From NCBI GenBank assembly GCA_019637095.1, contig JAHBWG010000009.1:62001-126000 (forward strand): a stretch of DNA of 64,000 nt, in the 5' to 3' direction. The notes under the pieces were generated by a model. That model ran no database searches. It was not told the DNA's origin and saw only the letters and a list, made by a program, of their open reading frames with translations. This document shows, piece by piece, positions 1-64,000 of the stretch. The translations under genes and the position numbers were made by a program. Each line of letters opens with the position of its first letter. The first letter of the stretch is position 1. This DNA comes from Sandaracinaceae bacterium (GTDB lineage: Bacteria > Myxococcota_A > Polyangia > Polyangiales > Sandaracinaceae).

Positions 1-2519
<2,519 letters not shown>

Positions 2520-2548
2520 TCAGTATCTTACAACTTCGCCGCGCGCGC

Positions 2549-3154
2549 TCAGCCCGGGTCGTGGCTGCGCAAGCGCGCCTGGGTGCCGATCGTGCGGTCC
2601 GTGAGCTCGCTGCGCAGCGTCGACTCGATGATCACGGGGCCGACGCGCGGGCAGTACGTGGTCGTCACGACGCGGCCGTCCTCGCCGCCCGACTCCTCGA
2701 CCACGACGCAGCCCTCGTAGGTGCCGGCGATCACCTCGACCCGGCGCGCGATGTCCGTCACGCGCGCCGTCCGACCGCCCATCCCCTCCCAGCTCGCGCC
2801 CACCGCGATGGGCTCGCGCAGGACCCACGTCCCGGTCGCGAGGTGGCGGATCCCGCCGCGCTCGATCCGATACCCGATCGCGTCGCCGTGGCTGACGATC
2901 CCGCGCGCGTTCATGCCGCGCACGTTCGCGATCCGCCGGTCGTTGCCGTTGAAGTAGACGACCTCGAAGATCCCGAGGGTGGGCGGCTCGTCGCCGCCGG
3001 TGTCGACGTCGTAGACCCACTGCGCGCCCTCGCCCATCGGGTAGAGGGTGGTCGGCGCGAGCGGGTCGAGCTCTGGCTCGACGACCTCGGTCGTCGCGGC
3101 GCCACAGCCCGCGAGGGCGAGCGCGTGGAGGGCGAGCAGGGTGGGGCGGCGCAT
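2549..3154 (-). CDS. Hypothetical lipoprotein, 201 aa
   Basis: The N-terminus is a short signal peptide ending in a lipobox (LALAGC), so the protein should be lipid-anchored in the envelope. The mature part is rich in beta strands and has no catalytic motif I recognise; segments such as MGEGAQWVYDV and GASWEGMGG suggest a small beta-sandwich seen in many predatory-bacterium lipoproteins (inference). The ATG at 3154 was chosen because it places the signal peptide at the N-terminus; longer in-frame starts add a basic stretch that would bury it. It lies upstream of gyrB on the same strand, but gyrB has its own promoter. Confidence 0.75.
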   Translation of the reverse strand: MRRPTLLALHALALAGCGAATTEVVEPELDPLAPTTLYPMGEGAQWVYDVDTGGDEPPTLGIFEVVYFNGNDRRIANVRGMNARGIVSHGDAIGYRIERGGIRHLATGTWVLREPIAVGASWEGMGGRTARVTDIARRVEVIAGTYEGCVVVEESGGEDGRVVTTTYCPRVGPVIIESTLRSELTDRTIGTQARLRSHDPG

Positions 3155-3195
3155 GGAGGGCTCGGAGCGTACGACGCCCCGCGCCGCGCCGTCGT

Positions 3196-3498
3196 TCAAA
3201 AGACCCACACGTACACGATGGTGCCGAGCACCGCGGCGCACGCCGCGAGGATGACGACGTGGACCGGATCGACGTCGGTGCGCGCGCGCAGCGCGGCGGC
3301 CGCCGCGCGCACGTCGGCGTCACCGGCGGTCGCGAGCGTGGCGGTGACCGCGCGGACCTGCACGTAGTCGCCCGCGTCGAACGCCTTGAGCGCGTCGCGC
3401 AGCGCGTCGCCCTCGGGGGTGCCGCGGCCGGGGATCGGCGCCGGCGGCTCCGCCTCGCCCTTCTTCTTCTTCTTCGTCTTCGCGCTCGCCTCGGCCAT
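3196..3498 (-). CDS. Small tail-anchored membrane protein, 100 aa
   Basis: A short protein with a Lys-rich N-terminus (a KKKKK run near residue 10), a Pro-rich linker, a helical segment of about 50 residues (GDALRDALKAFDAGDYVQVR) and one hydrophobic C-terminal helix of about 20 residues ending in YVWVF. This is the plan of a tail-anchored inner-membrane protein with a cytoplasmic domain; the helical part looks like a single TPR-type hairpin. The ATG at 3498 lies 6 bases after a TATACC box, matching the leaderless pattern seen across this window. No function is recognisable. Confidence 0.7.
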   Translation of the reverse strand: MAEASAKTKKKKKGEAEPPAPIPGRGTPEGDALRDALKAFDAGDYVQVRAVTATLATAGDADVRAAAAALRARTDVDPVHVVILAACAAVLGTIVYVWVF

Positions 3499-3523
3499 CG
3501 CGGAGGTATAGCGCGGGTGCCGA

Positions 3524-3693
3524 CTCGGAGACTGTCGAATCATCCAGCGGGCAATCGAGCGGACGCGGCCGACGGCGCCGTTCGAGGCCAGGCCATCGCG
3601 CAGCGATGGCCGTTGGCCGCGCACTGGGGAGGGGGCCCCGCTGCGGCTCTGCCGCAGCGGGGCAGGGGTGCGAAGCACCCCTCGGCAAGCTCA
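3524..3693 (-). repeat. Composite hairpin repeat, copy A
   Basis: This element fills the gap after the 3691 stop codon. Read on the minus strand it starts within the stop codon (GCTGAGCTTGCCGAGGGGTG), then has an 8-bp hairpin (3664-3682, AGGGGTGC/GCACCCCT), a 12-bp hairpin (3636-3662, CCCCGCTGCGGC arms with a 3-base loop), and a 9-bp hairpin (3591-3611, GGCCATCGC/GCGATGGCC). It ends with TCGACAGTCTCCGAG. The 38-base segment 3581-3618 matches 32761-32798 with one mismatch. The strong hairpins would also serve as a terminator for the membrane-protein gene. Confidence 0.75.
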
Positions 3694-5097
3694 GCCCGCG
3701 AGCGCGAGCGCGCCGGCGGCGAACGCCGCGAGCGCGGGCCCGATGAGCACGAGGCCGATCACCCACGCGCGCCGCTGTGCGCGGGCGCGCTCGGCGCGCA
3801 GCGCGCGGGCGGACGGACGCTCGGAGGCGGGGGCCGCGTAGAGCCGCCGCACGCGGCCGAGCGGCTCGAGCGCGCGGATCACGAGGAGCGCGCACAGCGC
3901 GAACGAGAGCCCGAGCGCGGGCAGGCCCCAGCGCGGGAGGCGGCGCTCGATGCGGTCGGCGATCGCGTCGTCGGTGCGCACGGCGGCCGCGTCCACCACG
4001 ATGAACGCCCACGCGTCGCCGCGCGCCTCGACGGCGTAGCGCTCACCGCGGCGCACCACGCGCACGCGCTCGACCGGAGCACGCCAGCGCGCGCGCAGCC
4101 GCGCCTCCGCGCCGTCGGAGGCGACGACGACGACCTCGCCCGGGCTCGCGCGGACGCAGAGCGTCGTGTTCGGGACGTGGAGCTCGACCGTCGCCTCGAC
4201 CGCGCGATCGAGCACGACCTCACCGCCCGGCGCCGGGCCGACCGAGGCGGGCGCCGGCCGCAGCGACGCGAAGGCGAGCGCGAGCACGCCGAGCATCGGC
4301 AGCGCGACCGACGCGCAGAGCAGCGCGACGAGCCGGCGCGGCGGCTTGGCCTCGCGGCGCGCCCAGCGCGGCTCGGCGAGCTCGGCGTGGCGGGCGACGT
4401 ACGCCGCCGACAAGATCCCTTGCCCGAGCGGGATCGAGAACGGCATGAGGGGCAGGCCCGCGAGGACGCCGAGCGGCGTGGCCGCGCGCTCGAACGTGCG
4501 CGCGACGACGACCGCGGCGACGAGCGCGGGGAGCAGCGGCAGGAGGTGCGCGGCGAACGCGAGCGCGAAGTGGCGCGCGAGCCCGCCGCGGCGCACGAGC
4601 CAGGCGCTCTCGAGCAGCGCCGCGCCGAGCGCGCCCCCGCGGTCGATGAGCAGGAGCGGCGCGTACTGGAACGGCGCGATGAAGCCGACCGCGAGCGCGG
4701 TGACCGCGGCGATCAGCGCGACGCGGCCGAGCGCGTCGGGCCACGGCAGCGGCCCGACCGCTGCGTCGGCGGTGCTCACGTCGGGGCCGATCGCGAGCGC
4801 GGCGACGAAGGTGGCGGCGACCACGACGCCCGTCATCGCGAGCACGAGCGCCGCCGCGCGCACCCACGCGAGGCTGCGCGCGGTCGGGCGGTCGGTGAGG
4901 ATCGCGAGCTGGAGCGCGAAGATCTCGCAGACGAACCAGGGCGTCACGAGCACCCCGACCCCGAAGAGCATCGAGGCGAACGAGAGCAGGACCGCGGCGC
5001 CGAGCGCCGCGCCGACGACCGGGTGCGCGGCGAGCATCCGCCACGAGCGCGCGAGGAGCCCGAGCCCGGGCCGCGCCGCCGCCGGGAGGTTCGTCAC
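3691..5097 (-). CDS. Polytopic membrane protein, 468 aa
   Basis: Several hydrophobic helices fill the N-terminal half, for example VVGAALGAAVLLSFASML and AAALVLAMTGVVVAATFVAA. They are followed by a soluble beta-rich domain of about 110 residues (around 290-400), another helix, a basic stretch and a final C-terminal helix. This suggests an integral inner-membrane protein with one exported domain. I do not recognise a family. The GTG at 5097 is preferred over a TTG at 5121 because it sits 6 bases after TATCGT, the spacing found at many starts here. It is divergent from the SDR gene, with only 44 bases between the two starts. Confidence 0.75.
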   Translation of the reverse strand: MTNLPAAARPGLGLLARSWRMLAAHPVVGAALGAAVLLSFASMLFGVGVLVTPWFVCEIFALQLAILTDRPTARSLAWVRAAALVLAMTGVVVAATFVAALAIGPDVSTADAAVGPLPWPDALGRVALIAAVTALAVGFIAPFQYAPLLLIDRGGALGAALLESAWLVRRGGLARHFALAFAAHLLPLLPALVAAVVVARTFERAATPLGVLAGLPLMPFSIPLGQGILSAAYVARHAELAEPRWARREAKPPRRLVALLCASVALPMLGVLALAFASLRPAPASVGPAPGGEVVLDRAVEATVELHVPNTTLCVRASPGEVVVVASDGAEARLRARWRAPVERVRVVRRGERYAVEARGDAWAFIVVDAAAVRTDDAIADRIERRLPRWGLPALGLSFALCALLVIRALEPLGRVRRLYAAPASERPSARALRAERARAQRRAWVIGLVLIGPALAAFAAGALALAG

Positions 5098-5141
5098 GTC
5101 GGGACGATACTGTGCTACCAAGCCGCCGAGGAGGCAGCGCG

Positions 5142-5966
5142 TTGGTCAAGGAGCTCTTCGCCGCGGGGTTGTTCGAGGGTCGGGTCGCCATCGTGACGGG
5201 CGGCGGGACCGGGATCGGTCTGGCCGTGGCCAAGGAGCTGCGACGGCTCGGCGCGCGCGTCGCGATCTGCGGGCGGCGCCCCGAGCCGCTCGCCGAGGCG
5301 GTCAAGACGCTCGGCGGCGGGCCGGACGTGCTCGCCGCGGCGTGCGACATCCGCGACCCCGACTCCATCGGCGGCTTCGTCCAGGACGTGCTCGAGCACT
5401 TCGACCGCGTCGACGTGCTCGTCAACAACGCCGGCGGTCAGTTCCCCGCGCCCGCGCAGCACCTCAGCCCGAAGGGCTTCGAGGCGGTCGTGCGCAACAA
5501 CCTCCTGGGCACCTACAACTTCACCCACAAGGTCGCGAACATGGCGATGATCCCGCAGAAGAGCGGGCGCATCGTGAACGTGATCGCGCAGATCGCGCGC
5601 GGCTTCCCCGGCATGTCGCACACCGGCGCTGCGCGCGCGGGCGTCGCGAACCTCACGATGTCGCTCGCGATCGAGTGGGCGCAGTTCGGCATCCGCGTCA
5701 ACGCGGTCGCGCCCGGCGTCATCCGCACGAGCGGGCTCGATCAGTACCCGCCGCAGCTCCTCGTCGACGCGGTGAACGCGATCCCGCTGCGGCGGCTCGG
5801 CGCGGCCGAGGAGGTCTCCCACCTCATCACCTACCTCGCCTCGCCGCACGCGGACTTCATCACGGGGCAGATCCTCTACATCGACGGTGGCGCGTCGATC
5901 TGGGGCGACCAGTGGCCGATCCCCGCCGACGTCCCGCAGTCGCCCCCGTACCCGGCCGACGAGTAG
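5142..5966 (+). CDS. SDR oxidoreductase of the trans-2-enoyl-CoA reductase (PECR) type
   Basis: A 274-residue Rossmann-fold NAD(P)-dependent enzyme. TGGGTGIG (19-26) binds the cofactor, NNAG is at 95-98, and ITGQILYIDGG is the usual SDR C-terminal block. The canonical YxxxK site is absent: the aligned residues are T161 and R165 in HTGAARAG. The same HSGAARAG segment and the surrounding NLTxSLAxEWA...GIRxNxVAPGVI are features I know from peroxisomal trans-2-enoyl-CoA reductase, so reduction of an enoyl-CoA is the best guess. The start is TTG at 5142, decided by a GAGGAGG ribosome-binding site 7 bases upstream. A terminator follows the gene. Confidence 0.85.
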   Translation: MVKELFAAGLFEGRVAIVTGGGTGIGLAVAKELRRLGARVAICGRRPEPLAEAVKTLGGGPDVLAAACDIRDPDSIGGFVQDVLEHFDRVDVLVNNAGGQFPAPAQHLSPKGFEAVVRNNLLGTYNFTHKVANMAMIPQKSGRIVNVIAQIARGFPGMSHTGAARAGVANLTMSLAIEWAQFGIRVNAVAPGVIRTSGLDQYPPQLLVDAVNAIPLRRLGAAEEVSHLITYLASPHADFITGQILYIDGGASIWGDQWPIPADVPQSPPYPADE

Positions 5967-5985
5967 CTCGTTTCGAAACGCGCGC

Positions 5986-6011
5986 GGGGCGCCCGCTCGC
6001 GCGGACGCCCC
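5986..6011. terminator. Bidirectional terminator hairpin
   Basis: GGGGCGCCCGC (5986-5996), a TCGC loop and GCGGACGCCCC (6001-6011) form an 11-bp stem with one mismatch. It lies between two converging genes (ends at 5966 and 6040), where a shared terminator is expected. Confidence 0.5.
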
Positions 6012-6039
6012 GTCGTCGCGATTGGCGGGCCGGAGCCGT

Positions 6040-7179
6040 TCAGTAGCCGTACCCGCGGTTCGAGTCCGAGTTGCATGAGGGGCTCCCGCCCTGGTCACCG
6101 GGCCAATGGCTGATGTCGGTGCGGTGGTCGTTGTTGCTGCACCAACGGGCGGTGCCGTGGCCACGCTGTCCGAGGGCCATGTTGCGGAGCTGCACGCGGG
6201 TGTCGTCGTGGCAGTTGTGACCGCTACGGCACGTTCCGTTCTCGCAGACCTCGTTCGAGGTCCACGAGTAGGGCCCGATGCAGGTCTCGAAGACCCACGA
6301 CACGTTGTTCACCGCGGACGTCCCCAGGGTGCAATGAAAGGGGACCGTCTGCTGGACGTACTGGCACCCCGGCGAGCCGCAGATCTGGCCCGTCTGGTCG
6401 GTGAAGACGGTGTACGCGCAACCTCCGTGGTTGCAGGAGCTATGGAAGTAGTACCACTGCGTGCCCGAGCGACCCCAGACGGACGTCGCGCTGTGGTAAC
6501 CGTCGCCCGCGATGTTGCTGCGGTGGACGTCCATCTCCCAGACGTAGTTGCCGCTGAACGTATACCAGTACGGGTCCTCGGGGCCGTTGGTTCCGAAGGC
6601 GACCTCTCCATCCTCGCCGAAGACCTGGGGGATCGTGGGAGTCGTGAGGGTCTGCTCCACGCGCTGGGCATACGCGTCTCGTGCCGCGAGCCCGAACTCC
6701 AGGATGGCCCTCATCTCGGGGCCCAGGTGCGCCGACTCGGAACCGAGACGCTCGAGGGCGGCGGGGATCAGCTGCGCAGCGTCGCTGGACATCTGCCACT
6801 GGCGCTCGTTCGACCAGTCGGGCGCGGGCGCGCGCACCTGGCGCTCGAGCGCCTCGGCCCACTCGCGCTCGATCCACACGTCCCCACCGCGGCGGGTGTG
6901 GAAGGCGAAGCCGCGGTCGTCGACGAACCGGACGTCGATCTCGAACTCCGGCTGGCCGGGCACGCCGCGGTACACCTCGTTGACCTCGGGGCCGCGCGCC
7001 GCCTCCATGTAGATGACGTCGTTTCCATCGCGATAGGCGAGGGAGAGCCGGCCGACCTCCGCCCGCAGAACGGTGATCCCCTGCTCGAGGGCCGCCTCCT
7101 CTGCCGCCGAGTCGACCGCGTTCACGCAGCCGCTCAGCCCCACGCTCGTCAGAATGCCCAGAATCGCCGCTCGCCGCAT
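6040..7179 (-). CDS. Secreted Cys-rich lipoprotein, 379 aa
   Basis: The signal peptide ends in a lipobox (SVGLSGC). The N-terminal half (about 25-200) is Glu/Arg-rich and probably helical; the C-terminal half contains about ten cysteines in short-spaced pairs (SSCNHGGC, GSPGC, CENGTCRSGHNC) and many Trp, Tyr and His residues. That pattern suggests a disulfide-stabilised extracellular beta domain. No enzyme motif is evident. The ATG at 7179 has a good GGAGG site. About 100 bases upstream is a cluster of TGGTCTG boxes, so it is probably a regulated gene. Base composition is a little less GC-rich than the neighbours, which may hint at transfer. Confidence 0.78.
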   Translation of the reverse strand: MRRAAILGILTSVGLSGCVNAVDSAAEEAALEQGITVLRAEVGRLSLAYRDGNDVIYMEAARGPEVNEVYRGVPGQPEFEIDVRFVDDRGFAFHTRRGGDVWIEREWAEALERQVRAPAPDWSNERQWQMSSDAAQLIPAALERLGSESAHLGPEMRAILEFGLAARDAYAQRVEQTLTTPTIPQVFGEDGEVAFGTNGPEDPYWYTFSGNYVWEMDVHRSNIAGDGYHSATSVWGRSGTQWYYFHSSCNHGGCAYTVFTDQTGQICGSPGCQYVQQTVPFHCTLGTSAVNNVSWVFETCIGPYSWTSNEVCENGTCRSGHNCHDDTRVQLRNMALGQRGHGTARWCSNNDHRTDISHWPGDQGGSPSCNSDSNRGYGY

Positions 7180-7277
7180 GGAGTTCCTCCGTCGCCGGAG
7201 GTTTCCAACAGCAAGCACCGGACCGTGCCGACTCGAAGCGTGGATCGGGCTTTCCCTGACACCCCTGTGTATCGGTA

Positions 7278-7326
7278 CAGACCACCACGCTGGTCTAGAA
7301 CAGACCATGTGTCACGTTTCAGACCA
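7278..7326 (-). promoter_or_regulatory. Cluster of four TGGTCT boxes, likely operator
   Basis: On the minus strand TGGTCTG occurs three times as direct copies (7326-7320, 7307-7301, 7284-7278), and TGGTCT also occurs on the plus strand at 7291-7296. Two pairs form inverted repeats: AGACCA-N6-TGGTCT (7279-7296) and TGGTCT-N5-AGACCA (7291-7307). The cluster lies in the 232-base divergent gap, about 100 bases before the lipoprotein start at 7179. Such an array is typical of a dimeric regulator site; the regulator is unknown. Confidence 0.45.
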
Positions 7327-7411
7327 GTGGGCATCCGAGGTCTCCCCTCGTACATCCCGCGATCGACGCTCACGCTCGAGCGGGTTCTTCGCTTCGCGCC
7401 CTCCGCGTGGC

Positions 7412-8182
7412 ATGGACGCTGCGCCGCCCGGCGGCATGGCTCGTCACGCGCTCTCGGTCGCTTGGATCGTCACCCTCGCCGTCGTCGGCGCGTTCGTCGC
7501 GCGCTGGCTCGGCTGGCTCGACGGGCCGGGCCTGCTCGACCTCGGGATGGGCGCCGCCGCGCTCGTCGGGTTGCTCGCGGTCCTCTGGGTGCCGTGGGAC
7601 CTCTACTACGCGGCGCGCCGGCTCTGCGTCGATCAGCGCGAGAGCGTCGCGCGCGGGGTCGAGGTCCCGGCCGAGGACCGCGCGAGCGCGGCCGCGATGC
7701 CGCCGCGCCTGCTCGCGCTCGCGCTCGGGCTGCACGCGCTCGGCGCAGGCGTCGTCGCGGGCGTGACCTTCGCGACGGGCGGAGGCGTCGGCTACTGGTT
7801 CGCCGGCTTCTACGTGCTCGGCACGCTGCTGCGCCCCATCGGCGCGCTGTACGGGCACGTGCGCGAGCGCCTGCGCGATCTGTCCGAGCGCGCGCGCTAC
7901 CCGCGCGAGGACGTGATCGCGCTGCGGGAGGACGTGCGCGGGCTGCTCGCCGCGCTCGAGGCGCTCGAGACGAGCGTCGTGCCGAGCCTGCGCGAGGCGG
8001 ACGAGGCGGGACGCGCCGAGCTGTCGCGACGCGACGACGAGGCGCGGCGACGCGAGGCGCGCTTCGAGCAGAAGGTCGACGCCGTCCTCGCCGAGCTCGA
8101 GCGCTCCGTCGGGCGGCTGACCGCCGACCGCGAGCTCCTCGAGGGGATCCGCGCGTTCGTGCGGCTCGTCAAGACGACTTGA
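7412..8182 (+). CDS. Membrane protein with C-terminal coiled coil, 256 aa
   Basis: Four hydrophobic helices form the first half (for example SVAWIVTLAVVGAFVA, ALVGLLAVLWVPWDLYY, LGLHALGAGVVAGVTFA). A charged segment follows, rich in Glu and Arg with heptad-like spacing of Leu and Ala (about 150-245), probably a cytoplasmic coiled coil. No family is recognised. The start is uncertain: ATG at 7412 or ATG at 7436, eight codons later. The 3' end overlaps the convergent aminotransferase gene by 14 bases. Confidence 0.75.
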   Translation: MDAAPPGGMARHALSVAWIVTLAVVGAFVARWLGWLDGPGLLDLGMGAAALVGLLAVLWVPWDLYYAARRLCVDQRESVARGVEVPAEDRASAAAMPPRLLALALGLHALGAGVVAGVTFATGGGVGYWFAGFYVLGTLLRPIGALYGHVRERLRDLSERARYPREDVIALREDVRGLLAALEALETSVVPSLREADEAGRAELSRRDDEARRREARFEQKVDAVLAELERSVGRLTADRELLEGIRAFVRLVKTT

Positions 8183-9362
8183 GTATCTCGCGCTCGCTCG
8201 CGAGCAGCGCCACGAGGGCCCCGCCGAGCCGGTCGTACTCGTCGGGGGTGTTGTAGAGGTGCGCGCTCACGCGCACGAGGCGCGCGGGCGGCGCGGGCCA
8301 CGGCGGGATCGGCACCTCGATCCGGTGCTCGTCGAAGAGCGCGCGCTGGAGCGGCAGCGCGTAGAGCGCGCTCGGCGGCGGGCCCGCCTCCGGCGCGGGC
8401 GGCAGCGGCAGCGCGGCGAGCGAGCCGATCATGGAGTCCGGCGCCGGGAGCGCGACCCCGAGCGCGTCCGCGAGCCGGCGGCGCACGGCGAGCGCGAGCG
8501 CGCGGTTGTGCGCGCGGATCGCCGGCCAGCCCGCGAGCGCGTCGAGCCAGCGCAACGCGACCGGGACGCACAGCCACGAGGTCGGGTCGTCGGTCCCCGT
8601 CCAGTCGAGCTCCTCGAGGAAGCGCTTGCGCGGGCGCGGGGAGTCGTACCCGTGCGAGATCGTCGCAGGGTGCAATCCTTCTTGCCGATCGCGGCGCGCC
8701 CAGAGCATCGCGGCGCCCTTGGGCGCGCAGGTCCACTTGTGGAAGTTCGCGGTGTAGTACGCCGCGCCGATCGCCTCGACGTCGAGCTCGACCATCCCCG
8801 GCGCGTGCGCGCCGTCGACGAGCGTGTCGACGCCGCGCGCGGCGAGCGCCTCCACGATCCGCGCGATCGGGAAGACGAGACCGGTCGGGCTCGTGACGTG
8901 GTCGACGAGCGCGAGGCGCGTGCGGTCGGTGACCGCGGCGACGATCGCGTCGACCACCTCGTCCTCCGACGCGAGGGGGAACGGCACCTTCGCGACGACG
9001 ACCCTCGCGCCGCTGCGCGAGGCGACGTAGTCGAGGACGTTCGCGCACGCGTGGTAGCCGTGGTCGGTCGCGAGCAGCTCGTCGCCCGGCGCGAAGGTCA
9101 GCGAGCGCAGGACCGCGTTGACGCCGCTGGTCGCGTTGCGCACGAACCCGAGGTCTTCGGGCCGCGCGCCGACGAAGGCGGCCACCTCCGCGCGCGCGGC
9201 CTCGAGCCGCGGCTCGAGCGCGCGCACGAAGAAGTGGACCGGTTCGCGCTCGAGCTCCTCGCGCAGCGCGCTCTGCGCCTCGAGCACCGCGCGCGGACAC
9301 GCGCCGAACGAGCCGTGGTTGAGGAACGTGACGTCCGGGTCCAAGAGCCAGTGCGCGCGCAT
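8169..9362 (-). CDS. Class V aminotransferase family PLP enzyme
   Basis: A 397-residue fold-type I pyridoxal-phosphate enzyme resembling isopenicillin N epimerase or cysteine-desulfurase-like proteins. The N-terminus FLNHGSFGACP is typical of this group. VDGAHAPG (182-189) carries the Asp that contacts the pyridine nitrogen, and NFHKW contains the likely Schiff-base Lys (K209). Its substrate cannot be told from sequence; the family includes epimerases, lyases and desulfurases, and no Cys-containing desulfurase loop stands out. The start codon follows the tandem GNAT gene by 5 bases, so the two are probably one transcript. Confidence 0.88.
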   Translation of the reverse strand: MRAHWLLDPDVTFLNHGSFGACPRAVLEAQSALREELEREPVHFFVRALEPRLEAARAEVAAFVGARPEDLGFVRNATSGVNAVLRSLTFAPGDELLATDHGYHACANVLDYVASRSGARVVVAKVPFPLASEDEVVDAIVAAVTDRTRLALVDHVTSPTGLVFPIARIVEALAARGVDTLVDGAHAPGMVELDVEAIGAAYYTANFHKWTCAPKGAAMLWARRDRQEGLHPATISHGYDSPRPRKRFLEELDWTGTDDPTSWLCVPVALRWLDALAGWPAIRAHNRALALAVRRRLADALGVALPAPDSMIGSLAALPLPPAPEAGPPPSALYALPLQRALFDEHRIEVPIPPWPAPPARLVRVSAHLYNTPDEYDRLGGALVALLASEREILKSS

Positions 9363-9367
9363 CGCGC

Positions 9368-10408
9368 CTACTCTCGCACGCGGGCCATGCCGAGGTCGTC
9401 GACGAGCGCGCCGTCGCGGAAGCAGGGCATCCGCCGGGTGCCCTCGCGCACGAACCCGGCGCGCTCGTAGAGGCGCAGCGCGCGCTCGTTGTCGCCGAAG
9501 ACGTCGAGCGCGACCCGCGACAGCCCGAGCCGGTCCGCGAACGCGACCGTCTCGGCGAGCAGGCGCGCGCCGAGCCCGCGCCCCTGCTGCGCGGTCTCGA
9601 GGTGCATCCCGAGCGTCGCCGCGTGCCGCCTGCGGACCTGCGTCGCGAGCACGAGCACGCCGGCCCCCGCGAGCTCTCCGTCGACCTCGATCCCGAGCGC
9701 GGCGATCTGGCGCGGGTCGTTCTCGCGCAGGCGCTTCTCCCACACCTCGGGGCGCTGCCACGGGAGCTGAAGCGTGCCCCAGATCACGCCCTCTTCGGAG
9801 AGCGCGCGGGCCCAGGCGGCGCCCTGCTCCGGGCCGACCGGGCGGAACACGATCGACGACGGCGGCGGGCGGCGCGGCGGCGGCGCGGGCGGGCCCGCGA
9901 TCGGCGAGCCGGCGACGATCCCCGGGCGCAGCCGCGCGAGGCCGACCTCGTCGGCGAGCGCGCCGTCGCGCGCGATCGCGCGGCGCGCGACCGTCTCGGG
10001 GACGAACCCGTGCCGCGCGTAGAGGCCCGCCACCCGCGGGTGCTCGGCCGGCGCGGTGAGCTCGAGCCGGCTCACCGCGAGCCACCGGTCGGCCGCGTCG
10101 AGCGCGGCGCCGAGCGCGGCGTCGAGCGCGGCCTCGGCGCCGTCCCACGGGGCGAGCACGTCGAGCGTGGCCGCGTGCACGCGTCGCCGGTGCGTGCACG
10201 GCGCGACGCGCACCGCGCACGCCAGCTCGCCGCCGCCATCGCGCGCCGCGATCGTGAGGCGGCGGTGCGGATCGGGATCGCCGAGCCACGCCTCCCACAC
10301 GGGCGCTGGGTCGGTCTCGAGGTGCTCGCCGAAGCGCGCCACCTCGGGGCGCTGGGCGAGCGCGGTGAGCGCGTCGAGGTCGCGCCGCCCGAGGGGAGCG
10401 AGGTCCAT
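9368..10408 (-). CDS. Tandem GNAT acetyltransferase, 346 aa
   Basis: Two GNAT-like domains are joined. The C-terminal one (about 165-346) keeps the acetyl-CoA pyrophosphate loop QQGRGLGARLL and the NERALRLYERAGF block near the end. The N-terminal one (about 1-150) has the fold outline, including VAGLYARHGFV, but no clear acetyl-CoA loop, so it may be inactive or bind substrate. The ATG at 10408 lies 7 bases after a TATCTG box. The frame stays open upstream into the kinase gene, which I judge to be chance plus a frameshift, not a real fusion. Confidence 0.85.
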   Translation of the reverse strand: MDLAPLGRRDLDALTALAQRPEVARFGEHLETDPAPVWEAWLGDPDPHRRLTIAARDGGGELACAVRVAPCTHRRRVHAATLDVLAPWDGAEAALDAALGAALDAADRWLAVSRLELTAPAEHPRVAGLYARHGFVPETVARRAIARDGALADEVGLARLRPGIVAGSPIAGPPAPPPRRPPPSSIVFRPVGPEQGAAWARALSEEGVIWGTLQLPWQRPEVWEKRLRENDPRQIAALGIEVDGELAGAGVLVLATQVRRRHAATLGMHLETAQQGRGLGARLLAETVAFADRLGLSRVALDVFGDNERALRLYERAGFVREGTRRMPCFRDGALVDDLGMARVRE

Positions 10409-10458
10409 GCGAGCGCAGATAGCAGCCGGCCCCGAGCGCGGCGAGCGGACCGCGCGCG

Positions 10459-10547
10459 CTCGAGATCTGTCGATGAATCTCCCGTCGCCGCGCGGCCGAT
10501 GCGGCCCATCCGTGGCGTTGCCGCGGATCGCCGTGCTCTCGCACGAC
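10459..10547. repeat. Dispersed hairpin repeat, copy C
   Basis: Two blocks are shared with the element at 50174-50275. TCGAGATCTGTCGATGAATC (10460-10479) matches 50175-50194 with one change. The 33 bases at 10515-10547 match the reverse complement of 50243-50275 at about 29 positions and form a small hairpin (GTCGTGC stem, GAGA loop on the minus strand). It occupies the gap between the kinase and GNAT genes. Confidence 0.65.
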
Positions 10548-10575
10548 GCCGCGTGCCGCCTCCATCGCCAGACGA

Positions 10576-12124
10576 TCACTCCTCGGGGGCAGGCTCGGGA
10601 AGCGCGGGCGGCGACGGCTCGGGGGCCTCGGGCGCGGGCGGCGACGGCGCCTCGGCGCGCGGGGCCTCGGCAGGCGGCGCGGCGCTCACGCCTCCGGCGC
10701 GGGCGCGGCGCCACCTCGGGCGCCGCGCGCCGCGGTGCCGAGCGCGAGGAGCTCGGCGCCGGAGCGGGCTCCGGCTCGGCGGCGATCTCCTCGCGGCGCA
10801 CGTCCTCGAACACCGGCTCGGGCGCGGGCGGGGGAGGCCGCTCGCGCTCGACCGACGCGGCCGGGGCGACGACCGGCGCGGGCGCCTCCGAGCTCGGGGC
10901 CCCGCCCGACGCGCGCAGCGCGAAGAAGCCGCCGACCGCGACGACGACCGCGAGCGCGCCGCCGACCACCCACGGCAACACGTTTTGCTTGCTCTCGAAC
11001 GGATCCTCGGGCGGAGCGCCGAGGAGCGGCCGCGTCGCGCTGCGCTCGGCCGCCGCGCGCTCCTGCGCGAGCGCCATGCGCACCGACGGGTCGCCTCGCA
11101 CGCTCGCCGTGCGGCTCGGCGGCTCGACGGCCTCGGCCTCGCTCGCCGGCACCGCGCGCCCCGCGGCCTCGCGCCGCGCGTCGATCTGCGCGCCGTGCGT
11201 CTCGCGCACCCACGCGCCGATCCGGGCCGGGTCCGCGCGCTTGCCGTACACGAGCAACGCGTCGGAGAGCGCCTCCGCCATCTCCGCGGCCGACGCGAAG
11301 CGCTCGTCCGGGTCGCGCCGCAGCGCGCACAGGATCGGGAAGTCGAAGATCGGCGGCGGCTCGAGCCCGACGGTGCTCGGCGCGGGCACGTCGCCCTCGA
11401 GCAGCTTGCGCAGCGTCGAGGCCATGTCGTCGGTGTCGAAGAGCCGCTCCCCGGTCAGCGCGTTCCAGAGCATCACGCCCGCGGCGAACACGTCGGCCCG
11501 CCCGTCGAGGCGCTTGCCCAAGAGCTGCTCGGGGGCGATGTAGCCGGCCTTGCCCTTGACGAGGCCGGGCTGCGTCTTGGTCAGCCGCGCGCGCGCGCGC
11601 GCCACCCCGAAGTCGGCGATCCGCGCGACGCCGTCGACGCCGACGATCACGTTGCCGGGGCTGACGTCGCGGTGGACGAGCTCGAGCGGGCGGCCCTCGT
11701 CGTCGGCGAGCTGATGGGCCGCCGCCAGCCCGCGCAGCACGTCGACCACGATCGCGACGAGGACCTCGGGTGGCCGATCCGCATGCCGGCGCAGGAGCCG
11801 GTCGAGGGCGACGCCCTCGACGTAGTCCATCACGAGGTAGTGCCGATCCGCCTCCTTGCCGAAGTCCACCGTGCTCACGACGTTCGGGTGGTGCAGGCGC
11901 GAGGCGATGCGCGCCTCGTCCATCAGCATCTCCACGAACTCCTGCTGGTCGGCCAGCTCGCGGTGCATGACCTTGAGCGCGTAGAGCCGCATGAAGCCGC
12001 CCTCGCCGCGCACGCGCGCGAGGTACACGGAGGCCATACCGCCCTGGCCGATCCGCATCAGCAGCTCGTATCGACCGCACCTCGGAAGCGCAGCGGGCTC
12101 CTGGGCTCTCTCCGGGACCACCAT
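10576..12124 (-). CDS. Receptor-type Ser/Thr protein kinase with a frameshifted tail
   Basis: Hanks-type kinase. The glycine loop is GQGGMASVY (26-34), the ATP Lys is K51 (LYALKVM), the catalytic loop is HRDVSPGN (150-157) with D152, and DFG is at 170-172. A transmembrane helix at 381-403 is followed by a Pro/Ala/Glu-rich exported tail. The kinase frame reads well to about residue 471 (near 10712), then turns into an Arg-rich run with no stop until 9368. A plausible tail (SAAPPAEAPRAEAP... ending ALPEPAPEE) continues in another frame to a TGA at 10576-10578. I therefore call a frameshift near 10690-10715, either a sequencing error or a mutation. The ATG at 12124 has no clear ribosome-binding site; a TATGCT box lies 11 bases upstream. 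Confidence 0.8.
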
Positions 12125-12182
12125 CTGGCGACGGGAGCATAGATCGATCGGGCCCGCGCGCGCGACGGGAGCACCCCGACGC

Positions 12183-13334
12183 TCACCGCGGCCGGCCCTG
12201 GGCGATCCAGGTCTCGACGAGCTGCACGTCCTCGGCCGAGAGCGCGGGCAAGCCGAGCGGCATCCCGCGCACGCCGGGCACCGCCCCGCCGCGCTCCTCG
12301 AGCGCGCGGGCGAGCAGCGTCTCGACGAGCCGCGGCGCGCCGCTCGGGCCCGGCGCGAACAGCGACGCGCGCACGCCGTCGGCGCCCAGCCCGCCGCTCT
12401 GGATCCCCTCGTAGCTCGAGAGGTCGACGCCCCGGCCGGCGAAGCCGAAGCCGCCGCGGTTGCCGGGTCCACCATCCCCGCGCGCGAAGTCCGGATCCGA
12501 GTGGCAATGCCAGCACGCACGCGAGAAGACGCGCGCCTCGACCTCGGCGAACGCGACCGGGCGCTCGAGCAAGGGCAGGCGCGGCGCGGGGGGCGCGGCG
12601 GCCGGCGCAGAGAGCGGCGCGTGCCGGACGAACGCGGCGAGGGCGCGCGCCTGCGCGTCGTCGGAGACGAGCGCGGGCATCGCGCCGTCGGGCGCGACGG
12701 AGCGCGGCGCTCGGATCTGCGCGACGATCGCCGCCGCCGGCATACGCGCGCGCGCGTGGCGCAGGTCTGGCGCGAGCGGATCGAGCGCCTCGGCCTCCTC
12801 GCCCGAGCCGTCGAAGGCGTGGCACCGGGCGCAGCGGTGCGCGCGGTAGAGGGCGCGCCCCACTTCGACGAGCGAGGGATCGAGCGGCTCGTCCGGCGCG
12901 GGCGAAGGCGCGAGCCAGCGCGCGAGGGCGGCGGCGTCGGCCTCGCTCATCGCGAGGCGCGGCATCGTCATCACGAGCCCGGGGCGCACGTCGCGCGGGT
13001 GCAGGAGGAATTGCTCGATCCACTCCCGGCGGAGCCGGAGGCCGGCGCCGCGCAGCGAGGGCGCGTGCGCGAGCGGCGCGACGTGTGGCGTCCAATCCCG
13101 GAGCGCCTCCGCGGGCGCGTCGAAGGACCCGTCGGCGATCGCGCGGTGACAACCGACGCAGTCCGCGTCGAGGGCGGGCGGTGGAGCTCCGTCGAGCGCG
13201 TGGCAGCGGTTGCACTCGAAGCGCAGGGCGAGCGCGAGCCCGGGATCCTCTGGCGGGGTCGCGTTGGCGCGGGGCTCCGCGCACGCAGCGAGGATGAGCG
13301 CGCCGAGGACCCAGAGGGCGGGGCCGCGCTTCAT
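12183..13334 (-). CDS. Tetraheme c-type cytochrome lipoprotein
   Basis: The signal peptide ends in LAAC, suggesting a lipid-anchored envelope protein. Four CxxCH heme c sites are present: CNRCH at 41-45, CVGCH at 59-63, CARCH at 168-172 and CWHCH at 274-278. Met residues suitable as sixth ligands follow, for example MTMPRLAM near 122-129. Ending in LSAEDVQLVETWIAQGR, it resembles proteins built from cytochrome c domains that feed electron-transfer chains (inference). The ATG at 13334 overlaps the stop of the upstream gene by 4 bases (ATGA), so the two are translated together. Confidence 0.88.
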   Translation of the reverse strand: MKRGPALWVLGALILAACAEPRANATPPEDPGLALALRFECNRCHALDGAPPPALDADCVGCHRAIADGSFDAPAEALRDWTPHVAPLAHAPSLRGAGLRLRREWIEQFLLHPRDVRPGLVMTMPRLAMSEADAAALARWLAPSPAPDEPLDPSLVEVGRALYRAHRCARCHAFDGSGEEAEALDPLAPDLRHARARMPAAAIVAQIRAPRSVAPDGAMPALVSDDAQARALAAFVRHAPLSAPAAAPPAPRLPLLERPVAFAEVEARVFSRACWHCHSDPDFARGDGGPGNRGGFGFAGRGVDLSSYEGIQSGGLGADGVRASLFAPGPSGAPRLVETLLARALEERGGAVPGVRGMPLGLPALSAEDVQLVETWIAQGRPR

Positions 13335-13966
13335 CCCTCGCCAGCGGCGGGGACCTGACAGACGCGCGCGGCGCGCGCGCCGGCCCGCGCGCGGCATCCG
13401 GCGAGGGCGCGCTCGCGGGCGGCGCCCTCCTCGAGCGCGGCGAGCGCGCGGTAGCCGCTCGCGTCCGGCATCAGGTCGCGCGCCGCGAGTCCCGCGAGGA
13501 GCGTCCGGGCGCGCGCGCGCTGCGAGGCGAAGCGCGCGAGGGCCTCCGCGTACGCGGCGGTCGCCGCCGGCCCGCCGTCTCCGGCGAAGGCGTGCTCGAG
13601 CACCCCGAGGGCCCAGCGCAGCGCGGCCTGCCGGTCCTCGGGACGCGCGCCCGCGGCCACGACGAGGTGCTCGGTGTCGACGCCTCCGTCGAGGCGCACC
13701 GCCGCGAGCGCGAGGATGCGCTTGGCGCGGTTCATCAGGTGCCGGTTGCGCGCGTTCGGGCGCTCGCCGCGGATCCGCCGGATCGCGCGCCCGGCGAGCG
13801 TCACCGCGCGCTCGGGGTGATCGTCGGCGAGCGCGGTCGCCGCCTCGGACACCGTCCGCGTGAGGGGCACCACGCGCAGCTCGACTCCGTTGTGACAGGC
13901 GCGCGCGTCGGGCGCGCACACCGCCACGCTCAGCGCCAACACGGCGCAGCTCGTCGCTCGGGTCAT
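13331..13966 (-). CDS. Secreted helical-repeat protein, 211 aa
   Basis: A cleavable signal peptide (to about DARA) is followed by CHNGVEL and a long Ala/Arg/Leu-rich region with TPR-like hairpins (ATALADDHPERAVTLAGRAI, then ALRWALGVLEHAF). No catalytic residue pattern is visible. It shares a 4-base stop/start overlap with the tetraheme cytochrome gene, so it may help fold, anchor or partner that cytochrome; this is inference from coupling only. Confidence 0.72.
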   Translation of the reverse strand: MTRATSCAVLALSVAVCAPDARACHNGVELRVVPLTRTVSEAATALADDHPERAVTLAGRAIRRIRGERPNARNRHLMNRAKRILALAAVRLDGGVDTEHLVVAAGARPEDRQAALRWALGVLEHAFAGDGGPAATAAYAEALARFASQRARARTLLAGLAARDLMPDASGYRALAALEEGAARERALAGCRARAGARAARVCQVPAAGEG

Positions 13967-14052
13967 GGCCCATCGGACAGGCGAAGCCGCCAGAGGTTCC
14001 CGGCGCCCACGGCGCCCAGCGCGCCACCGAGACCAACGCGCGCCCGCCGCGC

Positions 14053-14071
14053 CCCATCGCCCCGCGATGGG
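14053..14071 (-). terminator. Hairpin after the M48 protease gene
   Basis: CCCATCGC, a 3-base loop and GCGATGGG make a perfect 8-bp stem 28 bases past the stop at 14099, in a 132-base gap. The CCATCGC/GCGATGG core is the same as in hairpin repeat A, so it could be a remnant of that family. Confidence 0.4.
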
Positions 14072-14098
14072 AGGGGCTGGAACGTGCCCTCCGAAGAC

Positions 14099-15205
14099 TC
14101 AGCGCGCTCGCGCGCGCACCGCCTCCCAGTCCACCTCGAGCGGCCTCGGCGCCGCGGCGGGGAGCGTCTCGACGAGCCGCTCGACGTGCGCGATGCGCGA
14201 GGCGTGATCGGGGTGCGTGCTCAGCCAGCCGAGCGCGCCCGCCAGCTCCGTGCCCGGCTGCGCCGAGAGCGCGCGGAAGAACGCCGCGAGCCCGCGCGCG
14301 TCGAGCCCGGCGGCCAGCATCATCCGCACGCCCTCCGCGTCGGCCTCCGTCTCTTGCGCGCGGCTGTAGTCGTTGGCGCGCGCGAGCAGCGCGAGCTCGC
14401 CCGCGAGCTGGACCCAACCCTCCGAGTCGCCGACGAGCAGCGAGAGCGCGAGCCAGAGCCCGGCGCGATGCGCGACGTTGCGCATCCCGTGGCGCAGCGT
14501 GACGTGCGCCATCTCGTGCGCGAGGACGCCGGCGACCTGCTCGGGCCGCTCCGCCGCGTCGATGAGCCCGCTGAAGACCACGATGCGGCCGCCGGGGAGC
14601 GCGAACGCGTTCGCCTGCGGGCTCCGCACCACGCTCACGCGGTAGGTGTGGCCCCGCGTCGCGGCGTGCGGCTCGAGGCGCGCGACGACCTGCTCGACGA
14701 AGCCGACGACGAGCGGGTCCTCGAGCGGCGCGCCGGCCGAGGCCAGCTCGCCCTCCGCCGCGTCGCCGAGCTGGCGGTCGATGGTGATCGGAAGCGCGTC
14801 CACGGACGCCGAGAGCATCGCCGGCGCCCACAAGACGAGGGCCGCCGCACCCACGACCGCGAGCACGACCGTGACCGCGACGCTCGCGATGCCGGCGGTC
14901 CGCAGGCGGGCGTGGCGCGTGCGGTGCAGCCCGACGGCCGCGAGCCGCTCGGTGACGCGGGCGTCCGCGACCGCCGCGAGCGCGGGGACGAGCGCGGCGT
15001 CCTGGCTCGCCACCGTCAGCCGCCCGTCCGGCGTGCGGAGGAAGACGTGGTCCCCGTCGAACCCGCCGGCCTCGATCGAGGCATCCGCCAGCACGACCGA
15101 CCAGCGCTCGCCCGCCTCGCTCGTCGCCTCGACGCGGTCGGCGTGCACCTCCAGGGTGACCGCCCTGGGCGCCGACGCGCCCTCGACGAAGACGGTGCCC
15201 CTCAC
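14099..15205 (-). CDS. Membrane-anchored M48 family metalloprotease
   Basis: A 368-residue zinc protease. The active site is HEMAH in LAHEMAHVTLRHG, and the third zinc ligand is probably the first Glu of EADAEGVRMM. STHPDHASRI near the C-terminus is the usual M48 block. Upstream of the catalytic domain are a beta-rich domain of about 100 residues and one transmembrane helix (VAVTVVLAVVGAAALVLW), so the protease domain should face the periplasm. The family degrades misfolded envelope proteins or processes precursors. The start is a GTG at 15205 that overlaps the bpt stop codon by 4 bases. Confidence 0.9.
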   Translation of the reverse strand: MRGTVFVEGASAPRAVTLEVHADRVEATSEAGERWSVVLADASIEAGGFDGDHVFLRTPDGRLTVASQDAALVPALAAVADARVTERLAAVGLHRTRHARLRTAGIASVAVTVVLAVVGAAALVLWAPAMLSASVDALPITIDRQLGDAAEGELASAGAPLEDPLVVGFVEQVVARLEPHAATRGHTYRVSVVRSPQANAFALPGGRIVVFSGLIDAAERPEQVAGVLAHEMAHVTLRHGMRNVAHRAGLWLALSLLVGDSEGWVQLAGELALLARANDYSRAQETEADAEGVRMMLAAGLDARGLAAFFRALSAQPGTELAGALGWLSTHPDHASRIAHVERLVETLPAAAPRPLEVDWEAVRARAR

Positions 15206-15930
15206 TCGAACCGCACCCAGGCGCCGTCGATCCGTCGCTCGTGCGGGAGGAAGCGCGCCTTGTAGCTCATGTGCGGGTTGTCCGCGATGTAGAGCCCGAG
15301 GTAGAGCCAGCGCACGCCGAGGCGCGCGCCGAGCTCGAGCTGCTTGAGGATCGCGTAGGTCCCGAGCCCGAGCGCCGCATAGTGCGGATCCCAGAGACAG
15401 TAGACGGCGGAGAGCGCCTCCTCGCCGCGGTCGATCACCGTCACCGCCGCGAGCCGCTCTCCGTCGAAGCAGCGCAGCTCGAACGCCGGGACGCAGCGCT
15501 CGACGAGGAACGCCTCGTAGCCCCGCCGATCGAGGACGCGGCCCGGCTCGCTCGCGAGCCCCCGCAACGTCTTGTGCTTCTCGTAGAGCGCGAGCCGAGC
15601 GTCGTCGACCTCCGGCGCGCCGAGCTCGGTGCGGAACACGCGGTCGCCCCTCTGGAGCACGCGCCGGTGCGCCCGCCGCGAGCGCACCTCGCCGACGGGC
15701 AGGCGGATCGCTTCGCACGCCGCGCAGTCGGCGCACGTCGGCTGGTAGAGGAACGGCCCGTGGCGCCGGTCGCCCTCGGCGAGCCGCGCGTCGAGCTCGC
15801 CGGGCGTCAGCACCCGGGACGGGAGCCGCATGGGCATGCGGGCCTCCCGCCCCGGAAGATACGGGCAGGGGTGAGGCGCGTCGTGGACGACGAGCTCGCT
15901 CGGCTGTCGGGCTGTCCAGCGCGGCTTCAC
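15202..15930 (-). CDS. bpt: Aspartate/glutamate leucyltransferase (Bpt)
   Basis: This enzyme transfers Leu from leucyl-tRNA to N-terminal Asp or Glu, marking proteins for ClpS-ClpAP degradation (bacterial N-degron pathway). The ATE/Bpt fold is recognisable by CPYLPGREAR near the N-terminus, the cluster CADCAACEAIRLPV, and the C-terminal half with DPHYAALGLGTYAILKQL, WLYLGLYIADNPHMSYK and FLPHERRIDG. At 242 residues it has the usual length. The start is GTG at 15930, which keeps the conserved N-terminus. Its stop overlaps the start of the M48 protease gene. Confidence 0.93.
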   Translation of the reverse strand: MKPRWTARQPSELVVHDAPHPCPYLPGREARMPMRLPSRVLTPGELDARLAEGDRRHGPFLYQPTCADCAACEAIRLPVGEVRSRRAHRRVLQRGDRVFRTELGAPEVDDARLALYEKHKTLRGLASEPGRVLDRRGYEAFLVERCVPAFELRCFDGERLAAVTVIDRGEEALSAVYCLWDPHYAALGLGTYAILKQLELGARLGVRWLYLGLYIADNPHMSYKARFLPHERRIDGAWVRFE

Positions 15931-15943
15931 CCCGAGAGGCCCT

Positions 15944-16354
15944 CTACCCCGTGATCGTGATCGTCACCGTCTCGAGCACGCGCTCGCCGTGACGGATGAC
16001 GATCCGATACTCACCCGGCGGGTGGTTGGAGCCGAACCGCGCGACCGTGCGGTAGCGCGGCTGCGCCGGGATGCTCAGGTCGAGCCCGCCGCGACGGCGC
16101 CCCTCCGCCGACTCGAGCGTCACGTTGAGCTCGCCCGCCTCGCGCGACGGGTTGTTCAGCCGGATGACCGCGAAGATGCGGCCGGCGTCGCGCGCGATGG
16201 TCGTCGTCGGGCTCGCGATGGTGCCGCCGGTGACGGCGGTGCCGACCTGCACCTCGGTGATGGTGATCCCCTCGTCCTGCGCGGCGGCGGGCGCCGCGAG
16301 CGCGAGCGTGACGGTGAGCGTGAGCGCAGCGGAAATCCAGGTTCGTCGGGTCAT
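15944..16354 (-). CDS. Small secreted protein, 136 aa
   Basis: A cleavable signal peptide ending in APAAAQ precedes about 110 residues with alternating hydrophobic strands (ITITEVQVG, RIFAVIRLNN, LNVTLESAEG, EYRIVIRHGERVLETVTITI). This looks like a single immunoglobulin-like or FN3-like beta-sandwich. There are no cysteines or catalytic motifs. The ATG at 16354 has a strong GGGAGG site. It lies 13 bases before the bpt gene and could be its transcriptional leader gene. Confidence 0.75.
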   Translation of the reverse strand: MTRRTWISAALTLTVTLALAAPAAAQDEGITITEVQVGTAVTGGTIASPTTTIARDAGRIFAVIRLNNPSREAGELNVTLESAEGRRRGGLDLSIPAQPRYRTVARFGSNHPPGEYRIVIRHGERVLETVTITITG

Positions 16355-16505
16355 GCGAGTGGCCTCCCTTTCTCGTCGTGCCGGCCACGACCACAACAAG
16401 CCCCGTGCCACGGGCCCCGCGTGCCGGAGCGCTGAGGATAACCGCGCGCTCGTGTCATGTCCGCCACGGTCGCGCGTCCCCCACGCACCGCGCTAGATTG
16501 CGCCC

Positions 16506-19205
16506 GTGCGCGCCGCACCGAGCTTGCCCACGTCGAGTACGCCGTTCATCGGGCGACGCCGGGAGCTGCGCACCCTCGCGTCGCTCTTCGACCGCGGCGA
16601 GCGGCTCGTCACGCTGACCGGCGCGGGGGGCATCGGCAAGACCCGCGTCGCGCTCGAGCACGCGGTGCGGCGGGCCGAGCGAGAGTCGGTGCGCTTCTGC
16701 GATCTGGCGGAGCAGAGCGACGCGGAGGGCCTGCGCACCACGGTGGCGCGCGCCCTCCGCGCCCGCGACGCGAGCGAGGGCGAGGTGGTCGCCTCGCTCG
16801 CGCGGCTGCGCCGCGGGCTCGTCGTGCTCGACAACTTCGAACAGCTCGTCGCGTGCGCGCCGGTGCTGCGCGGGTGGCTCGACGCGTGCCCCGAGGTTCG
16901 CTTCCTCGTCACCTCGCGCGAGCTGCTGCGCCTCGACGGCGAGGTCGTCGTCGAGCTCGGGCCCCTCGAGCTGCGCGCGCCCGCCGACGAAGACCGGCCG
17001 AGCGAGGCGGCCCTGCTCTGGTCGAGCGCGCGCCAGCGCATCGACACGAGCTACACGATCGCGTCCGACGATCTCGACGCAGTGCAAGAGATCTTGCAGC
17101 GGCTCGACGGGATCCCGCTCGCCATCGAGCTCGCCGCGGCGCGCGCGAACCTGATGAGCACCGCGCAGCTCCGCGACCGGCTCGGGCGGCGCTTCGACGT
17201 GCTGCGCCAGCGCTCGCGCGATCGCACGCAGCGCCGCGCGACGATGGAGGGCGCGCTCGACTGGAGCTGGGATCTGCTCGAGCCGTGGGAGCGCGACGCG
17301 CTCGCGCAGTGCTCGGTCTTCCGCGCGAGCTTCTCGCTCGACGCGGCGGAGGCGGTCATCGAGCTGTCGCCGCACCCGGACGCGCCCTCGGTGCTCGACG
17401 CCCTGCAGGCCCTGCGCGACAAGTCGCTGCTCGTGCGGGTCGAGGACGACCCCGGCCGGCTCACCACCTACCAGACGATCCGCGACTACGGCACGCGCCG
17501 GCTCGCCGAGCGTCCGGACGACCAGCGCGCCGCGGAGCGCCGGCACGCGCGCTACTTCGCGCGCTTCGCCGACCGCAACGTGCGCGAGTCGCTCGGCGAA
17601 CGCGGGCCCGACGCGCTCTTCGATCTCGCCGCCGATCTCGACAACCTCCTCGCCGTGGCCGAGCGCGCGCTCGAGCGCGACGCGCCCGAGATCGAGGAGC
17701 TGAACGCGGCGCTCCACGCGGTGGTCGGCGCGAACGCGGTGTTCTCGACGCGCGGTCCCGCGAACGGCCACCGCGAGCTGCTCGACGCGCTCGTCGATCG
17801 CGTCGACGAGCGCTCCGTCGACCCGGTCGCCTTCGCGCGCGCGCTGCGGGCGCGGGGCCTCGCCGACGCGGCGCGCGGCGCGGTGCACAGGGGCCGCGCG
17901 GACGTCGAGCGCGCGGTCGCGCTCGCCGGCGACGAGCCGACCGAGCGCGGCCGGGCGCTGCTCGACCTCGCCTGGACGTACCTGCGCGAGCGCGACCTCG
18001 ACCTGGTCGAGGCGCTGACCACCGAGGCGCTCGAGCTCGCGCGCCGCGCCGGCGAGCGGCAGCTCGAGGGGATCGCGCTCGGCGCGCTCGGGCAGGTGCC
18101 CAAGGAGCGCGGCGACGACGCGCTCGCGGCGCGCCACTACCGCGACGCGCTCGCGATCCACCGCGAGGTCCACAACCGCTGGTTCGAGGGCCAGGCGCAC
18201 ACGCGCCTCGGCATCCTGTACCTCGAGCACGGGAGCCTCGGGCAAGCGCGCGAGCACGCGGAGGCCGCGCTCACGAGCTACCGCGAGTTCGCCATGCGCG
18301 TCGGCGAGGCCCTCATGCTCCAGCTCCTCGGCGCGACGACGCAGCTCGAAGGCGACCTCGAGGAGGCGCGCGCCTGCTACGCGGAGAGCGCGGCGATCTG
18401 CGCGGAGGTCGGGGACCTGCGCCTCTTGAGCACCGGGCTCGGCTATCGCGCGATCGCGGAGCTCGAGCTCGGGGACCTCGAGGCCTCGCGCGCCCACTTC
18501 GAGGAGGCGTGCCGCGTCGCCACGGAGGTCGGCGAGCACTGGCACGGCGCGCTCTTCCGCGGCTACCTCGGCGCGCTCGAGGCCCTCGAGGGGCGCCCGG
18601 ATCGCGCGGCGCCGCACTTCGAGCGCGCGGTGGCGCGGCTCGCGGCACACCCGCACTCGAAGATCGAGGCGAGCGTCGCCGTGCTCGCCGCCCTGCCGCA
18701 CGTCACGCGCGCGGCGCGCGGCGACGCGGGCGCCCGCGACGCGGCGAGCGCGCAGCTCGAGGTCGCGCTCGGCGCGCGCGGCGCGCTGCTCGATCCGCGC
18801 GGCGCGTCCGCCGACGTGCGCATCGCGCTGCGCATCGTGCGTCACGCGATGGACGCGCTCGACGAGGCCGGCCAGAGCGCCGACGCGCTGCGGGTCGATC
18901 CGAGCGGCGCCTGGTTCGAGACGCCGGGCGAGGCGCGCGTCGACTGCCGGCGTCGGCAGGCGCTGCGGCGCATCCTCGTGCGGCTCGCGCGCCAGCGCGT
19001 GCAGCAGCCGGGCGCGCCGATCCCGGCCGAGGCGCTCATCGCCGCGGGCTGGCCCGACGAGCGGATGAGCACCGCCTCCGCGCAGAACCGGCTCTACGTC
19101 ACGATCAACCGCCTGCGCGTGCTCGGGCTCGGCGAGCACCTGCAGCTCGTCGAGGGCGGCTACCGGATCGACCCGGACCTCGCGATCGCGCTCGTCCCGG
19201 AGTAG
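16506..19205 (+). CDS. NB-ARC/TPR regulator with a C-terminal winged helix, 899 aa
   Basis: A signal-transduction ATPase of the STAND class. The P-loop is GAGGIGKT (39-46), the Walker B is VVLDNFEQ (106-113) and the GxP motif is GIPLA (202-206). TPR repeats fill about residues 460-720. The last 80 or so residues, with RRILVRLARQRVQQPG, PAEALIAAGWPDERM and LGLGEHLQLVEGGYRID, resemble an OmpR/SARP winged-helix DNA-binding domain. In SARP/AfsR proteins this domain is usually N-terminal, so the order is reversed here. The GTG start lies 6 bases after TAGATT. It is divergent from the small secreted gene at 15944-16354. Confidence 0.87.
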   Translation: MRAAPSLPTSSTPFIGRRRELRTLASLFDRGERLVTLTGAGGIGKTRVALEHAVRRAERESVRFCDLAEQSDAEGLRTTVARALRARDASEGEVVASLARLRRGLVVLDNFEQLVACAPVLRGWLDACPEVRFLVTSRELLRLDGEVVVELGPLELRAPADEDRPSEAALLWSSARQRIDTSYTIASDDLDAVQEILQRLDGIPLAIELAAARANLMSTAQLRDRLGRRFDVLRQRSRDRTQRRATMEGALDWSWDLLEPWERDALAQCSVFRASFSLDAAEAVIELSPHPDAPSVLDALQALRDKSLLVRVEDDPGRLTTYQTIRDYGTRRLAERPDDQRAAERRHARYFARFADRNVRESLGERGPDALFDLAADLDNLLAVAERALERDAPEIEELNAALHAVVGANAVFSTRGPANGHRELLDALVDRVDERSVDPVAFARALRARGLADAARGAVHRGRADVERAVALAGDEPTERGRALLDLAWTYLRERDLDLVEALTTEALELARRAGERQLEGIALGALGQVPKERGDDALAARHYRDALAIHREVHNRWFEGQAHTRLGILYLEHGSLGQAREHAEAALTSYREFAMRVGEALMLQLLGATTQLEGDLEEARACYAESAAICAEVGDLRLLSTGLGYRAIAELELGDLEASRAHFEEACRVATEVGEHWHGALFRGYLGALEALEGRPDRAAPHFERAVARLAAHPHSKIEASVAVLAALPHVTRAARGDAGARDAASAQLEVALGARGALLDPRGASADVRIALRIVRHAMDALDEAGQSADALRVDPSGAWFETPGEARVDCRRRQALRRILVRLARQRVQQPGAPIPAEALIAAGWPDERMSTASAQNRLYVTINRLRVLGLGEHLQLVEGGYRIDPDLAIALVPE

Positions 19206-19260
19206 GCGCCGCCGTGCGACGGCCTCGCGGCCGAGCGCGCCGCGGAGTAGCGTTCTCTCC

Positions 19261-19776
19261 ATGCAGCTCGACGACCGCCTCAAGAAGATCGCCAAGGGGA
19301 TCCGCGTCTCGGACGCGATCGCGTCCTGGCTGAAGGAGAACCCCGAGGTCGAGGCCGACCCGGACGAGGAGACGGACGCGGAGCTGCTCGCGATCGTCGA
19401 GCTCATGTTCCTCGTGGCGGTGGTCGACGGAGAGGTCGCCGACGACGAGCTGCAGGAGCTGCAGGCGAGCGTCTCGGCGCTCGCGGACATGAACGCGGTG
19501 AGCCCCCTCGAGCTGCGCGCGACGATCGACGAGCTGACGCACAAGCTCGCGGAGGAGGGCTGGAAGGCGCGCCTCGAGGACGCCGCCGCGCGCGTGCGCG
19601 CGCCGGCGGCGCGGCACTTCGCGTTCCAGCTCGCGGCCGGCGTCGCGTTCGTGGACGACTTCGTCGCGCACGCGGAGGCGGCCGCGATCGACTCGCTCGC
19701 GCGCGCGCTCGAGCTGAGCAAGGCCGAGTCGCAGCAGCTCCTGCGCGACGTGCACGAGACGCTCTTCGGCGGCTGA
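19261..19776 (+). CDS. TerB-like protein, 171 aa
   Basis: The region LLAIVELMFLVAVVDGEVA followed by acidic residues is the signature of the TerB-like helical fold, which has Asp-rich sites thought to bind metal. A second helical half (about 95-171) contains FVDDFVAHAEAAAIDSLARAL, a related acidic pattern. The original TerB belongs to a tellurite-resistance cluster, but many TerB-fold proteins have other stress roles, so no tellurite role should be assumed. The ATG sits 7 bases after TAGCGT. It converges on the GntR gene with a 3-base gap. Confidence 0.8.
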   Translation: MQLDDRLKKIAKGIRVSDAIASWLKENPEVEADPDEETDAELLAIVELMFLVAVVDGEVADDELQELQASVSALADMNAVSPLELRATIDELTHKLAEEGWKARLEDAAARVRAPAARHFAFQLAAGVAFVDDFVAHAEAAAIDSLARALELSKAESQQLLRDVHETLFGG

Positions 19777-19779
19777 CGC

Positions 19780-20514
19780 TCAAGGCATGGGCGTGCCGGT
19801 GAGCCGCCCGATGAGCTCGAGCGTGCGCCGGTCGAGCCGGTCGAGGAGCCGATCGGTCACCTGGCGCGCCCGCGAGGCGTTGCGCTCGACCATCAGCTCG
19901 GCGAGCCGCGCGTAGACCTGCACCGTCTGCTCCGCGTTCGCGGCGAACGCGAGCTCGAGCGCGGGGTTCTGCTCGATCACGCGCTGCACGGTGTTGAACG
20001 TCAGCACGAACGCGAAGTTCTTGGTCGCCTTGGCGATGCCGCGCGCGAACGCGAGGTCGAGCTCCATGAACCGGCGGGTGTCGCGCACGTTCTCGCGCAT
20101 CTGATCGACGATCGTGTAGAGCGCGCGCAGCTCTGCGTCGGTGGCGCGCTCGGTCGCCTTGGCGATCACCTCGGCGGCGATGATCCGGCGCATCTCGAAC
20201 AGCTCGCCGAGGAAGGTCAGCGGCACCGCCCGGTTCTCGATCGCGAGGCCCGCGAGGTAACCGATGAGCTCGATGCCGCCCGTCTCGCGGAAGTCGAGCA
20301 CGAGGTTGCCCGCGCCGTGGACCGCGCGCACGAGCCCCTGGCTCTCGAGGCGCGCGATCGCCGAGCGCAGCGTCAGGCGCGACACGCCGAGCTGGGCGGA
20401 GAGCTCGCGCTCGCCCGGCAGGTGGTCGCCCGGCCGGTAGGTCCCGATGAGGATGTCCCGCCGAAGCCGGTCGGCGGCCTCCTCCACGGCGCGCTTGCGT
20501 CCTACCTCGGCCAT
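19780..20514 (-). CDS. GntR family transcriptional regulator (FadR/FCD class)
   Basis: The N-terminal winged helix is typical of GntR: GTYRPGDHLPGERELSAQLG, then VSRLTLRSAIARLESQGLV and an R-V-H-G-A-G turn. The C-terminal part is all-helical like FCD or FadR_C domains. The three His residues that bind metal in FCD proteins appear replaced (AFARGI, YARLAELM, VTDRLL), although the first Asp remains, so it may bind an acyl-type ligand instead. It probably controls itself and the divergent lipoprotein gene; CGAGAGT occurs twice, 20 bases apart (20560, 20580), in the shared 157-base gap. Confidence 0.88.
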   Translation of the reverse strand: MAEVGRKRAVEEAADRLRRDILIGTYRPGDHLPGERELSAQLGVSRLTLRSAIARLESQGLVRAVHGAGNLVLDFRETGGIELIGYLAGLAIENRAVPLTFLGELFEMRRIIAAEVIAKATERATDAELRALYTIVDQMRENVRDTRRFMELDLAFARGIAKATKNFAFVLTFNTVQRVIEQNPALELAFAANAEQTVQVYARLAELMVERNASRARQVTDRLLDRLDRRTLELIGRLTGTPMP

Positions 20515-20671
20515 CCGCGGCGGACCGTAGCACTGGCGGCGCGCCCGGCCGGCACGGAGCGAGAGTTCGCATCTCCTTACGAGAGTCTCAAGCGGCCCGC
20601 GGCGCGCGGCCCAGCAGGCGTCGGCCCGCGCCTTGCGATGGTGCTCGGTCGTGAAGAACAGGAGGACCCAG

Positions 20672-21559
20672 ATGACGCACCGCTCCATGCTCGCCACCGC
20701 CGCGCTCCCCGCGCTCGCCGCCATGATCTCCGGCTGTGCGGGCTTGCCGTTCGTGTACGGGGGCGGCGGCGCCCTGATGTGCGAGGACCTCGGCGCCGGC
20801 GAGGACGCCCAGAAGATCGAGGCGTTCGTCGCGACGGGCGCGCGCTTCGAGCGCGAGGTGGGCGCGCTCGCCGCAGACCTCGAGGCGACCTGCGCGGCGA
20901 TGTCCCGCGACCTCGGGGTGCGCCCGCCACACGCGACCGAGGGCGCGCTCCAGGTCGAGGCGACCTGCACCGCGCTCGCCGCCGAGATGCGCGCCATCGT
21001 CGAGGACGCGCTGCCGCGCGACGCGAGCCTCGAGGTGGTCTACGCGGCGCCCGAGTGCCGCGTGAGCCTCGACGCGATGGCGTCCTGCGTCGCGCGCTGC
21101 GACGCCTCCTTCGACGCGAGCTCGGAGGTCAGCTGCACCGAGGACGTCGTCGGCCGCTCGTGCTGGGGCGAGTCCGAGGCGCGCGCCGACGCGCAGTGCG
21201 AGGCGGCCTGCGAGGCAGAGGTCACCGTCTCGGCGGTCTGCACCGAGCCGAGCGTGAGCGTCGTCGCGACCGCCACCGTCGATCCCGAGGCGCAGGCGCG
21301 CTTCGACGCGCTCGTCGCGACGCTCGAGCGGCACTACCCGCACTTCGTCGCCCTCGAGGCGCGCCTCGGCGCGGTGGCGGAGAGCGGCGCCGAGCTCGTC
21401 GCGACCTTCGGCGACGCGATGGCGTCCACCGGCCGCCTCGGCCTGGACGCCATGGCGTGCTTCGCCGACACCACCGCGGCGACCGCGGACGCGATGGCGA
21501 CCGTCGAGGTCTCCGTGCGGGTCAGCGTGGAGGTGAGCGCCTCGGTCAGCGCCGGGTGA
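20672..21559 (+). CDS. Cys-rich lipoprotein, 295 aa
   Basis: The signal peptide ends in the lipobox MISGC. The body is Ala/Glu/Val-rich and mostly helical, with Cys residues concentrated between about 95 and 195 (ECRVSLDAMASCVARC, CTEDVVGRSCW, QCEAACEAE). This should be a disulfide-bonded helical bundle on the cell surface or in the periplasm. I do not recognise a function. The ATG at 20672 is chosen for its AGGAGGA ribosome-binding site. It is transcribed away from the GntR gene, a likely regulator. Confidence 0.78.
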   Translation: MTHRSMLATAALPALAAMISGCAGLPFVYGGGGALMCEDLGAGEDAQKIEAFVATGARFEREVGALAADLEATCAAMSRDLGVRPPHATEGALQVEATCTALAAEMRAIVEDALPRDASLEVVYAAPECRVSLDAMASCVARCDASFDASSEVSCTEDVVGRSCWGESEARADAQCEAACEAEVTVSAVCTEPSVSVVATATVDPEAQARFDALVATLERHYPHFVALEARLGAVAESGAELVATFGDAMASTGRLGLDAMACFADTTAATADAMATVEVSVRVSVEVSASVSAG

Positions 21560-21569
21560 GGGTGGTGCG

Positions 21570-22868
21570 TTACGGGCGCGTCCAGACGTGGCCCGCGATC
21601 CCCTCGGACGTGTAGCCGAGGCCGATCGCGTGGTCCCGCTCGGGCGCGCTCGTCGTGTAGAAGTGGTTGTTGCCGCGCACGAGGCGGTAGAGCGGCGTCG
21701 AGCCGCAGGTCGGGCTCGGCGCGAGGTAGCCCATCGTGCCCTCGACGATCGCGCCGGGCGAGCCCTCGCACGTCGCGCTCGCCGTGTAGAAGTGGTAGCC
21801 GCTCGAGAGCAGGCACCGGTAGAAGGCGACGAGGCCCGGCGCCGCGCTGCGATAGAGGTGGTAGAAGTCGTAGAGCTCGACGCTGAAGCCGCAGCACGCC
21901 GCCTCGGTGCGGCTCGTCGTGTAGAAGTGCTCGTCGCGGCCCGCGTGGTAGCTCCGGTGCACGGGCACGCGGCACCCGGCGGGTGCGTCATCGCAAGTCC
22001 CGTTGCAGTCGTCGTCGACGAGGTTGCACGTCTCGACGCCGACCGGAGGCGCGGTGCAGCCGCCCCACGCGCCTGCCGAGCACGTCTCGCTGCCCGCCCC
22101 GCACGCGGTCGAGCACGGCCGCGTGAGCAGCTCGTCGACCATCCCGTCGCAGTCGTCGTCCACCCCGTTGCAGGTCTCGGCCGACGGTGTGCGCGCCGAG
22201 CACGCGCCGAAGGAGCCGGCCGCGCACGTCTCGGTGCCCGCGCCGCACGCGGTCGAGCACGCCCGCGCGAGGTCCTCGTCGGTGCGGCCGTCGCAGTCGT
22301 CGTCCATGCCGTTGCACGTCTCCGCGGTCGGCGCGCGCGCGGTGCACCCGCCCCACGCGCCGGCCGCGCAGGTCTCGGTGCCCGTCCCGCACGCGGTCGA
22401 GCACGTGCGCGACAGGGCCTCGTCGAGCATCCCGTCGCAGTCGTCGTCGAGGCCGTTGCAGGTCTCGGTGGCGCCGGGGAAGATCGCCGGGTCGCCCTCG
22501 AAGCAGTCGTCCGGCGGGGCGCGCCCGTCTCCGTCGAGGTCGACCCCGCGCGGGAGGCACATGCGCCGCTGGCAGACCGCGTCGTCGGGGCACGAGCCGT
22601 CGCCCGCGCAGGCCGGGTACGGCGCGCAGAGCCCCTCGACGCAGCGCTCGAGCACGCCGCACCCCTCGGTGCACGCGCGCGGCGGACCCGCGTCGGCGCT
22701 CGCGTCGAGCGTCCCCGGCCCGGCGTCACGCGCCGGCTCCTCGCCCGCGTCGAGCGCCGGCGCCGCCGCGTCCGCGCGCCCTCCGTCCCCGTCGCGCGGG
22801 GTCACGTGGTTGTTGGCGCAGGCGGCCAGGGCGAGCGCGGCGAGCCCGACGCGGAGGGAGGATCGCAT
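21570..22868 (-). CDS. MopE-like repeat lipoprotein with a C-terminal DUF5648-like domain
   Basis: A 432-residue surface lipoprotein (lipobox ALAAC at residues 13-17). After an Asp/Ala-rich spacer come 48-residue repeats that start ETCNGxDDDCDG and contain CSTACGxGxETC; they begin at residues 135, 183 and 231, with a partial copy at 279. The same motif occurs in MopE and many myxobacterial surface proteins, where it is listed as a putative metal-binding motif. The C-terminal 130 residues carry tandem HFYTTS/YHFYTAS motifs with preceding basic and Gly residues, typical of DUF5648. The gene is divergent from the desaturase. Confidence 0.87.
   Translation of the reverse strand: MRSSLRVGLAALALAACANNHVTPRDGDGGRADAAAPALDAGEEPARDAGPGTLDASADAGPPRACTEGCGVLERCVEGLCAPYPACAGDGSCPDDAVCQRRMCLPRGVDLDGDGRAPPDDCFEGDPAIFPGATETCNGLDDDCDGMLDEALSRTCSTACGTGTETCAAGAWGGCTARAPTAETCNGMDDDCDGRTDEDLARACSTACGAGTETCAAGSFGACSARTPSAETCNGVDDDCDGMVDELLTRPCSTACGAGSETCSAGAWGGCTAPPVGVETCNLVDDDCNGTCDDAPAGCRVPVHRSYHAGRDEHFYTTSRTEAACCGFSVELYDFYHLYRSAAPGLVAFYRCLLSSGYHFYTASATCEGSPGAIVEGTMGYLAPSPTCGSTPLYRLVRGNNHFYTTSAPERDHAIGLGYTSEGIAGHVWTRP
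21981..22466 (-). repeat. Tandem 144-base repeats inside the MopE-like gene
   Basis: Three full units of 144 bases plus a partial one, each coding for the 48-residue ETCNGxDDDCDG unit. Unit length is constant, so copy number can vary without breaking the frame. Confidence 0.8.
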
Positions 22869-22979
22869 GTCCGACGAGCACCAGCTTACGCGGCGCCGCC
22901 CCCGCGATCACGCCCTGAGGGGGCGCTCACGCCGTGGGTTTGCCCGCCGCGCCGAGGTCTGCCACGGTCCGCGACGACG

Positions 22980-24080
22980 ATGTCTCGGCCGCTCGCAGCC
23001 ATCACCGACCCGCGTTTCACGCCCAAAGACCGGCGAAACGGGGTCGAGCGCTTCTTCCTCGGGCTCATCAACGACGAGCGCGACCTCCCGTTCATCTGGC
23101 TCTCGATCCAGATGACGGTGACGATCCTGCCGGCGGCGGCGCTGCTCTACGCGCCGGGCCTGTTCCGGTGGTGGATGGCGCCGCTCTACTGGGCGCTCGT
23201 GTTCCTGGTCTTCATCGACCGGTACATGTTGATGCTCCACAACACGAGCCACCGGAAGCTCTTCAAGCGGCGCTACAAGATCCTGAACCAGTGGATCCCG
23301 CTCGTGATCGGCCCGTTCTGCGGGCAGTCGCCGTGGACCTACGAGGTCCACCACATCACGATGCACCACGCCGAGGGGAACCTGCCGGACGACCTCTCGT
23401 CCACGATGGGCTACCAGCGCGACAGCCTGATCGATTGGCTCAAGTACTTCTTCCGCTTCTTCCTCTTCATCATGCCGGAGATGGCGATGTACCAGCTCCG
23501 TAAGAAGCGGTACTCGGTCCTGCGCAAGATGCTCGTCGGCGAGGTGGGCTTCATCGCCCTCTGCGTCGGCCTCTCGTTCGTGAACCTCGGCGCGACGCTG
23601 ACGGTGTTCATCATCCCGTTCGTCGCCATCCGCGTCCTGATGATGGCGGGCAACTGGGGCCAGCACGCGTTCGTCGACCCCGACGAGCCGGACAACGACT
23701 ACAAGTCGTCGATCACCTGCATCAACGGCCGCTACAACCGCCGCTGCTTCAACGACGGCTACCACATCAGCCATCACCTCGTCGCGAACCGGCACTGGAC
23801 CGATCACGTCGCGGAGCTCGAGGACCACGTCGACGCCTACCGCGAGAACGACGCGATCATCTTCGAGGGGATCGACTTCTTCCTCGTCTGGCTCCTCTTG
23901 ATGACCAAGCGCTACGACGTGCTCGCCGACCGCTTCGTCGAGCTGCGCGAGGAGCCGCGGAGCAAGGAAGAGATCATCGCGCTGTTCGAGCGCCGGCTCA
24001 CGAAGTTCTCGCCCGAGAAGCTCGCCGCCTACTCCAAGCGCGCGCAGCGCGCCGAGGCGCAGGCCGCCGCCGCCTCCTGA
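22980..24080 (+). CDS. Membrane fatty acid desaturase, 366 aa
   Basis: A di-iron integral-membrane desaturase/hydroxylase. Three histidine boxes are present: HNTSH (near 90), HHITMHH (near 124) and HISHH (near 263). Paired hydrophobic helices flank them. The family introduces double bonds or hydroxyl groups into acyl chains or carotenoids with electrons from ferredoxin or a cytochrome. The segment WTYEVHHITMHHAEGN is strongly conserved-looking. The ATG lies at 22980, in a 111-base divergent gap from the MopE-like gene; no redox partner is adjacent. Confidence 0.9.
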   Translation: MSRPLAAITDPRFTPKDRRNGVERFFLGLINDERDLPFIWLSIQMTVTILPAAALLYAPGLFRWWMAPLYWALVFLVFIDRYMLMLHNTSHRKLFKRRYKILNQWIPLVIGPFCGQSPWTYEVHHITMHHAEGNLPDDLSSTMGYQRDSLIDWLKYFFRFFLFIMPEMAMYQLRKKRYSVLRKMLVGEVGFIALCVGLSFVNLGATLTVFIIPFVAIRVLMMAGNWGQHAFVDPDEPDNDYKSSITCINGRYNRRCFNDGYHISHHLVANRHWTDHVAELEDHVDAYRENDAIIFEGIDFFLVWLLLMTKRYDVLADRFVELREEPRSKEEIIALFERRLTKFSPEKLAAYSKRAQRAEAQAAAAS

Positions 24081-24144
24081 GCCTCGACCAAACGATGACC
24101 GTCTGGTGACGGACGGCGGCGCGCCACGTGGGTATCCATGAAGC

Positions 24145-24792
24145 GTGGCGGCGATGGCGCTCGCGACCCCCGAGGAACGACCGACCCAGCGCGGGATGCT
24201 GTGCGTGTACGGGTTCTTCGGCTTCCTCGCCGCGAGCGCGGTCTACCTCGGCGTCGGCGAGGGCGCGGCGCGCTGGCCCGTCCTCGCGTTCCTCGCGAGC
24301 GTCATCGGCCTGATGGGGACGAGCGCGCTCTACCACCGCGTGCGCTGGTCGCGCGCGTGGTACGAGCGCATGCGCCGCCTCGACCACGCGATGATCTTCG
24401 CGCTCATCGTGGGCACGGAGACGCCGCTGTTCCTGCTCGGGCTCGCAGGCCGCGGGCTCGACTGGGTCTACTACGTGGCGCTGGCCGTCGCGGGCGTCGG
24501 CTTCGCGATCACGATGTTCTGGGTGTCCGCGCCCAAGTGGGTGCGCACGGTCGTGTACCTCGCGGCCGGCTGGGCGGGGCTGCCGGCGATGCTGCAGATC
24601 GCGGACGCGCTCGGCGCGGGCGCGCTCGCGCTGCTCGCGCTCGGCGGCGTGCTCTACTCGGTCGGCGCGCTCGCCTACGGGCTCAAGCGCCCGAACCCGT
24701 GGCCCGGTCGCTTCGGCTACCACGAGATCTTCCACGCGTTCGTGCTCGCCGCCGCGGCGACGCACTTCGCGGTGATCGCCATCTGGCTGTGA
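24145..24792 (+). CDS. Hemolysin III / YqfA family membrane protein, 215 aa
   Basis: About seven hydrophobic helices and the PAQR/HlyIII zinc-site signature: SALYHRVRWS, LDHAMIFALIVGT and the C-terminal HEIFHAFVLAAAATHF with three His. The family is related to adiponectin receptors and is thought to have hydrolase activity; bacterial members affect membrane lipids. GTG at 24145 is used because a TATCCA box lies 6 bases upstream; the ATG at 24154 is an alternative that would remove three residues. Confidence 0.88.
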   Translation: MAAMALATPEERPTQRGMLCVYGFFGFLAASAVYLGVGEGAARWPVLAFLASVIGLMGTSALYHRVRWSRAWYERMRRLDHAMIFALIVGTETPLFLLGLAGRGLDWVYYVALAVAGVGFAITMFWVSAPKWVRTVVYLAAGWAGLPAMLQIADALGAGALALLALGGVLYSVGALAYGLKRPNPWPGRFGYHEIFHAFVLAAAATHFAVIAIWL

Positions 24793-24828
24793 CCCTGGAG
24801 GGCGCGCGGCGAGGCCGCACGCGATCGC

Positions 24829-25266
24829 TCAGGACGCGCGGGCGATGCGGTGCTCGACCATGAGGCAGCGGTCCTGCACGACGTCGATGCCGGCGCGCGC
24901 GAGCTGCTCGGCGACCTCGTCGTTGCGGATGCCGAGCTGGAGCCAGACCGCGCGGGGGCGCAGCGCCAGGAGGTCCTCGAGGTGGCCCGGCACGTCCTGG
25001 GCGCGGCGGAACACGTCGACCAGATCCACCTCGCCGGGCACGTCGCGCAGCCGCCGCACGACCGGCCTCCCGAGGATCTCCGTGACCTCGGGGTAGTAGA
25101 CCGGCACGGGGATCACCTCGACGCCGGCGCTCGCGAGGTACGCGGGGACGTAGTGCGCCGGCGCCGACGGCTCGAGCTTGATCCCGAGCACCGCGACGCG
25201 GCGCGCCGCGAGGGCGATCCTCCGGATGCCGTCGACGTCCTCGACGAGGTGCTCGCGCCAGCTCAT
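24829..25266 (-). CDS. CoA-binding domain protein (YccU-like), 145 aa
   Basis: A single Rossmann-type CoA-binding domain. The segments RRVAVLGIKLEPSAPAHYV, VIPVPVYYPEVTEILGRPV, DVPGEVDLVDVFRR and AVWLQLGIRNDEVA follow the YccU/succinyl-CoA-synthetase-alpha pattern. DRCLMVEH near the end completes the family signature. Its physiological role is not settled for the family. The ATG at 25266 was chosen because the conserved domain begins about 20 residues after it. Confidence 0.88.
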   Translation of the reverse strand: MSWREHLVEDVDGIRRIALAARRVAVLGIKLEPSAPAHYVPAYLASAGVEVIPVPVYYPEVTEILGRPVVRRLRDVPGEVDLVDVFRRAQDVPGHLEDLLALRPRAVWLQLGIRNDEVAEQLARAGIDVVQDRCLMVEHRIARAS

Positions 25267-25288
25267 GCGCGAGTCCTGGGGCCTCGGC

Positions 25289-26749
25289 TCAGCGGGCGCA
25301 ATTCGCGTCGCGCCACGGGCTCGGGTAGTCGGCGAAGTCGAGGCGGAAGGCGCCCCACGACGCGCCATTCACCTCCGCGGTGCAGCTCGCGCCGGCGACC
25401 TCGTAGCCGCCCTCGACGCGCGTCGGCACCTCGGGGCAGCGGTAGGACGCGAGCGGGTCGAGCGCGCGCAGATCGAGGCGGTAGCGCGCGTCGTTGCCCA
25501 CGCGGCCGTCGAGGGTCACGGCGTGGCGGCGCGGGCTCGCCTCGCCATCCCACGTGCACGTCACGCTCGCGCCGACCGCGGACTCGAGCGCCGGGTTGTC
25601 GAAGTCGGTGACGCCCTCGGACCACACCGAGAAGCAGACGTTGCCCATCACCGAGCGGGTGCGCGCCCAGGTCTCGTAGCGGAGCGGCCCGGTCAGCGGG
25701 CTCGCTTCGGCGCCCTCGCAGGGCGCGCCGCCGGCGCGCGACACCTTGGCGACGAAGTTGCCGACCCAGCCCACCGGACGCTGGAGCGCGAAATGATAGT
25801 TGCGGCCGAAGGCGCTGTCGTAGTGGACGCCGCAGGAGCGGCCCGAGGTGCTGAACCAGAGCTCGATCGAGGTGGCGCCCGCCGGGATCTGGAGCACGGG
25901 CCGACGCGGGCCCGGGTCGGTGCAGTAGGGCTCGGCGCACTCGAGCAGCGACTGCTGCTCGAGGAGCTCACCGCTCGGCCAGACGCGCGCGTGCGCGAGG
26001 GTGTCGAACGAGCGGCGGCCCATGTACGTGTCCCCCGCGCACTGCGGCAACCGCGCGAGATCGTAGTCGATGGCGACGGTCCCGCCGGCGCGGAGCGTCC
26101 CCTCGAGCGTGTGGCGCCAGTCGGCGCCGAAGCGGATCGTCGCGTCGGCGCTCGGGGCGACGGCGCCGGGGCACACGTCCGCGCGGGCGTCGAACGAGAA
26201 GTGGCTCGCGCCGCTCAGGAGCTGGTTGTCGAAGTCGCCGGGCAGCTCGTTGTGGTCGAAGAGCCGGCCGCCGCGCGGGCCGCGCAGGTAGGCGACCACC
26301 TCGATCCGCGAGCGGGTCGTCGCGCTCGCGGTGAGGCCGTCGCGCACGCCGCCCTCGCCGAAGCGGATGCGGAAGCGCGAGACGCCCGCGGGCGCGCCGG
26401 CCGCCGGGTCGGCGAGGGTCGCCGCGAACCAGCCGTCCGCGCCCTCCGGGTTGCGGTAGAGCAGCTCGGGCAGGCCGCCCTCGGCGAGCGCGCGATCCGC
26501 GACCTCCACCGTCGCCTCGAGCAGGATCCAGCAGCGCCCGTCCGCGCACTTCGTCGCCGGCCGGCCGTCCGCCTCCGCGGCGCGGCGCACCGAGCGCAGC
26601 ACGACCGCGCACGCGCGATCCGCCGAGTCCCCGCCGTCGGCCGCCCCGATCAGCGGCGCGGGCGCCGGCTCGAGCGCGGCGGGCGCCGCGCACGCGGCGA
26701 GGAGGGCCAAGACACCGAGGCTCGTCGAGCACATCCAGGTAGGTCGCAT
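25289..26749 (-). CDS. Large exported lipoprotein, 486 aa
   Basis: The signal peptide ends in a lipobox (ALLAAC). The body is beta-rich, with repeated strand patterns, several Cys (CADGRCW, CAEPYC, SCGVHYD) and many Trp and Tyr. Motifs such as GRNYHFALQRP and RFGADWRHTLEG look conserved but I cannot assign a family with confidence. It is probably a surface or periplasmic binding domain protein. A GGAGGTG site lies ahead of the ATG at 26749. Confidence 0.75.
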   Translation of the reverse strand: MRPTWMCSTSLGVLALLAACAAPAALEPAPAPLIGAADGGDSADRACAVVLRSVRRAAEADGRPATKCADGRCWILLEATVEVADRALAEGGLPELLYRNPEGADGWFAATLADPAAGAPAGVSRFRIRFGEGGVRDGLTASATTRSRIEVVAYLRGPRGGRLFDHNELPGDFDNQLLSGASHFSFDARADVCPGAVAPSADATIRFGADWRHTLEGTLRAGGTVAIDYDLARLPQCAGDTYMGRRSFDTLAHARVWPSGELLEQQSLLECAEPYCTDPGPRRPVLQIPAGATSIELWFSTSGRSCGVHYDSAFGRNYHFALQRPVGWVGNFVAKVSRAGGAPCEGAEASPLTGPLRYETWARTRSVMGNVCFSVWSEGVTDFDNPALESAVGASVTCTWDGEASPRRHAVTLDGRVGNDARYRLDLRALDPLASYRCPEVPTRVEGGYEVAGASCTAEVNGASWGAFRLDFADYPSPWRDANCAR

Positions 26750-26840
26750 GGCGCCGATGTAGCACCTCCGGTGACTCAGGCAAGAGTGACTAATGTGGCG
26801 TTCGCGTGACGCAGCCCCGAGGTGGGCGCGGCGGCGCGGG

Positions 26841-28655
26841 TCAGCGGTCGAGGAACGACGCGAGCGCCGTCGGCAGCTCGGCCGGGTCGTAGACGGGCAT
26901 GGAGCACGCGTGGCTCGAGCACAGGAAGACCGCGGGCTCGCCGGGGTACGGGTAGCGGCTCGCGCCGGGGCGGCCGAGCTCGACGAGGCGGGTCGGCTCG
27001 TCGAGGCGCCGCGCCGCGGCGAAGAGCGCGCTGGTGCGCGGCTCGTCGGGCCCGACGACCGACAACACGACGTGCCCGTCGCGCAGCGTCTCGAGCGCGA
27101 GCGCGAGCTCGCCGATCATCCGCCCGAGCCGGCGCACCGCGCGCGGGCGGCTCGCCGCGCGCAGCGCCGCGACCGCGGCGTCGCGGTAGCTCGCGGTGTC
27201 GGTGAGGCGCGCGATCGCGAGCAGCGCGCGCGCCGCGACGGCGCTCTCGGTGACCGCGACCGGCGCGTCGCGGAAGAGCGCGGCCGCGCGCGGGTCCTCG
27301 GTGTGGAGCCGGAGCGCGCCGTCCTCGCCGCGCAGGCGCGCGAGCGTCGCGTCGGCGAGCCGCCGCGACTCCTCGAGCCAGCGCGGCGCGCCGCTCGCCT
27401 GGTGCAGCGCCAGGAACGCGGCGAGCAGGTGCGCCTGGTCCGCGAGGTAGCGCACGGGGTCGTCCGCGTCGGCGTCGTGCGCGAAGAGGCCGTCGTCGCC
27501 CCGGTGGGTCCGCAGGATCCGCTCCGCCGCGCGCGTCGCCTCGGCGAGCGGCGCGCTCTCGCCGCTCGCGACGTGGAGCAGCGCGAGCGCCTCGATGAGC
27601 ATGCCGTTCGTGGAGGCGTAGACGCGCGTGTCGACGCGCGGGACGCCGAGCGCGCGGCGCGCCGGCTCGTCGAGCGCGTAGTACTCGGCGCCCGACATCG
27701 CTGGCCCGGGCTGCGCGTGGCCGCCGAGATCGGCGTCCTGCGAGGCGTAGAACGCGCCGTCCGGCGCGCGCAGGTGCTCGCGCACGTAGCGGTGGATCGC
27801 GGCCGCGTGCGCGAGCCAGCGCGGATCGCCGCTCGCGCGGTGCGCCGCCGCGAACGCGCGGATCGCGCCGGCCTGCACCGGGACGATCTTCTCGTAGTGC
27901 GGCCGGTCCCACGCGAACGGGATCGAGTACTGGTACATGCCCCCGAAGACGGGGTCGATCAGCGTCGCGTAGCGCTCGAGCGAGGCGAGCGCGCGGGCCT
28001 GCCACTCGCGCTCGCCGCGCACCCGCGCGCGGTAGAGCGCGTGCTCGACCGGCGCGGCGAGCGGGTAGCGCTGCCGCCGGCCCCAGCCCGCGTCCTGGGC
28101 GTCGTAGGCGGCGTCGAGCTGCGCGACGACGGCGCGCCGCGCCGCGTCGAGGTCGGCCGCGGGCGGCTCGGCGGCGCCCGCGCTCGGCGCGAGCGCGCGC
28201 CCCTGTGCGAACGCGGCGAGCACCTCCTCGAGGATCACGCCGAACTGCGCCGGCGCGCGGTAGCCGCGCAGCGCGAGGATCGGCGCGCCCTCGGGGGTGA
28301 GGAACACGGTCGCCGGCCACGCGTAGTCGCGGAAGCGCTCGGCGAGATCCGGCCGCGCGTCGCCGTCCGCGCGCACGAGCACGAACGCCCCGAGGCGCGC
28401 GCGCACGTCCGGGTCGGCGTACGTCGTCTCGTCCATGACGTGACACCAGTGACACCAGCCGGCCTGGACGCTCAGCAAGATCGGGCGCCGCTCGCGGCGA
28501 GCGCGCTCGAACGCCTCCGCGCTCCACTCGCTCCAGCCAGGCGAGCCACCGGGCGCGCGCGGCGGGACGCTCGCCCCGCCGCAGCTCGTGACGAGGCCCA
28601 GCGCGAGCGCGAGGACGATCCGCGGCACGATCGAGCTACGAGCCACCTCCGGCAT
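26841..28655 (-). CDS. Exported thioredoxin-domain DUF255/YyaL-like protein, 604 aa
   Basis: The N-terminal domain is thioredoxin-like with the active-site motif WCHWCH (C68, C71) and the family segment MDETTYADPDV, typical of DUF255 (YyaL, SPATA20). The C-terminal two-thirds is an alpha/alpha barrel with the family landmarks GGMYQYS, FYASQDAD and STNGMLIEALALL. Family members are normally cytoplasmic; here a signal peptide ends in LVTSC (lipobox Cys 25), so this one should sit in the envelope. The function of the family is not established. The ATG at 28655 places the lipobox correctly. Confidence 0.88.
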   Translation of the reverse strand: MPEVARSSIVPRIVLALALGLVTSCGGASVPPRAPGGSPGWSEWSAEAFERARRERRPILLSVQAGWCHWCHVMDETTYADPDVRARLGAFVLVRADGDARPDLAERFRDYAWPATVFLTPEGAPILALRGYRAPAQFGVILEEVLAAFAQGRALAPSAGAAEPPAADLDAARRAVVAQLDAAYDAQDAGWGRRQRYPLAAPVEHALYRARVRGEREWQARALASLERYATLIDPVFGGMYQYSIPFAWDRPHYEKIVPVQAGAIRAFAAAHRASGDPRWLAHAAAIHRYVREHLRAPDGAFYASQDADLGGHAQPGPAMSGAEYYALDEPARRALGVPRVDTRVYASTNGMLIEALALLHVASGESAPLAEATRAAERILRTHRGDDGLFAHDADADDPVRYLADQAHLLAAFLALHQASGAPRWLEESRRLADATLARLRGEDGALRLHTEDPRAAALFRDAPVAVTESAVAARALLAIARLTDTASYRDAAVAALRAASRPRAVRRLGRMIGELALALETLRDGHVVLSVVGPDEPRTSALFAAARRLDEPTRLVELGRPGASRYPYPGEPAVFLCSSHACSMPVYDPAELPTALASFLDR

Positions 28656-28734
28656 CGGGTCGCGGGTTACCCCGCGCGAGGCGTCGCGTCCACGGCGCTC
28701 GACGGCCGCTGCGGACGCGGCCACGCTGGCGCGC

Positions 28735-29316
28735 ATGTACCTGCCGTCCATGTTCCGCGGCGAGCCGGCGCTCGGCTGGCAGCTCGCCCGCGACGAGTCG
28801 TTCGGCCTCCTGCTCTTCGGGGACGAGGTGGCGCCGCTGCCGTGGCTCGCGGACGAGGCGGCCGGGACGCTCCGCGGTCACGCCGCCGCCGCCAACCCGG
28901 CCGCCGCGCTCGACGGCGCCGCGGTGCGCGTCGTCTTCTCGGGCCCGCACGGGTACGTCACGCCGCGCTGGTACGGCGAGCCGCACGCGCAGGTGCCGAC
29001 GTGGAACTACGTCGTCGCGCAGGCGCACGGGACGATCCGCCGCATGAGCGAGGACGCGACGCGCGCGCTGTTGCGCGAGACGTGCGCGCGCTTCGAGCCG
29101 GCCGAGGGTGGCTACGACCCGAGCTGGATCGAGCCCGCGCTCCACGACCGGCTGCTGCGCGCGATCGTCGGGCTCGAGATCACCGTCGAGCGCATGGAGG
29201 CCAAGCTCAAGCTCTCGCAGAACCGCGCGCCGGAGGACCGTCGCCGGGTGCGCGAGGGCTTCGCCGCGGCCGGCGCCGACGCGCTCGCCGCGTGGATGGA
29301 GCGCGTCGCGCGTTGA
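28735..29316 (+). CDS. PaiB-like FMN-binding protein, 193 aa
   Basis: A split-barrel flavin-binding protein. MYLPSMFR at the N-terminus, GPHGYVTPRWY and VPTWNYVVAQAHG are the classic PaiB segments. B. subtilis PaiB is called a negative regulator of sporulation and degradative enzymes, and other members bind FMN or heme; no DNA-binding domain is visible, so a transcriptional role should not be assumed. The ATG at 28735 is chosen because MYxP is the family N-terminus. It diverges from the DUF255 gene with 79 bases between. Confidence 0.88.
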   Translation: MYLPSMFRGEPALGWQLARDESFGLLLFGDEVAPLPWLADEAAGTLRGHAAAANPAAALDGAAVRVVFSGPHGYVTPRWYGEPHAQVPTWNYVVAQAHGTIRRMSEDATRALLRETCARFEPAEGGYDPSWIEPALHDRLLRAIVGLEITVERMEAKLKLSQNRAPEDRRRVREGFAAAGADALAAWMERVAR

Positions 29317-29343
29317 GCCTGGGACACCCCGACCCGCAGCGCG

Positions 29344-30387
29344 CTAGCGCGCGGCGCGGTCGAAGCGCCACGGGGGGACGAAGTCGCGCGGGGCGATCAC
29401 CGGCAGCCGGTTCGCGAGCACGGTCACGCGGAAGTCCTCGCCCGCGACCCACTCCTCGCCGTCGATCTGCGAGGCGATGGCGGCGCGCCCCTCGCGCGAG
29501 AGCCGGATGCGGAAGTCCGACGCCGAGTAGCCGGTCGCGTGGGTCACGCCGATCACGTCGAGGTCTTCCTGGAAGAGCGGCAGGACGCGCAGGTCGCGCA
29601 GCGCTTTGGACGCCCAGTCGCGCCGGCCCTGCATCGGGACGAGCTCGAACTTGCCGTCGTCGCTCTCGGCGAACCGATCGACGACCCACTCGCCCGCATA
29701 GATCGGCGTGCCCGACACGATCAGGTCCGTGAGGCCCTCCCAGCGCCGCGTGGTCTCGCCGCTCGTCACCTCGGCGGTGAACTTCATGGGCTCGACGAAG
29801 GAGGCGACGAAGCGCTCGAGCGCCGCGCCCGCGTACACCGCTTGGTCGCGGTAGAGCTCGCGCAGGATCGGGATCTGCGCGACGTCGGCGCGGTCGCGGT
29901 TGCGCTGCGCGAGGATCTCCGGCTGCATGCCCCAGCCGGCGGAGTCGAAGAACTGGATCTCGGCGCGCACGGCGCCGCGCTCGTCGAGCGCCTCGCAGTG
30001 ACCGACGTCGAGGTTCACGACGTGGCCCGCGAGCACGACGTCGAGGTTCTCCTCGATCGCGGCGGGGCCGGGGCGCACGCCGAGCGAGCGGCCCTGGTTG
30101 TTCGCGGTGCCCATCGGGAGCATGCCGAGCGGCGCGCGGTGGGTCGCGGCGAGCAGGCCGCGCGCGACCTCGTTGAACGTGCCGTCGCCGCCGAGGTAGA
30201 CGACGACGTCGGGGCGCTCCGCGTCGACCGCGCGCGTGACGAGCCCGACGGTGCGCCCCGCCGGCTCGGTCGGTAGCAGGCGCGCCTCGACGCCGCGCGA
30301 CGCGAGGCCCGCGAGCGCGCGCTCGAGGTAGCCCGCGGCCTTGCCGGACTGCGCGGTCGGATTGCCCACCAGGAGGTAGCGCCCCAT
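29344..30387 (-). CDS. Diacylglycerol/lipid kinase family protein, 347 aa
   Basis: The catalytic DAGK domain is at the N-terminus: NPTAQSGK (9-16), GGDGTFNEV (65-73) and PMGTANNQGRSLG (91-103). These bind ATP and the lipid hydroxyl. The C-terminal beta-sandwich follows. The protein is longer than YegS (about 300 residues). It probably phosphorylates a diacylglycerol, sphingoid base or other lipid; the substrate cannot be told. The ATG lies 7 bases after a TATCCT box. Confidence 0.9.
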   Translation of the reverse strand: MGRYLLVGNPTAQSGKAAGYLERALAGLASRGVEARLLPTEPAGRTVGLVTRAVDAERPDVVVYLGGDGTFNEVARGLLAATHRAPLGMLPMGTANNQGRSLGVRPGPAAIEENLDVVLAGHVVNLDVGHCEALDERGAVRAEIQFFDSAGWGMQPEILAQRNRDRADVAQIPILRELYRDQAVYAGAALERFVASFVEPMKFTAEVTSGETTRRWEGLTDLIVSGTPIYAGEWVVDRFAESDDGKFELVPMQGRRDWASKALRDLRVLPLFQEDLDVIGVTHATGYSASDFRIRLSREGRAAIASQIDGEEWVAGEDFRVTVLANRLPVIAPRDFVPPWRFDRAAR

Positions 30388-30451
30388 GGGCGACAGGATA
30401 ACAGGCCGGGGCTCGCCTCGACGCGACGGCGCTCGCTGCTAGGCCAGCGGG

Positions 30452-31264
30452 ATGAAGACCGTCGAGGCCAACGGAATTCGTTTTGCGTACCTCGAGGAGG
30501 GCGAGGGCCCGCTCGCCCTGTTGGTGCACGGCTTCCCCGACACCGCGCACACGTGGGACCACGTGCTGCCGCAGCTCGCGGCCAAGGGCTACCGCGCGGT
30601 CGCGCCGTTCACGCGCGGCTACTTCCCGACCGAGGTCCCCGCGCGCGACCCCGACGCGCGCACGCTCGCCGCCGACGTGCTCGCGCTGATCGACGCGCTC
30701 GGCGGCGGCGCGCCCGCCACGTTGATCGGGCACGACTGGGGCGCGAGCGCCGCGTACGGCGCGGCGGCGCTCGCGCCCGAGAAGGTCGCGAAGCTGATCA
30801 CGGTCGCGATCCCGCACCCGCTCTCCATCACGCCGTCGCTGAAGATGATCTGGCAGGTGCGCCACTTCTTCCTCTACAAGCTCGCGGGCGCGCCGGCGCG
30901 CTTCGCGAAGGACGACTTCGCGGCGCTCGACGCGATCTACCGGCGCTGGTCGCCCGCGTGGGACTTCGCGCCCGAAGAGCTCGCCGCCGTGCGCGAGTGC
31001 TTCTCGCACCCCGAGAGCCTGGACGCCGCGTTCGGCTACTACCGCCAGCTCTCGCTCCGCCCGCCGAGCTTCCTGAAGAAGAAGCTGCCGATGGACACCG
31101 TGTGCTTCGCCGGCACCGACGACCCGATCCTCACGCCCGCCGTCTATCACGGGGCGAAGCGCTGGTTCACCGGCGGCTACACGGTCGAGGAGATGCCCGG
31201 CGGGCACTTCCTGCACCGCGAGCATCCGACGCGCTTCGCGCAGCTGCTGCTCGCGCACGTGTGA
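30452..31264 (+). CDS. Alpha/beta hydrolase, epoxide-hydrolase-like, 270 aa
   Basis: HGFPDT (26-31) supplies the oxyanion region and GHDWGA (93-98) has an Asp (D95) where most hydrolases have Ser, as in epoxide hydrolases and haloalkane dehalogenases. The acid is probably in AGTDDPIL and the base in [10 protein letters not shown]. The cap domain contains two Tyr (GYYRQL) suitable to polarise an epoxide. Epoxide hydrolase is preferred over dehalogenase, but this is inference. The ATG lies 6 bases after TAGGCC. Confidence 0.85.
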
Positions 31265-31311
31265 GCTGGGGTGAGCGCGGCGCAGGCCACGCGCGGTGGT
31301 ACGCTCGACGC

Positions 31312-32721
31312 ATGGGTGGACTCCTCGATCGTCGCGCGCGGCGCGCGCTCTTCTTGGCGTCGATCGTGCCGTGGCTGATCGCGTCGTGTGACGACGACGG
31401 ACCGGGCCCCGACGCGGCGGTCGGCGCCGACGGCGGCGCGCGCCTCGACGCGCAGCTCGAGGACGCCCGCGTCCCGGGCGCGGACACGGGGCCGGGCACG
31501 TGCGGCGACGGCGTGTGCGCGGGCGGCGAGGACTGCCTCGACTGCCCGGGCGACTGCGGGCTCTGTCCCGACCTCGTGCGCGCGGCCTCGTGCGCGCGCG
31601 ACGACGTCGCGGCGGCGATCGAGATGGCGAGCGACGGCTTCATCGTGCTCGTGCCGGAGGGGCGCTGCGCGTGGGAGCGCGGCGTGCGCATCGAGGGCAA
31701 GGGCATCCACCTGCGGGGCGAGCGCGAAGGCGCCGTCGTGCTAGTGCACGACGCAGGCAGCGCGACGCTCGTCGCCGTCACCGCAGACGACTCGCACGCG
31801 GTGGAGATCAGCGACCTGCGCTTCGAGGAGGGCACCGGCGGCGCCGACGCGTGGGACGGCATGTTCCTGAGCGTGGGCGGGTCCGGGCGACCGGTCCTCG
31901 TCCACCACGACGTCTTCGAGACGCGCAACGCCGGGCGCCGATCGGTGCGCTGGAACGTCAACCGGGGCGTCCTCTGGTCGAACGAGTTCCTCGGCAACGG
32001 CGCGGACGCGAACGCCATCGCGTTCCTCGGCCCGACGAGCTCGTGGACGAGCCCGCCGACGATGGGCACCGACGACGCGTCGGGCGAGTCGAACGTGTAC
32101 GTCGAGGACAACGTGTTCCGCCGCTTCCCGTTCCAGACGCTCGACCCGGACAGCAACTCGCGCGTGGTCATCCGCCACAACACGTTCGACGAGTGCGGCC
32201 TGGCGAGCCACGGCGCCGACACGAGCGAGCACGGCACCCGCCACTGGGAGCTCTACGACAACACGTTCCTCTTCACCGACGACGGCGACTGCGACGGCAG
32301 CCGCACGGCGAACCTGCCGTACCTCTTCTACATCCGCGGCGGCACCGGCGTGATCGCCGACAACGCGATCCCGGACGTCCGCTCGTGCGCGTGGGGTGAC
32401 AAGCCCGAGATCTTCATGACGATCCAGAACCTGCGGCGCGACGCGGGGCCGTACCCGTGCTGGACCGAGTACCCGGCGCCGCGCCAGGTCGGCCAGGGCC
32501 ACGACGGCGCGATGCCGGTGACCGATCCCGTCTACCTCTGGGGCAACACCGGCGGCGGCAACTACGACGCGCCCGCGGTCGGAGACTACGACCCCGACGA
32601 GTGCGGCAACGGGCTGCGCGCCGCGGACTTCATCCAGGCCGGGCGCGACTTCTTCACCGGCACGCCGCGTCCTGGCTACACCAAGTACGCCTACCCGCAC
32701 CCGCTGCGCGCCGGACGCTGA
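31312..32721 (+). CDS. Parallel beta-helix lipoprotein, 469 aa
   Basis: A lipobox (WLIASC) is followed by an Asp/Ala-rich spacer, a Cys-rich EGF-like segment (GTCGDGVCAGGEDCLDC) and a long right-handed beta-helix. Rungs include GKGIHLRGEREGAVVLVH, RGVLWSNEFLGNGA and NVYVEDNVFRRF, as in pectate-lyase-like proteins. No certain active site is visible, so it may bind or cut surface polysaccharide. The ATG follows TACGCT by 6 bases. The gene ends inside the hairpin repeat copy B. Confidence 0.82.
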   Translation: MGGLLDRRARRALFLASIVPWLIASCDDDGPGPDAAVGADGGARLDAQLEDARVPGADTGPGTCGDGVCAGGEDCLDCPGDCGLCPDLVRAASCARDDVAAAIEMASDGFIVLVPEGRCAWERGVRIEGKGIHLRGEREGAVVLVHDAGSATLVAVTADDSHAVEISDLRFEEGTGGADAWDGMFLSVGGSGRPVLVHHDVFETRNAGRRSVRWNVNRGVLWSNEFLGNGADANAIAFLGPTSSWTSPPTMGTDDASGESNVYVEDNVFRRFPFQTLDPDSNSRVVIRHNTFDECGLASHGADTSEHGTRHWELYDNTFLFTDDGDCDGSRTANLPYLFYIRGGTGVIADNAIPDVRSCAWGDKPEIFMTIQNLRRDAGPYPCWTEYPAPRQVGQGHDGAMPVTDPVYLWGNTGGGNYDAPAVGDYDPDECGNGLRAADFIQAGRDFFTGTPRPGYTKYAYPHPLRAGR

Positions 32722-32835
32722 GTTGGCTGAGTTGGCTGAGGGGTGATGCGCACCCCCGTCGGCCAACGGCCAGCGCTGCGCGATGGCCTGGCCTCGAATG
32801 GCGACGTCGCGCTCGACTGATCGACCGGCTTCGAG
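32719..32835 (+). repeat. Composite hairpin repeat, copy B
   Basis: The element begins at the TGA of the beta-helix gene (GCTGAGTTG repeated twice, then GCTGAGGGGTG). Next come a GGGGTG/GCACCCC hairpin and a 9-bp hairpin with one mismatch (32768-32788). It ends with GATCGACCGGCTTCGAG. The 38 bases at 32761-32798 match copy A (3581-3618, reverse complement) except at one position. It lacks the 12-bp middle hairpin of copy A. Confidence 0.75.
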
Positions 32836-32839
32836 CGGC

Positions 32840-32882
32840 GCAGGTGTCCGCGCTTGACACCTGCCCGTGACCTCCTTAGTGC
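32840..32882 (+). promoter_or_regulatory. hrcA promoter with a perfect 9-bp dyad over the -35
   Basis: GCAGGTGTC (32840-32848), 7 bases and GACACCTGC (32856-32864) are a perfect dyad of 25 bases in total. TTGACA (32854-32859) overlaps its right arm, and a weak -10 (TAGTGC, 32877-32882) follows 17 bases later, 7 bases before the GTG. The dyad differs from the CIRCE sequence (TTAGCACTC-N9-GAGTGCTAA) that HrcA normally binds. Binding there would block RNA polymerase. Confidence 0.55.
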
Positions 32883-32889
32883 TCAGACC

Positions 32890-33957
32890 GTGGTGCTCCA
32901 TCCCGCCACTCCGCCCGAGCTCTCCTTCAGGGCGCGCAAGATCCTCTACGCGGTCGTCTCGGACTACATCACGACCGGCGAGCCGGTCGGCTCGCGCCGG
33001 ATCGCCAAGCGCTACGGCATCAACCTCTCGCCGGCGACGATCCGCAACGTCCTGGCCGACCTCACCGACGCGGGGGTGCTCGCGCAGCCGCACACGAGCG
33101 CGGGCCGCGTCCCGACGGAGCGCGGCTTCCGCCTGTTCGTCGACGCGCTCATGCAGATGCGCGAGGTCACGAGCGAGGATCGCGCCGCCGTGCTCGAGCG
33201 CATGCGCGAGCTGCGGCCCGGCATCGACGACCTCGTGCGCGAGGTCGGCGCCGTGCTCGCGTCGATGACCGGCGTCGCCGCCGTCGTCACCCGACCGCGC
33301 GCCGACACCGCGCCGCTCTCGCAGATCCGCTTCATGGACCTGCGGCCGGGCGAGCTGCTCGCCGTCGTCATCGGCGAGCGCGGCACGATCCAGAACCGTG
33401 TCATCACGACCGACGCGCCGATCGGGGCGTCGGAGCTCGAGCGGCTGAACAACTACCTCGCGGCGAAGGTCCCGGGCCGCACGCTCGCCGAGGTGCGGCG
33501 CCTGCTCGCGACCGAGGTCGACACCGAGCGCGAGCTGCGCGACCGCGCGGCCACCATGATCGCGAGCGCGACGGAGGACGGAGCGCCGGCCGACATCGTG
33601 ATCGAGGGGCGCACCCACCTGTTCGATCGCCCCGAGTTCTCCGACTCGGACACGATCCGACGGTTCCTGCGCGCCTTCGACGAGAAGGAGCGGCTCATCG
33701 GCCTGCTCGACCAGACCCTCGCCGCCGGCGGGGTGCAGGTCCTCATCGGCTCGGAGACGACCATCGAGGACGTGCCCGACATGAGCGTGATCAGCGCCGG
33801 CTACAAGCTCCGCGGCGTGACCGCGGGCACGGTGGGCGTCATCGGGCCCACCCGCATGGACTACGGCAAGCTCGTCCCGCTCGTCGGCTTCACCGCTCAG
33901 GTCATCAGCGCGGTGCTCGACGGGAGCCCACCGGACCGCGACGAGGACGATTCCTGA
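32890..33957 (+). CDS. hrcA: Heat-inducible transcription repressor HrcA
   Basis: HrcA represses class I heat-shock genes until unfolded proteins titrate the chaperones. The winged helix contains the family hallmark SPATIRNVLADL and HTSAGRVPTERGFRLFVD, followed by the GAF-like and C-terminal domains; DYGKLVPLVGF is the conserved tail. At 355 residues it has the normal length. The GTG at 32890 is preferred over an upstream TTG at 32854, which is itself the -35 element. It begins the hrcA-grpE-dnaK cluster, which has no dnaJ. Confidence 0.95.
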   Translation: MVLHPATPPELSFRARKILYAVVSDYITTGEPVGSRRIAKRYGINLSPATIRNVLADLTDAGVLAQPHTSAGRVPTERGFRLFVDALMQMREVTSEDRAAVLERMRELRPGIDDLVREVGAVLASMTGVAAVVTRPRADTAPLSQIRFMDLRPGELLAVVIGERGTIQNRVITTDAPIGASELERLNNYLAAKVPGRTLAEVRRLLATEVDTERELRDRAATMIASATEDGAPADIVIEGRTHLFDRPEFSDSDTIRRFLRAFDEKERLIGLLDQTLAAGGVQVLIGSETTIEDVPDMSVISAGYKLRGVTAGTVGVIGPTRMDYGKLVPLVGFTAQVISAVLDGSPPDRDEDDS

Positions 33958-34028
33958 ACGTTCTCGCGCACGCGAGCGCGACCTTTCGGTATGATGCTTT
34001 CCCTCACGCGAGAGGAGAGGTTCGGATC

Positions 34029-34613
34029 GTGAGCGACACCCCCACCGAAGAGACGGGCGGCGAGGGCATCGGAGCAGCCCCCCTCGACCCGACGGCCACC
34101 GTCGAGGACGCGGCGATCTCGCCGCTCACCGCCCTCGAGGAAGAGCGCGACAAGCTGAAGGATCAGCTGCTGCGCACCGCCGCGGACTTCGACAACTTCC
34201 GAAAGCGGTCGCGCAAGGACGTCGAGCAGGCCGAGCGCCGCGGGCGCGAGGCGATCCTGCGCGAGCTCTTGCCCGTCATGGACAACCTCGAGCGCGCGCT
34301 CGCCGCGAGCGTCGACGCGAGCGACATCGGCGCGGTGCGTGAGGGCGTCAAGATGGTCCTGCGGCTCTTCGAGGACACGGCGAACCGCATCGAGCTCAAG
34401 CGGCTCGTGTCGGTCGGAGAGCGGTTCGACCCCAACCTCCACGACGCGTTCCAGCAGGTCGAGAGCCACGAGCACCCGCCGGGCACCGTGGTGCAGGAGT
34501 ACCAACCAGGGTACCTGCTCTCGGACAAGCTCCTGCGGCCGGCGATGGTCGTCGTCGCGCGCAAGCCGGCCGCCGAGCCCGTCGAGTCCACGCTGGACGA
34601 CGAGGCGGAGTGA
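34029..34613 (+). CDS. grpE: Nucleotide exchange factor GrpE
   Basis: GrpE releases ADP from DnaK. The N-terminal acidic tail is followed by a long coiled coil with RTAADFDNFRKRSRKD and LPVMDNLERAL, and the C-terminal beta-wing ends in GYLLSDKLLRPAMVVVA, the family signature. The GTG at 34029 has AGGAGAGG about 8 bases upstream. A hairpin (CTCGCG/CGCGAG) directly after the hrcA stop and a TATGAT box at 33990 mean it may also have its own promoter. dnaK follows 29 bases later. Confidence 0.95.
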   Translation: MSDTPTEETGGEGIGAAPLDPTATVEDAAISPLTALEEERDKLKDQLLRTAADFDNFRKRSRKDVEQAERRGREAILRELLPVMDNLERALAASVDASDIGAVREGVKMVLRLFEDTANRIELKRLVSVGERFDPNLHDAFQQVESHEHPPGTVVQEYQPGYLLSDKLLRPAMVVVARKPAAEPVESTLDDEAE

Positions 34614-34642
34614 GCCGGCCCGGGGGGGCGGTGTAGGGAGCG

Positions 34643-36460
<1,818 letters not shown>

Positions 36461-36478
36461 GCAGGCGAGCGGTGGGCG

Positions 36479-37573
36479 TCAGCCCACCGTCGGGAACAGG
36501 AGCTGGAGCGGCACCGCGACGCGCGCGCTCCACGCGCCGGCCGCGTGCGGCTGCCCTGGGAAGGCGAGCACGTGCAGGTCCTCGCCCGGCAGGTAGCCGT
36601 GATCGACCAGCGCGCGCAGCATCGCGCGCGTGTGGTGCTGCCCATCGCGCAGGTTCGCGTCCTCGGAGAGCGTCGAGGCCGTCGCGCCGGAGTCGAGGTA
36701 GATCGTGGGCCGCGGGCTCGGACAAGGCGTCGTGCTCACCTCGCGCACCATCCAGCGGTCCGCCCACCAGAACGAGCTCGACAGGCCGATCGCCGCGCCG
36801 AAGCGATCCGCGCGCCGCCACGCCGCGAAGAGCGAGAACAGCCCGCCCATCGACGCCCCGAGGATCGCCCGCTCCACCGCCGCGTCGCGCGTGCGCAGCT
36901 CGCGATCGACGAGCGGCACCACCGTGTCGGCGAGCGCCGCGAGGAAGCGCTCGCCGCCGCCGCCGCCGTAGTGCGCGTCGGGCGAGGGCCCGAGCCGCCC
37001 CAGCCGATCGTGCGACGTGTCGAGCGCCACCACCACCAGCTCATCGACCACGCCGAGCGCCCAGAGGTCGTCGAGCACGTGATCGAGGTTCCAGATCCCG
37101 TAGGGGTCGCTCCCGTCCGAGAAGAGCGCCTGCCCGTCGAGGCAGTAGAGCGTCGGGTAGCGGGCGCCGTCGTGCTCTTCGTAGCCGGGCGGCAGGAAGT
37201 AGCGCATCCGGATCGGCGCCCCGAGGCCCGCGTCGACGTCGCGCCACCCGTGCAGGCGCCCCGTCTCGTGCTCGAACGCGGGCGTGAGCTCCACCTTGTC
37301 GCGCGCCGCGAGCACGAGGTTGCGCCCGAACGCCCAGCGCCCGTCCTCGCGGATCGGCTTCACCTCGACCGTCCCGCTCGACACCGGCACGCGGAACACG
37401 CTCACGTCGCCGTCCACCGTCACCGGCGCCGCGTTCGTCTCCCAGTCGAACGGCGCCGTGCCGCCGCGCAGGAACACGCGCCCGCGCGCCGCGGGGTAGC
37501 GCACGACGAGCGTCGCGAGCTCGAGCGTCGGCCGCCCCGAGCGCGGCGGCAGGAGGCTCTTGCGCGCGTTCAC
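36479..37573 (-). CDS. Esterase of the Fes/esterase D type, 364 aa
   Basis: An N-terminal beta-sandwich of about 100 residues (CBM48-like) precedes an alpha/beta hydrolase domain. YFLPPGYEEH and YPTLYCLDGQ are typical of the enterochelin-esterase/esterase D family, and GASMGG holds the nucleophile Ser. Acid and His should follow near GATAST and GQHH. Likely substrates are carbohydrate esters or siderophore esters (inference). The GTG start overlaps the methyltransferase stop codon by 4 bases. Confidence 0.85.
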   Translation of the reverse strand: MNARKSLLPPRSGRPTLELATLVVRYPAARGRVFLRGGTAPFDWETNAAPVTVDGDVSVFRVPVSSGTVEVKPIREDGRWAFGRNLVLAARDKVELTPAFEHETGRLHGWRDVDAGLGAPIRMRYFLPPGYEEHDGARYPTLYCLDGQALFSDGSDPYGIWNLDHVLDDLWALGVVDELVVVALDTSHDRLGRLGPSPDAHYGGGGGERFLAALADTVVPLVDRELRTRDAAVERAILGASMGGLFSLFAAWRRADRFGAAIGLSSSFWWADRWMVREVSTTPCPSPRPTIYLDSGATASTLSEDANLRDGQHHTRAMLRALVDHGYLPGEDLHVLAFPGQPHAAGAWSARVAVPLQLLFPTVG

Positions 37574-38187
37574 GCCGGCCCCGGCTTGAACGCCAGCACC
37601 TGCACGACCGCCGACTCGCCGTCGTGGTAGCGGCCCTCGCGCACCTCGCGCACGAGCTCGCGCCCGACCGCGAGCTCGAGGCCGCGCAGCTCCTCGCGCA
37701 GCGCGGCGAGCGTCATCATCGACTCCGCGGTCGGCGGCCCGCCCGTCCCGCGCCCCACCTGCGCGGGCGTGTACGCCTCGAGCACGAGCGCGCCGCCCGG
37801 CCGCAGCGCCTCGACCACCCGCGCGTGGAGCGGCGCGCGGATCGCCGGCGGCACGTGCGCCCAGATCGACACGACCACCGCCGCGCCCGCGGGCGGCGCG
37901 TAGTCTGCGAGGTCGGCCACCACCGTCTCGAGCGCGAGGCCCCGCGCGCGCGCGAGCGCGGCGGCCTTCTCGAGCCCGACCGCCGACTGGTCGACCGCGA
38001 TCACGCGGCCCGCGCCCGCTCGCGCGGCGAGGAACACCGCGTTGCGCCCCTCGCCCTCGGCGAGGCACACGACGTCGCCGGCGGGCAGCCGCGGGGCCAC
38101 CTCGCGCAGGAAGTCGTTCGGCTCCTCGCCGTAGGCGAAGCCCTCCTCGGCGTAGCGGCGGTCCCACATCTCGGCCGGCGTGCTCAT
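37570..38187 (-). CDS. Class I SAM-dependent methyltransferase, 205 aa
   Basis: The N-terminus MWDRRYAEEGFAYGEEPND is typical of the TehB/thiopurine-type methyltransferase group. VVCLAEGEGRNAVFLA is motif I for S-adenosylmethionine and VIAVDQS is motif II. The substrate is unknown; relatives act on tellurite, thiols or small molecules. It lies 6 bases after the glutamate dehydrogenase gene and overlaps the esterase start, giving a three-gene operon. Confidence 0.87.
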   Translation of the reverse strand: MSTPAEMWDRRYAEEGFAYGEEPNDFLREVAPRLPAGDVVCLAEGEGRNAVFLAARAGAGRVIAVDQSAVGLEKAAALARARGLALETVVADLADYAPPAGAAVVVSIWAHVPPAIRAPLHARVVEALRPGGALVLEAYTPAQVGRGTGGPPTAESMMTLAALREELRGLELAVGRELVREVREGRYHDGESAVVQVLAFKPGPA

Positions 38188-38193
38188 CAGGCC

Positions 38194-41154
38194 TCAGGCC
38201 ATGAAGTGGCGGCCGATGTGCAGCTTGATCGCGTCCTCGAACTCGTCCTCGCGCCCGCCGCGGTAGACCATCGAGGAGCCGATCTCGGCGGCGAGGATCG
38301 CCGCGCGGTACTTCGGCGGGAGCTTGGTGAGCCGCTCTGGCGACGCGCGCAGCAGCGCCGGCAGGTGCAAGAGGATCGCGCGCCGGTACGGCTCGGAGAG
38401 CGGCAGCTCGGGCCGCGCGCTGAAGAAGGCGAAGAGCCGCGCGTAGTTGGCGTTGATCTCCTTGCTGAGCTCGTCCGAGATCTCGGTGCAGAGCTTGCCG
38501 GTCTCGCGGTGCCGATCGAGGATCAGGCGCGCCTCGTCGCTCGCGCGCTTCTCGAGGATCTCGAGCACGCCCTTCACGTAGGCGGGCTTGTCGGCGAGGA
38601 ACTCCGCCTCGTCGAGCAAGAGGTTCGCGATGATCTCGTACGACGACGAGATCACGCCGCACTTGTTGGCCGAGGCGTCGCGCATGACGAGCACGCCTGC
38701 GCGCTGGAGCTCGACGCGCGCCGCCGGCGTGACGAAGGAGTTGGCGCCCTCGACGATCGCCTTGGCGGACGGGACACCGTCCGGGACGAAGCGCTGCCAG
38801 TTGTCCTTGTCGATCGTCTCGGGGCGCCCGCCGCCGGGGATGAAGAGGTCCGCGCGCACGTCGAAGATGAGCGAGCCCCACTCGCGCGAGAAGTCGTCGA
38901 GCGAGATCCACTCCTCACGCAGGGCGCCGCTCGCGTCGCGCGACACGCGCCGGTACTGCTCGCGCAGCCCGTCCACGCGGCTGCCCGTGCGGAACAGCAT
39001 GAACGCGCCCGGGTGCAGCGCCTCGGGGGAGAACGCGTGGAGATCCTGCGAGAGCAGGATCCGCTTCAGCTCGGCGTGGTCGGCGCCCTCGGGATCGCAG
39101 ACCGCCGCGGTGCCGTCGAGGATCAGCACGAGCTTGGCGAGCGGGCACCGCGCGAGGATCAGGCTCATCGCGTTGCCCGCGACGTCGCCGTTGGGCCCGC
39201 CCGTGAGCTTCACGGTGAAGGGCTGCGTGTGCATGTCGATGCCGAGCTCCTGCATCGTGATCTCGGCGAACTTCACGACGCCGGTCGAGGTGACCGCGAA
39301 CTCCTTGTGGTTGATGCCGACCCTCTTCGACGACATCACGCCGATCCCGAGGATGTACCCGCGCTGCTTGGAGATCTGCGCGATCTCCTCGATCATCGCG
39401 TCGTGCATGTTCTCGTCGGGGCCGAGCTCGATGGCCTCGTCCTCGCGGTAGTAGTCGACGACGGACGGGCTCTTCGCGACGCCGTCCTCGGTCACGTAGA
39501 TGTCGAGGAAGGCGTTGACGACGGATCGCTGCATCTTGTGTAGACGCAACGTCTCTTGCGGGCGCTCCTCCATCTCGAGCGCGTTCGCGTCCATCAGGAT
39601 GACGAGCTTGCTACCGCCCTCGTAGATGTCCTTGTTCTTCAGGTGCTGCGTGTGCGCGAGGACGAAGTTCTCGCGGAAGAGCGTGCGCGCGTTCGTGAGG
39701 AACTCGTCGTCGGAGCGACAGATCACCGTGCGCCAGCCGCCGCGCGCGATGTCGGAGAACCCGATGTGGAAGCCGAACGCGTAGCGCGTGAAGAAGAAGG
39801 TCACGCGGAACGGCAGATCCGGCGGGAGGTCGTCGGTGAACGCGGGCCCGAGATCGGTGAGGAAGGCCGGGTCGAGGCGGAACGCGAAGGCGGTCTTGTT
39901 CAAGACGAAGAAGTTCGTCTTGAGCGTGTGCTTGATGAACGCGAGGCAGCACCTGAAGACGTCGCGCCGCACGTCGTCGAGGTGCTTGTGGCCGGTGTTG
40001 TAGTCGCGCACCGCCCGCTCCGCTGCGGCGAGCCGCTCCTCCCACCGCGCCTCGCGATCGGGCAACGTCGGATCGAACCGCGTGTGGAACAGCTCGACCA
40101 TCTGCGCCGAGAGGCGGTGGTTGGCGGCGAACGCGTTGCGCACCTCCTCCCAGTCGAAGCGGTCCGGCTGCGCGTGCGCGAGCTGGGTGTGGCAGAACGC
40201 GCCGAACGCGCGCACGAGCGCGGTGTCCTCGCCGCTCATCTTCCCGGGCACGACGAGCTCGTGGTACTCGGGCGCGCTCGCCGACAGGATCTGCGTGTTG
40301 AAGAACTCGCGCTCGAGCCGCTCGGCGAGCGGCGAGCGGCCGGTGAGCTCTTCGCCGTTGCGCGGCCGCACGTAGAACGTCGCCACGACGTAGGGCTGCA
40401 CGCCGTTCGGGAGGTCGAGCACGTACGCGCGGTTGATCCCGAGATCGAGGCGGTTCACGACCTCGAGGATCTGGGCGAGGAAGCGCTTGTGCGGCGGGCT
40501 CGCGACGGCGAGCGAGACGCGCGTGAGCTTCGTCTCGTCGCGCACCGGCTCGACGTCGAAGAAGAGACCGCCGCGGCGCTGGCAGAGCTGGAGCAACCGC
40601 ACCGTCTGCGCGACGCGGCGCGAGGACGAGACCTCGACGTAGCTCGGGTTGTTGAGCCAGAGCACCGCGAGCTGCTGGTCGAGCTCGGCGAGGTCGAAGT
40701 CGGGGTAGTCCGAGACGAGCGTCGCGCGCGTGCGCGCGAGGAGCTCGCCGGGGATCGTCACGCCCGCCGCGAGGCCCTCGCGGATCTGCGCGTCCGTCTT
40801 GCAATCGAACTCGAAGCGCACGATCTCGAGCAGCCCGTCGGTGCCCGGCACCGGCTCGAACGAGTGGCCGACCATCGAGTACGAGATCGCGCGCTCGGCA
40901 CCGGTACGCAGCCGCAGCGTGCGGACCAGCGACCCGGGCGAGCTCTTCGTCGCGAGGATCAGCGCGTTCGGCCGATCGGAGAGGATCAGGTGCTCGTTGT
41001 TCTCCAGGGTGTGCAGCTCGCGGACGAGCATCCCCATCGCCTCGGGCTCATCGCGCATCGAGTCGATCGTGTACGGGCTCAGGTAGCGCTCGAGCCACGC
41101 ACGGTTCTTCTCGACCTGCAGGGCGAGCTCGGAGACGTTCAGGCTCAGGGTCAT
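38194..41154 (-). CDS. NAD-dependent glutamate dehydrogenase, large (GDH2-like, 986 aa)
   Basis: A large NAD-linked enzyme converting glutamate to 2-oxoglutarate and ammonia. The catalytic domain is in the C-terminal half, with FHIGFSDIARGGWR, the substrate region and the NAD-binding KLTGGPNGDVAGNAM. EGANSFVTPAAR and ASANKCGVISSSYE are conserved in large GDHs. At about 990 residues it belongs to the 115-kDa class, not the 180-kDa bacterial type. The first half (about 1-450) is an accessory region with ACT-like features. ATG at 41154. Confidence 0.9.
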   Translation of the reverse strand: MTLSLNVSELALQVEKNRAWLERYLSPYTIDSMRDEPEAMGMLVRELHTLENNEHLILSDRPNALILATKSSPGSLVRTLRLRTGAERAISYSMVGHSFEPVPGTDGLLEIVRFEFDCKTDAQIREGLAAGVTIPGELLARTRATLVSDYPDFDLAELDQQLAVLWLNNPSYVEVSSSRRVAQTVRLLQLCQRRGGLFFDVEPVRDETKLTRVSLAVASPPHKRFLAQILEVVNRLDLGINRAYVLDLPNGVQPYVVATFYVRPRNGEELTGRSPLAERLEREFFNTQILSASAPEYHELVVPGKMSGEDTALVRAFGAFCHTQLAHAQPDRFDWEEVRNAFAANHRLSAQMVELFHTRFDPTLPDREARWEERLAAAERAVRDYNTGHKHLDDVRRDVFRCCLAFIKHTLKTNFFVLNKTAFAFRLDPAFLTDLGPAFTDDLPPDLPFRVTFFFTRYAFGFHIGFSDIARGGWRTVICRSDDEFLTNARTLFRENFVLAHTQHLKNKDIYEGGSKLVILMDANALEMEERPQETLRLHKMQRSVVNAFLDIYVTEDGVAKSPSVVDYYREDEAIELGPDENMHDAMIEEIAQISKQRGYILGIGVMSSKRVGINHKEFAVTSTGVVKFAEITMQELGIDMHTQPFTVKLTGGPNGDVAGNAMSLILARCPLAKLVLILDGTAAVCDPEGADHAELKRILLSQDLHAFSPEALHPGAFMLFRTGSRVDGLREQYRRVSRDASGALREEWISLDDFSREWGSLIFDVRADLFIPGGGRPETIDKDNWQRFVPDGVPSAKAIVEGANSFVTPAARVELQRAGVLVMRDASANKCGVISSSYEIIANLLLDEAEFLADKPAYVKGVLEILEKRASDEARLILDRHRETGKLCTEISDELSKEINANYARLFAFFSARPELPLSEPYRRAILLHLPALLRASPERLTKLPPKYRAAILAAEIGSSMVYRGGREDEFEDAIKLHIGRHFMA

Positions 41155-41331
41155 CGGGTCCTCGGGTTGTCGTCGGCGCAGATCCCCCGGGACGCTCCAT
41201 ACCGCATCCACGCCGGGGCGTCGCCGCCGTGGTGTGCGAAGACCGATGCCGCAGAGCGGCACATCCTCTCGCCGCGTTGCGTCAATCCACGCCTCGACGC
41301 GCTGCGTCGTGCGCGCGGCGGACCGAGCGGG

Positions 41332-42975
41332 CTAGCGGCGTCGCCGGAGCACGAGCGCGAGCGCCGCGAGCGCGAAGAGCCCCGCGGGCGCGGGCGCGCT
41401 CGGCGTCGCGGCGCGGCACGAGCAGCCGTCGCTCGAGAGGCCACCGCTCGGCCCCGCGTCGACGCCAGCGTCGGGGGGAGCGCCGCCGTCGGTCGGCATC
41501 GGCGGCGTACCGGCGTCGGGCGTCGGCGGCGGGCCCGCGTCGACGTTCACGGGCGGCACGTCGAGCACGGTCACGCGGATCTGGATCTGCGCGTCGGGCG
41601 GGCCGCCTTGGCCGGGATCGCCGAACCACGCGACGCCCTCCTGCACGAGGTTGAAGAACTGCACGTACTCGCCGGGCGTGCTCGGCGCGCGCACGTCGAA
41701 GACGAAGCGGCCGCTCTCGCCGGGCGCCACGGCGCGATCGACGGTGGCCGCGCGGTTCGGTGCGACCCAGCCGTCGGCGGCGAGCGGGCTCGCGACGTCG
41801 CGCGGCTCGGTGGTGCCGAGGAACGTCGCGCCCGGGCTCCACGGCTCGGTGCCGGTGTTGCGCAGCTCGAGGTAGCCGTTGACGACCTCGCCGGGCGCGA
41901 GGTCGAACGGGTCGCGCGCGAGCGGGAAGGTCTGATGCACGTACGCGGCGCCGTAGTAGGAGCGCGGCGCGCCGGCGCGCAGGTCGTCGAGGCGGCGGTG
42001 CAGGTGATCGCCGGGGCACGAGGTCGACTGACCCGGGTGGTCGCGGTGGCCGAGCACGGTCGTGCTCGACGGCGTGATGCCGTAGAGGTCGCCGAGGCCG
42101 CGCACGAGGCCGGCGCCGCCGCTGATCATCTCCTCGGGCGGGACGTGCGGCGTCTCGATGCCGCCGCAGCTCGAGGAGTGGAAGCAGCCGATGAACGAGA
42201 TGCCGATGTTGCCGCTGTTGTGCCCGCCGACGTGCGCGCCGAGGTACTGGATCGGGCGGCCCTCCCAGAGCCGTCCGTCGATCGACACGAGGAAGTGGTA
42301 GCCGATGTCGCACCAGCCGCGGCTGTCCATGTGGTAGGCCTGGATGCCGCGCAGGCGCGAGGCCGGGTCGCCGCTGGGCTGGCTCACGGTGTGGTGGATC
42401 GCCATGCGGCGCTTGCTCGCGTCGCCGTCGGTGCAGCGCGTGGCGCGCGCGCCCCAGGTCTCGCGGGCGACGACGCCGAGCGCGGCGATCTCCGCGCGCA
42501 AGGGGAGGCGGTGCGCGGCGACGTCGGCGCGGCTGGGCGCGACGTCGGGCAGCGGGACGAGCGCGGACCAGGTGAGCTCCTCGATGGCGGCGTCGCGCGG
42601 GAGGCGCAGCTCGGCGACGCGCGCGAGGACGTCGAGGTCGGCACGCAAGACGAGTTGCGATCCTTCACGCCAGGTGACCTCGAGCGAGCGCCACGCGCCC
42701 GGCGCGCCGTCGTCGCCGAGGCCGCGCGCGAAGAGCGCGGGGGCCGGCGCGTCGGGGTCGGCGAGGACGAGCAGGGCGCCGATGCGGCTCGCGCCCAGCG
42801 GGGCGTCGAGCTCGGCGCGGACGAACGCGCCGTCCGCGGGGAGCGCGGCGATCGCGGCGGCGAACAGCGTCGCCTCGGGGATGTCGTCGGCCGGGGTCGG
42901 CAGCGCGGCGGGCGCCTCGGGCGAGCAGCCGGCCGCGAGCACGAGGGCGAGGAGAGCACGGTGGGAGCGACGCAT
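41332..42975 (-). CDS. PGRP-type N-acetylmuramoyl-L-alanine amidase with a MYXO-CTERM-like tail
   Basis: A lipobox-like signal (VLAAGC) starts the protein. The amidase_2/PGRP domain (about 165-330) has the likely zinc ligands in MAIHHTV (193-197 region) and GHRDHPGQ...CPG (H310, C320), with GYHF (226 region) as the catalytic Tyr. An NBR1-like Ig domain follows (FDLAPGEVVNGYLELRNTGT). After a Pro/Asp/Ala linker the C-terminus is DGCSC, a hydrophobic helix and RRRR, the layout of the MYXO-CTERM sorting signal. It probably acts on cell walls, perhaps of prey (inference). Confidence 0.87.
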   Translation of the reverse strand: MRRSHRALLALVLAAGCSPEAPAALPTPADDIPEATLFAAAIAALPADGAFVRAELDAPLGASRIGALLVLADPDAPAPALFARGLGDDGAPGAWRSLEVTWREGSQLVLRADLDVLARVAELRLPRDAAIEELTWSALVPLPDVAPSRADVAAHRLPLRAEIAALGVVARETWGARATRCTDGDASKRRMAIHHTVSQPSGDPASRLRGIQAYHMDSRGWCDIGYHFLVSIDGRLWEGRPIQYLGAHVGGHNSGNIGISFIGCFHSSSCGGIETPHVPPEEMISGGAGLVRGLGDLYGITPSSTTVLGHRDHPGQSTSCPGDHLHRRLDDLRAGAPRSYYGAAYVHQTFPLARDPFDLAPGEVVNGYLELRNTGTEPWSPGATFLGTTEPRDVASPLAADGWVAPNRAATVDRAVAPGESGRFVFDVRAPSTPGEYVQFFNLVQEGVAWFGDPGQGGPPDAQIQIRVTVLDVPPVNVDAGPPPTPDAGTPPMPTDGGAPPDAGVDAGPSGGLSSDGCSCRAATPSAPAPAGLFALAALALVLRRRR

Positions 42976-43160
42976 TCGGGGTTCCGCTCAGCATACACCG
43001 TGCCCACGCGCGCGCGCCGCGGGGTGCGGACTCGAGATCGCACTCGCCCGGCGATTGCATCGCGCGAGCGGGCGGAACGGCCCCCGATCGCACAGATCCT
43101 GGACGAGGGGCCCCGTCCTCGGCCGGACCCGCGCGGAGCGCGCCGCGCGCCGGCGCGGGC

Positions 43161-44309
43161 TCACTCGAGGATGCGGCGCGCGATGGCCTCCATCGGCGCC
43201 GCGTACGAGTCCTGGCAGACCGAGCCGACGACCACGCGCGCGCCGCGCGCCTCGAGGTCGCGCGCGACCTCGACGAGGCGGACGGGCGGGAACGCGATGC
43301 CGCGGCCCGGGACGTTGCACGACGGGACGAGGCGAGAGGGCAAGGCGGGGTCGAGGCGCTCGACCATGCGCGGGTCCCGGACGTCCTCGGGGCCGACGAG
43401 GCGATCCCAGTCGACGGGCCCGACGGGCGAGGGCTCGAGGTCGACGGGCACGCCGGCGAGGACGGCGTAGAGCAACCGCGACGGCTGGCGCCGCAGCCCG
43501 GCGAGCCCATCGACGTACCGCGCGACGGGGTGCACGGCCTCGCGGTGGACGAAGCAACGCAAGTTGAGGTCGGTCGCGCCGTAGCGCGGGTGGTCGAGCA
43601 TCATGAGGTCCGGGTCGAGGAGCGCGCAGTCGTCCTCGTCCGAGAGGATCACGACGCCGAGCAGGGAGTCGCGGCGCACGAGCCCGTCGTTCGCGCCGTC
43701 GGCGTGCCCAGGCGTGTCGCGGAAGAAGCGCGGCGGCGCGTACCCGTCGGCCGTCCACTCCGTCGGCCGCGCCGGAGTGAGCGCCTTGAGCGCGGCCTCG
43801 AGCTGCTGCTCCAAGCCGCAGCCGCTCGTCCCGACGTTGGTGACGCACGCGAGCTCCACGCCGGACGCCTCCGGCGAGTTGGCCGGATCGAACGCGAGCA
43901 CCGCGGGATAGCTCGCGCGGCAGCCCGGGAGCTCGGTGCGCCCGCGCGTCTGGAGGATCCCATCTCGGCCGAAGTCGCCGTGCCCGCAGGTCGGGACCGT
44001 GTGCCCGCCGACCCCCATGTCCGTCGTGACGACGCCGATCTGGAGGCTGTGGAGCGGGCGCGCGTCTGGCGTTCCGTCGCCGTCGAGATCGCCCGTCAGG
44101 AGCGCCCGGGTCAGCCCGGGCAGCGCCGCCGCGAACGACGCCTGCTTCTCCGCCATCGACCCCGCGTCGTCGATCACGAACAGGAGGTCGACGTCGTCGG
44201 CGCGGGGCGGCGGGGGGCCCGCGTCGCGGCGCACCGCGCCCGCGTCCGCCGCCGGGTCGACCGTGCAGCTCGTCAGCGCGAGCGCGTACGCGAGGGTGAG
44301 CCGCCGCAT
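43161..44309 (-). CDS. VWA-domain lipoprotein, 382 aa
   Basis: A lipoprotein signal (ALTSC) is followed by a von Willebrand A domain starting VDLLFVIDDAGSM, a variant MIDAS motif (usually DxSxS; here D-D-A-G-S). Further Cys pairs (PTCGHGDFG, TNVGTSGCG, CQDSY) suggest disulfides. The family is common among myxobacterial surface proteins and may bind metal and ligands. The ATG lies 7 bases after TACCCT and is also preceded by GGAGG. Confidence 0.82.
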   Translation of the reverse strand: MRRLTLAYALALTSCTVDPAADAGAVRRDAGPPPPRADDVDLLFVIDDAGSMAEKQASFAAALPGLTRALLTGDLDGDGTPDARPLHSLQIGVVTTDMGVGGHTVPTCGHGDFGRDGILQTRGRTELPGCRASYPAVLAFDPANSPEASGVELACVTNVGTSGCGLEQQLEAALKALTPARPTEWTADGYAPPRFFRDTPGHADGANDGLVRRDSLLGVVILSDEDDCALLDPDLMMLDHPRYGATDLNLRCFVHREAVHPVARYVDGLAGLRRQPSRLLYAVLAGVPVDLEPSPVGPVDWDRLVGPEDVRDPRMVERLDPALPSRLVPSCNVPGRGIAFPPVRLVEVARDLEARGARVVVGSVCQDSYAAPMEAIARRILE

Positions 44310-44342
44310 CGCCTCCAGGGTAACGCGAGCGTGGGCTCGACA

Positions 44343-45602
44343 TCACGGCGGCAGCGCCTCGCGGCGCCGCGCGAGGTAGCGGCGCTCGACCTCGTTGGTC
44401 GCGAGCGCGAGGGCGTCGTCGTACGCGCGCCGCGCGTCCGCGAAGCGCCCGGCGCGGCGCAGCAGGTCGGCGCGCGCGGCCGGCAAGAGGTGATAGCGCG
44501 CGAGCGCGCCGCGCGCGTCGAGCGCCTCGATGCGCCGCAGGCCCTCCGCGAGATCGCCCGCCATCGCGACCGCGACCGCGTGGTTGAGCTCGACGACCGG
44601 CGAGGGCGCGACGCGCGCGTGGATCGCGTAGAGCGCGGCGATCTGACGCCAGTCCGTGTCCGCGGCCCGCGCGGCGCGCGCGTGGAGCGCCGCGACCGCG
44701 GCCTGGAGCGCGTACGCGCGCGGGGGTCGCGCCGCCAGCGACGCGTCGACGAGCGGCAGCGCGCGCGCGATCGCGGCGTGGTCCCAGCGCGTGCGGTCTT
44801 GCTCCTCGAGCACCACGAGCTCGCCGTCCGGGCCGACCCGCGCGTCGCGGCGCGCGTCGGTGAGGAGCATCAACGCCAACAGGCCCTTGGGCTCCGTCTC
44901 GTCGGGCAGGAGCTGCGCGACGAGCTCGGCGAGGCGCAAGCCCTCGGCGCAGAGCTCGTGGCGCACGAGCGCGTCGCCTGCGCTCGCCGCGTAGCCCTCG
45001 TTGAAGACGAGGTAGAGCGTGTGCAGCACCGCCTCGAGCCGCGCGCCGAGCTCGTCCGCCTCGGGCACGCGATAGGGGATCTTCGCGGCGGCGATCTTCT
45101 TCTGCACGCGCACGATGCGTTGCGCCATCGTGCGCGGGTCGAGGAGGAACGCGCGCGCGATCTCCTCCGTGGTGAGGCCGCAGACGGTGCGCAGGGTGAG
45201 CGCGATCTGCGCGTCGGGCGCGAGCGCCGGGTGGCAGCAGGTGAAGACGAGGCGCAGGAGATCGTCGCGCAGCGCGTCCTTGAGGAGCGCGTCCGGGCTC
45301 GGCGCGAAGGCGCCCTCGACCGCGGCGACCGCCGTCAGCTCCGCTTGCTTGTCGCGATAGCGAGCGCTCCGCCGGATGCGGTCGATCGCCTTGTTGCGCG
45401 CCGCGCGCAGGATCCACGCGCGCGGCTCGGCGGGGACGCCCTCCTCCGGCCACTGGGCGAGCGCCGCCTCGAACGCGTCCTGCACCACCTCCTCGGCGCG
45501 CGCGAAGTCGCCGAGGAGGCGGATCAGGGGCGCGATGATGCGACCGTGCTCTTCGCGATAGAGCCGCTCGATCCGCGCGCCGACGTCCGGCGTGACGCTC
45601 AC
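44343..45602 (-). CDS. ECF42-type RNA polymerase sigma factor, 419 aa
   Basis: Sigma domains 2 and 4 are in the first 180 residues (FARAEEVVQDAFEAALAQW, then ALTLRTVCGLTTEEIARAF). The long TPR-like C-terminal extension is the mark of the ECF42 group, which is regulated through this extension instead of an anti-sigma factor and is genetically linked to DGPF/YCII proteins. The linked gene is 9 bases upstream. The GTG start at 45602 is preceded by that gene's stop. No anti-sigma is visible. Confidence 0.92.
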   Translation of the reverse strand: MSVTPDVGARIERLYREEHGRIIAPLIRLLGDFARAEEVVQDAFEAALAQWPEEGVPAEPRAWILRAARNKAIDRIRRSARYRDKQAELTAVAAVEGAFAPSPDALLKDALRDDLLRLVFTCCHPALAPDAQIALTLRTVCGLTTEEIARAFLLDPRTMAQRIVRVQKKIAAAKIPYRVPEADELGARLEAVLHTLYLVFNEGYAASAGDALVRHELCAEGLRLAELVAQLLPDETEPKGLLALMLLTDARRDARVGPDGELVVLEEQDRTRWDHAAIARALPLVDASLAARPPRAYALQAAVAALHARAARAADTDWRQIAALYAIHARVAPSPVVELNHAVAVAMAGDLAEGLRRIEALDARGALARYHLLPAARADLLRRAGRFADARRAYDDALALATNEVERRYLARRREALPP

Positions 45603-45611
45603 CTCGGCGCG

Positions 45612-45974
45612 CTACATGCCGCCCTGGTCGAAGACCATGACGGGGCGGACCTCGACGGTCCCGATGCGCGCGGCGGGGATGCGCGCGGCGATCGCGATCG
45701 CCTCGTCGAGATCCTTGGCGTCGATCAGGTAGTAGCCGCCGAGCTGCTCCTTGGTCTCGGCGAACGGCCCGTCCGTCGTGACGACCTTGCCGTCCTTCAC
45801 GCGCACGCTCGTCGCGGTCGCGACCGGCTGGAGCGCGTCGCCGGCCTTGAAGTGGCCGCTCTTGACGATGCCCTCGGTGAAGGCGTGGTACTCGGCGAAC
45901 ACGCGGCCCTGCTCCTCGGGCGACATGTCGTTCATCAGGCGCTCGTTCTCGTAGATCATCAGCAGATAGTTCAT
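45612..45974 (-). CDS. DGPF/YCII-related protein, 120 aa
   Basis: The protein has the YCII-related fold: MNYLLMIYENE at the start and the signature TDGPFAETKEQLGGYYLID around residues 67-85. Such DGPF proteins are the constant partners of ECF42 sigma factors and are often their targets; the biochemical role is unsettled. A strong AAGGAGG site precedes the ATG. With the sigma factor it forms a two-gene operon in the gap after murB. Confidence 0.92.
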   Translation of the reverse strand: MNYLLMIYENERLMNDMSPEEQGRVFAEYHAFTEGIVKSGHFKAGDALQPVATATSVRVKDGKVVTTDGPFAETKEQLGGYYLIDAKDLDEAIAIAARIPAARIGTVEVRPVMVFDQGGM

Positions 45975-46065
45975 GGCTTCTCGCCTCCTTCGCCCCCCGG
46001 TCGAACGAGCGAGGCGCCGATCGACAGGTCGCGCGCCATCGTACGAGAAAAAGTGGCGACGAGGA

Positions 46066-47082
46066 TCACTCCCAGAGGACGGGCTCGCGCTCGAGGGTCA
46101 CGCCGAAGCGGGCGTGGACGGTCGCGCAGATCTCGTCGGCGAGGGCGAGGAGCGCGGCGGTGCTGCCGCCGCCGTGGTGCACGAGGGCGAGCGCGTGCGC
46201 GGTGCTCAGGCCGACCGCGCCGCGACGGGTGCCCTTGGCGAAGCCGGCCTCCTCGACCAGCCAGCCGGCGGCGAGCTTCACGCGGCCGTCCGGGGTCGGC
46301 CAGCGCGGCATGGGGCGCGACGATGCCGCCGCGACCGCGTCGGCGAGCTCGGGCGCGACGACCGGGTTCGTGAAGAAGGAGCCGGCGCTGCGGCGGTTCG
46401 GATCGCCGGCGTCGATCACCATGCTCTTCTTGCGCCGGAGCGCGATCACCACGTCGCGCACGGTAGCGAGGTCCGGCGCGGCGTGCCCCTCGAGCGCGCT
46501 CGTGAGCTCGGCGTAGCGCAGCGCGGGCGCGCCGCCCGGCCGGAGCGCGAAGGTGACCTCGAGCACGACCCACCGCTCGGGCTCGCGCTTGAAGCGCGAG
46601 TCGCGGTAGCCGAACGCGCACTCGGCGGCCGGCAGCGTCCGCTCCTCCTGCAGGGCGCGATCGAGGACGCGCACGGTGGTGATCGTCTCGGCGACCTCTT
46701 GGCCGTAAGCGCCGACGTTCTGGATCGGGGTCGCGCCCGCGCGGCCGGGGATGCCGCTCAGGCACTCGAGGCCGGCGAGCCCGCGCGCGACCGTCGCGGC
46801 GACGAGCGCGTCCCACGGCTCGCCGGCGGCGGCGGTGACGACGCCCCCGTCGAACCGCAAGCCTCGTTGCGCCATCTCGATCACCAGGCCGTCGAAGCCG
46901 GCGTCGGCGACGACGAGGTTGCTGCCGCCGCCGAGCAGCCGCGCGTCGAGGCCGCGCGCCGCCGCCCACGCGAGCGCCTCGAGCACCGTCCGCTCGTCGG
47001 TCGCCTCGACGAAGAAGCGCGCCTCACCGCCGAGCTCGAGGCTCGTGCGCGGCGCGAGCGGGACGTGCTCGAGGAGGATCAC
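46066..47082 (-). CDS. murB: UDP-N-acetylenolpyruvoylglucosamine reductase MurB
   Basis: FAD/NADPH enzyme that completes UDP-N-acetylmuramate synthesis for peptidoglycan. [13 protein letters not shown] (FAD binding), [27 protein letters not shown] and SAGSFFTNP are family blocks; the Ser in SAGSFF is the proton donor. The length of 338 residues fits type I MurB. The start is GTG at 47082, overlapping the serS stop codon by 4 bases, so the genes are coupled. Confidence 0.95.
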
Positions 47083-48389
47083 GCCGGGCCGACGCGCTCG
47101 AGCCCGCCGAGGTAGGGGCGCAGCGCGTCCGGCACGCGCACCGAGCCGTCGGCGCGCTGGTACTGCTCGAGGATCGCGACGAGCGTGCGGCCGATCGCGA
47201 GGCCCGAGCCGTTCAGCGTGTGCACGAACCGCGGCTTGTCGCCGGCGGCCGGCCGGAAGCGCAGCTCCGCGCGGCGCGCCTGGAAGTCGCCGAACCAGGA
47301 GCAGCTCGAGATCTCGCGGAACTTGTCTTGCCCGGGCAGCCAGACCTCGAGGTCGTAGGTCTTGTGCGAGCCGAACCCGAGGTCCGCGGTGCACAGCGCG
47401 ACCTTGCGGTAGTGCAGGCCCAGGCGCTGGAGCACCACCTCGGCGTGCCCGGTGAGGGCCTCGAGCTGGGCGAGGCCGTCCTCGGGCGCGCACAGGCAGA
47501 CGAGCTCGACCTTGTCGAACTGGTGCTGCCGGATGAGGCCGCGCGTGTCCTTGCCGTAGGCGCCCGCCTCGCTGCGGAAGCACGGCGTGTAGGCGGTGTA
47601 GCGGCGCGGCAGCGCGCCCGGCTCGAGGATCTCGCCCGCGTGCAGGTTCGTGAGCTGCACCTCGGCGGTCGGCGAGAGGAACTGGCGCACGCGCTCGCCC
47701 TCCGGCGCGTCCTCGAGGCGGCCGACCTGGAACACGTCCGCCTCGAACTTCGGGAGCTGCCCCGTGCCGTGGAGCGCCCGCTCGTTGACGATCGCGGGCG
47801 GCCAGACCTCCTCGTAGCCGTGCTCGCTCGTGTGCAGATCGAGCATGAACGCCATCAGCGCGCGCTCGAGCCGCGCGCCGGCGCCGCGCAGCACCGTGAA
47901 GCGCGCGCCCGCGATCTTCGCGCCGCGCTCGAAGTCGAGGATGCCGAGCGCGGTGCCGAGCTCCGCGTGGTCCTTGGGCGCGAAGTCGAACGCGGGCCGC
48001 TCGCCCCACGTCGTGAGCACGACGTTGTCGTGCTCGCCCGCGCCGACGGGCACGCTCGGATCCGGGAGGTTCGGCAGGTGGAGGATCCGCGCCTCGAGAT
48101 CGGCGAGCACCTTCGTGAGCGCGGCCTCGAGCTCCTTGATCTCGGCGCCGAGCGCCTTGAGCGCGTCGCGCTTGGCGGCGAACTGCGGGCTCTTCTTTTC
48201 GGTCGAGGCCATCGCCTCGCTCGCCGCGTTCTTCTCGGCGCGCATGCGCTCGGTGCGCGTGATGAGCGCGCGGCGCTCGGCGGCGAGCGCGTCGATACGC
48301 TCGAGCGGCTCGGTCGCGCCCGGCCCGCGGGTCGCGAGCCGCGCGCGGACGGTGTCGAAGTCGTCGGTGACCGTGCGCAGGTCCAGCAT
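47079..48389 (-). CDS. serS: Seryl-tRNA synthetase
   Basis: Class II synthetase charging tRNA-Ser. The N-terminal coiled-coil arm (about 1-110) starts MLDLRTV and grips the tRNA; the catalytic domain has motif 2 in [21 protein letters not shown] and motif 3 in [16 protein letters not shown]. At 436 residues it is complete. The ATG at 48389 has a TATAGC box 6 bases upstream within the 34-base divergent gap, and murB follows with overlap. Confidence 0.96.
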
Positions 48390-48423
48390 GCGCAGCGCTA
48401 TAGCATGGTGGTACGGTCGCCCC
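48390..48423. promoter_or_regulatory. Compact divergent promoter region of serS and the DUF1517 gene
   Basis: Only 34 bases separate the two start codons. On the minus strand TATAGC lies 6 bases before the serS ATG; on the plus strand TACGGT (48412-48417) lies 6 bases before the ATG at 48424. GCTATAGC (48397-48404) is palindromic. Both genes therefore seem to use back-to-back leaderless promoters. Confidence 0.4.
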
Positions 48424-49467
48424 ATGCGAAGGCGCTGGGTCCGTTGGTTCTTGGGTCTCGTGGCGGCGCTGTTCTTGTCGACCGCCGCGGTGCCGGTGAT
48501 CGCGCAGTCGACCGGCAGCAGCTTCGGCGGCGGCAGCTTCGGGGGCGGCGGCGGCGGCGGGAGCTTCGGCGGCGGCGGCGGGAGCTGGGGCGGCGGCAGC
48601 AGCTACTCGGGCGGCGGCTACAGCTACTCGGGCGGCGGCGGCGGCGGCGGCATGCCGCTCGTGTGCAGCGTGCCGATCATCATCCTGTTCGTGGTGTTCT
48701 GGGTCATCGGGCAGGCGGCGAAGCAGAAGGGCGGCGGCGGCGCCTATCAGGTGCACCACGGGGCGCGCGGCTGGAACCAGGTCGACGTCTCGGCCATCCG
48801 GCTCGGGATCGACTGGCGCGCGCGGCGCGACGTGCAGGCGCGGCTCGAGCAGCTCGCGCAGAGCGGGCAGACGAGCTCGCAGGCGGGGCTCGCCAACCTC
48901 CTGCGCGAGACGGTCTTGATGCTGCGGCGCGCGGAGCTCTCGTGGCTCTACGCGAGCGTGTCCAACTACCACCCGATGAGCGCGGCGCAGGCGGAGGGGA
49001 TCTTCCGACAGCTCGGCTTGCAGGCGCGCGCGCAGTTCCGCGAGGAGCTGGTGCGCAACGCCGACGGCTCGGTCACGCGGCGCGACGCGCCGGAGATGCG
49101 CGCGCACCGGCACGAGGGCGAGGGTGTGGTGGTCGTGACGCTGATCGTCGCGGCGCGGCGCGAGATCGTCGACGTCCACGCCGTCGACCACGCGGACCAC
49201 CTCAAGCGCCTGCTCGACGACATGGTCGCGGTCGCCAACCCGCACACGCTCTGCGCGATGGAGGTCGTCTGGTCGCCCGCGGCGGAGAACGACCGGATGA
49301 GCACCGCGGAGCTCGAGCAGAACTACCCGGACCTCAAGAAGATCGACGAGCGCTCGATCGCGGGCCGGATCTTCTGCGAGTACTGCCGCGGCCCGTACGC
49401 GATGGAGCTGCTCACCTGCCCGCACTGCGGCGCGCCCGCCCCGGTCGGCGATCGCCGCCCCGGCTGA
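48424..49467 (+). CDS. Gly-rich DUF1517 membrane protein, 347 aa
   Basis: A signal peptide (to about IAQS) leads into a Gly/Ser-rich segment (FGGGSFGGG-type runs, 30-75), a hydrophobic helix ([12 protein letters not shown]) and a DUF1517-type domain with [18 protein letters not shown], the repeat of the DUF1517/plant HHL1 family. The C-terminus has a zinc-ribbon-like CEYC...CPHC. The function is unknown; some relatives protect photosystems, which is irrelevant here. The ATG lies 6 bases after TACGGT. Confidence 0.82.
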
Positions 49468-49493
49468 AGGCTCGGTTTGCGCCTGGATACTCG

Positions 49494-49537
49494 ATACATT
49501 ACCAACGATGTATGAAGACTATTACGGTCAATGTATC
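49494..49537 (+). promoter_or_regulatory. Putative autoregulatory operator of the toxin-antitoxin pair
   Basis: ATACAT (49494-49499) and ATGTAT (49508-49513) form an inverted repeat with an 8-base spacer; another ATGTAT lies at 49531-49536 within AATGTATC, which mirrors GATACATT at 49493-49500. The repeats overlap the start codon at 49512. The region is unusually A+T rich. Ribbon-helix-helix antitoxins typically bind such short dyads. Confidence 0.4.
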
Positions 49538-49742
49538 CGAGCCGGTCTACCGCGAGTTCCAGGAGTACGCGCGGCGTCATGACCGGACGACGGCGGAGCT
49601 GATCCGCGAGGCGATGGATGCGTACCGCCAGAGATGGTCGATGGGTGCTGGGAGCCTCCGTGACCTCGCGCCGGTCGACGTAGGCCGGGTGCTCGCGCCC
49701 CTCGGCGCCGACGACGACTTGCTCGACGAGATGCTCCGGTGA
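49512..49742 (+). CDS. Ribbon-helix-helix antitoxin, 76 aa
   Basis: The N-terminal 45 residues read as a ribbon-helix-helix (CopG/Arc-type): MKTITVNVSEPVYREFQEYA, then ATTAELIREA-like helix (TAELIREAMDAYRQR). The acidic C-terminus should neutralise the toxin. It ends in a 4-base overlap with the PIN toxin gene (GTGA). There is no clear ribosome-binding site and a TACATT box lies 11 bases upstream. A DNA-binding antitoxin of vapB type is the best reading. Confidence 0.87.
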   Translation: MKTITVNVSEPVYREFQEYARRHDRTTAELIREAMDAYRQRWSMGAGSLRDLAPVDVGRVLAPLGADDDLLDEMLR

Positions 49743-50170
49743 TCCACGGCCTCGACACGAGCTTCCTCGTCCAGGTCGAGATCGCACAGCACCCTGGCCA
49801 CGAGACCGCCCGCGGGCAGCTGGACGAGCGGCTCGATCGCGGCGACTCCTTCGCCCTCGCGCCGCAGGTGCTGGCCGAGCTGATCCACGTGGTCACCGAT
49901 CCGCGCAGGTTCGAGCGGCCGCTCTCGCAGGCCCAGGCGCGCCGACGCGCGGAGGCGTGGTGGCAGGCGAGCGAGGTCGTCCAGACGCTCCCGAACGAGC
50001 ACACCGTGCCCCAGTTCCTCGCGTGGCTGACCGAGCACGACCTCGGCCGCAAGCGGCTCCTCGACACGCTCCTCGCCGCGACCTACGCGACGAACGAGAT
50101 CGACTCGATCCTGACGGGCAACGCACGCGACTTCGCGGTGTTCGGGTGCTTCACGCTGGTAGGCGGTTGA
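49739..50170 (+). CDS. PIN-domain toxin (VapC-like), 143 aa
   Basis: A PIN ribonuclease. The acidic residues are in place: D6 (GLDTSFL), E47 (VLAELIH), D109 (RLLDTLLAAT) and D131 (GNARDF). These coordinate Mg for RNA cleavage. The GTG start overlaps the antitoxin stop codon by 4 bases, the usual coupling of vapBC. The target RNA cannot be read from sequence. Confidence 0.9.
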   Translation: MIHGLDTSFLVQVEIAQHPGHETARGQLDERLDRGDSFALAPQVLAELIHVVTDPRRFERPLSQAQARRRAEAWWQASEVVQTLPNEHTVPQFLAWLTEHDLGRKRLLDTLLAATYATNEIDSILTGNARDFAVFGCFTLVGG

Positions 50171-50317
50171 GCACTCGAGGTCTGTCGATGAATCGGACCG
50201 AGCACCGTAGTCGAGTGGTCCAGCCGCGAGGCGACGCGAGCAGTCGTGCGAAAGCACGGCGACGAGCGGCAACGCGCGCGGGGCGCGCGGCAGACTCGAT
50301 TCACCGACGGACCTTCA
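50168..50317. repeat. Dispersed hairpin repeat, copy D
   Basis: The element fills the gap between the convergent toxin and YkgJ genes. TCGAGGTCTGTCGATGAATC (50175-50194) and the inverted, slightly different copy near 50291-50313 (AGGTCCGTCGGTGAATCG on the minus strand) flank it like terminal inverted repeats. Inside is a hairpin (50243-50260) with a GAAA loop and a segment shared with 10515-10547. It begins at one stop codon and ends at another. Confidence 0.6.
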
Positions 50318-51250
50318 GAGGGTCGCCACGAACGCGGTGTAGTCGTCCGACAGCGAGCCCATCTCGACGATCGAGATCGCCTCGGCCATCGCGCGGTCGG
50401 GGCGGCCGCCGAGCGCGCGCGCGAGCCGGCGCGCGACCTCGCGGCGCGTCGAGAGCTCGAGCCGCGCTTGGCGCCACGAGCCGTGGAACGCCCAGTCGAG
50501 CGACCAGATCTGGTCGAGGAGGTAGTCGGTCAGCATCGCCTCGGGATCCTGCGGGGCGCTGCGCGCCTCGGCGCGGTCGAACGCTTCCGTCCACGTCTCG
50601 CCGAGCGGCGGGATGGGCTCGCCCAGGAGCGCCGCGCCGAACGCGCGCAAGCAACGCTCGTACGCGGTCGTCGGGGGCTCCTCGAGCAGCGTGCGTCCGA
50701 GCGCGGCCCAGTCGCCGCCCGAGAGCGGGGGCTCGTCGATGGTCGCCTCGCCGCGGAGGTAGGGCGCCTCGATCGTCTCCCAGGTCGCCATGTCGACCTC
50801 CTCGTCGTCGTCGAGCGCGACCGTCGACGCGATCAGCCGGTCGACGAACGCGGTGTCGCACGAGGCGCGGCCGCGCTCGGGGGTGACGGGCTCGCGCTCG
50901 CCCATCGTGCGGCACGGGCAGCGGTGCTCGGTCGCGAGGCGACCGCCCGTCGGGGTGGCGACGAGGATGAACGGGAACTGCTGGCAGGTCTTGGGCTTGC
51001 CCTTGGGGCCGAGCATCGCGTGGAGGCGGCAGCCCTCGGGGCTCGAGAAGAGGCAGCGGCCCTCCGCGTTCTTGCCGATGACCCACGAGCCGTCGTGGAG
51101 GAGCACGACGCGCTCGTCGATGGAGCCGAGCGTCGCGGCCTCGACCTCGTCGAGCGGACCCCACGCGTGCAGGTCCGTGCAGCAGAGTCCGTCGCGGTGG
51201 CAGGTGAACGACGCGCCGGGCCGGGCCCGCAGCGGCTCGAGGAGGCTCAT
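50315..51250 (-). CDS. YkgJ-family Cys-cluster protein, 311 aa
   Basis: Two Cys clusters mark the YkgJ fold: CHRDGLCC (17-24), then CLFSSPEGC with KTCQQFPF downstream, plus RCPCRT. These are thought to bind zinc or iron-sulfur. The remaining two-thirds is helical and has no known motif. The family role is not established. The ATG at 51250 lies 7 bases after a TACGAG box. Confidence 0.8.
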   Translation of the reverse strand: MSLLEPLRARPGASFTCHRDGLCCTDLHAWGPLDEVEAATLGSIDERVVLLHDGSWVIGKNAEGRCLFSSPEGCRLHAMLGPKGKPKTCQQFPFILVATPTGGRLATEHRCPCRTMGEREPVTPERGRASCDTAFVDRLIASTVALDDDEEVDMATWETIEAPYLRGEATIDEPPLSGGDWAALGRTLLEEPPTTAYERCLRAFGAALLGEPIPPLGETWTEAFDRAEARSAPQDPEAMLTDYLLDQIWSLDWAFHGSWRQARLELSTRREVARRLARALGGRPDRAMAEAISIVEMGSLSDDYTAFVATL

Positions 51251-51296
51251 GGCGCGGCTCGTAGCAGCTGGGCCCGATGCTGTCATCATGGAGGGC

Positions 51297-51722
51297 ATGG
51301 ACGCGCTGACCCACCTCGCCGAGCGGATGAGCCTGGGCGAGCTGCTCGAGGCGCTGCGCGCGCTCTGCCGCAGCTACGAGCTCGTCGCGCACCACACGCA
51401 GGGCGAGTTCCACCACGACGTCGTGCTGCGCCTCACCGAGCCGCGCGGGCTGCCCGGGCCGGTGCTCGTCGTGAGCACGAACTGCAACGGCGGCGTCAAG
51501 GAGGTTCTCTGTCTCGAGGACGTCCCAGAGCCGGACGCGCTCTGGCACGCGCGCTGCCCCGACGGAGAGTTCGCGCCGGTCCCCTTGCCCGCGGTGCGCG
51601 GGCGCGCGCGCACGCACCACTGGTTCGACCCGTGCGAGCTGCTCGCCGCCGACGCGCGCAGCGAGCTGCGACCCGAGCACCGGCGCCGCCAGCGGGGCGG
51701 CGGCTGGGAGCCCGCGCGCTGA
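51297..51722 (+). CDS. Hypothetical protein, 141 aa
   Basis: A small soluble protein with helical N-terminus (LTHLAERMSLGELLEALRAL) and a beta-rich second half (VVLRLTEPRGLPGPVLVVSTN, then CNGGVKEVLCLEDVPEP). A few Cys and His residues (HHDVV, CNGG, TKHH-like RTHHWFDPCE) could bind metal. No family is recognised. Starts at 51288 and 51297 are both possible; the divergent YkgJ gene begins 46 bases away. Confidence 0.6.
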   Translation: MDALTHLAERMSLGELLEALRALCRSYELVAHHTQGEFHHDVVLRLTEPRGLPGPVLVVSTNCNGGVKEVLCLEDVPEPDALWHARCPDGEFAPVPLPAVRGRARTHHWFDPCELLAADARSELRPEHRRRQRGGGWEPAR

Positions 51723-52010
51723 CGCCACCTCCTGGCCGTGCTCGAACGTCCTCGACGTGCCGCGAGCCACGCGACGGCAGCGGCTGGCCGTGGCGCACAC
51801 GGCCCACGGCGCGAGGCGCTCGGATCGTTGCCTCGGCCGCGCGGGCCGTCGTCGTCACCGAGCTCGGTCATGAATGCACCCACGATACGCCGCCGTCGAC
51901 GCGATGATGAAGCTTGGCGAACATGATGCGATCGCCGAGCCGGGCGTGGTGACATCGGCGGCGGTCATCGACATCCTGCGCTGAGCGCGCGCTCGAAGGG
52001 GGGTACCGAC

Positions 52011-52520
52011 ATGGCGTTCCGCGGCGATCTCGAGGCCCTCACTGCCAAGCTCCGCCTCTCGGAGGCCGAGCTGGATCGGGTGCGCGCGCGGCTCGCCGAG
52101 CTCGAGGGCGACGACCCCGTCGCCAAGGCCGCTGCGCTGACTGCGCTCGAGGCGCGACTCGCCGAGCTCGAGCCGATCGTGCAGCAAGCCGAGCAGCTGC
52201 GCGCGGAGAACGCGGCGCTGCTCGCCGCGACGCAGGAGCTCGAGGACCAGATCGCGGAGCGCGACGGACAGATCGCGGAGCGCGAGGCGCGGATCGCCGA
52301 GCTCGAGCCGTTCGTGAAGACGGCCGAGGGGCTGCGCGCGGCCAACGCGGGCCTGCGCGAGCGGGTGAAGCAGCTGCAGCTCGAGCTCGGGCAGGCGGCG
52401 TCGCTGCGCGCGGGCGGCGGCAGCGGCGCGGAGCCCAAGCTGCCCAACGCTGCGCTGTGGGTGCTGATCCCGGTGCTCCTCATCCTCGGCCTGCTGACGC
52501 TGCTCGCTCGGCTCGGCTGA
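52011..52520 (+). CDS. Coiled-coil membrane protein, 169 aa
   Basis: About 130 residues of continuous heptad-like coiled coil (RLSEAELDRVRARLAELEG and repeats of it) lead to a Gly-rich hinge and one C-terminal transmembrane helix (ALWVLIPVLLILGLLTLL). It should be a tail-anchored cytoplasmic rod. An AAGGGGGG ribosome-binding site precedes the ATG. The 288-base gap before it (51723-52010) holds no convincing gene; a 26-codon ORF at 51904-51984 is the only candidate. Confidence 0.78.
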   Translation: MAFRGDLEALTAKLRLSEAELDRVRARLAELEGDDPVAKAAALTALEARLAELEPIVQQAEQLRAENAALLAATQELEDQIAERDGQIAEREARIAELEPFVKTAEGLRAANAGLRERVKQLQLELGQAASLRAGGGSGAEPKLPNAALWVLIPVLLILGLLTLLARLG

Positions 52521-52598
52521 CCACGGTCCCTTCAACGGCGGGAGCGTCGCAGCGGGCACGATGATGAGGTTGCACGCGGCGGTGAACGTCGGCTCCGC

Positions 52599-53612
52599 TC
52601 AGCGCGCTACGGCGAGGCAGCGGCGCGTGAGGGTGGACGTGCCCACCTCGTGGAGGGCGGCGCGCTCGACGAGGCGTCCCCCCGCGCCCGCGACCGACGC
52701 GGCGCTCGCGCGCCAGACCTCGACGCACAGACGACGGTGCGTGAGGACGTGCTCGAGCACACCGACCGGCGCGGCGCCGAGGCGCCCGCCGATGCCCGCG
52801 GTGCGCAACGCGCCACGCGCCGCCGCACGACCACGACCCTCGGCCGAGGGCAGCTCCCACAGCCCGCCGAAGAGCTCTCCCTCGCGCTTGACGAGGGCGA
52901 CCGCGTCGCCGCGGGTCGCGACGACGGCGACACACGCGACCTCGCGCGGCGGCTTCTTCGCCTTGGCGACCGGCAGCTCGGCGGTGCGCCCGTCGCGACG
53001 CGCCACGCACTCGCGCGCGATCGGGCACTCGGCGCAGCGCGGGCCGCGTGGCGTGCACACGCGCGCGCCGAGCTCCATGAGCGCCTGGTTCAGGTCGCCG
53101 GGGCGCTCTGCGTCGACGAGCGCCTGCGCGTGCGCCCAGAGCGCGCGCTCGGTGTCGGCGCGGCCGAGCGGCGTGTCGATCCCGTGCACCCGAGACAGCA
53201 CGCGCGCGACGTTGCCGTCGACGACGGGTTCGCGCCGGTCGAACGCGATCGAGCCGATCGCGCCCGCGGTGTAGCGGCCGACGCCGGGCAGCGCGCGCCG
53301 CGCCGCCGGGTCCTCGGGGACCTCGCCGCCGTAGCGCGCGACGACCTCGCGCGCGCCGGCGTGCAGCAGCCGCGCGCGCCGGTAGTAGCCCAGGCCGCTC
53401 CAGAGCCCGAGCACCTCGTCCTCGCTCGCGCGCGCGAGCGCGTGCGGGTCGGGGAAGCGCGCGAGGAAGCGCTCGTAGTACGGCACCACCGTCTCGACGC
53501 GCGTCTGCTGGAGCATGATCTCGGAGACCCACACCGCGTACGGGTCGCGCGTCGCGCGCCACGGGAGCGCGCGGCGGTGCGCGTCGTACCAGCCGAGCAG
53601 GGCGTCGCGCAT
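52599..53612 (-). CDS. mutY: Adenine DNA glycosylase MutY
   Basis: Removes adenine opposite 8-oxoguanine. E31 (EIMLQQTRVETV) and D132 (VDGNVARVLSR) are the catalytic residues, LPGVGRYTAGAI (108-119) is the helix-hairpin-helix, and the iron-sulfur cluster Cys are C186, C193, C196 and C202. The C-terminal NUDIX-like 8-oxoG recognition domain starts near 225. At 337 residues it is complete. It starts 3 bases past the stop of the kinase gene upstream, so they share a transcript. Confidence 0.95.
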   Translation of the reverse strand: MRDALLGWYDAHRRALPWRATRDPYAVWVSEIMLQQTRVETVVPYYERFLARFPDPHALARASEDEVLGLWSGLGYYRRARLLHAGAREVVARYGGEVPEDPAARRALPGVGRYTAGAIGSIAFDRREPVVDGNVARVLSRVHGIDTPLGRADTERALWAHAQALVDAERPGDLNQALMELGARVCTPRGPRCAECPIARECVARRDGRTAELPVAKAKKPPREVACVAVVATRGDAVALVKREGELFGGLWELPSAEGRGRAAARGALRTAGIGGRLGAAPVGVLEHVLTHRRLCVEVWRASAASVAGAGGRLVERAALHEVGTSTLTRRCLAVAR

Positions 53613-53615
53613 CGC

Positions 53616-55370
53616 TCAGAACGAGGCGGTGCCGACGGAGCACACCGTCGACGGGTCGCAGCGCGAGGTCGCGTGGCGCGCGACGACCCGGTCGTGCTCG
53701 ATGATCTCGATCTCGGGGGCGCCGCCCATCGGCGTCGGCGGTACGCGCACGACGCCCGGGACCGGGCCGAGCGGCTCGCGCGTGTGCGCGACGCGGGCCT
53801 CGGCGGCGCGCGGGTGGCGCACGAGCACCGCGCGCTCCGGGTGCGCCGCCGGCGTGAGCGGGACGTTCATCACGGTGCGGCCGTTCTCGAGGCGGCGGCG
53901 CAGCTGCGCGGCGTCGAGCACGACCGGCTGGTGGCGCGGCGCGACGATGACCAGCGGACCGGGCTCCACCATGTCGGCGGCGAGCACGCACGGGAGCACG
54001 CCGACGAGCACGTCGCCGCGATAGAGCGCGGCGCCCGGCGCGTTCGACTCGAGGCGCAGGCCGCTCGGCGCAGCGCTCGCCGGCGCGGGCGGCGGCGGCT
54101 CGTCGGTGCCCGTGCGCTCGGCCGTCACGAAGAAGAGCAAGAACAGCGCGGCGACGCCGACGATGGCGGCGGCGCCGAGCCCGAGCAGGCCCACGACGAT
54201 CCACAGGCCGAGCGAGCGGCTCGGCGCAGGCGGGGCGGGCGCCGGCATCTGCGGCGCGTGCACCGGCGGGTGGCGGCCGGTGATGACGACCGGGCTCGCC
54301 GGGCGCACGTCGGGGCGCGTGGCCGGCGCGTTGACGTGGTCCGGGCTCGAGGGCCGCACGGCGGGCGCCGGCGGGATCGAGAGGCGCTCCTCCGGCGACG
54401 GTTGCTTGGCCGGCGCGTGCGGCTCGTCGATCCGCCAGCCGCGCTCGGGGAAGGCCCAGCCGAGCAGGCGCGCGAGCTGGTCGCGGCCATAGCCGGGCGC
54501 GATGTCGTGGAGCACCTCGCGCAGCGACATCCCGAGCGCCTGCGCGGAGGGCGTGCGCGCCTCGGGCGCGCGCGTGAGGCAGGCCATCACGATCGCGTCG
54601 AGCTGCGGCGGCACCTCGGGGCGGTAACGCGAGGGCGGGTGGAACTCGCACGCCTGCAGCATCAGCGTCGCGCGCGCCGGATCGTTCGGCGGCAGCAGCA
54701 CCCGCATCGCGAGCATCTCCCAGAGCACGACGCCGAGGCTGAACACGTCCGCCCGCGCGTCGACCTCGCGGTGGTCCGCTTGCTCGGGCGCCATGTAACA
54801 GAGCTTGCCGATCGGCACGCCGCTGCCCGTCTGCACGACGTTGTCGGCGGCCTTGACCAGCCCGAAGTCGGAGACCTTCACCGCGCCCTCGTTCGAGAGC
54901 AAGATGTTTTGCGGGGATACGTCGCGGTGCACGATGCCGAGCGGGTTGCCCGCCTCGTCGCGCTTGCGGTGCGCGTGATCGAGCCCCTGCGCGGCCTCGG
55001 CGGCGATGAAGCACGCCGCGGAGAGCTCGAGCGGCTGCGCCTGCTTGACGAGCCGCGAGAGCAGGCTCGCGAGCGTGACGCCCTCGACCATCTCCATCAC
55101 GAGGAACGGCTCGGGCTCGATGCCGAAGTCGACGACCGCGACGAGGTTCGGGTGATCGAGGCGCGCGTTGGTCCGCGCCTCCGCGGCGAAGCGCTCGAGC
55201 AGCGAGCCGCTCCGGCGGTACTGCGGGATCATGCGCTTGATCGCGACGGTCTTCTTGAAGCCCGCCTCGCCCGTGCGCTCGGCCCGGTAGACCATGGCCA
55301 TGCCGCCTTGCCCGAGCTTCTCGAGCAGCCGATATGGCCCCAGCATCATGGGCTCGGCGGCGGCGGACAC
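53616..55370 (-). CDS. Receptor-type Ser/Thr kinase with a PEGA-like domain, 584 aa
   Basis: Glycine loop GQGGMAMVY (20-28), Lys in VAIKRM (K45), catalytic loop HRDVSPQN (148-155) and DFG (168-170). Transmembrane helix about 387-415. The exported part includes a PEGA-like stretch (LRLESNAPGAALYRGDVLVG), a beta module often found in surface proteins. The signal it senses is unknown. The GTG start at 55370 lies 7 bases after TATACC. The gene leads into mutY. Confidence 0.93.
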   Translation of the reverse strand: MSAAAEPMMLGPYRLLEKLGQGGMAMVYRAERTGEAGFKKTVAIKRMIPQYRRSGSLLERFAAEARTNARLDHPNLVAVVDFGIEPEPFLVMEMVEGVTLASLLSRLVKQAQPLELSAACFIAAEAAQGLDHAHRKRDEAGNPLGIVHRDVSPQNILLSNEGAVKVSDFGLVKAADNVVQTGSGVPIGKLCYMAPEQADHREVDARADVFSLGVVLWEMLAMRVLLPPNDPARATLMLQACEFHPPSRYRPEVPPQLDAIVMACLTRAPEARTPSAQALGMSLREVLHDIAPGYGRDQLARLLGWAFPERGWRIDEPHAPAKQPSPEERLSIPPAPAVRPSSPDHVNAPATRPDVRPASPVVITGRHPPVHAPQMPAPAPPAPSRSLGLWIVVGLLGLGAAAIVGVAALFLLFFVTAERTGTDEPPPPAPASAAPSGLRLESNAPGAALYRGDVLVGVLPCVLAADMVEPGPLVIVAPRHQPVVLDAAQLRRRLENGRTVMNVPLTPAAHPERAVLVRHPRAAEARVAHTREPLGPVPGVVRVPPTPMGGAPEIEIIEHDRVVARHATSRCDPSTVCSVGTASF

Positions 55371-55397
55371 CCGCGTGGGTATATCAAGCGCCGGTCC

Positions 55398-56069
55398 TCA
55401 GCGCAGCACGGCGATTTCGTCGAGGCGCTTGCGCGCCAGGTCGGGCACGACGCAGTCCTCGCTCGGGTAGCCGACGGGGAGGATGAGGAACGGCTTCTCG
55501 TTCGCAGGCCGACCACAGAGCTGGCGCAAGAAGGTCATCGGGGCGGGGGTGTGGGTGAGCGTGGCGAGGCCCGCGCGGTGGAGCGCGGCGATCAGGAAGC
55601 CGACCGCGATGCCGACCGACTCGCTCAGGTAGTACCCCTTGAGGCGCGTGCCGTCCGGCAGCTCCTCGAAGTCGCGACGGAAGACGACGATGACCCAGGG
55701 GGCGTCGGTGAGGTGCGACTTGACGAAGTCGGTGCCGAGCGGAGCGAGCGCCTCGAGCCACTCCGGGGTGGCGCGCCGCTCGTAGAACTCGCGCTCCTCG
55801 CGCTCGGCGGCCTCGCGCAGGCGCGCCTTGGTCTCGGGCTCGGAGATGGCGACGAAGAACCACGGCTGTCGGTGCGCGCCGCTCGGCGCGGTGCCCGCGA
55901 TCCGGATCGCGTCCTCGATCGCCTCGCGAGGCACGGGGTCCGGCGCGAAGTGGCGGACCGTGCGGCGCGCGCAGGCGAGCTCGTAGTCCTCGCGGAGCCT
56001 GCGCGCCGATTCGTCGGGCGGGACGCGCGCAGGTCGGTAGGGGACGGGGCGGAAGCGGGGATCGCTCAT
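55398..56069 (-). CDS. Nitroreductase of the iodotyrosine deiodinase type
   Basis: An FMN-dependent enzyme of 223 residues. RRTVRHFAPDPVP and GTAPSGAHRQPW are FMN-binding segments, and LTHTPAPMTFLR...RPANEKPFLILPVGYP is the family tail. E92, Y96 and K117 show exactly the spacing (4 and 21) of the halotyrosine-binding residues of human iodotyrosine deiodinase (E157, Y161, K182). I therefore call it IYD-like, likely a reductive dehalogenase or a related aromatic reductase. The ATG at 56069 is 9 bases after TACCCT. Confidence 0.87.
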   Translation of the reverse strand: MSDPRFRPVPYRPARVPPDESARRLREDYELACARRTVRHFAPDPVPREAIEDAIRIAGTAPSGAHRQPWFFVAISEPETKARLREAAEREEREFYERRATPEWLEALAPLGTDFVKSHLTDAPWVIVVFRRDFEELPDGTRLKGYYLSESVGIAVGFLIAALHRAGLATLTHTPAPMTFLRQLCGRPANEKPFLILPVGYPSEDCVVPDLARKRLDEIAVLR

Positions 56070-56122
56070 GGCGGTCGGAGGGTAACGCGGCGCCCGCGGC
56101 GGATGCGGCTATCCTTGGCGGC

Positions 56123-56683
56123 GTGATGACCAAGAGGAGCACGTCCTGGCTCGCGCTGTTCGTCTGGATCGCCGGGTGCGGCGGCGGCTGCGGCGGCCCG
56201 AACGTCGAGCCGGCGAGCGGCGGCGAGGCGTCGAGCGACTCGGTCGCGGGCGACGAGGCGAGCGCGCCGCCGGGGACCCCGCACCGTCCGGCGCCCGCCG
56301 CCGACGTGGGCCCGCCGCCGGTCCTGCGCGTCAGCGGCGAGCGCGAGCGCGCGGGCGGCGTCGCGATCCGGATCGAGAACCGCGGCGACGCCGAGGCGCG
56401 GCTCGCCGGACGCCTCGCGCTCCAGCACCGCGACGGCGGGCGCTGGGCGCCGCTCGCGAGCGTGTCGCTCGACCTGCGCTACTCGTGCGAGGACCGCGCG
56501 CCCGAGTGCGTGACGCTCGCGCCGGGCGCGTCGTACCTGCCGCCTCGCTGGCTCGGCATGATCGGCGACGCGCAGTGCGCGTGCGAGCGATGCACGGCGG
56601 CCCCGGGGGGCGAGTACCGCTTCGTGGTCCAGAGCTGCGATCGCGCGCACACGATCGAGGGCGAGCCCTTCGCGCTGCCCTGA
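56123..56683 (+). CDS. Lipoprotein with Cys-rich beta domain, 186 aa
   Basis: A lipobox-like segment (VWIAGC) starts the mature part, followed by a Gly/Ala/Ser-rich linker. The second half (about 75-185) is beta-rich with Cys pairs SCEDRAPEC and CACERC that probably form disulfides. No function is recognisable. GTG at 56123 is selected because a TATCCT box ends 7 bases upstream; ATG at 56126 would remove one residue. It is divergent from the IYD-like gene. Confidence 0.72.
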   Translation: MMTKRSTSWLALFVWIAGCGGGCGGPNVEPASGGEASSDSVAGDEASAPPGTPHRPAPAADVGPPPVLRVSGERERAGGVAIRIENRGDAEARLAGRLALQHRDGGRWAPLASVSLDLRYSCEDRAPECVTLAPGASYLPPRWLGMIGDAQCACERCTAAPGGEYRFVVQSCDRAHTIEGEPFALP

Positions 56684-56736
56684 TCCGCTCGAAGACCGTC
56701 GACAACGCATCGAGCACCCGTCGGGGGTTTGGAGCC

Positions 56737-56751
56737 GTGCTCGCCGAGCAC
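56737..56751 (-). terminator. Hairpin at the end of the lipoate/2-oxoacid operon
   Basis: GTGCTC, 3 bases and GAGCAC form a 6-bp stem directly behind the stop at 56753, followed on the minus strand by GGCTCCAAACCCC. It is the only stem seen in the 69-base gap and may end the operon that begins with lipA. Confidence 0.35.
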
Positions 56752-56752
56752 C

Positions 56753-57604
56753 TCACTCGCTCAGGACGGGCAGGAGCGGGCGCAGCGAGTGGATGAGGAG
56801 CGGCTCGGCGAGGAAGAGCACGATGAACGGCACGAGCACGACCACGACGGCGGCGAGCGGGCCGACGCGGGCCATGCGCGCGGTCGCGGTCATCGCCCAG
56901 AGCAAGGCCATCAGCGGCAGGATCGACAACACCTCCGCGCCGAGGCGGAGCGAGTCGCCCGGCTCGAGCGGCAGCAACCAGACGATGAGCTGCAACAGCA
57001 GGCCGGTGCGGCCGCCCAGGACGAGGAGCCAGCCGCGGTAGAGCAGCACCTGGCGCGTCGGCTGCGCGTCGCTCGGCTGGCCGTACGCCTTGGTCAGGCT
57101 GAGGTACGGCGCGGCCATCACGAGCAGCTTCGCCGCGCCGATCAAGAGGCCGAGGCCGAGCGCCTGCGCGACGTCGAGCGCGTGCTCCAAGGCGCTCGGT
57201 GTGCCGATCGGGTGCACCTCGCCGAGCGGGCCGAACCGCAAGAGGTGCGTGAACGGGACGACGCCGGCGAGCGCGGCGATCGGCAGCACGGTGACGAGCG
57301 CGAAGGTGACGCCGCGGCGCCACTCGCCGCGCGTGAACTTCACCGCGGTGCGCGTGGGCGAGAAGGCGTCCGCGAGCGTACCGAAGAGACGCGCCGCAAC
57401 GTCCTTTGCTTCATCCGCCCATGGGACGGGCGGCATCGGGTCGCGCAGGAGGCACGCGTGGCACCGCTGCACCGCACCGTGCCAGCAAGCGAGGCATACG
57501 TAGGTGCCGCACCGGGGGCAGGTCACGAGCGCGGACCTGTCCGGGTGCTCGCCGCAGGTGGAGCCCTCCGGCGCGGCCTCCACCGGATCGTCGTCGTCGC
57601 TCAT
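56753..57604 (-). CDS. Zinc-finger, Yip1-like membrane protein, 283 aa
   Basis: The N-terminal 55 residues hold a B-box-like zinc site (CGEHPDRSALVTCPRCGTYVCLAC and nearby CHAC). After a linker come about five hydrophobic helices (FALVTVLPIAALAGVV, LLIGAAKLLVMAAPYL, and others), similar to Yip1-type proteins. Its ATG overlaps the E2 stop codon by 4 bases. A soluble zinc domain joined to a membrane bundle suggests a docking or regulatory role for the dehydrogenase, but that is inference. Confidence 0.8.
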   Translation of the reverse strand: MSDDDDPVEAAPEGSTCGEHPDRSALVTCPRCGTYVCLACWHGAVQRCHACLLRDPMPPVPWADEAKDVAARLFGTLADAFSPTRTAVKFTRGEWRRGVTFALVTVLPIAALAGVVPFTHLLRFGPLGEVHPIGTPSALEHALDVAQALGLGLLIGAAKLLVMAAPYLSLTKAYGQPSDAQPTRQVLLYRGWLLVLGGRTGLLLQLIVWLLPLEPGDSLRLGAEVLSILPLMALLWAMTATARMARVGPLAAVVVVLVPFIVLFLAEPLLIHSLRPLLPVLSE

Positions 57605-59007
57605 GCCATCTCGAGGAACAGCCGATCCGGGTCCTCGACGTAGCCGATGATGTCGTAGGCGAACGCGGCGCCGACGTGGCCGTCGACGATGCGGTGATCG
57701 AACGAGAGGCTCAGGAGCATCACGTCGCCGACGACGATCTCGCCGTTCCTCACGACGGGCTTCTGCTTGATCTGGTGGACGCCGAGGATGCCGACCTCGG
57801 GGTGGTTGAGGATCGGGGTCGCGAACAGGCCGCCGTCCTTGCCGAGGCTCGTGATGGTGAAGGTCGAGCCGCGCAGGTCCTCGGTGGCGATCGTGCCGTC
57901 CTTCGCGGCCTGGCCGAGCCGCGCGATCTCGGCGGCGATCTCGAGGATGCTCTTGCGGTCCGCGTCCTTCACGACGGGGACCATGAGGCCCATGTCGGTC
58001 GAGGCGGCGATGCCGACGTTGTAGTAGCGGCGATAGACGAGCTCGTTGGTCGACTCGTCGAGCGCGGAGTTGAGGACCGGCGCGCGCTTGAGCGCGGCGA
58101 CGACCGCCTTGACGATGAACGGCAAGAACGTGAGCTTGACGCCGGCCTTCTCGGCGGCGGGCGTCAGGCGCGCGCGCAGCGCCTTGAGCGCGCCGACGTC
58201 GCACTCCTCGACGAAGGTGAAGTGCGCCGCCGTGTTCTTCACGAGCTGCATGCGCTCGGCGATCTTGCGGCGCACGCCGACGAAGGGCTTGCGGTCCTCG
58301 AGCGCGCGCTGCTCGGGCGAGGGCGCCTCGATCGCGATCGGGGCGCGCGCGGCGGCGGGCGCGCGCGCGGCAGCGGCGGGCGCCGGGGCGGGGGCCGGAG
58401 CGCCGCCGCGATCGGAGTACGCGCCCACGTCCTCCTTGGTCACGCGGCCGCGCGGCCCGGTGCCCGGGACGTGGCGCAGGTCGACCCCGAGGTCCCGCGC
58501 GAGCTTGCGCGTCGCGGGCGTAGCGAGCGGCTTCGGGTCGAAGTGGTCCGCGGCGTCGGCCGCGATCGCCGCGACCGCCGGCGTGCCCGGCTCGGTGCGC
58601 GTGAGGAAGCCCGTGCCCGGCAGCGTCTCCTTGATGTCGCCGACGGCGGTCGCGGCGGGGCCGTCGACCTTCACCGTCGGCGCCGTCTTCGCCGGCGCCG
58701 GCGGCGCGGCGACCGGCGGCGGAGGCGGCGGCGCCGCGTGCTTCACGGTGGCCGGCCCGCTCGCGCCGTTGACGGCGAGCGTCACGATCACGCTGCCGAC
58801 GGGGACGACGTCGCCGACGCCCGCGCGCACCTCCTCGATGCGGCCGGTCTTGGGCGCGCCGATGGTGACGGTGGCCTTGTCGGTCATCACCTCGACCATC
58901 GGATCGTCCTCGCGGACCTCCTGGCCGGGGCTGACCAACCAGCTCACGATCTCGCCCTCCATCACGCCTTCGCCGATGTCGGGCAGCTTGAACTCGAACA
59001 GCGACAT
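57601..59007 (-). CDS. Dihydrolipoyllysine-residue acyltransferase (E2)
   Basis: The lipoyl domain has the acceptor K44 in MTDKA. A Pro/Ala hinge follows, then an E3-binding domain (ATPATRKLARDLGVDLRHVP...GPRGRVTKEDV) and the catalytic domain with the HxxxDG motif (HRIVDG at 438-443). At 468 residues it has one lipoyl domain. It transfers the acyl group to CoA within a 2-oxoacid dehydrogenase complex; the substrate could be pyruvate or a branched-chain 2-oxoacid. It lies 15 bases downstream of E1 beta. Confidence 0.92.
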   Translation of the reverse strand: MSLFEFKLPDIGEGVMEGEIVSWLVSPGQEVREDDPMVEVMTDKATVTIGAPKTGRIEEVRAGVGDVVPVGSVIVTLAVNGASGPATVKHAAPPPPPPVAAPPAPAKTAPTVKVDGPAATAVGDIKETLPGTGFLTRTEPGTPAVAAIAADAADHFDPKPLATPATRKLARDLGVDLRHVPGTGPRGRVTKEDVGAYSDRGGAPAPAPAPAAAARAPAAARAPIAIEAPSPEQRALEDRKPFVGVRRKIAERMQLVKNTAAHFTFVEECDVGALKALRARLTPAAEKAGVKLTFLPFIVKAVVAALKRAPVLNSALDESTNELVYRRYYNVGIAASTDMGLMVPVVKDADRKSILEIAAEIARLGQAAKDGTIATEDLRGSTFTITSLGKDGGLFATPILNHPEVGILGVHQIKQKPVVRNGEIVVGDVMLLSLSFDHRIVDGHVGAAFAYDIIGYVEDPDRLFLEMA

Positions 59008-59022
59008 GGACGCCTCGTCTCT

Positions 59023-59997
59023 CTAGAAGGCCGCGGTGCTCGCGAGCGCGGGCGCGATCCGGTGCGCGAGCGGGAGATACTCGTTCTCGAGCGTGTACGG
59101 GAACGGCGTGTCCCAGCCGGTCACGCGCGCGGGCGGGGCCTCGAGGTGCAAGAACGCTTGCTCCATCACGCGCTGCACGATCTCGGCGCCGAACCCGCAG
59201 GTCTTCGGGGCCTCGTGCACGACGACGAGCCGGCCGGTCTTCTTCACGCTCTCTACGATCGTGTCGACGTCGAGCGGCCAGAGCGTGCGCAGGTCGATGA
59301 CCTCCGCGTCGACGCCCTCGCCGCTGACGTGCTCGGCCGCCGCGAGCGACTCGTAGACCATGGCGCCCCAGCTCACGACGGTCACCGCCCGGCCCTCGCG
59401 CACCACCTTGGCGCGCCCGAGCGGCACCTCGTAGTCGCCCTCGGGCACGTCCATCTTCACCGCCCGGTAGACGCGCTTGGGCTCCATGAAGAGGACCGGA
59501 TCGTCGTCGCGGATCGAGGCGAGCAAGAGGCCCTTCGCGTCGTAGGGGTTGCTCGGGCACACCACCTTGAGGCCCGCCGTGTGGATGAAGAGCGACTCCG
59601 GCGACTGCGAGTGATAGAGGCCGCCGCGGATGCCGCCGCCGACCGGGGTGCGGATGACGATCGGGCAGGCGTACTCGCCGCCCGAGCGCCAGCGCATCTT
59701 GGCCGCCTCGCTGACGATCTGGTCGAACGCGGGGAAGATGAAGTCCGCGAACTGGATCTCGGGCACCGGGCGCAGGCCGTAGAGGGCCATGCCGATCGCG
59801 GTGCCGATGATGCCGCCCTCGGCGAGCGGCGTGTCGATCACGCGGTCCTCGCCGAACTCGTCGTAGAGGCCCTCGGTGACGCGGAACACGCCGCCGACCT
59901 TGCCGACGTCCTCGCCGAGCACGACGACGCGATCGTCGCGCCGCATCTCGCCGGCGAGCGCCTGGTTGATCGCCTGGACCATGGTGAGCTGAGCCAT
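59023..59997 (-). CDS. 2-oxoacid dehydrogenase E1 beta subunit
   Basis: The beta subunit of the heterotetrameric E1. LGEDVGKVGGVFRVTEGLYDEFG, DTPLAEGGIIGTAIGMALYG, EIQFADFIFPAFDQIVSE and RTPVGGGIRGGLYHSQSPE are full family blocks, including the conserved GEDVG Glu and the substrate-channel residues. At 324 residues it is complete and looks fully functional. It needs an alpha subunit to bind thiamine diphosphate, so its partner is the unusual E1 alpha next to it or another alpha elsewhere. Confidence 0.93.
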   Translation of the reverse strand: MAQLTMVQAINQALAGEMRRDDRVVVLGEDVGKVGGVFRVTEGLYDEFGEDRVIDTPLAEGGIIGTAIGMALYGLRPVPEIQFADFIFPAFDQIVSEAAKMRWRSGGEYACPIVIRTPVGGGIRGGLYHSQSPESLFIHTAGLKVVCPSNPYDAKGLLLASIRDDDPVLFMEPKRVYRAVKMDVPEGDYEVPLGRAKVVREGRAVTVVSWGAMVYESLAAAEHVSGEGVDAEVIDLRTLWPLDVDTIVESVKKTGRLVVVHEAPKTCGFGAEIVQRVMEQAFLHLEAPPARVTGWDTPFPYTLENEYLPLAHRIAPALASTAAF

Positions 59998-60020
59998 CGC
60001 TTCTTCTTCCGTCCTTGGGC

Positions 60021-60935
60021 TTAGCCGCGAGCCTCGGCGAGCTGCGCCCGGAGGTGCTCCGGGAGCTCGCCGTACACGTCCTCGAACAGCGTGGAGAGGT
60101 CCGGACGCCCCGCTCGGTCCGCCGCGGCGAGCGCGCTCGCGAGCTCGTTCTCGAACCGCGCCCCGAGGCTCGCCGCGCGCTCCGCGCCGAGCGCCGCGAC
60201 GGCGCGCGCGTGCGCCTCGTCGTCGGCGCCGAGCTCGAGGTCGAGCACCGTGGCGCCCTCCCCGCGCAGGGCGCGCTCGAGCGCCTCGCGCAGCGCCGCC
60301 TCGACCGCGTCGGCGTCGCTCCCGTCGCAGCGCGCCTCGAACAGACCGTACGCGATCGCGTGCTCGGCCGCGCCCGCCTGGCCGGCGCGTACGCGGCACG
60401 CGAACACCACCGGCGCCTTCATCACGCCCGCGAAGTTGAGCGCGGTGTGGAAGTCCGCCGCGTCCACCTCGGGCGCGTCGAGGAGCGCCACGCACGCGAG
60501 CTCCTCACCGCGGGTGCGCGCCGCCCACGCGACGCCGACCGCGTGCGGCAGGTGCGTCGCGGCGGGGGCGCTCGAGGACGCGATGCGCAGCGCGCGCGCC
60601 GACACGCCCGCCGGCGCCTCGCGCCCGCGCAGCGGGTCGTTCGCGTCGGCGAAGACGCGGTGCACGAACGTGTCGAGGCGCATGCCGCGCAGCGCCGCCA
60701 CCGGCCAGTCGCTCGCGCCGGGGAACACCCAGTCGGTCGGCGAGAGCGCGGCGATCACCCCGACGAGCGCGGCCTCACGTCCGGTCGCGCGCGGCAAGAA
60801 GCCGATCGTGCCCGCGTCCCCGAGCGCGGCGAGCCGCTCGTCGATCACGCGCAGCCGCACGATCGCCTCGGCGTGCGCCGAGGCCGCCTCGCGCGTGCCC
60901 GCGCTCGTGCTCGCCCCTACGTCCATGTCCGTCAT
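60021..60935 (-). CDS. E1-alpha-like subunit with a degraded cofactor site
   Basis: A 304-residue protein with the E1 alpha fold (PRATGREAALVGVIAALSPTDWVFP, LRGMRLDTFVHRVFADANDPLRGRE, DFHTALNFAGVMKAPVVFAC). The thiamine-diphosphate motif GDG...NN is missing: where GDGA is expected it reads LDAP, and the NNQWAIS segment reads VRAGQAG-like (RVRAGQA). The YREHG and AHSTSDD segments are also replaced. It is also about 60-100 residues shorter than usual. It shares a 4-base overlap with lipA and lies 23 bases before E1 beta, so it is under selection to stay. It may be a structural partner or a regulator. Confidence 0.85.
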   Translation of the reverse strand: MTDMDVGASTSAGTREAASAHAEAIVRLRVIDERLAALGDAGTIGFLPRATGREAALVGVIAALSPTDWVFPGASDWPVAALRGMRLDTFVHRVFADANDPLRGREAPAGVSARALRIASSSAPAATHLPHAVGVAWAARTRGEELACVALLDAPEVDAADFHTALNFAGVMKAPVVFACRVRAGQAGAAEHAIAYGLFEARCDGSDADAVEAALREALERALRGEGATVLDLELGADDEAHARAVAALGAERAASLGARFENELASALAAADRAGRPDLSTLFEDVYGELPEHLRAQLAEARG

Positions 60936-61876
60936 TCGATCACTCTCAGGTGCGTGCGCTTGCCGTAGCGATCCTCGAAGGGCGCCGCCGGCTCGCCGCG
61001 CAAGATCCCCTGCAAGAAGGCTTCCGCGGCGCGGTAGCTCGAGCGCACGAGGGGGCCCGACGCGACGTAGCGGAAGCCGAGCTCGAGCCCGCGCTCGCGG
61101 TAGCGCTCGAACTCCGCCGGCTCGACGAAGCGGGCGACCTCCGCGTGCTTGGGCGAGGGGCGCAGGTACTGCCCGATGGTGAGCACGTCGAGCTCGACCT
61201 CGCGCAGCCGCGCCATCGCGTCGAAGACCTCCTCCTCGGTCTCGCCGCAGCCGACCATCAGCGAGGTCTTGAGCACGCTCGCGCCCGCGTCACGAGCGGC
61301 ACGCAGCACGCCCACCGATCGATCCCACGAGCAGCGTGCGTCGCGCATGTGGCGCTGGAGGCGCGGGACGACCTCGACGTTGTGCGCGAACACGTCCGGC
61401 GCGCCATCGCGCACCACCGTCGCGACGTCCTTGCCGACCCCCGCGAAGTCGCCGACGAGCGTCTCGACGAGCATGTCCGGGCGGTGGTGCTTGATCCGGC
61501 GGACGGTCGCGGCGACGTGGGCGGCGCCGCCGTCGAGCAGGTCGTCGCGGTCCACCATCGTCAAGACCACGTACGCGAGGTCGAGCTCCGCGAGCGCGCG
61601 CGCCACGTTCTCGGGCTCGCGCGGGTCGACGAGCCCGCCCGGATCACCCGTGTTGACGGCGCAGAACCGGCAGCCGCGCGTGCACGTCTCGCCGAGGATC
61701 ATGATCGTGGCGGTGCCCTCGCCCCAGCACTCGCCGATGTTCGGACAGCGCGCCTCCTCGCACACGGTGTGCAAGTCGAGCTGACGCAGGGTGCTCTTGA
61801 TGCGGCCGTACCGCTCGCCGCCGGGGAGGCGGACCTTCAGCCACTCGGGCTTGCGTTGGCTCACGGGGGGGGACAT
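60932..61876 (-). CDS. lipA: Lipoyl synthase
   Basis: A radical-SAM enzyme that inserts two sulfurs into octanoyl groups to form lipoyl cofactor. The auxiliary cluster motif is CEEARCPNIGEC (C39, C44, C50); the radical-SAM motif is CTRGCRFC (C65, C69, C72); the C-terminal RSSY is in VRSSYRAAEAF. At 314 residues it is complete. The ATG at 61876 is followed at once by eight C (codons 2-4). It is the first gene of the lipoate/dehydrogenase operon, supplying the cofactor for the E2 in the same transcript. Confidence 0.95.
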   Translation of the reverse strand: MSPPVSQRKPEWLKVRLPGGERYGRIKSTLRQLDLHTVCEEARCPNIGECWGEGTATIMILGETCTRGCRFCAVNTGDPGGLVDPREPENVARALAELDLAYVVLTMVDRDDLLDGGAAHVAATVRRIKHHRPDMLVETLVGDFAGVGKDVATVVRDGAPDVFAHNVEVVPRLQRHMRDARCSWDRSVGVLRAARDAGASVLKTSLMVGCGETEEEVFDAMARLREVELDVLTIGQYLRPSPKHAEVARFVEPAEFERYRERGLELGFRYVASGPLVRSSYRAAEAFLQGILRGEPAAPFEDRYGKRTHLRVIE

Positions 61877-62002
61877 GCGCCGCCGCTTACTTACGAACCC
61901 GCACCCGAGCGTGTCAACTCGGCGAGTGCGTTCGAACGCCGGGCGCGGCCGGGCGGGCGCGGAACTGGAATGGATCGGGGCCCGAGCGGGTATCCTCGCG
62001 CG

Positions 62003-62776
62003 GTGGCAGGGCGGAGCAAGGCACCGATCGCGGTGGCGGTGGTGGTGATCGTCGGCTTGCTCGTGGGCGCGCCGATCGGCGCGTGGCTCGCGCGCGGCGC
62101 GATCGCGACCGCGATGGCGCGCGGCGAGCTCGAGGCGCGCGGGCTGACGTGCGACTCGCGGCTGTCGGTGTCGCCGAACGCGACGCTGTCGCGCGCGACG
62201 GTGGGCCCGGTGCGCTGCACGCGCGCGAGCGGCGTGGTCGAGGCGATCGAGCTGCTGTCGGACTTCACGGTCGAGCTCGACGGGACGGAGCCCGCCTCGG
62301 TGCGCGGTGACTCGCTGCGCCTCGTGCTGCGACCCGCGAACGTGCGCGGCGGCGAGGGCTGGGCGAGCGCGCTGTCGCGCGTGCGGCTCGAGCAGGAGAT
62401 GGCCGCGGTGCTCAAGAGCCTGAGCGAGCTGGCGTCGATGGACGTGCCGGACACGCGGATCGCGCGCGTGGAGGTCGTGCGCGGCGGGACGTCGCTCGGG
62501 CACGCGGAGCAGCTCGCGCTGACGCCGCGCGACGGAGGGCTCGGCCTCTCGCTCGCGAGCGCGCGGTTCGCCGCGGGGCCGATGGGCGTCGGGCAGCTCG
62601 CGCTCACGGGGGTGACCGGGGAGGCCGCACCAGCGGAGGTCACGCTGCGGGGCCGCGCGAGCGCGCGGGCGGGCGTCGCGGTCATCTTCACGGTCGAGCG
62701 CCAGGGGCCGTTCACCGTGGAGGCGCGCGGGCTCGACGGCGCCTCGCCGAGCTTCCGGCTGGCCGGCGAGCTTTGA
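62003..62776 (+). CDS. Membrane-anchored beta-rich protein, 257 aa
   Basis: An N-terminal signal-anchor helix (APIAVAVVVIVGLLVGAPIGAWLA) is followed by a long periplasmic region of alternating strands with many charged residues (VRLEQEMAAVLKSLSELAS, TRIARVEVVRGGTSLGHAEQ). It may resemble lipid-transport (AsmA-like) domains, but I cannot name a family. GTG at 62003 is preferred, as TATCCT lies 6 bases upstream; an in-frame ATG is at 61970. Confidence 0.68.
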   Translation: MAGRSKAPIAVAVVVIVGLLVGAPIGAWLARGAIATAMARGELEARGLTCDSRLSVSPNATLSRATVGPVRCTRASGVVEAIELLSDFTVELDGTEPASVRGDSLRLVLRPANVRGGEGWASALSRVRLEQEMAAVLKSLSELASMDVPDTRIARVEVVRGGTSLGHAEQLALTPRDGGLGLSLASARFAAGPMGVGQLALTGVTGEAAPAEVTLRGRASARAGVAVIFTVERQGPFTVEARGLDGASPSFRLAGEL

Positions 62777-62854
62777 GCCTTCCGCCCCGCTCTCCTGGGG
62801 GCGGCGCGTGCGCAGTTGTTCGTGCGCGCGGGCGCGAGTCGATACGCTTCGCTC

Positions 62855-63577
62855 GTGGATCGCGACGCGTTCGAAGAGGCGCTCCTCGGCGTGATGGAGC
62901 AGAAGCAGCACTGGGCCTGGCCGCGCTTCACGGCGGGCGAGGTCGCCGCCGACCGGCTGCACGTGCACCTCGAGCAGGAGTACGCGGTCTACGTGCGTGA
63001 CTTCCCGGTCCTCGTCGCGCGAGCCTACGTGCAGTGCCCGATCGCGGCGGTGCGGCGCGAGCTCGCGGAGAACATCTACGAGGAGGAGACGGGCGGGCTG
63101 GTCGCCGGCCGTCCGCACCCGGAGCTGTTCCTCGAGTACCCGCGCGGGCTGGGGATGGATCTCGCGCGCTTCGACGCGGTGGAGCTGTTACCTGGCGCCG
63201 CCGCCTATCGCGCCTTGCTGGACGACGCGACGCAGGCGCGCGGCTGGTCGGTGGCGGCGGCCGTCACGACCCTGTTCGTCGAGGGCACGGCGCACGAGCG
63301 CAGCGTGCTCGACCCGAGCGCCCCGCCGCGGCCGGAGCCGCCTCTCGAGGAGCACCCGCTCGTCGTCCACTACGGCCTGCCGCTCGAGCACCTCGCGCTC
63401 ACCAAGGCGCACCGCCGCGTCGAAGGAGAGCACCGCGCCGCCGCGTGGCGCGTGATGCTCGAGCACGTCCCCGCCGCCTCGCGCGAGCTCGTCGTGGCGG
63501 CGATGGAGGAGACGCTCGCGGCGTGGCTCGCCTACCGCGACGACGTCGCGGCGGCCGTCGGCCTCGCGCGGCCCTGA
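62855..63577 (+). CDS. Heme-oxygenase-like (TenA/PqqC-fold) protein, 240 aa
   Basis: An all-helical fold with acidic and His residues spaced as in diiron oxygenases of the TenA/CADD/PqqC group: HLEQEYAVYVRDFPVL, ELAENIYEEETGG, HYGLPLEHLALTKAHRRVEGEH. A metal oxygenase role is plausible but unproven. The GTG at 62855 is supported by a TACGCT box 6 bases upstream; a TTG at 62816 would add 13 residues and a poor N-terminus. It precedes a secretin gene. Confidence 0.75.
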   Translation: MDRDAFEEALLGVMEQKQHWAWPRFTAGEVAADRLHVHLEQEYAVYVRDFPVLVARAYVQCPIAAVRRELAENIYEEETGGLVAGRPHPELFLEYPRGLGMDLARFDAVELLPGAAAYRALLDDATQARGWSVAAAVTTLFVEGTAHERSVLDPSAPPRPEPPLEEHPLVVHYGLPLEHLALTKAHRRVEGEHRAAAWRVMLEHVPAASRELVVAAMEETLAAWLAYRDDVAAAVGLARP

Positions 63578-63611
63578 CGCGCGCCACGGAGCGCAGTATC
63601 TTCTTCTCCGT

Positions 63612-64000
63612 ATGCCCTCGTGGCTCACCGGACGCGCCGCCCCGCTCGTCGGCGCGCTCAGCGTGCTCGCGGCGCTCGCGGCGCTCGCGATCGGCGCGCC
63701 CGCCGCCGCGCAGCCGTCGCGCTCGCCCGGGCGCGTGGACGTGTCCTTCGACGACACCCCGCTCGTCGAGGTGGTGCGCTACGTCGCGCGCGTCACGGGC
63801 CGCCGCTTCGTGCTGACGGGCGCGGTGCGCGACGTGCGCGTCACGATCGTGTCGGGGCGACCGGTCACGCCGGCGCAGCTCTACGACGGGCTCATCGCCG
63901 CGCTCGCGGCGCACGGGCTGACGATCGTCCGCTCCGGCGCGTACGACCACGTCGTGCCGGCCGAGGGCGTCGAGGGCCGGCCCGTCCCCGTCGAGACCGA
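63612..64000 (+). CDS. Type II secretion secretin-like protein (5' part only)
   Basis: The first 129 codons are in the window. A signal peptide (to about APAAAQ) is followed by VDVSFDDTPLVEVVRYVARVTGRRFVLT and VRVTIVSGRPVTPAQLYDGLIAAL, the N0 domain of GspD-type secretins, which forms the periplasmic ring of the secretion channel. The gene continues off the right edge, so type II or type IV pilus identity cannot be settled. TATCTT lies 9 bases before the ATG. Confidence 0.85.
   Translation, partial: MPSWLTGRAAPLVGALSVLAALAALAIGAPAAAQPSRSPGRVDVSFDDTPLVEVVRYVARVTGRRFVLTGAVRDVRVTIVSGRPVTPAQLYDGLIAALAAHGLTIVRSGAYDHVVPAEGVEGRPVPVET

Follow-up and report, generated by a model that had tools for sequence, protein, structure and literature searches.

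A degenerate E1-alpha-like protein before E1 beta and E2 in Sandaracinaceae: a putative pseudo-enzyme that lacks the thiamine diphosphate motifs

The window, a stretch of 64,000 nucleotides from the genome of a Sandaracinaceae bacterium, carries a lipA-E1-E2 operon in which the place of the E1 alpha gene is taken by an E1-alpha-like protein without cofactor motif (Table 1). The same arrangement, a degenerate alpha directly before beta and E2, was common to all ten Sandaracinaceae genomes. Judging from the sequences and the gene content, we lean towards the reading that this protein, termed alpha-star, is a non-catalytic E1 alpha paralogue, retained in a structural or regulatory role, while alphaB and beta would form the decarboxylase. 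The term alphaA is used for the operon alpha and alphaB for an orphan canonical E1 alpha beside E3; G with a number stands for a genome (G000, own genome), L with a number for a locus.

The genes on the minus strand are ordered lipA, alpha-star, E1 beta and E2. The ATG start of alpha-star overlaps the lipA stop (ATGA), followed by gaps of 23 bases between alpha-star and beta and 18 bases between beta and E2. The neighbours had been described as intact beforehand, and active-site residues, E2 domains and lipA score were indeed all in order: beta has the Transket_pyr and Transketolase_C domains with the Glu in TPLAEGG and the His in YHSQSPE in place, and the profile score of lipA exceeds the cut-off. 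The roles of these two beta residues, an activating one for the Glu, are known from the enzyme family. For the His, the role has been described as H128beta (PMC2663715). Downstream of E2, at a distance of about 2 kb, is a serine/threonine protein kinase gene, and a gene for a Haem-oxygenase-like/TENA_THI-4 family protein was observed near the operon.

Table 1 Features of the operon, motif sites of alpha-star and nearby genes; positions are those of the window
Feature	Position	Strand	Evidence
Alpha-star, E1-alpha-like subunit without cofactor motif, 304 aa	60021..60935	-	profile scores, predicted structure, alignment
E1 beta, 324 aa, with catalytic Glu and His	59026..59997	-	profile match, family comparison
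E2 acyltransferase, 468 aa; one lipoyl, E3-binding and catalytic domain	57601..59007	-	profile match
lipA, lipoyl synthase; stop overlaps alpha-star start	60932..61876	-	profile match
D153-A-P155 in place of GDG/GEG (GxG glycines = D153, P155)	60471..60479	-	alignment
V182-R183 in place of the NN pair; next inner-loop stretch WAISxPxxxQ deleted	60387..60392	-	alignment
A74-S75-D76 in place of YRE	60708..60716	-	alignment
HSTSDDPxxYR outer-loop deletion, about residues 237-239, exact break uncertain	60219..60227	-	alignment
Serine/threonine protein kinase gene	53616-55370	-	
Haem-oxygenase-like/TENA_THI-4 family protein	62816-63577	+	

Alpha-star matched Pfam E1_dh (PF00676) with 87.4 bits, above the gathering cut-off of 22, and scored far below the cut-off of TIGR03181, the PDH E1 alpha equivalog (131.7 bits, cut-off 411). 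An AlphaFold model (pLDDT 82.4, pTM 0.83) kept the E1-alpha fold. Its best structural match was 1um9 (Z 31.4 over 286 residues), the best chains being 1um9, 1umb and human BCKDH with Z about 30 over about 286 residues. In the alignment, many fold positions were 90-100 % kept in the ten family sequences, among them R34, E54, D68, P72, R83, G84, G134, F162, H163 and P175 with 100 %. Score, model and invariant positions agree with the preliminary description, which had seen the fold and many family blocks of the alpha subunit retained. A fused alpha-star-beta model reached a pTM of 0.51, with the beta part mostly below pLDDT 40; the input alignment was shallow for beta, and the weakness probably stems from too few aligned beta sequences.

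The motifs were read from an alignment of the alpha-star family with 43 canonical operon alphas and 40 alphaB sequences, 85 columns being at least 90 % conserved among the latter two sets. The replacement of GDG and NN and the changed YREHG and AHS segments, all reported earlier, were recovered as DAP, VR and ASD; the HS falls into a gap, and the loop is deleted beyond the earlier report. The loss thus comprises two deletions, of the inner and the outer active-site loop, besides point changes. The GxG glycines, NN, WAISxP, the inner-loop Q and the H/S/S of HSxxDDP were kept in 0-20 % of the ten family sequences, and the HSxxDDP outer loop, which engages the lipoyl domain, was deleted in all of them. 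Residues that touch the diphosphate and Mg in the E1 of Geobacillus include N202alpha; the inner loop does so too and, together with the outer loop, also engages the lipoyl domain (PMC2663715). Because all conserved ligand motifs and both active-site loops are gone, we strongly infer that alpha-star cannot hold Mg-thiamine diphosphate. Canonical E1 alphas (Thermus 1um9/1umb, human BCKDH 1dtw, Geobacillus PDH 1w85/3dv0) share with alpha-star the fold, the E1_dh family and a place in the operon ahead of E1 beta and E2, but alpha-star lacks GDG, NN, the inner loop and the HSxxDD outer loop.

A second, complete E1 alpha is present in the genome. The own genome encodes four E1 betas (C187, C133, C191, C138); those at C133, C191 and C138 adjoin canonical alphas of their own. 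AlphaB, with all motifs intact, lies directly upstream of E3 with no beta beside it (G000 C141:62251-63357). It shares its E1 alpha ancestry with alpha-star, yet forms a separate clade. AlphaB was found in nine of the ten family genomes and not found in G008 (84 % complete), G060 and G176; all seven family genomes inspected for it, G000 to G006, have the alphaB-E3 pair, and every copy checked had kept QNN and the H(S/T)xSDDP loop. Against TIGR03181 alphaB scored 391.8 (cut-off 411), and pyruvate or branched-chain oxo acids are candidate substrates of the complex. Homodimeric AceE was considered as a substitute and rejected, there being no aceE match in the own genome.

The gene order lipA-alpha-star-beta-E2-alphaB-E3 is contiguous in the deep Myxococcota genomes G186, G165 and G203, and alphaA-beta-E2-alphaB-E3 with a canonical alphaA occurs in G095, G163 and G159. 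Five genomes (G054, G258, G304, G031, G120) have beta-E2 without alphaA and possess alphaB-E3; in these, alphaB must be the only partner of beta, barring an alpha that escaped notice, so the alphaA slot is dispensable. Ten genomes have a canonical alphaA without alphaB. The statistical link between degeneration and the presence of alphaB was weak and not significant (Fisher p = 0.10, with G008 left out and relatedness ignored). Loci with E1 beta and E2 and without operon alpha were also observed (L202, L204, L209, L210, L192), the sole near-relative alpha being an alphaB beside E3, elsewhere or downstream. Gene content and the contiguous operons of other Myxococcota make alphaB the most likely partner that completes the active site of beta, alphaB-beta being the putative working E1.

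According to this proposal, the beta of the lipA/alpha-star operon would pair with the alphaB encoded elsewhere beside E3, forming the decarboxylase. In the simplest form, alpha-star would stand in for one alphaB chain of the alpha2beta2 heterotetramer, or for both, and thereby set the count of working sites per E1; alternatively, it may tune E1 in some other way. Counting against the proposal are the five genomes that dispense with alphaA, the genomes in which alphaB was not found, the faster evolution of alpha-star at wider distances and the non-significant link of degeneration with alphaB. A more specific version is put forward tentatively and with less confidence: in part of the Myxococcota, E1 may be an asymmetric heterotetramer of alpha-star, alphaB and two beta, one site working and the other always empty, a state with several independent origins.

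The retention of alpha-star bears on the main rival, which we consider rather unlikely, namely the slow erosion of alpha-star as a redundant subunit: with alphaB serving beta, alphaA would lose its cofactor site, drift and disappear, and present constraint would come only from harmless folding or translational coupling to beta. Against erosion, the family proteins are of 286-319 aa with an open frame without stops in all ten genomes, including one of 2.9 Mb (75 % complete), and have positions that are invariant across the family; like all comparisons here, these are based on assemblies, of which many are metagenomic. E1 beta was 76-89 % identical in the nine other family genomes. In two close species pairs, dN/dS of alpha-star was 0.109 (bootstrap 0.05-0.21) and 0.224 (0.15-0.32), with intervals well below 1 and values like those of alphaB (0.155, 0.186); beta had 0.017 and 0.052. 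Alpha-star is under purifying selection. Simple decay with stops, named beforehand as a refutation of a conserved pseudo-enzyme, is refuted by the open frames and the low ratios of the close pairs. At wider distances alpha-star evolved faster than alphaB (w 0.53 vs 0.24 in one pair); there, synonymous sites are probably partly saturated because third positions have about 97 % G+C.

Erosion draws its support from the long branches, from the recurrence of degeneration and from a graded series within the same slot, running from canonical through loop-less (GEG and NN retained) and degenerate to absent, the last in the five genomes without alphaA. The loop-less forms (G284, L103, L104) are a possible intermediate. 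GEG and NN were read in the loop-less L104 and G284, and the HSxxDDP loop is lost with NN kept in the operon alphas L103:228-1157, L104:6001-7002 and L217:7213-8157. In the alpha tree, the degenerate sequences of the family stand beside canonical alphaA, with alphaB as separate clade (SH-aLRT 99), and all degenerate alphas join (support 92-93) on very long branches; such deep joins are unreliable because the long branches are shared. The beta tree needs six changes to the degenerate state, at least four of them forced by well-supported branches, and places them in the Sandaracinaceae, in G013 (another family of the order), at L108 and in deep lineages. A repeated origin of degeneration is therefore favoured, and a single ancient origin was rejected on the forced changes of the beta tree and the long branches of the alpha-tree join. 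L108:6001-6927, from a Deltaproteobacteria MAG, is a degenerate alpha (GDD; NN and loop lost) beside beta; it groups with canonical relatives, including the canonical G128, and is an independent case. Thermoplasmata archaea (L100, L105, L115) have E1 alphas 33-42 % identical to alpha-star; the genes were possibly exchanged between the groups.

A function outside E1 catalysis, e.g., in lipoylation or the assembly of the complex with lipA or E2 as partner, appears improbable. Such a function would fit the overlap of the lipA stop with the alpha-star start in the window and the position of lipA immediately before degenerate alphas in those deep lineages that were inspected, but within the family lipA was immediately upstream in only four of ten genomes, about 2.6-3.3 kb upstream in three and not seen within the fetched stretch in the other three; moreover, the canonical alphaA of G011 also has an upstream lipA. 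The tight coupling to lipA, formerly brought forward against decay together with that to E1 beta, is not a family-wide feature.

An active site of alpha-star and beta for another cofactor or reaction, raised in the preliminary description, is very improbable: the active-site residues of beta are kept, but nothing positive was found, and the residues at the motif site vary by species (DAP, DGP, DGR, ADT, SET, SES, GEA), and no new motif common to the family sequences replaces GDG. For the same reason, of the expected clade of homologues sharing LDAP in the same operon, full length and shared loss were found, the shared LDAP was not. An error of sequencing or assembly has a negligible probability, as has a recent pseudogene, since separate assemblies of ten species, one a single-contig genome of 10.3 Mb, have the same loss and no stops. 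The family-wide loss at full length, the purifying selection and the second complete alpha argue for the retained pseudo-enzyme beside E1 beta that had been suggested at first.

The nearest analogue for the mode of action of alpha-star may be TKTL1 beside transketolase. In TKTL1, cofactor residues are missing owing to a deletion of 38 residues, and heterodimers with TKT have been reported (PMC12525540). Both are paralogues of thiamine diphosphate enzymes in which a deletion takes cofactor residues, kept alongside a paralogue that is active or, in the case of alphaB, motif-complete and putatively active; TKTL1, however, is a human protein from a different enzyme family with a homodimeric parent enzyme, and its heterodimer has been reported, whereas a complex with alpha-star would be a putative one. 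The open-licence literature yielded no description of any cofactor-less E1 alpha, which is weak evidence of novelty.

E1 has a gatekeeper role in central carbon metabolism. It is an old question whether the two active sites of E1 need mutual communication, and half-of-the-sites behaviour has long been debated. If alpha-star is part of the tetramer, these bacteria would possess natural E1s with one disabled site, a fixed half-of-the-sites form, and active-site communication would become testable by mixing three natural proteins. A plain family match labels such genes E1 alpha and thus leads to a wrong assignment of the active subunit. The canonical, loop-less, cofactor-less and absent states would represent a repeated, graded natural series from an enzyme subunit to a pseudo-enzyme.
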